35,246 bases of DNA from Candidatus Fusobacterium pullicola (lineage in GTDB: Bacteria > Fusobacteriota > Fusobacteriia > Fusobacteriales > Fusobacteriaceae), in NCBI GenBank assembly GCA_018883725.1, contig JAHLFN010000011.1:1-35246 (forward strand), given 5' to 3'. The stretch's first letter is position 1, and the number at the start of each line of letters is the position of its first letter. Below, piece after piece: positions 1-35,246 of the stretch. The position numbers and the translations under genes are program-made. Below the pieces are notes generated by a model. It was given only the letters and a program-made list of their open reading frames with translations, was not told the DNA's origin and ran no database searches.

Positions 1-46
1 GATAATACAGCAAAAATACTGAATGACAATTACTATCTAATTCCAT
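1..46 (-). CDS. tnpA: IS200/IS605 TnpA transposase, N-terminal fragment at window edge
   Basis: Fifteen codons are visible from an ATG at 46-44, reading MELDSNCHSVFLLYY. This is the characteristic start of TnpA (Y1 HUH single-strand transposase) proteins of the IS200 group, where the H-S-V-x-L-L-Y-Y stretch forms the first beta strand before the HUH motif. A GGAGT ribosome binding site (54-58) lies seven bases upstream. The catalytic HUH and tyrosine lie outside the window, so activity cannot be judged. The identification rests on a short but distinctive sequence plus the matching element end next to it. Confidence 0.75.
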   Translation of the reverse strand, partial: MELDSNCHSVFLLYY

Positions 47-82
47 TGTTTTTACTCCTATTTTTATATATCTACTGATTGT

Positions 83-111
83 ATTATATCACTTTGTCTT
101 CTAAAAAACAA
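83..111 (-). promoter_or_regulatory. Candidate promoter of tnpA inside the IS605-type end
   Basis: Minus strand: -35 TTGTTT (111-106), 17-base spacer, -10 TATAAT (88-83) preceded by TG (extended -10). It would start transcription about 30 bases before the TnpA ATG. It overlaps the element's left-end structure, as is usual for these elements. Confidence 0.5.
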
Positions 112-124
112 TAGGGCAATTCAT

Positions 125-147
125 CGCACCACCTATAGAGGTGGGCG
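125..147 (-). repeat. Subterminal imperfect palindrome (IS605 left-end hairpin)
   Basis: Six base pairs CCACCT/AGGTGG close an ATAG tetraloop. Beyond an unpaired A at 128, three more pairs CGC/GCG extend the stem. In IS200/IS605 elements TnpA binds such a hairpin through the unpaired base and the loop, and nearby guide bases choose the cleavage site. It is described here from sequence only. Confidence 0.75.
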
Positions 148-164
148 ACTTCTTGCCCGTTAGG

Positions 165-1892
165 TTAAATATATTGTTTCATCTCTTCTTGAGCTTTACT
201 ATTTAGATAATCTTCTAAAACTCTATCCTTTACATTTTCAAATTTAGCTTTTTGATATTTAATATCTTCAGTTTTATCAAATATATATATTTTATCATCT
301 ATAATAACTGTTTCAACTGTATTTTCAGGAGCATTTAAAATATATTTTGCTAATTTTTCATTATATCCAAGTCCTGAAATATATCCAGCATCATTTATTC
401 TAAAGCTATTACTTTGAATAACATCTGGTCTCTCTTTTCTTAAATTTTCAAATGTAATCTCTTTTGATGAAAGTTTATTTTTTAATTCTGCTATCTCTTT
501 CTCTTTTGAACTGATAGTCTCTTTTGATACTTTAGGAGTAATTAAGATATGACTAGCCTTTGCTTTTCCTTCAGTATCATTTCTATCCTCTATTAGTATT
601 AAATGATATCCAAATACTGTTTCAACAGGTGCAGGATACACTTTTCCTACTTCCCCTTCAAAAACAGCTTTTTGGAAAGGTTCCACCATATCCCCTTTTG
701 AAAACCAACCTAGCTCTCCACCATTGCTAGCACTAGGACCTTGTGACAATTCCTTTGCCTTTTCTTTAAAATTCTCACTTGTTAAAGTTTTCAAAATATT
801 TTCAGCTTCAGCTTTTGCCTTTGCTTTATCTTCAGAAGATGGCTCTATCTGAACTATTGCTATATCAGCTTGAGCACTTGGGAAAATATCATATTTTAAA
901 CTATTTTTTTCAAAATACTCTTTTAAATCAGCTTCAGTTGGTTTAATTTGTGATTTAATATTCTCGAATAATCCCTTTTGATACTGTGCAAATTGATAAT
1001 CCACAGGAAGAGTTCCATCAACTACAACTCCTCTTTTCTTAGCTTCTTCTGCTAATTTAACTTGATTCTCATAGTAAGTATTAGCTTGAACCTTTGCCTC
1101 ATCTTTATCTATATTACCCATAAATAATATACCTAAAGTTCTTTTAGCTAAATCCACATTAGTTATTTTAAATCCATCTTTATCTATCTCAACTTTTTCC
1201 ACTAAGTTTTGATACTCTGGAGCAACATTTTCAACCTTAGCATCAAGTTTTAATTCCTCTAAAAGTTTTAAATATCTCTCCATACCTTTTTGTTCTTTTA
1301 TAGATTTTATAATCTCAGGTTTTACTTCATCTAATGTTTTGCCAGCATATAAGCTATTTTTATTTTCATTGAAATTAGCTAATATCTCTTCATCTGTTGG
1401 AGTTATTCCCTCTTGAATTTTTTGGAATGTTTTCTCTATCAACATATTATTTTTTATCTCATTTTTAAAAGTTGTTTTAGTGTACCCTTGTACTGCTAAC
1501 ATTCTCTTAAATTGCTCTCTATTTCCAACTGAATTTTCTATTGCATCATACTGTGCATTTACTTCACTACTTGGAACTTTTATATTTAACTTTTCGGCTA
1601 TTTTTAAAGTTAGATTTTTATTGATTACATCATCAAAAGCTATCAACTCAATTAAATCTTTATCTAATTTATCACCTAAATATCTAGAATATCCTTGAAT
1701 TAAACTAGCCTTTGTTTTTTCTACATCAAGCTTTGATATCTTCTCTCCATCTAATTTTAATGCATATACATTAGCTCTATTATATGAACTTCTCATATTC
1801 ATATAAGCTAATATTGCCGACGAAGTTACAAATAAAATAGTAATTACCCAAATAAAAGGTTTTATATGTTTACGAAATTTTCTTATTGCCAT
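165..1892 (-). CDS. Membrane-anchored parvulin-type peptidyl-prolyl isomerase (PpiD/SurA-like)
   Basis: The 575-residue protein has a basic N-terminus, one membrane segment (about residues 12-31) and a long SurA-N-like helical region. A parvulin (PpiC) domain follows at about 340-437, with the typical GGELGWF (391-397) and FGYHLILI (427-434) motifs. A second, degenerate parvulin-like start (KASHILI) lies near 445. The layout matches PpiD-type foldases, which sit in the inner membrane and help exported proteins fold. It is probably co-transcribed with the NtrC-like gene 54 bases upstream. AAGGGG is rather far from the ATG, with a small CAGC/GCTG hairpin between them. The stop codon TAA (165-167) is part of the TTTAAC target of the neighbouring IS605-type element, so the C-terminus appears native. 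I give no symbol because PpiD, SurA and PrsA types are hard to separate by eye. Confidence 0.85.
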   Translation of the reverse strand: MAIRKFRKHIKPFIWVITILFVTSSAILAYMNMRSSYNRANVYALKLDGEKISKLDVEKTKASLIQGYSRYLGDKLDKDLIELIAFDDVINKNLTLKIAEKLNIKVPSSEVNAQYDAIENSVGNREQFKRMLAVQGYTKTTFKNEIKNNMLIEKTFQKIQEGITPTDEEILANFNENKNSLYAGKTLDEVKPEIIKSIKEQKGMERYLKLLEELKLDAKVENVAPEYQNLVEKVEIDKDGFKITNVDLAKRTLGILFMGNIDKDEAKVQANTYYENQVKLAEEAKKRGVVVDGTLPVDYQFAQYQKGLFENIKSQIKPTEADLKEYFEKNSLKYDIFPSAQADIAIVQIEPSSEDKAKAKAEAENILKTLTSENFKEKAKELSQGPSASNGGELGWFSKGDMVEPFQKAVFEGEVGKVYPAPVETVFGYHLILIEDRNDTEGKAKASHILITPKVSKETISSKEKEIAELKNKLSSKEITFENLRKERPDVIQSNSFRINDAGYISGLGYNEKLAKYILNAPENTVETVIIDDKIYIFDKTEDIKYQKAKFENVKDRVLEDYLNSKAQEEMKQYI

Positions 1893-1946
1893 TTTCTTCA
1901 GCCAAAGCTGTCCCCTTTCTTAGTTCTTTAAAAATGTTGCTTCTTT

Positions 1947-3332
1947 CTATTTAAAATCTAAACCATATTTTCTGATTTTTTCATAAAGAGTAGTTCTTCC
2001 TATTCCTAATAATTTTGAAGTCTCTTGCTTATTCCATCTAGTCTTTTGAAGAGCTATCGCAATTACTACCTTCTCAACATCTGCTAAGCTATAAATTTCT
2101 TGCTCTAATATATCCTTTAATGGCCCTACTCCAACTACTGTTTTATTTTCAACAGTATCAGACTTCATTTTTATCTCTAATGGTAAATCCTCCACATCAA
2201 TCACTTTATCTGTTGATAAAATTACCATTCTTTCTATCATATTCTTTAACTCTCTAATATTTCCTGGATATGAATACTCCATTAAATATTTCATAGCCTC
2301 TCCTGAAATTACTGGAGTATCTCTATGTAACTCTCTTACTATCTTATTTAAGAAATAGTTAGCTAATAATGGGATATCTTCTTTTCTCTCTCTTAAAGGT
2401 GGAACTTCTATAGGAAAAGCTGTTAATCTATGGTATAGATCCTTTCTAAATCTTCCTTTTTCTGTTTCATCTTTTAAATCTTTATTACTTGAAGCAATAA
2501 ATCTTACATCTACTCTTCTTGTTTTATTTCCACCAACTCTTTTTAATTCACCATATTCTATAACTTTTAAAAGTTTAGCTTGACATTTTATGTCCATAGC
2601 TGAAATATCATCTAGGAATATAGTTCCACCATCTGCTTCTTCCAAAAGTCCTTTTTTACTTGAATTAGCCCCTGTAAAAGCTCCTCTTTCATATCCAAAT
2701 AACTCTCTATCCATTGTTTCTTCTGGTAATGAAGCACAGCTTACAACTATATAGTTATTCTTTCTTCTATCACTTTTTTTATAAATTTCTCTTGCTACAA
2801 TCTCTTTTCCTAATCCATTCTCTCCAGTAATTAATACAGCTAAATCACTTTCTGCTACTTTGTCAACAAGATTTTTTACATCTTTTATTCTTGAAGATTG
2901 TCCTACTATCTCACTCTCTTCTTCAAGACTAGCTAATTTTTCTTCTAATTTTCTTTTCTCTTTTAATATCTCTAAATTCTTTAATGCAGGTAAAATTATT
3001 CTGTTCATCTCTTTTAATTCTACTGGTTTCATTAAATAGTTATAAATATCAGCATTTTTTAACTCTTGTATAGCTGCTTCTGTTTCATCTTCTAATAGAC
3101 CAACTATTACGAAATCTTTTCCTAATCCACTTAATTTTCTTTTAGCTTCTGCAAAATTAAACCATGTTAAGTATTCATCTAAAAGAATAATATCAAAATC
3201 ACTCTCTCTTAACATATCAAGAGCATCTAATAAGTTATTAAATGTAATTATTTCATATTGTTCTGACAATTCTTTTCTTATTTGTTTCAAAGTTTCTTTT
3301 CTCTCTGAAATTGCTAAAATAGCATTTTTCAT
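1947..3332 (-). CDS. NtrC-type sigma-54-dependent response regulator with degenerate receiver
   Basis: The 461-residue protein has three parts. The receiver-like domain (1-110) keeps the phospho-acceptor position D52 and K102 but reads ILAISERK where receivers normally have an acidic pair after beta 1. A helical linker (120-140) follows. The AAA+ sigma-54 activator domain has Walker A GENGLGKE (170-177), GAFTGA (217-222) and Walker B GGTIFLDD (235-242). A Fis-type helix-turn-helix ends the protein (about 429-461). GAFTGA is intact, so it should contact sigma-54. No histidine kinase is adjacent. It has its own promoter and lies directly upstream of the foldase gene and downstream of rseP, which hints at an envelope-related role. 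That role is inference only, and its targets are unknown. Confidence 0.9.
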   Translation of the reverse strand: MKNAILAISERKETLKQIRKELSEQYEIITFNNLLDALDMLRESDFDIILLDEYLTWFNFAEAKRKLSGLGKDFVIVGLLEDETEAAIQELKNADIYNYLMKPVELKEMNRIILPALKNLEILKEKRKLEEKLASLEEESEIVGQSSRIKDVKNLVDKVAESDLAVLITGENGLGKEIVAREIYKKSDRRKNNYIVVSCASLPEETMDRELFGYERGAFTGANSSKKGLLEEADGGTIFLDDISAMDIKCQAKLLKVIEYGELKRVGGNKTRRVDVRFIASSNKDLKDETEKGRFRKDLYHRLTAFPIEVPPLRERKEDIPLLANYFLNKIVRELHRDTPVISGEAMKYLMEYSYPGNIRELKNMIERMVILSTDKVIDVEDLPLEIKMKSDTVENKTVVGVGPLKDILEQEIYSLADVEKVVIAIALQKTRWNKQETSKLLGIGRTTLYEKIRKYGLDFK

Positions 3333-3393
3333 ATATTACCTCCACAATATTTATTCTTAATAATCGTATTTTTTGACTTTATCTTATACATGT

Positions 3394-3422
3394 ATTATAA
3401 TAGATATTTTGTATTTTTTCAA
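3394..3422 (-). promoter_or_regulatory. Sigma-70-type promoter of the NtrC-like/foldase operon
   Basis: Minus strand: -35 TTGAAA (3422-3417), exactly 17 bases, -10 TATAAT (3399-3394). The expected start lies about 55 bases before the regulator ATG, which has a good GGAGG site. This makes the regulator and foldase genes a unit separate from rseP. Confidence 0.75.
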
Positions 3423-3478
3423 GACTATTTTTTTTATTTTGTACATTTGCCCAATTTTAGGGCATTTTATAATAAGAA

Positions 3479-4498
3479 TTATTTCGTAAGATTGAAAATA
3501 TCATTTGTAGTAATGAAAATTATAAGTCCAAACAGAATTAACATACCTACCATATGTACCTTTTCTTCTAGTTTTTTATTAACTTTTACTCCTATCATTT
3601 CCAATAAAACAAAGATAATTCTTCCACCATCTAATGCTGGAAGAGGTAATAAGTTTAACACTCCTACGTTTACAGATAACAGAGCCATTAACCAAAATAC
3701 AATTCCCGCTCCCTCTTTTGAAGCTTCTCCAACAACTCTGATGATACCTATTGGTCCACTTAACTCCTCACTCTTTACCTTTCCTGTTACTACCATTTTT
3801 AATCCAGTTAAAGTATCCTTTACAATTTTTACTCCACTTTGTAAACTAAGTTTAGATGCTTCTAAAACACTATATTTTTCTATACTATATTCTGGAAGTA
3901 TTCCCAACATCCCTCTTTTACTATTGGGATCAAAAGTTAATGGTACTGAAACTTCCTCTATTTTTCCATCTCTCTCTAACTTTATAGAAATAGATTCCTG
4001 TCCAGTTATTTTTCTTAAATTATCTCCTATATCACTCCAGTTTTTTATCTCATGACCTTCAATCTCTAGTATTCTATCTTTAGGTTGAATATATTTTACT
4101 GATTTTGCCTCTTTAAATACATTTCCTATAACAGCTTCATTACTTGGTACATATTTTCCATTTGAGTATATGGAAAAAAACATTATTATAAATGCTAGTA
4201 GAAAATTCATAAAAACTCCAGCTATTAAAACTATAAATCTTGCATAGGCTGGTTTAGAATTGAATCCATCTTCAACTTTACTATCTACTTCCATTCCCTC
4301 TATATTTACATATCCACCTATCGGTATTGCTCTAAATGAGTATGTTGTTTTCATAGTATCATATGAGTACACTTGTGGTCCCATCCCTATTGAAAACTCA
4401 CTTACAGGCATTTTAAAAAACTTAGCTGTAATAAAATGTCCAAATTCATGGATAAAAATTATAACTCCTAAAACTAAGATTGCTATTAGTATATTCAT
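3479..4498 (-). CDS. rseP: Site-2 intramembrane zinc metalloprotease (RseP/RasP family)
   Basis: The 339-residue protein has HEFGH (17-21) in the first membrane helix as zinc ligands and catalytic Glu. A single PDZ domain is at about 120-190, and LLPLPALDGG near 283-292 supplies the third zinc ligand D290. Further membrane segments are near 88-110, 265-285 and 314-332. E. coli RseP has two PDZ domains; one is common elsewhere. The family cleaves membrane-embedded anti-sigma factors and signal-peptide remnants. I start at 4498 because GGAGGGAAG sits right before that ATG; an upstream in-frame ATG at 4525 lacks such a site. It follows tmk by 10 bases and belongs to the uppS-cdsA-dxr-tmk-rseP cluster. 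Confidence 0.92.
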   Translation of the reverse strand: MNILIAILVLGVIIFIHEFGHFITAKFFKMPVSEFSIGMGPQVYSYDTMKTTYSFRAIPIGGYVNIEGMEVDSKVEDGFNSKPAYARFIVLIAGVFMNFLLAFIIMFFSIYSNGKYVPSNEAVIGNVFKEAKSVKYIQPKDRILEIEGHEIKNWSDIGDNLRKITGQESISIKLERDGKIEEVSVPLTFDPNSKRGMLGILPEYSIEKYSVLEASKLSLQSGVKIVKDTLTGLKMVVTGKVKSEELSGPIGIIRVVGEASKEGAGIVFWLMALLSVNVGVLNLLPLPALDGGRIIFVLLEMIGVKVNKKLEEKVHMVGMLILFGLIIFITTNDIFNLTK

Positions 4499-4508
4499 CT
4501 TCCCTCCA

Positions 4509-5180
4509 TTATAATATCTTCTCAACTACTGAAAAAATCTCTTCTCCTATCTCATCTATTGTTTTCAATCTTCCATTTTCAACACATTTTATCTCTAACC
4601 AATTATACTTTTTAGCTATATTACAAGCATTTTCATAGGATTTTTTTAAATAGGAGATATCTTTTTCATGTATATCTTTTATGTCTTCACCTGTTATCTT
4701 ATTCTTTCTCTGAGCCATTAGCTCTGCAGCTGTCTCTGTTGGCATATTTAAAAAGATTATTAAATCTGGTCTAGGAATTCCCATTTTTGAGTATTCTAAC
4801 TCTTCTAACCAATCTAAGTACTCATTTTTCTTATCAATACTCTCTATCTTAGAAGCTTGATGAACCATATTTGATGTAGTATATCTATCTGTTACAATTA
4901 TTCCTCCATCTTGATAAAACTTCTCCCACTCCATTTTATAAGATGCGTATCTATCTATAGCAAACATTGTTGAAACTGGATATGGATTAATATCCAAAGC
5001 ATTATCTCCAAAAGCTCCTGCTAAGTACATTTTTACTGGTTCACATGCTGGACTTTTATAATTGGGAAAAGATAATTTTCTTACATTAGTTATCTCTTTC
5101 TCCAATCTTTCATATAACTTTCTTGTCTGTGTTTCTTTTCCACTAGAATCTGTCCCCTCTATTACTATTAATTTTCCCAT
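4509..5180 (-). CDS. tmk: Thymidylate kinase
   Basis: This enzyme phosphorylates dTMP to dTDP for DNA synthesis. The 223-residue protein opens with a P-loop, EGTDSSGKE (8-16), and has the TMP-binding DRYTTSN motif (98-104). A LID-like region follows with R-K-N-K near the AQRKNK stretch. It is slightly longer than the usual 205-215 residues. The start at 5180 is chosen because GAGGTG lies five bases upstream; the alternative in-frame ATG at 5192 overlaps that site and the end of dxr. The dxr stop is at 5182-5184, so the two genes are virtually touching and probably translationally coupled. Placement of tmk between dxr and rseP is less common than the plain dxr-rseP pair. Confidence 0.85.
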   Translation of the reverse strand: MGKLIVIEGTDSSGKETQTRKLYERLEKEITNVRKLSFPNYKSPACEPVKMYLAGAFGDNALDINPYPVSTMFAIDRYASYKMEWEKFYQDGGIIVTDRYTTSNMVHQASKIESIDKKNEYLDWLEELEYSKMGIPRPDLIIFLNMPTETAAELMAQRKNKITGEDIKDIHEKDISYLKKSYENACNIAKKYNWLEIKCVENGRLKTIDEIGEEIFSVVEKIL

Positions 5181-5181
5181 C

Positions 5182-6333
5182 TTACACCTCATAATTTGAG
5201 TATACCCACTCTCTTGTTTCTGAGTCTACTCTTTTAATTATTTCAACACCATCAATCTCTAATGGAATGTGTCTTTCCATTGCTTTTTCTATAATTTCAT
5301 AAATTGTTAAAAACTTTATCTTTCCTTTTAAAAATAATTCAACAGCTACTTCATTTGCTGCATTGAATACTGCTGGCATAGTCTTTCCAGTTCTTCCCGC
5401 TCTAAAAGCTAACTCTATTCCTCTAAAAGTATTATGATCTGGCTTTTCAAATGTTAATGTTGAGGCTTTAGTAAAATCTAGTGGCTCTAGTGCTGAGCTT
5501 GCCTCTCTTTCTGGATAAGTAAATGCATATTGAATTGGTAATTTCATATCTGGGGCTCCTAATTGAGCTATTACAGACCTATCCTTAAATTCCACCATAG
5601 AGTGAATTATACTTTGTGGATGAACTAATACCTCAATATCATTATATGATACTCCAAAAAGTTCATGTGCTTCTATTACTTCTAGTCCTTTATTTACAAG
5701 CGTCGATGAATCAATTGTTATCTTTCTTCCCATCGACCAATTTGGATGTTTTAAAGCTTGCTCTACAGTTACCTCTTTTAGTTCTTCTCTCTTTCTACCT
5801 CTAAACGTTCCACCACTAGCTGTTATTATTATTTTTCTTACTTCCTCTTTTCTTCCTCCTAAAAGAGATTGAAATATCGCTGAATGTTCACTATCTACAG
5901 GAATTATCTCCGCTTTTGGATACTCTTTAAGAAGACTATTTATATAAGGTCCTGCTGCTACCATTGTTTCTTTATTAGCAAGTGCTATTCTTTTCCCCTT
6001 CTTTATTCCCTCTACAGTCGCTTCTATTCCTATAGCTCCACTTACTGCAGTTAAAAGTATATCATAATCATCTTTTAATGCTAACTCTTTAAGTCCTTCA
6101 TCTTTACAATATACCTCTATATTAGGAAACTCTTTTTTTATTATCTCGTATCCCTCTAGTGTTCCTACTGAAACATATTTAGGATTAAACTCTTTTATCT
6201 GCTCAATTAAAAGATTATGGTTTGTATATCCACTTAAACCTACTACTTGAAATTTTCCCTCTGATTTTCTAACTACCTCTAAAGCATTTGTTCCAATACT
6301 TCCAGTAGAACCTAATACTATTATTTTTTTCAT
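5182..6333 (-). CDS. dxr: 1-deoxy-D-xylulose 5-phosphate reductoisomerase
   Basis: This is the second enzyme of the MEP (non-mevalonate) isoprenoid pathway and makes 2-C-methyl-D-erythritol 4-phosphate with NADPH. The 383-residue protein has the dinucleotide-binding GSTGSIGT (8-15), [10 protein letters not shown] (119-128), metal ligands D147 and E149 in PVDSEHS, and the substrate-binding NKGLE segment (214-218). Length and motifs are those of a complete enzyme. The ATG has a GGAGG site. A terminator-like hairpin lies between cdsA and this gene, so expression from the uppS promoter may be reduced by attenuation. Its product feeds UppS, encoded two genes upstream. Confidence 0.96.
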
Positions 6334-6345
6334 ATTTCCTCCTAG

Positions 6346-6372
6346 AAAAAAATTGGGCGAGTTACCTCACCC
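6346..6372 (-). terminator. Terminator-like hairpin between cdsA and dxr
   Basis: Minus strand: GGGTGAG (6372-6366), loop GTAA, CTCGCCC (6361-6355) with one U-G pair, then AA and a run of seven T (6352-6346). It has the form of an intrinsic terminator but sits inside the uppS-cdsA-dxr-tmk-rseP cluster. It may lower expression of the distal genes. Confidence 0.7.
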
Positions 6373-6377
6373 TAAGA

Positions 6378-7199
6378 TTATAAAATTATAAATTTTAAAA
6401 GATAATACATTACTGGAGCTACAAAAAGCATACTATCAAATCTATCTAATATACCTCCATGCCCACCTAAAATTTTTCCAGAGTCTTTTATCTTAAACTC
6501 TCTTTTGAACATAGATTCTCCTAAGTCTCCTATTTGTGCTACTGCACTTATAAAAACTCCTAGTATTATTACATTTAAAATACTCATTCCACCTTGAGCT
6601 AAATCAAAATATCTATCTAGTAAAAATAAAGATAGAATTGTAAATATCGTTCCACCTATTGAGCCTTCAATAGATTTTTTTGGACTGATACTATTAAATC
6701 CCCTATTAAAAAACTTTCTTCCAATTCCCATTCCAACAAAATAAGCAAGACTATCACATACCCATACCATTATCTGAGCAGTTAAAAGCCATTTTCCACC
6801 ATTAGGTAATAAGCTTATTAATAAAATATGTGAAAATAAGATACTTGGATATAGAGCTCCCAATAAAGTCTCTCCTAAATCCACACTTGAACTTTCAACT
6901 CTATTTTGAAGTACTCTTAAACTTATAGCTATAATTATAGCTATTGCTATTACTCCCTCTACTCCAAAAGATATCATATCTAGCTCTTTAAAAAATAGTA
7001 CATTAGGAATTATTAAAGCTAATATTATCCCTAATAATTTATGTGGTTTCTTTCCACCCATCTCTGCCATCTGATAAAACTCATAAGCCCCAATTCCTAC
7101 AATTATATTTGTAAATAACAGAAGTGGCAATCCTCCATAATACAAAACACCTATTAGAATAGGAATTCCTATTAGAGCTACAATTATTCTACTTAACAT
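6378..7199 (-). CDS. cdsA: Phosphatidate cytidylyltransferase (CDP-diglyceride synthase)
   Basis: An integral membrane protein of 273 residues that makes CDP-diacylglycerol from phosphatidate and CTP, the branch point of phospholipid synthesis. It has about seven to eight hydrophobic segments. The family signature near the C-terminus is present: SPKKSIEG, then GDLGESMFKR, then GKILGGHGGILDRFDS, containing the conserved acidic and basic residues. Its ATG overlaps the uppS stop by one base (TAATG), which indicates translational coupling. The uppS-cdsA pair is one of the most conserved gene neighbourhoods in bacteria. Confidence 0.95.
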   Translation of the reverse strand: MLSRIIVALIGIPILIGVLYYGGLPLLLFTNIIVGIGAYEFYQMAEMGGKKPHKLLGIILALIIPNVLFFKELDMISFGVEGVIAIAIIIAISLRVLQNRVESSSVDLGETLLGALYPSILFSHILLISLLPNGGKWLLTAQIMVWVCDSLAYFVGMGIGRKFFNRGFNSISPKKSIEGSIGGTIFTILSLFLLDRYFDLAQGGMSILNVIILGVFISAVAQIGDLGESMFKREFKIKDSGKILGGHGGILDRFDSMLFVAPVMYYLLKFIIL

Positions 7200-7885
7200 T
7201 ATTTTACTCCTCCAAATCTTCTCTCTCTTTTATTATAACTCTCAATAGCTTTATCCAATTCTTCTTCATCAAAATCAGGCCAAAGAGTATCTGTAACATA
7301 AATCTCAGAGTAAGCTATTTGCCACAATAAGAAGTTTGAAATTCTTAACTCCCCGCTTGTCCTTATTAAAAGTTCTGGATCTGGGATATTATTATACAAA
7401 TACTTTGAAAATTCTTCCTCAGTAATCTCTGTTCTTCCTGACCTTAAAATTCTATTCACAGCATCTAATATCTCAGCTCTTCCCCCATAATTAAAAGCTA
7501 TATTAAAAGTAAGCCCACTATTATTTTTACTTTTTTCTTGAAGATTATCTATAGCTTCTAACAGTGATTTACTCACATTCTCTTTCCTTCCAGAAACCAT
7601 AAATCTAATATTATTTTCCATAATATTTTTCTCTTCATTCTTTATATAATTTTTGAATAGAAACATTAAAGCATTTACTTCATCTTGGCTCCTTTTCCAA
7701 TTTTCTGTTGAAAAGGCATAAACAGTAAGATATTTAACTCCTATCTCAGCTGCATGAGTTATTATTTTTCTCAATGCTCCTGCTCCCTCTTTATGACCAA
7801 AGGTTCTAGGAAGTCCCCTTTTTTTTGCCCATCTTCCGTTTCCATCCATAATTATAGCTATATGATTTGGTATTTGTTTTTCCAT
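7199..7885 (-). CDS. uppS: Isoprenyl transferase (undecaprenyl diphosphate synthase)
   Basis: A cytosolic cis-prenyltransferase of 228 residues that extends farnesyl diphosphate with IPP to the C55 carrier lipid of peptidoglycan synthesis. The family start is clear: IIMDGNGRWA with catalytic D14, then FGHKEGA. Near the end lie RTSGELRISNFLLWQ and the E-x-Y-V segment typical of the family. GAGGTG precedes the ATG at a good distance. An extended -10 promoter lies just upstream, between this gene and the IS1182-type element, so the cluster is driven locally. It may once have been transcribed from frr, as in genomes where the two are adjacent. Confidence 0.95.
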   Translation of the reverse strand: MEKQIPNHIAIIMDGNGRWAKKRGLPRTFGHKEGAGALRKIITHAAEIGVKYLTVYAFSTENWKRSQDEVNALMFLFKNYIKNEEKNIMENNIRFMVSGRKENVSKSLLEAIDNLQEKSKNNSGLTFNIAFNYGGRAEILDAVNRILRSGRTEITEEEFSKYLYNNIPDPELLIRTSGELRISNFLLWQIAYSEIYVTDTLWPDFDEEELDKAIESYNKRERRFGGVK

Positions 7886-7910
7886 CTTTTCACCTCTCTA
7901 TGCTTTGTAA

Positions 7911-7919
7911 ATTGTACCA
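7911..7919 (-). promoter_or_regulatory. Extended -10 promoter upstream of uppS
   Basis: Minus strand TGG TACAAT (7919-7911) forms an extended -10, with only a weak -35 (TAGAAA) 17 bases upstream. The expected transcript start is about 20 bases before the uppS ATG. It is outside the IS1182 element, which begins near 7969, so the element does not supply this promoter. Confidence 0.5.
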
Positions 7920-7965
7920 TATTTACACAAATTTTTCTACTGATTTGTTTTTATGGCAAAAATAA

Positions 7966-7984
7966 AAAGGGGCTGTTGCAAATT
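7966..7984 (+). repeat. Left terminal inverted repeat of the IS1182-family element
   Basis: AAAGGGGCTGTTGCAAATT matches the right end exactly over 19 bases in inverted orientation. The true end is probably the first G at 7969, because family members start with GGGGCTG. The extra AAA/TTT may come from the target site. Confidence 0.85.
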
Positions 7985-8092
7985 GATGATTTTTAATCAT
8001 TAATTTGCTCAGCTCTTTTTTTTACCAAAAAAATAGAAACCATTTTTATGATTTCTAAAAATTTTATAATTTTATTTATTTTTCTGTAGCAC

Positions 8093-8127
8093 AAAAAACA
8101 GTTTAAATTTTTAATTAAATTAAACTG
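8093..8127 (-). terminator. Terminator after the IS1182-family transposase
   Basis: Minus strand: CAGTTTAA (8127-8120) pairs with TTAAACTG (8106-8099), followed by six T (8098-8093). The stem overlaps the transposase stop codon. It would stop transposase transcription from running on towards uppS. Confidence 0.65.
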
Positions 8128-9598
8128 CTTTCAATGGATGAAGTGTTGTTCCTTTGCAGTTTCTTATCCTTCGGCTTATGTATCTATTAAAATTGTAGCC
8201 CATACAAAATATTCCTATCTCTCTTAAAACACTTCTTTTACCTCGCACTTTTAACTTTCTCAATTTCATATCTTCTTTTAAAACTGCGAAAGCTCCTTCA
8301 ACTTGAATACTTCTATTTAATCTCAAACGTTTTCCATATTCGCTTGAAATATTTTCTTTTGATTTATCTGATAGTATTCTGAATCTCGCATTGTATTTTA
8401 CTTTTTTCTCTGTTTTAGAATTAAAAAAATAATATATTGTCCCTTTTTTATTCGAATAAAGATAATTTAATTCAAAACCATCTTTTCTAAAAAGTTTATT
8501 TTCTTTAGAATTGTAAATTAAATTTTCAACTCTGTTTAAATCATTTTTAAATTTCCTTGTTTTTGATTTTTCAAAATATATTGGTTTTATATATGAATTA
8601 TATCCATTTTTCTCTAAATATTCATAATTATTGATACTTTCATATCCCGCATCAGCAACTACATTTTTTATATTTAAATTTAAAGCTGATATTTTATCAA
8701 GAAATGGAATTAAAGTTTTTGAATCTGATGGATTTGGAAAAACATCATAAGCACAAATATACTCACTTATGACTCCTATCTGTAAATTATATCCAGGTTT
8801 TAATTGCCCATTTCTCATGTAATCATCTTTCATCCGCATAAATGTAGCATCAATATCAGTTTTAGAGTAACTATTTCTTCCGCGAAAATTAATAAAATGA
8901 TTTGAATATCGTTTATATTTTTCTAAATAATCCATACATTTCTCAAAATATTTCTGTTCTTTAAACTTTCTATGTCCTCTTCCTTTTACAAATTTAATAT
9001 TAATATTAGATAAATAGGAACAAATTTCTAAGAAACTTTCATAATTTTTATTAAAATCATTATTAAAATTTTCGATTAGAAGTTCTATTTTTTTATCTAA
9101 TCTTGAACTATATTTTTCAACAGAACCTCTCCAAACAAAAGAATATCTGTTTGAATATGCCTCAATTTTAGTTCCATCAATATATATGGTATCAGTAGAA
9201 ATATTCTCCATTTCAAAAATTATTTTTAAAAATTGTTCAAACAAATTAGGAAGTAAATGCTCAATTTTGTTTAAAAATCTAGAAATAGTAGAATGATCAA
9301 GAAGAGCCGAATCTTGTAAAAGAAATCTAAATTTGATATTTTCCTGACACGCGAGTTCAATATCTCTAGTAGAATATATTCCTCTGGAATAAGCATAAAG
9401 AATGATAGCAAACATTCTAATAGGATGCACCTTAGTTTTGTAAGAAAATACTTGCAAAAGTATAGAAAAATCCATTTCCTCCAAAATGGCGCTAAGTTTT
9501 CTTACAGGGTCATCATCAGAAATTTGATATTGTAAAAGATTAAAAATTTTAGGTTGAATTAAATTAAAATACATGTTATTATTAGTTAGGTTTGACAT
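8120..9598 (-). CDS. IS1182-family DDE transposase
   Basis: A 492-residue transposase. The N-terminal part (about 55-115) is the DUF772-type region, with HPIRMFAIILYAY and LDHSTISRFLNKIE. The likely catalytic triad is D141 in YIDGTKIEA, D316 in VVADAGYES and E434 in IQVEGAFAVL. The C-terminal KLRKLKVRGK...REIGIFCMGYN segment is typical for the family. There is no good ribosome binding site. A TACAAT -10 ends only six bases before the ATG, so the message may be leaderless. The frame is uninterrupted and appears functional. An alternative start at codon 9 also lacks a ribosome binding site. Confidence 0.92.
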   Translation of the reverse strand: MSNLTNNNMYFNLIQPKIFNLLQYQISDDDPVRKLSAILEEMDFSILLQVFSYKTKVHPIRMFAIILYAYSRGIYSTRDIELACQENIKFRFLLQDSALLDHSTISRFLNKIEHLLPNLFEQFLKIIFEMENISTDTIYIDGTKIEAYSNRYSFVWRGSVEKYSSRLDKKIELLIENFNNDFNKNYESFLEICSYLSNINIKFVKGRGHRKFKEQKYFEKCMDYLEKYKRYSNHFINFRGRNSYSKTDIDATFMRMKDDYMRNGQLKPGYNLQIGVISEYICAYDVFPNPSDSKTLIPFLDKISALNLNIKNVVADAGYESINNYEYLEKNGYNSYIKPIYFEKSKTRKFKNDLNRVENLIYNSKENKLFRKDGFELNYLYSNKKGTIYYFFNSKTEKKVKYNARFRILSDKSKENISSEYGKRLRLNRSIQVEGAFAVLKEDMKLRKLKVRGKRSVLREIGIFCMGYNFNRYISRRIRNCKGTTLHPLKAV

Positions 9599-9604
9599 AG
9601 GTAT

Positions 9605-9633
9605 ATTGTATTAGAAATTTGAAAAAATTTCGA
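9605..9633 (-). promoter_or_regulatory. Weak transposase promoter, possibly giving a leaderless mRNA
   Basis: Minus strand: -35 TCGAAA (9633-9628), 17-base spacer, -10 TACAAT (9610-9605). The A of the transposase ATG at 9598 is seven bases beyond the -10, the usual start point. No Shine-Dalgarno sequence is present. Confidence 0.45.
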
Positions 9634-9657
9634 GTACTTTATACCTTTTTTTTATGT

Positions 9658-9693
9658 AAAAAAAAGCTAAAGAGATAAAAAATCTCTTCAGCT
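9658..9693 (-). terminator. Inward-facing terminator inside the IS1182 element, upstream of the transposase
   Basis: Minus strand: AGCTGAAGAGAT (9693-9682), short T-rich loop, ATCTCTTTAGCT (9676-9665) with one mismatch, then eight T (9665-9658). It would stop transcripts that enter from the activator gene before they reach the transposase. It also serves as the first terminator after that activator gene. Confidence 0.8.
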
Positions 9694-9717
9694 AAATTCA
9701 AAAGTTTGGGCTATTTA

Positions 9718-9736
9718 AATTTGCAACAGCCCCTTT
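9718..9736 (-). repeat. Right terminal inverted repeat of the IS1182-family element
   Basis: AATTTGCAACAGCCCCTTT is the exact inverted copy of 7966-7984. The stop codon of the upstream activator gene (9737-9739) directly follows, so this copy marks the right border of the element. Confidence 0.85.
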
Positions 9737-11497
9737 CTATAATTTAAACTTTTCAATTTTTCTATAAAGTGTTGCTATTCCAATTCCTAGTTCTTTAGCA
9801 CACATCTCTTTTCCTTCCCTCGATGTTCCATATTTTTTTAAACTTTCTTTTATCATCTCTTTTTCTACCGCTTCTAAAGTCAAAGTATTATTTACTTTAA
9901 ATGAGGCTCTTTCTATTGTTTTTTGTTTTTTATTAAGCTTTTCTTCTATCTTCACTACTACTTCATTATCTAAATTGCCAAATTCATCTTGCATATTTAC
10001 TAAATATTCTATAATATTTTCAAGTTCTCTAATATTCCCAGGCCAATTGTAATTTTTTAAAATTTTTAATAAATTTGAATCAACTTTCAATAAACTTTTA
10101 TTAAAAGAGAGACTATATTTTTTTATCAAACTTTCTAATAATATCTCAATATCCTCTTTTCTTTCTCTTAATGGTGGTAATTCAATTTCTAAAACATTTA
10201 ATCTATAATATAGATCTTTTCTAAATTTTCCTTGTTCTATTAAAGAAAGTAAATCAGCATTTGTTGCAGCTATAACCCTAATATTTAAATCTATACTTTT
10301 ATTTGAGCCTAATCTTTCTATCTTTCTCTCCTGTAATACTCTTAAAAGTTTTACCTGTAAACTAAGTGGCATCTCTCCAATTTCATCTAAAAATATAATA
10401 CCATTATTAGCTAGTTCAAATTTTCCTATTCTTCCTTCGCCACTTGCTCCACTAAAGGCTCCTCTTACATAACCAAATAATTCACTTTCTAATAATGTCT
10501 CTGGAATAGCACCACAGTTAATAGCTACAAAAGGATCATTTACCCGATCACTGCAACTGTGTATAGCTTTTGCAACTAATTCCTTTCCTGTTCCGCTTTC
10601 TCCAGTAATTAAAATAGTTGATGGACTGTTAGCAATTTTCTTAATCATTTTTCTAACTTCTTCTATTTTTTTGCTATTACCAATTATATTAAATATATCT
10701 GTTCTTACATCTTCGATATCTTTTTCTTTCATCTCTTTTAATCTATTTTTTCTTATTTTATCAAATAAAAATATCTCATACTCTTTATTCATAAAAGACT
10801 TTAATTTAAATAATTTTCCTTGAACATTTAATCTATTTCCTTCTATTTCTAAAATATATACTTGTTCATTATCTAATTTCTCTCTTTTAGATATTAAGTT
10901 TACTTTTTTTATGGAATATTCTAAATTTTCTTCAATTTTTAATTTCTCTATAGCGCTACTATTAATATCTATAATTTCTCTATTTTCATTTAATATTATT
11001 AAACCTTTATCATAATTATTAATAATATTTTTTAAAATATCTACTCTCTCTCTTTTATCTATTTCTTCTTCAGTTTCAAAAAGTTTACTTGAAATGAGAT
11101 CACTTATTTGTTCAGTAAATTTTAAGTAAGAATTCATATTTCTTATTAATCTTTCTTTATCTTCCTTCTTGAAACATACTAACCCAATAACTCCAACTAT
11201 TTTTCCTTTATAAAATATTGGAGCAGATATTTCTAACTCTTCAGTACAAATTTCTTTATCTTTACATTTTATACATAAATTATTTTTTCTTGGATCTTCT
11301 ATCACTTGACTTTTCTCTGTTTTAAAAATAAAAGAGTATACTAATCCTTCACATTTTTTCTCTATATTTTTTTCAAAATATCCTGTTCCAGCTATTCTTA
11401 TCAAATTTTCATCTACTATTTCTACTTCACATTGTAATACATTTGCTATTACTTCAACATATTGTTTTATATAATTTTGAATTTTCTTTAGTAACAT
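9737..11497 (-). CDS. Sigma-54-dependent Fis-family activator with sensor N-terminus
   Basis: The 586-residue protein has a GAF-like sensor region (1-140), a PAS-like segment (about 150-245), an AAA+ domain and a C-terminal Fis-type helix-turn-helix (about 555-586). The sensor carries C75-x2-C78-x5-C84, a motif seen in related activators and possibly binding metal or an Fe-S cluster. The AAA+ part has Walker A GESGTGKE (299-306), Walker B IIFLDE (367-372) and GAFSGA (346-351) instead of GAFTGA, a conservative change. The start is placed at 11497 because AAGGAG lies just upstream; an in-frame ATG at 11530 is inside a terminator hairpin. It follows a symporter gene that has a sigma-54 promoter, so it probably activates that gene. 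Effector unknown. Confidence 0.9.
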   Translation of the reverse strand: MLLKKIQNYIKQYVEVIANVLQCEVEIVDENLIRIAGTGYFEKNIEKKCEGLVYSFIFKTEKSQVIEDPRKNNLCIKCKDKEICTEELEISAPIFYKGKIVGVIGLVCFKKEDKERLIRNMNSYLKFTEQISDLISSKLFETEEEIDKRERVDILKNIINNYDKGLIILNENREIIDINSSAIEKLKIEENLEYSIKKVNLISKREKLDNEQVYILEIEGNRLNVQGKLFKLKSFMNKEYEIFLFDKIRKNRLKEMKEKDIEDVRTDIFNIIGNSKKIEEVRKMIKKIANSPSTILITGESGTGKELVAKAIHSCSDRVNDPFVAINCGAIPETLLESELFGYVRGAFSGASGEGRIGKFELANNGIIFLDEIGEMPLSLQVKLLRVLQERKIERLGSNKSIDLNIRVIAATNADLLSLIEQGKFRKDLYYRLNVLEIELPPLRERKEDIEILLESLIKKYSLSFNKSLLKVDSNLLKILKNYNWPGNIRELENIIEYLVNMQDEFGNLDNEVVVKIEEKLNKKQKTIERASFKVNNTLTLEAVEKEMIKESLKKYGTSREGKEMCAKELGIGIATLYRKIEKFKL

Positions 11498-11518
11498 TAT
11501 TTTCTCCTTATTTTGTGT

Positions 11519-11554
11519 AAAAAAGGCCATAGATAAATTAATAATCTACAGCCT
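11519..11554 (-). terminator. Terminator between the symporter and its presumed activator
   Basis: Minus strand: AGGC-TG-TAGAT (11554-11544), nine-base loop, ATCTA-TG-GCCT (11534-11524), with an internal TG/TG mismatch, then six T (11524-11519). It separates the strongly inducible symporter gene from the activator gene, so the activator would be made by read-through or from a promoter I cannot identify. Confidence 0.65.
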
Positions 11555-11587
11555 AAAAAATTCATACAAATATATTTTTTTATATAC

Positions 11588-13027
11588 TTAACTATTTAAA
11601 TTTTGTTCCTTATTATATTTCTCAATATGTTCATCTGTTATTGCAGATGGTGCTGGCGGTACACCCATACTTGATTGAATTATTGCTACCGTAAAAAAAA
11701 CTACAGTACTCACAATTGAACCAAAAACTACAGACATTATTCCATATGGCTCTCCTAAATACTGCCATACAAAAGCAGCTATACTTCCAAATAACAAAGA
11801 TAATTTTCCTGAAGCTACAGTAGACTTTTTATATATCAAGCCAAAAATTAATGATGCAAACGGCCCTGCAGAACGAATTGTAAATGCAAACACTAACAAA
11901 GGAATTACTTGAGTATTTGTTATAGCTATTGCTAATGAAACGGCTCCTACTACAACTATTACAGCTTTTGAAACAAAAACTAAATCTTTTCCAGAAGCAT
12001 TTTTCTTTAAATATCTTTTATAGATATCATTAGTAAATAGTGTTGATACTGCAATCATATTTCCAGAAGCACTTGACATTGTTGCAGCACACACAGCTGC
12101 TAATACAACACCTCCTAAAATAGGAGGACAAAAATTTACTGCAGCTGTTGCCATTGCATTATTTGGGTTAATACCCGGAAATTTTGCCAATGCAACAAGT
12201 CCTATTATTGCCGGTATAAATCCATATACAGCCATTATTATTGCACATAAAAATGAACCCTTTTTAGCCACATGCATATCTTTAGCTGCAAAATATCTTT
12301 GTACAGCTTCTTGCCCTGTTGAGAATGTCATAAAGTACATTAAAATTAATCCTATTATTGTTTTCCATCCAACTTTAGTTAATCCTAATTGTCCTGGAGG
12401 TAATAATGACTTTACATTTTCCCAACCACCTGCATTTTTTACTATTACTGGCATTGCTATTGCCATTCCAACTGTTATAAAAACAATATGAATAATATCT
12501 GTTGCTGTTACGGATACTAATCCACCTAACATTGTATATATAGTTATTATTACACCAGCTAATACTATTGTTTTTCCTAAATCCATTCCTGTTATTGTAC
12601 TAATAATTGTAGAAGTCGCTATTATTTGTACTGCTCCTGCAATAAATCCAGCTATTATTGATAAAATTGTTGCAAAGAGATGTGCACTAGTTCCATAACG
12701 TCTCTCTAATATTTCGGGTATAGTTGTTGCCATAGCTTTTCTAAGATATGGAGCTATAAATGATACTAAAAATATACCTATACCTGAGCAAACTACGTAC
12801 CAACCTGCAGAAAGTCCCCAATCACCATATGCCTTAGCTGCAACTCCAACAGTACTTCCCCCACCAATTTCTGCTGCTGCAAGTGTTCCTGCTAACATAA
12901 ATGGTCCTAAGCTTCTTCCAGCTAATAAATAATCGTCTGCTTCTTTTACTTTTTTTCTTGTTGTACTTATAACTGCTACTGCAACTATAACAGCCATGTA
13001 AAGTAAAATAATTATTGTTGTTGTCAT
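11588..13027 (-). CDS. Sodium:solute symporter (SSF) family transporter
   Basis: A 479-residue membrane protein with about 13 hydrophobic segments. Early SSF hallmarks are the D-D-Y-L-L-A-G-R-S-L-G-P segment (about 30-42), the following A-A-E-I-G-G-G-S-T-V-G stretch, and WYVVCSGIG. A later GQEAVQRYFAAKD segment is typical of SSF proteins. Members take up sugars, amino acids, pantothenate or organic acids with Na+. The substrate cannot be read from sequence. It is preceded by a sigma-54 promoter and followed by a sigma-54 activator gene, so it is probably induced by its substrate or a related metabolite. The ATG has GGAGGG at a good distance. Confidence 0.9.
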   Translation of the reverse strand: MTTTIIILLYMAVIVAVAVISTTRKKVKEADDYLLAGRSLGPFMLAGTLAAAEIGGGSTVGVAAKAYGDWGLSAGWYVVCSGIGIFLVSFIAPYLRKAMATTIPEILERRYGTSAHLFATILSIIAGFIAGAVQIIATSTIISTITGMDLGKTIVLAGVIITIYTMLGGLVSVTATDIIHIVFITVGMAIAMPVIVKNAGGWENVKSLLPPGQLGLTKVGWKTIIGLILMYFMTFSTGQEAVQRYFAAKDMHVAKKGSFLCAIIMAVYGFIPAIIGLVALAKFPGINPNNAMATAAVNFCPPILGGVVLAAVCAATMSSASGNMIAVSTLFTNDIYKRYLKKNASGKDLVFVSKAVIVVVGAVSLAIAITNTQVIPLLVFAFTIRSAGPFASLIFGLIYKKSTVASGKLSLLFGSIAAFVWQYLGEPYGIMSVVFGSIVSTVVFFTVAIIQSSMGVPPAPSAITDEHIEKYNKEQNLNS

Positions 13028-13065
13028 ATTCCCTCCTAAATATATTTTATTATACCTGTATATTT

Positions 13066-13081
13066 AGCAAATTATATGCCA
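13066..13081 (-). promoter_or_regulatory. Sigma-54 (-24/-12) promoter of the symporter gene
   Basis: Minus strand TGGCATATAATTTGCT: the -24 GG and -12 GC are separated by exactly ten bases, which matches the consensus TGGCAC-N5-TTGC closely. The predicted start is near 13055, about 28 bases before the ATG. A TATAAT at 13054-13049 has no matching -35. I could not identify activator binding sites with confidence in the AT-rich stretch 13085-13205. Confidence 0.8.
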
Positions 13082-13210
13082 GTTTTATTCTTTATTTTTT
13101 GTTCTTTTTATAACCAATTGCATCATTTTTAGTAAAAAAACATTATAAAAAAATATAAAAATTCATTTTGAGATTTTTTTATTATAATGATAATAGGATT
13201 TTTAATAAAA

Positions 13211-13248
13211 GATAAAAACTGCATCCAAGACTAATTTGAATGCAGTTT
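13211..13248 (-). terminator. Terminator after frr
   Basis: Minus strand: AAACTGCAT (13248-13240), one mismatch, CAA paired with TTG, loop, then ATGCAGTTT (13224-13216) running into five T. It ends the rpsB-tsf-pyrH-frr transcript and separates it from the sigma-54-controlled symporter. Confidence 0.85.
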
Positions 13249-13258
13249 ATTAAATACA

Positions 13259-13825
13259 TTATACAGTTGTTATTTCTTTTTCTTTTTTAGCAAATAACTC
13301 ATCTATCTCTTTAATATGAGCATCTGTTAATTTTTGAATTTCAGTTTCTAAGTTCTTAACTTCATCTTCAGAAACTGGATTTTCTTTATCTTTTAATAAT
13401 TTTTTAAGATCATTATTTCCATCTTTTCTTATATTTCTTACAGCAACTTTTCCATTTTCAGCTTCAGATTTAGCCATTTTTACATACTCTTTTCTTCTAT
13501 CAGCAGTTAATTCTGGCATTATTAATCTTATAACTTTTCCATCGTTGTTAGGTGTTAATCCTAAGTTAGCTGCAATTATAGCTTTTTCTATTTTAGCTAT
13601 TAATCCTTTATCCCATGGATCGATTACTAGTAATCTTGCTTCTGGAGCAGATACAGATCCTACTTGATTTAATGGCATTTCAGAACCATATTGCTCTACT
13701 TTTATTCCATCTAACATAGAAACATTGGCTCTTCCTGCTCTTATAGATGTGAATTTGTGTTTTGTTGCTTCTACAGCTTTTCCCATTTTTTCTTTACATA
13801 AGCTTACTACTTCTTTACCAGTCAT
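13259..13825 (-). CDS. frr: Ribosome recycling factor
   Basis: This protein works with EF-G to split the post-termination ribosome into subunits. It has 188 residues, close to the family's usual 185. The sequence has the helical first domain with FTSIRAGRAN, the YGSEMPLNQVGSVSAPEARLLVIDPWD segment split over domain II, and IIAANLGLTPNNDGKVIRL followed by the PELTADRRKE hinge. ATG with a strong ribosome binding site. It lies 18 bases after pyrH and closes the rpsB-tsf-pyrH-frr unit with a terminator. In many bacteria uppS is the next gene; here a symporter/activator pair and an IS come first. Confidence 0.97.
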   Translation of the reverse strand: MTGKEVVSLCKEKMGKAVEATKHKFTSIRAGRANVSMLDGIKVEQYGSEMPLNQVGSVSAPEARLLVIDPWDKGLIAKIEKAIIAANLGLTPNNDGKVIRLIMPELTADRRKEYVKMAKSEAENGKVAVRNIRKDGNNDLKKLLKDKENPVSEDEVKNLETEIQKLTDAHIKEIDELFAKKEKEITTV

Positions 13826-13843
13826 AAATTTCCTCCTAAAATA

Positions 13844-14563
13844 TTAATCAGCTATTACTGTTGTTCCTATTTTTTCTCCCATTATTACCTTTTTGATATT
13901 TCCCTCTGTTAAAGAATCAAAAACAATAATAGGAAGTCTATTTTCTCTACATAATGAAATTGCAGTTGCATCCATTACTTTTAAATTTTTATTTAAAACC
14001 TCTGTATAAGTTACAGTTTCATATTTTACTGCATCTGAATATTTTACAGGATCTTTATCATATATTCCATCAACTTTAGTAGCCTTTAATACAACTTCTG
14101 TATTCATCTCAATTGCTCTTAATGCTGCAGCTGTATCAGTTGTAAAATATGGATTTCCTGTTCCTGCTCCAAATATAACTACTCTACCTTTTTCAAGGTG
14201 TCTTTGAGCTCTTCTCTTTATAAATGGTTCAGCTATTTTAGGCATTTCTATAGCTGTAAGTACTCTTGTTTGTACTCCTAACTTTTCTATAGAGTTTTGA
14301 AGAGCAAGAGAGTTAATTACAGTAGCTAACATTCCCATGTGATCTCCTGTTACTCTATCTACCCCTTGAGTTGCTCCAGATAGTCCTCTGAAAATATTTC
14401 CTCCACCTATAACTACTGAAACTTCTACTCCTAAGTCGGCTATTTCTTTTATTTGTCTAGCATATGATGCTATTACATCTGATGAAATTCCAAATTCTTG
14501 CTCTCCCATTAGAGCTTCTCCACTAAGTTTTAATAGAACTCTTTTATAAAATGGCTTCTCCAT
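13844..14563 (-). CDS. pyrH: UMP kinase (uridylate kinase, hexameric)
   Basis: This enzyme phosphorylates UMP to UDP in pyrimidine nucleotide synthesis. It belongs to the amino-acid-kinase fold, not the P-loop NMP kinases. The 239-residue protein has KLSGEALMG at the start (about 12-20), [10 protein letters not shown], the [16 protein letters not shown] stretch, [20 protein letters not shown] and a C-terminal GTTV segment, all typical of PyrH. GGAGGA precedes the ATG. A terminator-like hairpin lies between tsf and this gene, so pyrH-frr may be made at a lower level than rpsB-tsf. I see no convincing separate promoter in the 67-base gap. Confidence 0.97.
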
Positions 14564-14586
14564 AGCTCCTCCTAATTTTAATTTTT

Positions 14587-14613
14587 AAAAAAATAGGGAT
14601 GCGGTTGCATCCC
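14587..14613 (-). terminator. Terminator-like hairpin between tsf and pyrH
   Basis: Minus strand: GGGATGC (14613-14607), loop AACC, GCATCCC (14602-14596), then TA and seven T (14593-14587). This is a strong GC-rich stem inside the cluster. It could act as a partial terminator to reduce pyrH and frr relative to rpsB and tsf. Confidence 0.8.
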
Positions 14614-14630
14614 CATTATGCTGTTATCTA

Positions 14631-15524
14631 TTATCCTCTGATTTGAGCTGCAACTTCTTCTGCGAAGTTCTCTTCTTTTTTCTCGATTCCATCTCCAACT
14701 TTATATCTTGCGAAAGATACTACTGTTGAAGGTGCTGCGAATTGAGCAACAGTTTCTTTATTTTCTGCTCTTACATAGATTTGGTCTACTAAACAGTTTT
14801 CTTCATAGAATTTGTTCATTTTTCCAACTAGTATTTTTTCAATTATTTGAGCTGGTTTTCCTTCAGCTTCTAATTGTTTTCTAGCTATTTCTTTTTCATG
14901 CTCTAAGTCAGCAGTTGTAACTTGAGTTTCATTTAAGTATTTAGGATCCATTGCTGCTACGTGCATAGCTATATCTCTAGCTTTAGCTATGTTTGCTTCA
15001 GTAGCCTCTCCAGTTAATTCAACTATAACTCCTAGTTTTCCTCCTAAGTGGCTATAAGTTGCTACGAAACCATCTTTAGATTCAGTTTCGTGGATTCTTC
15101 TGATGTTCATGTTTTCTCCGATTTTAGCTATTAAATCAGTTACTGCTTGAGCAACAGTTTTTCCTGGTTCTATTTCAGCTTCATTTAAAGCTTCAACAGT
15201 TTTTACATTATTTGCAATAGCAATTTCAGCTAATTTCTTTCCGAAATCTTTAAACTCTACGTTTTTAGCAACGAAGTCAGTTTCAGAGTTGAACTCGATT
15301 AATACAGCTCTTTTGTTATCTGCTGATACAGCATCAAAAATTAATCCTTCAGCCGCTATTCTTCCAGCTTTCTTAACTGCTTTAGCAATTCCTTTCTCTC
15401 TTAAGTAGTCAATTGCTTTTTCCATATCTCCATTATTTTCCATTAGTGCCTTTTTACAATCCATCATTCCAGCACCAGTTCTTTCTCTTAGTTCTTTTAC
15501 TAAACCAGCTGTTATTTCTGCCAT
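14631..15524 (-). CDS. tsf: Elongation factor Ts
   Basis: The guanine nucleotide exchange factor for EF-Tu. The 297-residue protein starts with the UBA-like domain, including [18 protein letters not shown] and the [19 protein letters not shown] segment. It has the TDFVAKN motif that contacts EF-Tu near residue 82, then the two core subdomains. It is complete and of normal length. An AT-only hairpin (15535-15555) ends directly next to its ribosome binding site. It follows rpsB by 63 bases and is transcribed with it. The 3' end of its partner gene tuf is present at the right edge of this window. Confidence 0.97.
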
Positions 15525-15534
15525 TTTTTCCTCC

Positions 15535-15555
15535 TAATAAAATTTTATTTTATTA
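15535..15555 (-). promoter_or_regulatory. AT hairpin touching the tsf ribosome binding site
   Basis: Minus strand: TAATAAAAT (15555-15547), loop AAA, ATTTTATTA (15543-15535), a perfect nine-pair stem ending directly before AGGAGG. It could modulate tsf translation or protect the processed end. It could also be chance in AT-rich DNA. Confidence 0.4.
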
Positions 15556-15587
15556 ATTTATGCTCAACGAAATTAGATGAGTAAAAA

Positions 15588-16340
15588 TTACTCAGCTACT
15601 ACTTCTTCCTCTACTACAACTTCTTCTTCAGTAGCAGGAACTTCTACTACTTCTTTACCTTGGTTTCCTTCAATGATTGCGTTAGCCATTACAGATGAGA
15701 TTAATTTTACAGATCTGATAGCATCATCGTTTGCAGGAATTGGATAAGTTATTAAATCTGGATCTACGTTTGTATCGATCATTGCAAATACAGGAATTCC
15801 TAAGTCAGAAGCTTCTTTTATAGCTAGAGTTTCTTTTTTACAATCTACGATAAATACAGCTGCAGGAATTTCTTTCATATCTTTAATTCCGCAAAGGTTT
15901 TTAGATAATTTTGCTAATTCTTTTCTGAAGTTAGCTGCTTCTTTTTTAGTGTAAGCAGTATCTAAAGTTCCATCTGCTTCCATTTGCTCTAACTCTTTTA
16001 ATCTTTCAACTCTTGTTTTGATAGTAGAGAAGTTAGTTAACATTCCTCCTAACCATCTGTTGTTTACATAGTACATTCCTGATCTTTCAGCTTGCTCTTT
16101 TACAGCTTCTTGAGCTTGTTTTTTAGTTCCTACGAATAGAACTTTTCCACCTTGCTCAGCTATTTCTCTCATTACTGCATAAGCTTCTTCGATTTTCTTT
16201 AAAGATTTGTGTAAATCGATTACGTGGATTCCATTTCTTTCTGTGAAGATGTACTTAGCCATTTTTGGGTTCCATCTTTTTGCTTGGTGTCCAAAGTGAA
16301 CTCCAGCTTCTAATAATTGTTTCATTGTTATTACTGCCAT
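15588..16340 (-). CDS. rpsB: Small-subunit ribosomal protein S2 (uS2)
   Basis: The 250-residue protein has family signatures [22 protein letters not shown] at the start (about 6-27), IIDLHKS-like [29 protein letters not shown] and [10 protein letters not shown]. The coiled-coil region E-Q-M-E-A-D-G-T follows, then the [26 protein letters not shown] signature. The C-terminus is a very acidic tail ([13 protein letters not shown]), common in AT-rich relatives. It is the first gene of rpsB-tsf-pyrH-frr, with a strong promoter 110 bases upstream and a folded leader between. S2 is known to autoregulate rpsB-tsf in E. coli; whether the same happens here is inference. Confidence 0.98.
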
Positions 16341-16373
16341 TTTTTCCTCCTAATAGTCTTTTGGTTTTTCTTC

Positions 16374-16432
16374 CATCAGTCTCAAAACTAAGCAATTTTC
16401 ATTGAAAACACCCGGCTTAGAAATAACTGATG
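16374..16432 (-). promoter_or_regulatory. Structured leader of rpsB (candidate autoregulatory RNA)
   Basis: In the minus-strand RNA three nested stems form: CATCAGT (16432-16426) with ACTGATG (16380-16374), CTAAGC (16420-16415) with GCTTAG (16393-16388), and TTTTC/GAAAA around a three-base loop (16408-16396). Internal single-stranded stretches separate the stems. The element lies between the promoter and the ribosome binding site of rpsB. Confidence 0.6.
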
Positions 16433-16452
16433 TGTGTATTTCACAACGGTTT

Positions 16453-16481
16453 ATTTTATCATATTTTTTAAAAAATGTCAA
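16453..16481 (-). promoter_or_regulatory. Strong sigma-70 promoter of rpsB-tsf-pyrH-frr
   Basis: Minus strand: consensus -35 TTGACA (16481-16476), 17 bases, -10 TAAAAT (16458-16453). Predicted start is near 16446, giving a leader of about 105 bases before the rpsB ATG. The nicotinamidase promoter on the other strand lies only about 20-45 bases away. Confidence 0.85.
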
Positions 16482-16498
16482 TATTTTCAATGGATAGT

Positions 16499-16528
16499 TA
16501 TACATTTTCTTCTAAAAAATGGTATAAT
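16499..16528 (+). promoter_or_regulatory. Promoter of the nicotinamidase gene
   Basis: Plus strand: TGG TATAAT extended -10 (TATAAT at 16523-16528, TG at 16520-16521), with a weak TATACA -35 at 16499-16504 and an 18-base spacer. The ATG follows about 30 bases later with an AGGAGG site. It is divergent from the rpsB promoter. Confidence 0.6.
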
Positions 16529-16559
16529 AAAGTTAGAAAAAATATTTTAGGAGGATTTT

Positions 16560-17186
16560 ATGAGAGCTTTACTATTAGTAGATTTACAAAATGATTTTTG
16601 CAAAAATGGTGCACTAGAAGTAAAAGATGGGGATTTGGTAATTCCAGTTGCTAATTCTTTAATAAAAAAATTTAAAGAAAATGATGATTTAATAATTGCA
16701 ACTAAAGATTGGCATCCAATTACACACAAGAGCTTTGCTAGTAATTCAAATGGTAAAATTGGAGATATTGGAGAACTTGCTGGTTTACCTCAAGTTTGGT
16801 GGCCTAATCATTGTGTACAAAATAGTTTTGGAAGTGAATTTCATCCAGAATTAAATTCAAAAGATATTAAATTAACTATTTATAAAGGAACTGACATTGA
16901 TATTGATTCCTACAGTGCATTTTTTGATAATGGAAAACGTAAAAAAACAAATCTTGATCAAATTTTAAAAGATAGTGATATAGATACCCTATATATTTTA
17001 GGATTAGCTACTGATTATTGTATAAAATTTACTGTACTTGATGCTTTGGAATTAGGATATAAAGTATATTTAGTTGAAGATGGCTGCAAAGGTGTAAATT
17101 TAACTCCAAATTCTTCCAATGAAGCTATCAAAGAGATGCAAGAAAGAGGTGCGATTATTCTTAAAAGTTTCAATATTTTAAAATAG
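16560..17186 (+). CDS. pncA: Nicotinamidase (isochorismatase-fold)
   Basis: This enzyme hydrolyses nicotinamide to nicotinate and ammonia, feeding NAD salvage. The 208-residue protein shows the catalytic triad D8 (VDLQNDF), K109 (IYKGTD) and C154 (GLATDYCIK). Metal-site residues are D50 and H52 in KDWHPITH, with H84 in VWWPNHCVQ. This pattern separates nicotinamidases from other isochorismatase-like hydrolases. The ATG has an ideal AGGAGG site. It is one of two plus-strand genes between the rpsB and alpha clusters, with the hemolysin III-like gene 66 bases downstream. Related pyrazinamidase activity would be expected for the family but is not shown here. Confidence 0.93.
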   Translation: MRALLLVDLQNDFCKNGALEVKDGDLVIPVANSLIKKFKENDDLIIATKDWHPITHKSFASNSNGKIGDIGELAGLPQVWWPNHCVQNSFGSEFHPELNSKDIKLTIYKGTDIDIDSYSAFFDNGKRKKTNLDQILKDSDIDTLYILGLATDYCIKFTVLDALELGYKVYLVEDGCKGVNLTPNSSNEAIKEMQERGAIILKSFNILK

Positions 17187-17252
17187 TATAAATTTAAAAT
17201 TTTTTAAAATAACTATAATTAAATAATAATTTTTATTTTAATGGAGGTATTT

Positions 17253-17879
17253 ATGGAAGAAATTTCGAGAGCTGAAGAGTGGGTAAATTCTCTTACACAT
17301 TATTTTGGTGTGATTCTAGCACTAATAGGAACAGGAGCTTTAATAGTAAAAACTTTAGAAAGTAACAATACTGGCTATTTTATTGGTTCTATGTTCTTTT
17401 GTTTCTCTTTAGTTTTACTTTACTCTATGTCAGGAACATATCATATTTTATATACTGGAAATTTAAAAAAAATATTTAAAATTCTAGACCACTCTGCTAT
17501 TTATATTTTAATAGCAGGTTCCTATACACCATATCTTTTAGGATTTTTTGATGGAAAAATTAAATGGATTTTATTTTTTATACAATGGGGAATAGCTTTA
17601 ATTGGAATTATTTTTAAAGTTTTTTTTATTGGAAAATTTAAAATTTTTTCTACATTAATATATCTTTTTATGGGATGGATGATAATTTTTGTCTTTGATG
17701 ATCTTAAAAATTTAATAAGTCCATTATCATTAAAATTACTAATAGCTGGTGGTATATCTTACTCTATTGGTACAATTTTTTACGCTATGAAAAAAATAAA
17801 ATTTATGCATGGAGTATGGCATCTATTTGTATTAGCAGGAAGTATCTTTAATTATTTATCTGTTTACTTTATTCTATAG
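17253..17879 (+). CDS. Hemolysin III / PAQR-family (YqfA-like) seven-helix membrane protein
   Basis: The 208-residue protein has seven hydrophobic segments and the metal-site residues of the HlyIII/adiponectin-receptor-like family: S-x3-H in GTYHILY's neighbourhood, DHSAIYILIAGSYTPYL in the middle, and HGVWHLF (H-x3-H) near the C-terminus. The name hemolysin III comes from a Bacillus protein; most bacterial members have no proven lytic role and may act as lipid hydrolases or membrane-fluidity proteins. The start at 17253 is chosen because GGAGGT lies five bases upstream. The ATG at 17241 overlaps that site. It ends in a terminator shared with the converging EIIA gene. Confidence 0.85.
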   Translation: MEEISRAEEWVNSLTHYFGVILALIGTGALIVKTLESNNTGYFIGSMFFCFSLVLLYSMSGTYHILYTGNLKKIFKILDHSAIYILIAGSYTPYLLGFFDGKIKWILFFIQWGIALIGIIFKVFFIGKFKIFSTLIYLFMGWMIIFVFDDLKNLISPLSLKLLIAGGISYSIGTIFYAMKKIKFMHGVWHLFVLAGSIFNYLSVYFIL

Positions 17880-17898
17880 TCATTATAATTTAAAAATA

Positions 17899-17942
17899 AA
17901 AAGGAAGAAAAGTTCATTTTTTAATAAGACTTTCTTCCTTTT
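17899..17942. terminator. Bidirectional terminator between the HlyIII-like and EIIA genes
   Basis: A stem of about 14 pairs, AAAAGGAAG-A-AAAGT (17899-17913) with ACTTT-CTTCCTTTT (17929-17942), with one bulged base and an AT-rich loop. T-runs occur on both strands. It serves the two converging transcripts. Confidence 0.85.
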
Positions 17943-17979
17943 GTCATATAATTCTTTATCTTATCTTTTAACTAAATCA

Positions 17980-18420
17980 CTAGCTATTTATTAATTGAAC
18001 TATCTCTTCTATATTGTTACTCGTTTCTATCTTTTCTCTAAACTTTTCATTTAATATTTTCTTAGATAATTCAACTAAAGTATCATTATGTAAAACTTGT
18101 CCATCTTTTTCTGAAACTGCTAACATAAATATTACTTTTACTTTTTCATTTTCTTGAAGATTCCATAAAACTGGATTTTTTACTCTCATAAAAGCTACTA
18201 CCGATTCTTTTACACATGCTCCTTTTCCATGAGGTAACCCTATACCATAACCAACAGTTGTAGCTGCTATCTCTTCTCTCTTATAAACAGAGTTTAGGTA
18301 TTCCTCATAGTCATTTAAATATCCAGCTTCTAATAATTTAGTAGCTAATAACTTTATTACCTCATCTTTAGATAAATTCTCCTCATTACTTAAAACTACC
18401 AATTTTTCCACTATTTTCAT
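17980..18420 (-). CDS. Stand-alone PTS EIIA domain protein (fructose/mannitol-type, PtsN-like)
   Basis: A 146-residue EIIA type-2 domain. The active-site histidine is H64 in GYGIGLPHGKGACVKES, which matches the family's phosphorylation site. The domain is complete and has no fused EIIB or EIIC parts. Nearby genes are not sugar permeases, so this may be a regulatory EIIA like PtsN rather than a transport subunit. It has its own sigma-70 promoter and a GGGGGG-type ribosome binding site just before the ATG. It converges with the HlyIII-like gene. The substrate or regulatory partner cannot be told from sequence. Confidence 0.85.
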   Translation of the reverse strand: MKIVEKLVVLSNEENLSKDEVIKLLATKLLEAGYLNDYEEYLNSVYKREEIAATTVGYGIGLPHGKGACVKESVVAFMRVKNPVLWNLQENEKVKVIFMLAVSEKDGQVLHNDTLVELSKKILNEKFREKIETSNNIEEIVQLINS

Positions 18421-18460
18421 ATTTGTCCCCCCTGTAAAGTTAGTGTTTCTAGTTAATATA

Positions 18461-18489
18461 ATTATACTTTTTTATATTAATTTATTCAA
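18461..18489 (-). promoter_or_regulatory. Sigma-70 promoter of the EIIA gene
   Basis: Minus strand: -35 TTGAAT (18489-18484), 17-base spacer, -10 TATAAT (18466-18461). The predicted start lies about 35 bases before the ATG. The promoter is downstream of the rplQ terminator, so the gene is independent of the alpha cluster. Confidence 0.75.
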
Positions 18490-18535
18490 GAGGTGGTATT
18501 AAATAAAGAAATCAAATTATAATTTCCTTAGGCAT

Positions 18536-18562
18536 AAAAAAAGAGGAGTATTTCTACTCCTC
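18536..18562 (-). terminator. Terminator at the end of the alpha cluster (after rplQ)
   Basis: Minus strand: GAGGAGTA (18562-18555), loop GAAA, TACTCCTC (18550-18543), then seven T (18542-18536). A perfect eight-pair stem with a GNRA tetraloop and a long T-run, so a strong intrinsic terminator. Confidence 0.95.
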
Positions 18563-18577
18563 ATATCTAACTAATTA

Positions 18578-18928
18578 TTAAACTAGCTCGATTATAGCCA
18601 TTTCAGCTGAGTCACCTTTTCTAACAGTAGTTTTGATGATTCTTGTATATCCACCATTTCTTTCTGCATATTTAGGTGCTATTTCGTTGAATAACTTAGC
18701 TACTACTTCTTCGTTTCTTAAGAAAGCAAATGCATTTCTTCTAGAAGCTAGAGTATTTTTCTTTCCTAAAGTTATCATTCTCTCAGCAAATTTTCTTAAT
18801 TCTTTTGCTCTAGTTACAGTAGTTTCTATTTTCTCTGCACTTAGTAAAGATATAGTTAAGTTTTTTAGCATAGCTTTTCTATGGTCAGCTCTTCTACCTA
18901 ACTTTCTATATGATTTATTGTGATTCAT
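18578..18928 (-). CDS. rplQ: Large-subunit ribosomal protein L17 (bL17)
   Basis: The 116-residue protein has the family start [20 protein letters not shown], slightly varied from the common M-R-H-x4-K-L-x-R. It continues with [22 protein letters not shown] and ends at GGYTRI and the E-M-A-I-I-E-L-V tail. L17 binds near the peptide exit tunnel. It is the last gene of rpsM-rpsK-rpsD-rpoA-rplQ, as in most bacteria, and is followed by a strong terminator. ATG with AGGAGG about ten bases upstream. Complete, normal length. Confidence 0.97.
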
Positions 18929-18957
18929 TTAGTTAGCTATCCTCCTTATTAATCTTC

Positions 18958-19935
18958 TTACTCAGGAGATCCATTTTGAGTTAGATCATATCCTAATTCT
19001 TTCATTTTTTCTAGGATCTCATCTAAAGACTTTCTTCCTAGATTTTTAATTTTTAGAAGCTCATTTAACGATAGTTTCGCTAATTGACTTACTTCTTCTA
19101 TTCCAGCTTTCTTTAAGCAGTTAAATGATCTAACTGTTAAATCTAGCTCTTCTATTTTAGTATTTAGAATATTATCATCTTTAGAGTGAGTAGTTGAATC
19201 TTCTTCTTCATCTTCCACTTCTGCTCTTAGGTTTTCCATTTTATTACCTAATTCTAATAATGGATCGAAGTGTAATTTTAATAACTCAACTGCATAAGAT
19301 AATGCATCTCTTATTTCTATGCTTCCATCTGTTTCGATTTCTAAAGTTAGTTTGTCGAAATCAGTCATTCTACCAACCATAGTATCTTGGATAGTATATG
19401 ATACCTTTTTAATTGGTGTATATATAGCATCAACAGCTATATAATCTACTGGCCAATCTTTTCTTTCGATATCTTCTGATACAACAAATCCCTCTCCAGT
19501 ATCTACAAGAAATTCCATGTCAAGTTCTCTATCTGTAGTTATTGTACAAATAACTTGTTCAGGATTTACTATTTCTATTCCTACATCAGGTATTATATCA
19601 GCTGCAGTTACTGTTTTTGGTCCCTTAACAGAAAGAGTCATTTTTCTTTCACCGCTAGTTTCAGCTTTAACAACTATTTCTTTTACGTTTAAGATTATTT
19701 CAGTTACAGCTTCTTTTATTCCTTCCATAACAGAGAATTCACTTAATACACCGTTAATTCTCACACCTTTAATAGCAGCTCCTGGGATAGACGAAAGTAA
19801 AACTCTTCTCAAAGCATTACCAACAGTATGCCCATAACCTCTATATAAAGGCTCAACTATGTATTGACCTTTAAATTCATTCTCTTTTACTTCAGTTATA
19901 TTGATACCCCTTGCATGTTTCTCAATCTTTAACAT
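18958..19935 (-). CDS. rpoA: RNA polymerase alpha subunit
   Basis: The 325-residue protein has the dimerisation domain in the first ~230 residues, with EPLYRGYGHTVGNALRRVLLSS and the VKGPKTVTAADI segment. An acidic linker follows (near residues 240-250: E-D-E-E-E-D-S). The C-terminal helix-hairpin-helix domain (about 262-315) has LDLTVRSFNCLKKAGI and LGRKSLDEI, which bind UP elements and activators. The domain order and length are normal. It lies between rpsD and rplQ in the alpha cluster, 27 bases after rpsD. The start ATG has only a moderate ribosome binding site (AGGAG, AT-rich spacer). Confidence 0.98.
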   Translation of the reverse strand: MLKIEKHARGINITEVKENEFKGQYIVEPLYRGYGHTVGNALRRVLLSSIPGAAIKGVRINGVLSEFSVMEGIKEAVTEIILNVKEIVVKAETSGERKMTLSVKGPKTVTAADIIPDVGIEIVNPEQVICTITTDRELDMEFLVDTGEGFVVSEDIERKDWPVDYIAVDAIYTPIKKVSYTIQDTMVGRMTDFDKLTLEIETDGSIEIRDALSYAVELLKLHFDPLLELGNKMENLRAEVEDEEEDSTTHSKDDNILNTKIEELDLTVRSFNCLKKAGIEEVSQLAKLSLNELLKIKNLGRKSLDEILEKMKELGYDLTQNGSPE

Positions 19936-19962
19936 TTAATCAACTCCTATTAAAAGGGCTTA

Positions 19963-20550
19963 TTATCTAGAGTAGAACTCAACTATTAATGACTCGTTTA
20001 AATCGAAATCTAGATCATCTTTAGTTGGGTTTTGTAAAACTTTACCAGAGAAAGCTGCTCTATCTAGCTCTAACCATGCTGGTACAGTTGCATCTTCTAC
20101 AGATGTTTTGATTATATCTAAGTTTTTAGAATTTTCTATTATAGAGATAACGTCTCCTACTTTTACTCTGTAAGAAGCGATGTTAACTCTTCTTCCGTTT
20201 ACAGCTACGTGTCCGTGAGAAACGATTTGTCTAGCTTGTCTTCTAGTTTTAGCAAATCCTAATCTGTAAACTACGTTCTCTAATCTTCTTTCTAAGTATT
20301 CGATTAAAGTTAAACCAGTTACACCAAGTTTTCTTGCTGCTTCCTCGTATATCTTTCTGAATTGTTTTTCCATTACGTTATATATAAATTTTGCTTTTTG
20401 TTTTTCTCTTAATTGAACTGCATACTCTGTAGGCTTTTTGTTTGCATTTGGTCTAGGTCCTCTTTTAGAAGATTTGTTAACTCCTAAAACTACTGGATCA
20501 ATTCCTAGCGCTCTACATTTCTTCAATACAGGCTGTCTATTTCTTGCCAT
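19963..20550 (-). CDS. rpsD: Small-subunit ribosomal protein S4 (uS4)
   Basis: The 195-residue protein lacks the four-cysteine zinc site found in some S4 proteins (only C12 in the N-terminal region), so it is the zinc-free type. The S4 RNA-binding domain lies at about 90-150, with RRLENVVYRLGFAKTRRQARQIV and GHVAVNGRRVNIASYRV. S4 starts assembly of the 30S body and, in E. coli and Bacillus, represses its own operon by binding the leader RNA. Here the structured element upstream of rpsM is a natural candidate target. ATG with GGAGGA upstream. Confidence 0.98.
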   Translation of the reverse strand: MARNRQPVLKKCRALGIDPVVLGVNKSSKRGPRPNANKKPTEYAVQLREKQKAKFIYNVMEKQFRKIYEEAARKLGVTGLTLIEYLERRLENVVYRLGFAKTRRQARQIVSHGHVAVNGRRVNIASYRVKVGDVISIIENSKNLDIIKTSVEDATVPAWLELDRAAFSGKVLQNPTKDDLDFDLNESLIVEFYSR

Positions 20551-20613
20551 TTTCTAAATATTCCTCCTTTGTATTCATTTTGCCGCAATAATTTTCAAAA
20601 TAAATAAGTGAGA

Positions 20614-21003
20614 TTACACTCTTCTTCTTTTTGGTGGTCTACATCCATTGTGTGGGATAGGAGTAACGTCAGTTATTTTAGTTACTTCTAATCCAGCTGC
20701 TTGTAATGATCTGATACAAGCTTCTCTTCCTGATCCTGGACCTTTCACTCTTACTTCTACTTTTTTCATTCCATTTTCCATAGCTATGTTTGCTGCTTGT
20801 TCAGCTGCGATTTGAGCTGCAAATGGAGTTCCTTTCTTAGTACCTTTGAAACCAGATGTTCCTCCTGATTTCCAACTTACAACTTTACCTTCTGCATCAG
20901 TAATAGCAACTATTGTGTTATTAAAAGTTGAATGTATATGGGCAACTCCGTTAGGAATATTTTTAACTTTCTTTTTAATCTTAGCTACCTTCTTTTTAGC
21001 CAA
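20614..21003 (-). CDS. rpsK: Small-subunit ribosomal protein S11 (uS11)
   Basis: The 129-residue protein has the conserved [40 protein letters not shown], and the C-terminal [13 protein letters not shown] and [18 protein letters not shown], all invariant features of S11. It binds the platform of the 30S subunit. The start is a TTG codon (21003-21001) eight to nine bases after GGGAGG; no ATG is available at the correct distance. Second gene of the alpha cluster, 57 bases after rpsM. Confidence 0.98.
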
Positions 21004-21060
21004 CTTAAGCTACCTCCCTTGCTAAATTATAAAATTCTATAATTCCTCTAAAATACTCGA

Positions 21061-21417
21061 TTACTTTTTAATAGGTTTTTTAGGACCTTTAACTGTTCTT
21101 GCGTTAGTTTTTGAACTTTGTCCTCTTACAGGTAGATTCATTTTATGTCTTAATCCTCTGTAACATTTGATATCCATAAGTCTTTTTATAGAAAGTCTTA
21201 CTTCTTTTCTTAGGTCTCCCTCTACTTTAATAGTTTCTACAATAGCTCTGATTTTGTTTACTTCTTCTTCAGTTAAGTCCTTAACTCTTGTATCAAAGTT
21301 AATTCCAGCTTCTGTTAAAACTTTTTGTGAAGTTGGTTTTCCGATTCCGTAAATGTAAGTTAAAGCTATCTCAACTCTTTTATTTCTTGGGATATCTACT
21401 CCTGCTATTCTAGCCAA
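21061..21417 (-). CDS. rpsM: Small-subunit ribosomal protein S13 (uS13)
   Basis: The 118-residue protein has [25 protein letters not shown] at the start and the C-terminal [27 protein letters not shown] tail that reaches the tRNAs. It lies in the 30S head. The start codon is TTG (21417-21415), with AGGAGG eight to nine bases upstream. It is the first gene of rpsM-rpsK-rpsD-rpoA-rplQ. The 174-base gap before it contains a folded leader (21478-21545) and a second hairpin (21455-21473). In E. coli the equivalent gap is where S4 represses the operon. Confidence 0.98.
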
Positions 21418-21454
21418 AATTGTTTCCTCCTCTATCGAAAATTTTATATATTTT

Positions 21455-21545
21455 GCTAGTAATATAAACTAGCTCAATACTTTCGTCGATATGTTCCGTT
21501 TCCTAAATTCGGAGATGGCTCTACAGCCAACATATCTTTACAGTA
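21455..21545 (-). promoter_or_regulatory. Structured leader upstream of rpsM (candidate S4-responsive RNA)
   Basis: In the minus-strand RNA, GATATGT (21536-21530) pairs with ACATATC (21494-21488) and encloses two hairpins: GGCT-GTAG-AGCC (21528-21517) and TCCG...CGGA (21513-21495, eleven-base loop). Together they form a three-way junction. An outer TACT/AGTA pairing (21545-21542 with 21481-21478) extends it. A separate GCTAGT/ACTAGC hairpin (21473-21455) lies between it and the ribosome binding site. The region between rpmJ and rpsM is otherwise non-coding. Confidence 0.65.
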
Positions 21546-21591
21546 CTACATGTCTTAATTGTCGTACTTTTAACAAACTCTCTTTACAAAA

Positions 21592-21705
21592 TTATCCTTG
21601 AACTTGTTTGTGTTTAGGGTTTTCACATATAACTCTTACTTTTCCATGTCTCTTGATAACTTTGCACTTGTCACAAATAGGTTTAACTGATACTCTTACT
21701 TTCAT
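21592..21705 (-). CDS. rpmJ: Large-subunit ribosomal protein L36 (bL36)
   Basis: A 37-residue protein, easily overlooked because of its size. It starts [20 protein letters not shown] and ends HKQVQG. The zinc ligands C11, C14, C27 and H32 are all present, so this is the zinc-binding form. GGAGG lies just upstream of the ATG. The position between infA and rpsM is the usual one. It is transcribed with infA, whose stop codon is 22 bases upstream. Confidence 0.96.
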
Positions 21706-21727
21706 TCATCTGCCTCCTTTCGTGATA

Positions 21728-21949
21728 TTAATTTTTCTTCCTGTATACGATTCTACCCCTTGACAAGTCATAAGGAGAGATTTGTACAGTTACTACATCT
21801 CCAGGTAAAATTTTGATATAATTCATTCTCATTTTACCAGAAATATGGCCTAAAATAGTATGCCCATTCTCTAATTCAACTTTAAACATCGCATTTGGAA
21901 GGGCTTCTAAAATAGTACCTTCTAATTCGATAACATCTTTTTTTGACAT
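21728..21949 (-). CDS. infA: Translation initiation factor IF-1
   Basis: A 73-residue S1-like OB-fold protein that binds the ribosomal A site during initiation. The sequence starts [20 protein letters not shown], with [31 protein letters not shown] following, all typical of IF-1. The start at 21949 is chosen because AGGAGG lies five bases upstream and because family members begin M-(A/S)-K-x-D; an in-frame ATG at 21976 would add nine odd residues. It has its own sigma-70 promoter, so it is probably transcribed apart from adk-map. Confidence 0.97.
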
Positions 21950-21979
21950 AATTCCTCCTATCGAACAGAACTTCAAATT

Positions 21980-22008
21980 ATTATAGCATGTAAATTACAA
22001 AAAGTCTA
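21980..22008 (-). promoter_or_regulatory. Promoter upstream of infA
   Basis: Minus strand: -35 TAGACT (22008-22003), 17 bases, TGC TATAAT extended -10 (21985-21980). The predicted start lies about 25 bases before the infA ATG. It could drive infA-rpmJ and the alpha cluster independently of adk-map. Confidence 0.65.
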
Positions 22009-22049
22009 TAAAAATTATTGTTTTTCTTAAACTTTTTTGATAATTTTTA

Positions 22050-22814
22050 CTAGTCTAATTCACTTAAAATTACTGCTTTCCCATCGATAATTGCAATAGA
22101 GTGTTCAAAGTGAGCTGATCTCTTCCCATCTTTTGTTACGACAGTCCATCCATCATCTTTCATATTAAGTTTATATGACCCAACATTAACCATTGGTTCT
22201 ATTGCAAGTACCATTCCGTTCTCTATTTTAAAACCTCTACCTTTTTTACCAAAATTTGGTACCATAGGCTCTTCATGCATTGAAAGTCCAACTCCATGTC
22301 CAGCATAATCTCTTACTACACTAAATCCATTTTTTTCAACATATTGTTGAATTGCATGTCCTATATCACCTAATCTATTTCCAACTACTGCCATCTCAAT
22401 TCCAATAGCTCTTGATTTTTCAGTAACTTCTAATAGTTTTTTTGACTCTTCATCTATATTTCCTACTGGAAATGTTATAGCTGAATCTCCGTAATATCCA
22501 TTTAAAACTGTTACTGTATCTATACTTACTATATCTCCATCTTGAAGAACTCTACCATTTGGTACTCCATGAACTACCTCTTCATTTACAGATATACATG
22601 TAGCTGCTGGGAAAGCTCCATATGGCCCAGGTACTCCTATACATCCAGGAATAGCTCCTTGACTTCTTATATAGTCTTCAACTATTTTATCCAACTCATA
22701 TGTTGTTACTCCTGGTTTTATATATTTAGGTAAAATATCGTTATATAGTCTAGCTATTATTTGATTAGACTTTTTTATCTCTTTTATTTGATCTAATGTT
22801 TTTATTAATGTCAT
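22050..22814 (-). CDS. map: Methionine aminopeptidase, type I
   Basis: This enzyme removes the initiator methionine from nascent proteins. The 254-residue protein shows the metal ligands of the family: two Asp in SIDTVTVLNGYYGDSAITF, His in YAGHGVGLSMHEEP, and Glu in LAIEPMV and near HFEHSIAI. There is no N-terminal zinc-finger extension, so it is the short type I form. It lies 26 bases after adk, as in many bacteria, and has AAGGA before the ATG. Complete, normal length. Confidence 0.97.
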   Translation of the reverse strand: MTLIKTLDQIKEIKKSNQIIARLYNDILPKYIKPGVTTYELDKIVEDYIRSQGAIPGCIGVPGPYGAFPAATCISVNEEVVHGVPNGRVLQDGDIVSIDTVTVLNGYYGDSAITFPVGNIDEESKKLLEVTEKSRAIGIEMAVVGNRLGDIGHAIQQYVEKNGFSVVRDYAGHGVGLSMHEEPMVPNFGKKGRGFKIENGMVLAIEPMVNVGSYKLNMKDDGWTVVTKDGKRSAHFEHSIAIIDGKAVILSELD

Positions 22815-22840
22815 CTAACAAAATTCCTTTCTAAGTTAAA

Positions 22841-23482
22841 TTATCCTAGAATAGCAAAAATTTCTTGAGTTATAACATCTACCTCTTTAGTTCCATCTAT
22901 CTCTACTAATAAATTTTTTGATTTATAGAAATCAAATAATGGAGCTGTTTGAGAATGATACTCTCCTAATCTCTTAGTTACTGTTTCTGCATTATCATCT
23001 TTTCTTGTAATTAGTTCTGTTCCACAGTAATCACATTTTCCTTCTACTTTTGGAGGGTTAAATTCCACATGGAAAGATGCTCCACAAGCTGGACATACTT
23101 TTCTTCCAGTAACTCTTCCAACTATTAATTCATCTGGTACATTTAACGATATAACTTTATCTAATGCTATTCCCATCTCTTTCATTAAAACTTCTAAAGC
23201 TTCAGCTTGTGCTAAAGTTCTAGGAAATCCATCTAATATAAATCCTTTTTTACAATCCTCTTGAGATAATCTATCTCTGATTATTCCTATGATTGTTGAA
23301 TCTGGAACAAGCTTTCCTTCATCCATGAATTTTTTAGCTTCTAATCCCATAGGAGTTCCCTCTTTTATAGCCGCTCTTAAAATATCTCCAGTTGATATTT
23401 GAGGTATTCCATATTTCTCTATTAGAAACTTAGCTTGAGTTCCTTTTCCTGCACCCGGTGCACCAAATAACATGATATTCAT
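22841..23482 (-). CDS. adk: Adenylate kinase, zinc-LID type
   Basis: This enzyme interconverts ATP + AMP and two ADP. The 213-residue protein has the P-loop [11 protein letters not shown] (6-16), TGDILRAAI, the [13 protein letters not shown] motif (84-96), and a LID domain with four cysteines (C130, C133, C150, C153) that bind zinc, as in Gram-positive enzymes. The gene is preceded by its own promoter (-10 at 23523-23528). It normally follows secY in the spc cluster; here the cold-shock gene and two terminators separate them. ATG with AAGGAG upstream. Confidence 0.98.
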
Positions 23483-23522
23483 TATGTTATCATCTCCTTA
23501 AAACGTTTTGTATTACTTATCT

Positions 23523-23528
23523 ATTATA
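23523..23528 (-). promoter_or_regulatory. -10 element of the adk promoter
   Basis: Minus strand TATAAT (23528-23523), about 40 bases before the adk ATG. The -35 is poor (TGCAAT at 16 bases or GTGCAA at 17). A promoter is needed here because terminators close both secY and the cold-shock gene upstream. Confidence 0.5.
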
Positions 23529-23591
23529 CTACACTTTCAAAAAAATTGCACTCATTAATCTTATAAGCAGTAATAAATTTTAATTGAAAAT

Positions 23592-23613
23592 AAAAAAAGA
23601 GCATCTCTGCTCT
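23592..23613 (-). terminator. Terminator after the cold-shock gene
   Basis: Minus strand: AGAGCA (23613-23608), loop GAGA, TGCTCT (23603-23598), then seven T (23598-23592). This makes the cold-shock gene a single-gene transcript. Confidence 0.85.
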
Positions 23614-23617
23614 AAAT

Positions 23618-23815
23618 TTACTTAACTATTATATTTTCAGCTTGCATTCCCTTAACACCTTTTGTTACTTGGAATTCAACCTCTTCATTCTCTTTAAGTG
23701 TTTTAAATCCTTTTTGGTTAATTTGAGAAAAATGTGCAAACACATCTTTTCCATCTTCTCCAGTTATAAATCCAAATCCTTTTTCTTCGTTAAACCATTT
23801 TACTGTACCTTTCAT
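23618..23815 (-). CDS. Cold-shock domain protein (CspA family)
   Basis: A 65-residue single OB-fold protein that binds single-stranded RNA and DNA. It has both RNP motifs: KGFGFIT (12-18) and DVFAHF (24-29), and the family start [13 protein letters not shown]. Such proteins act as RNA chaperones at low temperature or in growth phase changes. It has its own promoter, a leader of about 115 bases and its own terminator. The position between secY and adk, inside the usually continuous spc-adk neighbourhood, is unusual. Several Csp paralogues are common per genome, so I give no number. Confidence 0.95.
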
Positions 23816-23936
23816 TCAAGTACCTCCATTATATTATGTTAGTGTAACTAACTAGTCGTACTATCTTTAAAGAAACAGCTTTTAAAAAAGATCTTTATTA
23901 ATTTACTTACTTATGTTAACTTTTCACTACATAATT

Positions 23937-23965
23937 ATTATATCATTAATTCACATTAAAGTAAA
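23937..23965 (-). promoter_or_regulatory. Promoter of the cold-shock gene, followed by a long 5' leader
   Basis: Minus strand: -35 TTTACT (23965-23960), 17 bases, TGA TATAAT extended -10 (23942-23937). Start near 23930, leaving about 115 untranslated bases. Short self-complementary pieces occur in the leader, such as GTTAG/CTAAC near 23841-23855. Long leaders are typical of cold-induced csp messages. Confidence 0.7.
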
Positions 23966-24013
23966 GCTTTTTATTTTTTATTTTTGAAAACAGTTTGAAG
24001 TTAACTAAATTAT

Positions 24014-24046
24014 AAAAATAAAAACACAACTCTTTAGTTGTGTTTT
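24014..24046 (-). terminator. Terminator after secY (end of the S10-spc transcript)
   Basis: Minus strand: AAAACACAACT (24046-24036), loop AAAG, AGTTGTGTTTT (24031-24021), then T-rich tail. A perfect 11-pair stem. It separates secY from the cold-shock gene and adk. Confidence 0.9.
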
Positions 24047-24058
24047 TTATATAAAGCT

Positions 24059-25339
24059 CTATATAAATCCTTTATATTCTCTCATTACTAAATGAGCATT
24101 TATTTGTTGAACTGTATCAATAGCTACCCCTACAACAATTATTATTCCTGTTCCTCCAAAGAAAACTGGAAGTCCTAAAGAAGTAAAAATTGCATAAGGA
24201 AGAATTGATATAGCTGCTAAGAAGAAAGCTCCGCCCCAAGTAATTCTTGTAACGACTCCTTCTAAATACTCAACTGTTTCTGTTCCAGGTCTAATACCAG
24301 GAATAGTCCCTCCACCTTGCTTTAAGTTATCTGCTACCTTTTCAGGATCAAATACTATAGCAGTATAGAAGAAAGAGAAAAATATAATAACTGCAGCATA
24401 TATTAACATATATACTGGATGACCTTGACTAAATACCATAGCTAATGTAGTTTTAATTGTATACTCAGATGGAATTGCATTGACAATAGCAGATGGGATC
24501 ATCATAACTACAGATGCAAAGATCACTGGCATAACTCCAGCACTATTTAATTTTAAAGGAATATATGAGTTTTGACCCATTCCTCCTCTTCCATTAAATC
24601 CTTTTCCTACATAGTGAATAGGTATCTTTCTTTGTCCCAGTTGGAAAATAACTATTCCTGCTACTACTAATACTCCAGCTAGAGCTATTAATAATAATAC
24701 TGGTATTAAGAATTTACTTCCTCTCATACTTTGAATTGTCTGAACAACATTCGATGGTCCTCCAGATATTACATTCAAAAATATTAAAAGAGAAACTCCA
24801 TTCCCTATTCCTTTAACAGATATCTGCTCTCCAATCCACATTAAGAAAACTGTTCCAGCAGTCAATGTTACTATTGTTGTAAGGAAAAACATAGTTCCTG
24901 GAGTAGTTACAAGTCCTACAGATTGTAACCACATACATACTCCAAAAGCCTGTATTATTGCTATTCCAATTGTTAAATATCTAGTCCATTGAGTAATCTT
25001 GTTTCTACCAGATTCTCCCTCTTTTTGAATCTCTTCAATCTTAGGAATAATCACGGCTAATAAACTAAATACAATTGATGAGTTAATATAAGGAACTATC
25101 CCAAGAGCAAATATAGATACTCTTTTGAAAGCTCCTCCAGAAAACATATTTATATAACCCAATATATCACTTTGTGCTGTCATAGTTGCAAGTCTATCTA
25201 CATCTACTCCTGGAGCAGGAATATAAGTCCCTACTCTGGCAACTAAAAACATTAACAAGGTGAAGACAATTCTCTCTCTTAACTCAGGAATTTTCATAAT
25301 GCTACTCAATTTCATATTAAATTTTTCCATTAAAGTCAA
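24059..25339 (-). CDS. secY: Protein translocase channel subunit SecY
   Basis: The core of the SecYEG export channel, about 426 residues with ten membrane helices. Typical segments are IPELRERIVFTLLMFLVARVGTYIPAPGVD, LGIVPYINSSIVFSLL, the ERQGK-like region E-E-I-Q-K-E-G-E-S-G-R, and QGGGTIPGIRPG in the large cytosolic loop near the end. I place the start at the TTG 25339-25337, nine bases after GAGGTG. A GTG at 25351 overlaps that site, and an ATG three codons later is too far from it. The choice is uncertain by a few residues. It is the last gene of the S10-spc cluster and is followed by a strong terminator. Confidence 0.95.
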   Translation of the reverse strand: MTLMEKFNMKLSSIMKIPELRERIVFTLLMFLVARVGTYIPAPGVDVDRLATMTAQSDILGYINMFSGGAFKRVSIFALGIVPYINSSIVFSLLAVIIPKIEEIQKEGESGRNKITQWTRYLTIGIAIIQAFGVCMWLQSVGLVTTPGTMFFLTTIVTLTAGTVFLMWIGEQISVKGIGNGVSLLIFLNVISGGPSNVVQTIQSMRGSKFLIPVLLLIALAGVLVVAGIVIFQLGQRKIPIHYVGKGFNGRGGMGQNSYIPLKLNSAGVMPVIFASVVMMIPSAIVNAIPSEYTIKTTLAMVFSQGHPVYMLIYAAVIIFFSFFYTAIVFDPEKVADNLKQGGGTIPGIRPGTETVEYLEGVVTRITWGGAFFLAAISILPYAIFTSLGLPVFFGGTGIIIVVGVAIDTVQQINAHLVMREYKGFI

Positions 25340-25379
25340 AACTAACTTCACCTCGCTTCTAGTCTTAGCAAGTTAAAAA

Positions 25380-25859
25380 TTACTTGTTGTTTTTAGCAAC
25401 GTCAGCAAAAGTTTTAACTTCTATAATTTCTACAACTCCACCTTTAGCTTCTATAGCAGCTTTAGCAGATGCAGAAACTTTGTGAGCTTTTACAGTTAAT
25501 TTTTTATCTAAAGTTCCATTTCCTAAAACTTTGATTCCGTCCATCATTTTTCTAACTAATCCAGTTTCGAATAAGATTTCAGGAGTAACTTCAGCTCCAT
25601 CTTCAAATCTATTTAATAGATCTAATGTGATTATAGCATACTCTTTCTTGAATAATGCGTTAGAGAAACCTCTTTTTGGAACTCTTCTATAGATAGGCAT
25701 TTGTCCACCTTCGAAGTAAGGTTTTACTCCTCCACCAGCTCTAGACTTTTGTCCGTTGCTTCCTTTTCCAGATGTTTTTCCTAATCCAGAAGATTCTCCT
25801 CTTCCAACTCTTTTTCTAGCTTTTCTTGGTACAGAAGGCATTAATTCGTTTAATTTCAT
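25380..25859 (-). CDS. rplO: Large-subunit ribosomal protein L15 (uL15)
   Basis: The 159-residue protein has the basic, glycine-rich N-terminal extension ([19 protein letters not shown], then [16 protein letters not shown]) that threads into 23S rRNA. It is followed by [11 protein letters not shown] and a globular C-terminal part ending at residues ADVAKNNK. It is a late-assembling 50S protein. The ATG is one base after the rpmD stop codon, and the ribosome binding site (AGGAGG) is inside rpmD, which favours coupled translation. Complete. Confidence 0.97.
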
Positions 25860-25860
25860 A

Positions 25861-26046
25861 TTAAGCTTGCACCTCCTCTACTTTAAGTAAGTAAGAAACT
25901 TGAGCTAGTTTTCCTTTTAACTCAGGAGTTTCTACGTGCTCCACAACATCATTCATCTTCTTAAGCCCTAGCGACTTTACAGTTGCTATGTGGTTAGGCT
26001 TTCTTCCGATTATGCTTTTTACAAGCTCTATTCTAAGCTTTACCAT
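25861..26046 (-). CDS. rpmD: Large-subunit ribosomal protein L30 (uL30)
   Basis: A 61-residue bacterial-type L30, starting [31 protein letters not shown]. The S-x-I-G-R and T-x-x-x-L-G-L-x-K segments are the family signature. It lies between rpsE and rplO, the usual place. The ATG has a GGGAGG site (spacing about nine bases). Some bacteria lack this gene; here it is intact. Confidence 0.96.
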
Positions 26047-26058
26047 CTAAATTCCCTC

Positions 26059-26562
26059 CTAGCTTAAGATATCTTTAACTTCTTTACCTCTTAAAGCAGC
26101 GATTTGCTCAGCTGTTCTAAGTGATTTTAAAGCTTCTATTGTAGCTCTAGCAACGTTGTGTTTGTTTCTAGAACCTTTGATTTTTGTTAAAATGTCATGT
26201 ACTCCAACAAGCTCTAATATTTCTCTTGTTGCAGAACCAGCGATAACTCCAGTTCCTTCGTAAGCTGGTGCCATCCATAAAGTTGTTGCTCCCCATTTTC
26301 CTTCAATTTCATGAGGAATAGTAGATCCTTTTAGAGAAACATCTACTAAATTTTTCTTTGCAGAAGAAAGTGCTTTTCTTATAGCATCAGGTACACCATT
26401 AGCTTTTCCTAATCCTAATCCAACTCTACCTTCTCCATCTCCAACAGCTGCTAAAACTGAGAAAGATATTGTTCTTCCTCCTTTTGTTGTCTTAGAAACT
26501 CTTGATATCTTTAATAATTTTTCTTGATATTGTTTTTCTTCTCTATTTGCTAACTTAGACAA
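26059..26562 (-). CDS. rpsE: Small-subunit ribosomal protein S5 (uS5)
   Basis: The 167-residue protein has the double-stranded-RNA-binding-like N-terminal domain with VSKTTKGGRTISFSVLAAVGDGEGRVG and GLGKANGVPDAI. The C-terminal domain has GTGVIAGSATREILELVGVHDILTKIKGS. It takes part in translational accuracy. The start codon is TTG (26562-26560), with GGAGG seven to eight bases upstream. Normal length. It follows rplR by 24 bases. Confidence 0.97.
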   Translation of the reverse strand: MSKLANREEKQYQEKLLKISRVSKTTKGGRTISFSVLAAVGDGEGRVGLGLGKANGVPDAIRKALSSAKKNLVDVSLKGSTIPHEIEGKWGATTLWMAPAYEGTGVIAGSATREILELVGVHDILTKIKGSRNKHNVARATIEALKSLRTAEQIAALRGKEVKDILS

Positions 26563-26586
26563 GTGAAATCCTCCTCTCTAATAGAA

Positions 26587-26955
26587 TTAGAAGCTTAATC
26601 CAGCTTCTCTAGCTGCCTCAGCAAGAGCTGCTACTCTTCCTGTGTATTTGTATCCTGATCTATCGAATACGATATTAGTTATTCCTTTAGCTGCTGCTCT
26701 TTCTGCTAATGCTTTACCAACAGTTTTAGCAGCCTCTACATTTCCACCATTTGCAATATTTGCTTTTAACGCTTTATCAATAGTTGATGCAGAAACTAGA
26801 GTTACTCCATTAACATCATCTATTAATTGAGCAAAGATATTGTTGTTTGATCTATATACAGAAAGTCTTGGTCTATCAGCTGTACCAGAAATTTTGTTTC
26901 TGATTGATAAATGCTTTCTTGTTCTTACAGCTTGTCTATCTACCTTCTTAAACAA
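26587..26955 (-). CDS. rplR: Large-subunit ribosomal protein L18 (uL18)
   Basis: A 122-residue 5S rRNA-binding protein. It has [37 protein letters not shown], the [13 protein letters not shown] segment and the closing [26 protein letters not shown], all conserved in L18. The start is a TTG codon (26955-26953) downstream of GGAGG. It acts together with L5 to load 5S rRNA. Between rplF and rpsE, as usual. Confidence 0.97.
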
Positions 26956-26984
26956 CTGTCTTACCTCCTTTTAGTTAAGCTACC

Positions 26985-27518
26985 TTACGATTTTTTACCT
27001 TCTTTTCTTCTAACAACTTCGTCAGAATACTTAACTCCTTTTCCTTTGTATGGCTCAGGAGCTCTTTTAGCTCTTATATCAGCAGCAACTTGTCCTACTA
27101 CATCTTTCTCGATACCGTCGATGTGGATAGTTGTATTTTTTTCAACTGTGAATGTAATTCCAGCTACTTCATCGATTACAACTGGATGTGAGTATCCTAG
27201 TGCTAACTCTAATCCTTTTCCTTTTGCAGCTGCTCTGTATCCAACTCCAACTAGGTTAAGAGTTTTTCTGAATCCTTGAGAAACTCCTACTATCATGTTG
27301 TTGATTAGAGCTCTTGTAGTTCCGTGTATAGCTCTTACAGCTGGTAAATCGTTAGGTCTTTCGATAACGATTTCATTTTCTTCTTTTTTTATAGTTAATT
27401 CTGAATTAAATTCTCTTGTTAGAGTACCTTTTGGTCCTTTTACAGTAACTACGTTTCCGTTTATTGTTACTTCAACTCCAGAAGGCACTATTATAGGTTT
27501 TTTACCTACTCTTGACAT
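26985..27518 (-). CDS. rplF: Large-subunit ribosomal protein L6 (uL6)
   Basis: The 177-residue protein is made of two tandem related domains. It starts [21 protein letters not shown] and carries [32 protein letters not shown] and, at the end, the rRNA-binding [29 protein letters not shown] signature region. L6 lies near the sarcin-ricin loop and the factor-binding site. ATG with GGAGG upstream. Normal length and position after rpsH. Confidence 0.98.
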
Positions 27519-27543
27519 TTACTAACACCTCCTAAGTTATTTA

Positions 27544-27939
27544 TTACCAAACAAATGCAAGAATTTCTCCACCTACGTTTTCTCTTCTAGCTACTCTGTC
27601 AGTAACAATTCCCTTAGAAGTAGATACGATAGCAATTCCTAATCCTGATAATACTCTTGGCATATCCTCAACTGAAGAATATACTCTTCTTCCAGGTTTA
27701 GAGATTCTTTTTATTCCTTTGATAACTCTCTCTTTACCATCATATTTTAAGTAAACTCTTATATTTTTCTTGTTCCCATCAGTCACAACTTTATAGTTAG
27801 CTATATACCCTTCTTCTTTTAGGATTTCTGCTAATCTATCTTTTAAATTTGAATGAGGTACATCTACTTTCTCGTGCATTACTGCATTTGCATTTCTGAT
27901 TCTTGTTAACATATCAGCAATTGGATCTGTTAAATACAT
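27544..27939 (-). CDS. rpsH: Small-subunit ribosomal protein S8 (uS8)
   Basis: The 131-residue protein starts [20 protein letters not shown] and ends with the [31 protein letters not shown] region, both diagnostic of S8. It binds helix 21 of 16S rRNA. In E. coli S8 represses the spc operon by binding the rplE message; I could not verify a matching site in the rplX-rplE junction here. ATG with GGAGG upstream. Confidence 0.98.
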
Positions 27940-27965
27940 CTACGAAAATCCTCCTTCCTATAATA

Positions 27966-28253
27966 TTACCAAGATGATTTTTTAACTCCTGGTATTACTC
28001 CAGCTCCTGCAAGCTGTCTGAATTTTACTCTCGAAATTCCAAATTCTCTCATGAATCCTCTTGGTCTTCCGTCTAACTGACATCTATTTCTTTTTCTAAC
28101 TACAGAAGAGTCTTTTGGAAGTTTGTTTAATTCGAACATTGCTTCCATATCTCCTTCAGCAACTCTCTTCTTTAGTTCAGCTCTTTTTTCAGCATATTTC
28201 TCGCATAGTTCAGCTCTTTTAACATCTCTAGCGATCATTGACTTCTTTGCCAT
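27966..28253 (-). CDS. rpsN: Small-subunit ribosomal protein S14 (uS14), zinc-free long type
   Basis: The 95-residue protein is the long form of S14 and lacks the two CxxC zinc motifs of the short 61-residue type. It has [43 protein letters not shown] and the C-terminal [25 protein letters not shown]. The zinc-free form means this core protein does not depend on zinc supply, whereas L36 in the same region does keep its zinc site. ATG with AGGAGG-like site. Between rplE and rpsH as usual. Confidence 0.97.
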
Positions 28254-28275
28254 TTATTCTTTACCCTCCTCACTA

Positions 28276-28827
28276 TTACTTTTTGAAAGGCATTCCAAAC
28301 GCCTTAAGTAAAGCTCTTCCTTCTTCATCATTTTTAGCAGAAGAAACGATAGTGATAGACATTCCTAAAAGTTTTTCAACTTTATCAAATTCGATTTCAG
28401 GGAATACTAATTGATCTCTTAATCCTAAAGAGTAGTTTCCTCTTCCGTCGAATGAGTTAGCTGAAATTCCTTCGAAGTCTCTTACTCTTGGAAGAACTAC
28501 ATTCACTAATCTATCTAGAAAATCGTACATTCTTTCTTTTCTTAAAGTAACTTTTGCTCCGATTGGCATTCCTTCTCTTAATTTGAATCCTGCTTCAGAT
28601 TTCTTAGCTTTTCTTACTATTGGTTTTTGTCCAGTGATAATAGTTAGATCTCCCATAGCAGCATCTATTAATTTAGAGTTTTGAGTAGCTTCTCCAACTC
28701 CCATATTCACTATTATCTTTTCTAGCTTTGGACATTCCATAACGTTATTTATTCCTAATTCTTTCATTAAAGCTGGAGATATAACGTCGTTATATAATTT
28801 ATGATATCTAGAAACGTATTTAGACAC
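28276..28827 (-). CDS. rplE: Large-subunit ribosomal protein L5 (uL5)
   Basis: The 183-residue protein starts with [24 protein letters not shown] and has [36 protein letters not shown] and [20 protein letters not shown], all typical of L5. It binds 5S rRNA and contacts the P-site tRNA. The start is GTG (28827-28825), with GGGAGG about nine bases upstream. Complete. It follows rplX by 18 bases. Confidence 0.98.
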
Positions 28828-28845
28828 TTACGTTTTCCTCCCTTC

Positions 28846-29187
28846 TTATAGAACTTCTCCTGATACTTTTGAGTATCTTACTTTCTTACCATCTACCATT
28901 TTGTATCCAACTCTTGTTGGTTTTCCAGCTTTCTCATCGAATAACATTACTTTAGATGAGAATATAGCAGCTGGCTTGCTAACAACTCCACCTTGTGGGT
29001 TTATTGGAGTTGGCTTCATATGTTTAGTTACTATGTTTATTCCTTCAACTACAACTTTTCCTTTTTTAGGGAAAACTTTTACAACTTTACCTGTTTTACC
29101 TTTATCTTTACCAGATATTACATAAACCATATCTCCAGTTTTTACATGTAAAGTTTCTGGTATAAATTTAATTTTAGGTTTAGCCAC
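28846..29187 (-). CDS. rplX: Large-subunit ribosomal protein L24 (uL24)
   Basis: The 113-residue protein contains the KOW motif (about residues 18-45: [25 protein letters not shown]) followed by the [12 protein letters not shown] segment and a basic C-terminus. It is one of the two proteins that start 50S assembly. Start codon GTG (29187-29185), downstream of GGAGG. Normal length and position between rplN and rplE. Confidence 0.97.
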
Positions 29188-29211
29188 GATATTAGCCTCC
29201 TCTCTCGATTA

Positions 29212-29580
29212 TTAGATTACTTCTGGAGCTAGAGATAAAATCTTCATGAAGTTTTTAGCTCTTAACTCTCTTGCAACTGGTCCAAATATTCTTGTTGCTT
29301 TTGGCTCATTGTTGTTATTGATTATAACTCCTGCGTTATCATCAAATTTGATGTATGATCCATCTTCTCTTCTTAATTCTTTTTTAGTTCTAACTATTAC
29401 AGCCTTAACTACGTCACCTTTTTTAACGTTTCCACCTGGAATCGCTTCTTTAACAGATGCTACAACGATGTCTCCGATTCTTCCGAATCTCTTTTTAGAT
29501 CCACCTAGTACTCTGATTATCATTAATTTTTTTGCACCTGAGTTATCAGCAACGTTAAGGATAGTTTGTTGTTGTACCAT
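29212..29580 (-). CDS. rplN: Large-subunit ribosomal protein L14 (uL14)
   Basis: The 122-residue protein starts with [20 protein letters not shown] and has [27 protein letters not shown] and [24 protein letters not shown], a nearly invariant L14 sequence. It lies at the subunit interface and is the binding site of the silencing factor RsfS in bacteria. ATG with GGAGG upstream. Normal length. Confidence 0.98.
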
Positions 29581-29610
29581 TAAATTATCCTCCTCTCACA
29601 ATAATTGGAA

Positions 29611-29862
29611 TTATCTAGCTTTCTCAACAATCTCTACTAGTCTCCATCTTTTATCTCTTGATAATGGTCTAGTTTCCATAATTCTTACTCTATCTCCAGT
29701 TTGAGCTACATTATTTTCATCGTGAGCTTTAAACTTAGTAGTGCTTTTTACTCTCTTCTTATAGATTGGGTGTAAAGCCATTGTTTCTATTGCAACAACG
29801 ATAGTTTTATCCATTTTATCAGAAACAACTATTCCTTCTCTTACTTTTCTTTCGTTTCTCAA
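29611..29862 (-). CDS. rpsQ: Small-subunit ribosomal protein S17 (uS17)
   Basis: The 83-residue OB-fold protein has [42 protein letters not shown] and [27 protein letters not shown], typical of S17. The start is a TTG codon (29862-29860) eight bases after GGAGG; an ATG just upstream is out of frame and reaches a stop within two codons. Normal length and position after rpmC. Confidence 0.96.
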
Positions 29863-29909
29863 GACATTAACCTCCTCTTCCTAAGAATCAATTTATACTA
29901 TGAATGAGA

Positions 29910-30092
29910 TTATCTTTCATTTAAGATTGTATTTATTCTAGCAATTTCTCTTCTAACTTCTCTGATTTTAGCAGTGTTAGTAAGTTGACCTAATGAAAGT
30001 TGGAACTTTAGGTTGAATAACTCTTCCTTAAGCTCTTTACACTTAACAACTAAGTCTTCAGTTGACATTTCTCTTATTTCCTTAGCTCTCAT
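29910..30092 (-). CDS. rpmC: Large-subunit ribosomal protein L29 (uL29)
   Basis: A 60-residue two-helix protein near the exit tunnel. It has [15 protein letters not shown], the [19 protein letters not shown] segment and [17 protein letters not shown], all diagnostic. Its ATG overlaps the rplP stop codon by one base (TAATG), indicating coupled translation. It docks signal recognition particle and trigger factor together with L23. Normal length. Confidence 0.96.
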
Positions 30093-30514
30093 TAGTTTTC
30101 ACCACCATTCTCTCTTTTTACTATTTTACATCTTACAGGAAGTTTCATAGATGCTTTTCTTAATGCTGCTAAAGCTTTCTCTTCTGTTACTCCAGAAACT
30201 TCGAACATTATTCTTCCTGGTAGTACTACTGCTACCCAACCTTCAACGCTTCCTTTACCTTTACCCATTCTCACTCCAGCTGGTCTAGCTGTGATAGGTT
30301 TGTCAGGGAATATTCTTATGAAAGTTTTTCCTTCTCTTCTGAATGTTCTGTTGATCGCAACCCTGCACGATTCGATTTGTCTATTTGTTATCCAGTGTGG
30401 CTCAAGAGCTTGTAGTCCGTAATCTCCGAATGCTACAGTGTTTCCTCTTTGAGCTGTACCTTTCATTCTACCTCTAAACATTTTTCTATGTTTTGTTCTT
30501 TTTGGCATTAACAT
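30092..30514 (-). CDS. rplP: Large-subunit ribosomal protein L16 (uL16)
   Basis: The 140-residue protein starts [19 protein letters not shown], a typical L16 start, and has [30 protein letters not shown] and [20 protein letters not shown]. It helps organise the A-site and the peptidyl transferase centre. The first of two close ATGs is preferred because of the GGAGGAG spacing and because family members begin with MLMPKR or MLLPKR. Its ribosome binding site lies inside the rpsC end, which indicates coupling. Confidence 0.97.
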
Positions 30515-30516
30515 GA

Positions 30517-31173
30517 CTACGCTTCTCCTCCTTCCCTTTTAGTTGGAAGAACTTCACCATGGAAAACCCATACTTTTATTCCAAGAGCTCCATAAGTTGT
30601 GTGAGCTGTTGCTGTTGCATAATCAATATCAGCTCTTAATGTATGTAAAGGAACTTTTCCTTCAACTACCCACTCAGCTCTGGCAATTTCTGCTCCATTT
30701 AGTCTTCCTGAAACCATAACTTTGATTCCTTTAGCTCCAGCTCTCATAGCTCTCATTACAGCTTGGCTTACAGCTCTTTTGTATGCTACCCTTTTCTCGA
30801 TTGAAGTAGCTATATTTTCTGCAACAAGTACAGCATCTTTGTTAAATTCTTTAACTTCTTGTACTTTTACAGTTACTTTCTTTCCAGTTAATTTCTCAAG
30901 ATTTACTCTTAAGTTATCTATTTCAGCACCTTTTCTTCCGATGATTATTCCCGCTTTAGCTGTGTAAACAAGAACTACTACATTTGAAGGAGAAGTTCTT
31001 TCAATTTTTACTTTTGCTATTCCTGCGTGGAAGTAGTTTTTCTTAACATACTCTCTGATTTTTACATCTTCATGGAAGTACTTAGCGTATTCCTTCTTGT
31101 CTGCATACCAGTTAGAATCCCAAGATCTTGTAATTCCAAGTCTTAGTCCTCTAGGGTCTACTTTTTGTCCCAC
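30517..31173 (-). CDS. rpsC: Small-subunit ribosomal protein S3 (uS3)
   Basis: The 218-residue protein has the KH type II domain with [16 protein letters not shown], and the C-terminal S3 region with [55 protein letters not shown] and the final [16 protein letters not shown]. It lies at the mRNA entry site and has helicase activity in E. coli. Start codon GTG (31173-31171) with GGAGG about eight bases upstream. Normal length. Confidence 0.98.
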
Positions 31174-31190
31174 AGTCTTACCTCCTTAAA

Positions 31191-31523
31191 CTACTTTTCA
31201 GAAACAGCAACAACAATGTGAGCTGTTGGCTTTCTGATTATATCTGCTCTTCCCATAGCTCTAGGCATTATTCTCTTAAGAGCTGGTCCATCATTTATCA
31301 TAATTGTTGAAACTACTAACTTATCTTCGTCCATTTTGAAGTTGTTAGTTGCATTAGCAATAGCTGATGCTAATGTCTTCTTTATTAATCTAGCTGCTTT
31401 TTTATTTGTAAATTCTAGAATATCTAATGCTTCTTGTGCTGATTTTCCTCTCACTAAGTCAGCTACCAATCTAGCTTTTCTAGGAGACATTCTTACGTAT
31501 CTCGTAATTGCTCTAGCTTCCAC
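31191..31523 (-). CDS. rplV: Large-subunit ribosomal protein L22 (uL22)
   Basis: The 110-residue protein has [26 protein letters not shown] and, near the end, the beta-hairpin that lines the exit tunnel, [26 protein letters not shown]. It is the macrolide-proximal protein of the tunnel. The start is GTG (31523-31521), with GGAGG about ten bases upstream. Normal length and position between rpsS and rpsC. Confidence 0.98.
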
Positions 31524-31564
31524 TAGTCCAACCTCCTCTTTACTTTCTCAAATATATGCTTAAA

Positions 31565-31843
31565 TTATTTTTTCTTTTTCTTGTCTACTCCGTGTCCGTA
31601 GTAAGTTCTAGTTGGTGCAAATTCTCCTAATTTGTGTCCAACCATTTGCTCAGTTACGTGAACAGGGATGTGTTTTTTCCCGTTATATACACCAAAAGTT
31701 AATCCAATGAAGTTAGGGAATATTGTTGATCTTCTTGACCAAGTCTTAATAACTGCTTTTAAGTTTCCAGAAGCTACTGCATCTTCAACTTTTTTCATTA
31801 AGTGGTGGTCACAGAAAGGTCCTTTTTTTAATGATCTAGCCAT
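31565..31843 (-). CDS. rpsS: Small-subunit ribosomal protein S19 (uS19)
   Basis: The 92-residue protein starts [20 protein letters not shown] and has [29 protein letters not shown] and [23 protein letters not shown], nearly invariant S19 features. It binds the 30S head next to S13. ATG with AGGAGG upstream. Normal length and position after rplB. Confidence 0.98.
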
Positions 31844-31872
31844 TCCTTATTAGCCTCCTCTCGAATTTAGAA

Positions 31873-32703
31873 TTACTTATCGTTTCTTCTTCTTACGATA
31901 AACTTATCTGTAGTTTTCTTACCTCTAGTTTTAACACCTAAAGCAGGTTTTCCCCAAGGTGTTAAAGGAGCTTTTCTACCTACAGGATTCTTTCCTTCTC
32001 CTCCTCCATGAGGGTGATCAACTGGGTTCATTACAGATCCTCTTACATGAGGTCTTCTACCCATATGTCTGTTTCTTCCAGCTTTACCAATTTGTACTAA
32101 GCTATGTTCTGAGTTTCCTACTTCACCGATTGTAGCCATACACTCACCGTGGATTAATCTTAATTCTCCAGATGGTAACTCAACGTGACAGTAAGTTCCT
32201 TCTTTTGCAACTAGTCTTGCTGCAGTTCCTGCAGATCTAACTAATTGTCCACCCTTTCCTCTTTGTAGTTCAATATTGTGTATTTGAACCCCAACTGGCA
32301 TATCTTTTATTTTAAGTGCGTTTCCTGGTTTAATCTCTGCTTGAGATCCTGCCATAACCATGTCACCTTTTTTTAGTCCTTTAGGAGCTAGTATATATCT
32401 TTTTTCTCCATCTACGTAGAATAAAAGAGCTATATTAGCTGTTCTATTTGGATCATACTCGATAGATTCTACTCTAGCAGGTATATCTAATTTATTTCTC
32501 TTGAAATCGATAATTCTGTAAAGTCTTTTGTGTCCTTTTTGTCTATCTCTACATGTTCTGTGTCCATAGTTGTCTCTTCCATATGCAGATTTTAAAGGTA
32601 CAGTTAAAGACTTTTCAGGTCTTACATTATCTAAATCCGTATTAACTAATCTAGACATTCCTCTTTGTCCGTTAGTAATAGGTTTCATTTTTCTAATAGC
32701 CAT
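31873..32703 (-). CDS. rplB: Large-subunit ribosomal protein L2 (uL2)
   Basis: The 276-residue protein is essential for peptidyl transfer and subunit joining. Signatures include [19 protein letters not shown] (about 43-61), [25 protein letters not shown], and the C-terminal [32 protein letters not shown], with the important conserved histidines. ATG ten bases after GGAGG. A 69-base gap separates it from rplW, one of the larger gaps in this cluster, with no clear element apart from the ribosome binding site. Confidence 0.98.
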
Positions 32704-32772
32704 TTTTGCTTAACCTCCGAAAAAATTCCTTATTCTCTAGACCTATATATATCTTTAGCCGTTATATATTAA

Positions 32773-33060
32773 TTACACTTCTTTGAAGTAAGTAATTGTG
32801 CTTCCTTGTGCTAACTTAACGATAGCCTTCTTTTTAGCTTGAGTTTTGTAAAGTTTCATTCCGTGTCTTTTTACAACTGGTTTAGAGTTTAAAGTAGATA
32901 CAGATTCAACTTTTACGTTAAATAATTCCTCTACAGCTTTTCTTATTTGAATTTTGTTTGCTTTTGTGTTTACTTCGAAAGTATATTTGTTGTACTCTCT
33001 TCTTAACATTTCACTTTTTTCAGTGATAACAGGTCTTTTGATGATATCATAAGCTGTCAT
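32773..33060 (-). CDS. rplW: Large-subunit ribosomal protein L23 (uL23)
   Basis: The 95-residue protein has TAYDIIKRPVITEKSEMLR, YTFEVNTKANKIQIRKAVEELFNVKVESVSTLN and a basic C-terminal part. It lies at the exit of the peptide tunnel, where trigger factor and SRP dock. The ATG overlaps the rplD stop by one base (TAATG), so the two are probably translationally coupled. Normal length. Confidence 0.97.
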   Translation of the reverse strand: MTAYDIIKRPVITEKSEMLRREYNKYTFEVNTKANKIQIRKAVEELFNVKVESVSTLNSKPVVKRHGMKLYKTQAKKKAIVKLAQGSTITYFKEV

Positions 33061-33692
33061 TATCCAAGCACCTCCTCTATTGTAGTTAGTGCTTCTCTAG
33101 TAAGAATTACTTTCTCTTGTTTTAATAACCAGTAAACTCCTATTTCATTTGGTTGTAATACAACTGCATTTTCTAGGTTTCTTACTGATAAGTATAAGTT
33201 GTAATCCTTCATTTCTGCTAAGTCATTTACTACGAATAATTGCTTGTTAGTTGCATTGATTGCATTTGTTAAAGCAACTATTGTTTTTGTTCTTGGAGTT
33301 TCGATAGTTCCATCTAAAACTAAGATATCTCCATTAGCAACTTTAGCAGATAAAGCTGATCTTAATGCTAAGTTTCTTACTTTCTTGTTTACTTTTTTCT
33401 CGTATGATCTTGGTTGAGGTCCGAATGTTACTCCTCCTCCAACCATGTGAGGAGCTCTGATACTTCCTTGTCTTGCTCTACCAGTTCCCTTTTGTTTGAA
33501 AGGTTTTCTTCCTCCTCCTCTAACCATTGCTCTAGTCTTAGTAGCTGCAGTTCCTTGTCTAGCAGCTGCTAATTCTGCAGTTAGTACTTCGTGAAGTACT
33601 GCTTGATTAGGCTCAATCCCAAACACTGTATCTTTAACTTCTACAGTTCCAGTTTGAGTTCCTGTCAAGTCATATATGTTTAAAACTGCCAT
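33060..33692 (-). CDS. rplD: Large-subunit ribosomal protein L4 (uL4)
   Basis: The 210-residue protein has the family's [42 protein letters not shown] loop that enters the exit tunnel, then [16 protein letters not shown]. In E. coli L4 represses the S10 operon through its leader. Here the obvious structured gap lies between rpsJ and rplC, two genes upstream, so a similar role is possible but not shown. ATG with GGAGG upstream. Confidence 0.98.
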
Positions 33693-33722
33693 TATTTTCC
33701 TCCTTCCACATCTACTAATGAA

Positions 33723-34349
33723 TTATTTTTTTATAGCTGGTTTAACAACTATGTAACTGTTTTTTGATCCAGGTACTGCACCTTTTATTAGTAATAAGTT
33801 GTTTTCTGCATCAACTTTTACTACTCTTAGATTTTGAACTGTTACAGTTTCGTTTCCATATTGTCCAGCCATTCTTTTTCCTTTTAATACTTTACCAGGC
33901 CAAGTCGACATACCGATAGATCCACCTAATCTGTGGTTTCTAGATACCCCGTGAGAAGCTCTGTTTCCACCGAATCCGTGTCTCTTCATAACTCCTGATG
34001 TTCCTTTACCTTTTGAAGTTCCTGTAATATCTACGAACTCTACTCCAGCTAAAACATCAACTTTAATCTCTTGTCCTAATTCATAACCTTCAACTGAGTC
34101 TACTCTTAATTCTTTTATGAATCTTTGAGGGTTTACTCCTGCTTTCTTGAAGATTCCCATTACTGGTTTAGTAGTGTTTTTTTCTTTTTTCTCATCAAAT
34201 CCTAATTGTAGAGCTGTATATCCATCGTTTTCTACAGTTTTCTTTTGTAGTACGAAGTTAGGACCAGCTTCAACAACTGTTACTGGAATGAATTTTCCAT
34301 CTTCAAAAATTTGAGTCATTCCAATTTTCTTAGCTAAAATTCCTGACAT
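33723..34349 (-). CDS. rplC: Large-subunit ribosomal protein L3 (uL3)
   Basis: The 208-residue protein starts MSGILAKKIGMTQIFEDGK and has FVDITGTSKGKGTSGVMKRHGFGGNRASHG and GSIGMSTWPGKVLKGKRMAGQYGNETVTVQNL, the conserved L3 core near the peptidyl transferase centre. The start at 34349 is chosen because GGAGGT lies seven to eight bases upstream and because it matches the family; an in-frame ATG-like start further upstream (34385) would add 12 unusual residues. It begins the long S10-spc gene run and follows the folded 185-base gap after rpsJ. Confidence 0.97.
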   Translation of the reverse strand: MSGILAKKIGMTQIFEDGKFIPVTVVEAGPNFVLQKKTVENDGYTALQLGFDEKKEKNTTKPVMGIFKKAGVNPQRFIKELRVDSVEGYELGQEIKVDVLAGVEFVDITGTSKGKGTSGVMKRHGFGGNRASHGVSRNHRLGGSIGMSTWPGKVLKGKRMAGQYGNETVTVQNLRVVKVDAENNLLLIKGAVPGSKNSYIVVKPAIKK

Positions 34350-34394
34350 GTTTCTACCTCCATCAAATAATATATTGGTTGACAACTTGACCTC

Positions 34395-34549
34395 GTGGTT
34401 CTACCACCTTGCTTTAAAAAAAGCGCCAACTTGTATTATTCTGTAAGGATAATTTTTTATTCCGATAATCTTCTTATCAAACAAATCAAATTACTCGAAA
34501 TATAACCTTACAATGTTTTTCTAAAAATCAACTATTAGATTTGTTTGAT
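34395..34549 (-). promoter_or_regulatory. Structured region spanning the rpsJ end and the rpsJ-rplC gap
   Basis: In the minus-strand RNA the last 12 bases before the rpsJ stop (34549-34538) are perfectly complementary to 34487-34476. TGTAAGG (34512-34506) is complementary to CCTTACA (34448-34442). The two pairings interleave, so they form a pseudoknot or exclude each other. GATAA/TTATC (34478-34464) is a third, competing hairpin. Closer to rplC are two simple hairpins: GCTTT/AAAGC (34424-34411) and GTGGT-AGA-ACCAC (34407-34395). No open reading frame or clear promoter was seen. Confidence 0.55.
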
Positions 34550-34846
34550 TTCTATTCCAACACCAGCTGGTAAGTTAACTGCTGTTAACGAAGCTATTGT
34601 CTTTTGTGTAGAATTGTTGATCTCAACCATTCTTCTGTGTACTCTCATTTCAAATTGTTCTCTTGAATCCTTGTTTACATGCACTGATCTTAATACAGTG
34701 TACTTTCTAATTTTAGTAGGTAATGGCATAGGTCCTGCGATTTCCGCTCCAGACTTTTTAGCAACTTCCGCTATTTTCTTAGCTGATTGATCTAATAAAG
34801 TATGATCATAAGCTTTTAAGTAGATTCTTAATTTGTTAGAAGCCAT
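34535..34846 (-). CDS. rpsJ: Small-subunit ribosomal protein S10 (uS10, NusE)
   Basis: The 103-residue protein starts [25 protein letters not shown] and has [39 protein letters not shown], a nearly invariant sequence. As NusE, it also joins the antitermination complex. It has its own promoter and folded leader, after the tuf terminator. It is separated from rplC by 185 bases, unlike the tight spacing downstream. The ATG lies about ten bases after AAGGAGGTG. Confidence 0.98.
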
Positions 34847-34864
34847 TTATTACTTTACACCTCC

Positions 34865-34898
34865 TTGAAAATTAACTTTAAGGATTTTCAATATCCTT
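34865..34898 (-). promoter_or_regulatory. Alternative hairpins in the rpsJ leader next to the ribosome binding site
   Basis: Minus strand: AAGGAT (34898-34893) pairs with ATCCTT (34885-34880). The overlapping TTGAAAAT (34891-34884) pairs with ATTTTCAA (34872-34865), which runs directly into AAGGAGG. The two pairings share bases and exclude each other, and the CCTT of the first could also pair with AAGG of the ribosome binding site. Confidence 0.5.
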
Positions 34899-34911
34899 AT
34901 ACACTTTAAAG

Positions 34912-34920
34912 AGTATATCA
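34912..34920 (-). promoter_or_regulatory. Extended -10 promoter of rpsJ
   Basis: Minus strand TGA TATACT (34920-34912), with a T-rich, weak -35 17 bases upstream. The start would be near 34905, about 60 bases before the rpsJ ATG. The tuf terminator upstream makes a promoter here necessary unless read-through is high. Confidence 0.55.
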
Positions 34921-35068
34921 TACTTTCCCAAAAAAGAAAAGCTTTTTTTTACAATTTTCTTAAGTTTTTTTGACCCCTCTATTCTTGGGATTTTTACTAT
35001 AATATATATCTAAAATTTAATATTAAAAACAAAATTTTTTATCAATACACATAATTTGTATTTCTATA

Positions 35069-35099
35069 TAAAAAATATGCCTAGATATATCTAGGCATA
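35069..35099 (-). terminator. Terminator after tuf
   Basis: Minus strand: TATGCCTAGA (35099-35090), loop TATA, TCTAGGCATA (35085-35076), then a run of T (35075-35070). A perfect ten-pair stem. It closes the tuf transcript before rpsJ. Confidence 0.9.
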
Positions 35100-35114
35100 C
35101 AAAAATATTTTCTA

Positions 35115-35246
35115 TTATTTTATGATTTCAGCAACTACTCCTGATGCTACTGTTCTTCCACCTTCTCTGATAGCGAATCTTAATCCTGTTTCCATTGCGA
35201 TTGGGTGAATTAATTCTACTGTCATTTCGATGTTATCTCCTGGCAT
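35115..35246 (-). CDS. tuf: Elongation factor Tu, C-terminal fragment at window edge
   Basis: The last 43 codons are visible, including [21 protein letters not shown] and [21 protein letters not shown], which is the end of EF-Tu domain III. The GTPase domain lies beyond the window. The sequence is intact up to the stop codon TAA (35117-35115) and is followed by a strong terminator. EF-Tu next to rpsJ is the common str-S10 arrangement. Whether this is the only tuf copy cannot be seen. Confidence 0.97.

Follow-up and report, generated by a model that had tools for sequence, protein, structure and literature searches.

An S4-Fusobacteriales leader before rpsM in Candidatus Fusobacterium pullicola, with an outer helix and a likeness to 16S rRNA helix 16

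The 35,246-nucleotide stretch of Candidatus Fusobacterium pullicola DNA analyzed here (the window) carries infA, rpmJ, rpsM, rpsK, rpsD, rpoA, and rplQ on its minus strand, and the gap between rpmJ and rpsM raises the question of what RNA element it holds, whether that element is new, and which protein it answers to. With the rpmJ stop at 21592 and the rpsM start at 21415-21417, both genes being on the minus strand, the gap measures 174 bases, the length given in an earlier sequence-only reading, which had described a structured candidate new alpha-operon leader there. That reading left the strand unstated. The functional strand of the leader is the minus strand, and the proposed pairings were present on it: the GATATGT/ACATATC stem, the GGCT/AGCC hairpin (21517-21528), the TCCG/CGGA hairpin, a further hairpin, GCTAGT/ACTAGC, before the ribosome binding site, and an outer TACT/AGTA helix, which is made up of UACU at 21542-21545 and AGUA at 21478-21481, forms in both main families, and shows compensatory changes. 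The features are collected in Table 1.

Table 1. Features of the leader and of the genes behind it in the window
Feature	Position	Strand	Basis
RF03133 core per Rfam (GUAAA, P1, P2, P3, GANGAA)	21482..21543	-	60.3 bits by cmscan (E 5.1e-9) over a gathering score of 48.8
P0 outer helix, 5' strand AGUACU, outside Rfam structure	21542..21547	-	Partner 21476-21481; compensatory changes; RNAalifold, both families
P0 outer helix, 3' strand AGUAUU	21476..21481	-	As for the 5' strand of P0
Internal loop strand GUAAA	21537..21541	-	Essentially invariant in 46 distinct sequences; equals 3' strand of 16S helix 16 loop
Internal loop strand GANGAA (GACGAA in window)	21482..21487	-	Essentially invariant; matches 5' strand of 16S helix 16 loop (GATGAA or GAAGAA)
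P1 stem, 5' strand GAUAUGU	21530..21536	-	46-sequence comparison
P1 stem, 3' strand ACAUAUC	21488..21494	-	46-sequence comparison
P2 hairpin UGGCU-GUAG-AGCCA	21516..21529	-	Rfam alignment, fold, covarying pairs
P3 hairpin UCCG...CGGA	21495..21513	-	Rfam alignment, fold, covarying pairs
Upstream arm AGUAC, candidate competitor for P0 5' strand	21564..21568	-	Fold; pairing prediction with shuffled controls
P4 hairpin GCUAGU/ACUAGC, 3' of leader and 5' of the ribosome binding site	21455..21473	-	Covarying pairs, Fusobacteriaceae alignment only
Shine-Dalgarno AGGAGGA of rpsM	21425..21431	-	Sequence
rpsM (S13), TTG start, gene 1 behind leader	21061..21417	-	
rpsD (S4), presumed repressor, gene 3 behind leader	19963..20550	-	

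Family membership and distribution

An Rfam scan of the window returned a single match over cutoff, to RF03133 in full length (model positions 1-60). The element shows the P1 stem with two hairpin arms and the GUAAA and GANGAA flanks of that family, and it lies directly 5' of rpsM-rpsK-rpsD-rpoA-rplQ. In its main text, the 2020 publication of the S4-Fusobacteriales leader by Eckert and Weinberg (PMC7247131) places the leader before the same five genes and calls it a "likely candidate," with S4 predicted, by precedent in other bacteria, to be the most likely ligand. We conclude with high confidence that the window holds an ordinary, well-conserved member of this known family. The claim of novelty is thereby withdrawn, the sequence-only reading having itself stated that a clear Rfam match would make the element known; its suggestion of S4 feedback on the alpha operon agrees with the literature and, as far as can be judged from the sequence, is right. 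The covariance-model search that it had proposed for the gap put RF03133 over its cutoff and RF00140 (Alpha_RBS, the E. coli type) far below, with 13.2 bits (cutoff 38), which bears out the remark that the fold is unlike the E. coli pseudoknot. The E. coli alpha-operon leader has the same position before rpsM and the same presumed ligand, S4, but it is a pseudoknot, with the ribosome binding site as one of its parts.

Of the 98 Fusobacteriota genomes searched, 91 carried a single copy of RF03133, with 90 exceeding the cutoff; the 14 control genomes had none. Each of the 71 loci read has the leader directly in front of rpsM. A whole-genome search for a second copy turned up nothing beyond a match at chance level (17.3 bits, E 2.5). 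When the seven genomes lacking a match were re-examined, rpsM was located in three, in one of which the contig ends just before the gene. In an outgroup of the same class (G001, locus L075), the rpmJ-rpsM gap is about 18 bases long and holds no leader. Another outgroup (G097, locus L074) has a reduced leader in the rpmJ-rpsM gap (minus strand, 1926-1962) that scores 29.8 bits, below the Rfam cutoff, and reads AAACU-GUAAA-GAUAUG ... CAUGUC-GAGGAA-AGUUU; one small hairpin, CAG-CUCAA-CUG, replaces both arms, so that this lineage retains P0, the loop, and P1 and is missing the two arms.

Against dinucleotide shuffles, the whole 174-base gap folded with a z score of -3.69 (0 of 200 shuffles as good), and the core alone was mildly unusual, with a z score of -1.81 (11 of 200). 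Folding energy by itself is therefore weak evidence, and it is the comparative evidence that lifts the element above chance. Separate RNAalifold runs on the Fusobacteriaceae set (48 sequences) and the second family set (21 sequences) gave z scores of about -10 and -6, respectively, relative to column-shuffled alignments. The six Rfam pairs of P1 were formed in 100% of 46 sequences, four of them with changes on both sides, and P2 and P3 contained covarying pairs in the family alignments. P4 showed both-sided changes in 2 to 18 of 48 sequences per pair in the Fusobacteriaceae alignment; it is absent from the second family, whose leader is closer to the start codon by about 30 bases. The moderate margin by which the core alone beats its shuffles speaks for a fold that arose by chance or persists as a structural relic with no regulatory role, but the presence of the element in 91 of 98 genomes, its covarying stems, and its invariant loop make such an origin so improbable that it can practically be set aside.

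The outer helix P0

In the Rfam structure line of RF03133, the seven bases 5' of P1 and the six bases 3' of it have no partner. The window shares the loop, P1, P2, P3, the operon position, and the bacterial order with the family as described, but here the flanks form a covariation-backed helix, P0. The bases adjoining the loop are able to pair in all 71 loci read, and among 46 distinct sequences P0 had its first two pairs in every case, its third pair in 44 sequences, and its fourth in 36. Compensatory changes were seen at the second pair (C-G to U-A) and at the fourth (U-G or U-A to A-U). For P0 and P1 together, there were 40 cells with both-sided changes versus 15.8 in shuffles, the covariation score was 0.370 versus 0.268 in shuffles, and sliding the partner strand lowered the pairing from 90% to 52% or less. 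RNAalifold predicted P0 in both family sets. Counted by pairs, those with at least one both-sided change were not in excess (6 observed versus 6.4 in shuffles), and the double changes in P0 represent few independent events, mainly the divergence of the two families; for these two reasons, the covariation support for P0 is good but not overwhelming. P0 is real and refines the Rfam family model, and it may already figure in the supplements of PMC7247131. The RF03133 model is perhaps worth extending outwards, which may help to find diverged members such as the reduced leader of L074.

Likeness to 16S rRNA helix 16 and to the Bacilli leaders

With P0 in place, the GUAAA/GANGAA internal loop is closed on both sides. 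The main text of PMC7247131 proposes the GUAA of the Fusobacteriales leader as an imitation of rRNA, as in the Firmicutes leader, and contains no mention of helix 16 by name or of a permutation. Since the assembly lacks a 16S rRNA of the window's own genome, the comparison was made with the 16S rRNAs of relatives. Helix 16 reads GCAC-GAUGAA-GUUU-UUCG-GAAU-GUAAA-GUGC in the window's genus and GCAC-GAAGAA-GGUU-UUCG-GAUU-GUAAA-GUGC in one genome of the second family, the leaders of which read AAUU-GUAAA-G ... U-GAAGAA-GGUU. In both rRNA and leader, GAAGAA or GAUGAA faces GUAAA between two helices, and GANGAA is variable at its third position in each RNA. The difference is that the strand order is swapped: the tip helix of the rRNA corresponds to P0, the open end of the leader, and the base helix of the rRNA corresponds to P1. 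At the level of sequence, the leader loop is thus a reproduction of helix 16 with swapped strands. The helix 16 region of 16S rRNA is contacted by S4. A literature search brought up nothing useful on contacts between S4 and helix 16 or on transcription start sites in Fusobacterium.

For comparison with the Bacilli, 80 rpsD loci were fetched by using a Bacillus S4 query that matched the S4 of Bacillus mojavensis at 99%. A loose pattern of GUAAC and CGANG around a short inner hairpin occurred in 76 of the 80, and 65 of those 76 had an outer helix of at least four pairs. In the Bacilli leader, GUAA forms the 5' strand of the internal loop and CGANG the 3' strand, an order shared with the Fusobacterial leader, and the loop likewise lies inside an outer helix; the Bacilli leader differs in having a single short inner hairpin, two extra bases before GUAA, and a position before rpsD alone. 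The window does not contain the Bacilli type, GUAAC/GCGANG around a single inner hairpin before rpsD, but has GUAAA/GACGAA, two arms, and a position before rpsM, and the earlier judgment that the fold is unlike the Bacillus rpsD leader stands in these respects. Once P0 is included, the Fusobacterial and Bacilli leaders look more alike in sequence and pairing than the Rfam model suggests. In the five Bacilli rpsD loci tested (L080, L090, L111, L133, and L143), the experimentally known Bacillus-type S4 leader matched no family of Rfam release 15 at E values up to 0.1.

Start codons, competing pairings, and the proposed repression by S4

The rpsM start codon was TTG in 66 of 71 loci, GTG in 5, and ATG in none. 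In 31 longer loci, including the window, rpsM began with TTG and rpsD with ATG in every case, and rpsK began with TTG or GTG; the weak starts of the first two genes would fit control at initiation. A single gene in the genome matches Pfam Ribosomal_S4, the rpsD of this operon. This single S4 gene within the operon, the family membership and constant position before rpsM, the published ligand prediction, the invariant loop that equals 16S rRNA, the covariation of P0 and P1, the retention of just P0, the loop, and P1 in the outgroup variant, the likeness to the Bacilli leader, and the weak starts were counted in favor of repression by S4. It is very probable, in our assessment, that this RF03133 member acts through S4 binding and translational repression of rpsM-rpsK-rpsD. 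A response to S13 or S11 instead would place the ligand gene nearer the leader, as rpsM and rpsK are, both with weak starts, and the published ligand is a prediction by precedent in other bacteria; with an invariant loop that copies helix 16, in the region of the S4 site, and the same loop present in the S4-binding Bacilli leader, either of these two proteins is a very unlikely ligand.

A promoter-like site lies before infA at 21980-22008 on the minus strand (TAGACT and TATAAT with a spacing of 17 and a preceding TG), and it is probably, to judge from its sequence, the promoter of infA-rpmJ-rpsM onward. The leader is thus probably internal to a longer transcript. Such a position would also suit an action on transcription or mRNA processing, by an attenuator or by an RNase site separating the rpmJ and rpsM parts, for which P4 and the competing arms offer alternative hairpins. 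No intrinsic-terminator-like site was found on the minus strand within the gap, the second family lacks P4, and the weak starts suggest control of initiation, which together leave an attenuator or RNase site unlikely.

In the predicted native ensemble of the window, P0 had a probability of only 0.03, its 5' strand being paired upstream with a probability of 0.97 and its 3' strand downstream with a probability of 0.82. The predicted P0 probability rose to 0.50 with the upstream flank shuffled, to 0.89 with it deleted, and to 0.999 with both flanks deleted. Upstream competition was at least as strong as in 95% of the leader's own shuffles in 44% of 45 Fusobacteriaceae-type leaders and in 56% of 18 second-family leaders, where about 5% would be expected, the sequences in both sets being related and not independent; for the window itself, 8% of shuffles matched its upstream competition. 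The predicted energy needed to force P0 was about 2.5 kcal/mol for the window and averaged 4.1 kcal/mol over the first set, amounts that tight protein binding could supply. P0 may need S4 in order to form, because the flanks outcompete it in the predicted folds.

In constrained folding, the Shine-Dalgarno sequence was unpaired with a probability of 0.42 in the free RNA and 0.52 with P0 formed, so that its openness was unchanged, and its sequestration through P0 was rejected for want of support from these folds. Sequestration by the P3 loop, where UCUCC faces GGAGG in the window, was also rejected; by eye, the complement is not kept in relatives. If there is a switch, it would therefore not work by hiding the Shine-Dalgarno sequence, and the translational options that the models leave are blocking by the bound protein and trapping of the ribosome.

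For translational repression by S4, the following course is proposed. Free S4 lacking 16S rRNA would bind the leader at the GUAAA/GANGAA loop, the bound loop being the helix 16 copy flanked by P1 and P0, and binding would stabilize P0 against its upstream and downstream competitors. The bound leader would then lower translation of rpsM from its weak TTG and, with it, of the genes coupled to rpsM as far as rpsD. The core of second-family leaders ends only about 30 to 44 bases short of the start codon, and there the bound S4 would probably obstruct the ribosome directly. The case for S4 feedback is good; S4 as the ligand, repression, and a block at translation initiation are what we infer from the sequences, as is the step from binding to repression, the folding models not predicting that P0 hides the ribosome binding site. 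More tentatively, and with considerable doubt, the leader could be a two-state switch in which, without S4, the upstream and downstream arms would hold the strands of P0 apart, and S4 would close P0 and complete the strand-swapped copy of helix 16; this would unite the Fusobacterial and Bacilli leaders as one architecture.

The element itself is catalogued, and the main value of the analysis lies in confirmation and refinement. P0 and the match to helix 16 make the prediction of S4 as the ligand directly testable with two small loop mutants. If the switch were true, the architecture common to the Fusobacterial and Bacilli leaders would be a loop closed on both sides, with the same strand order.
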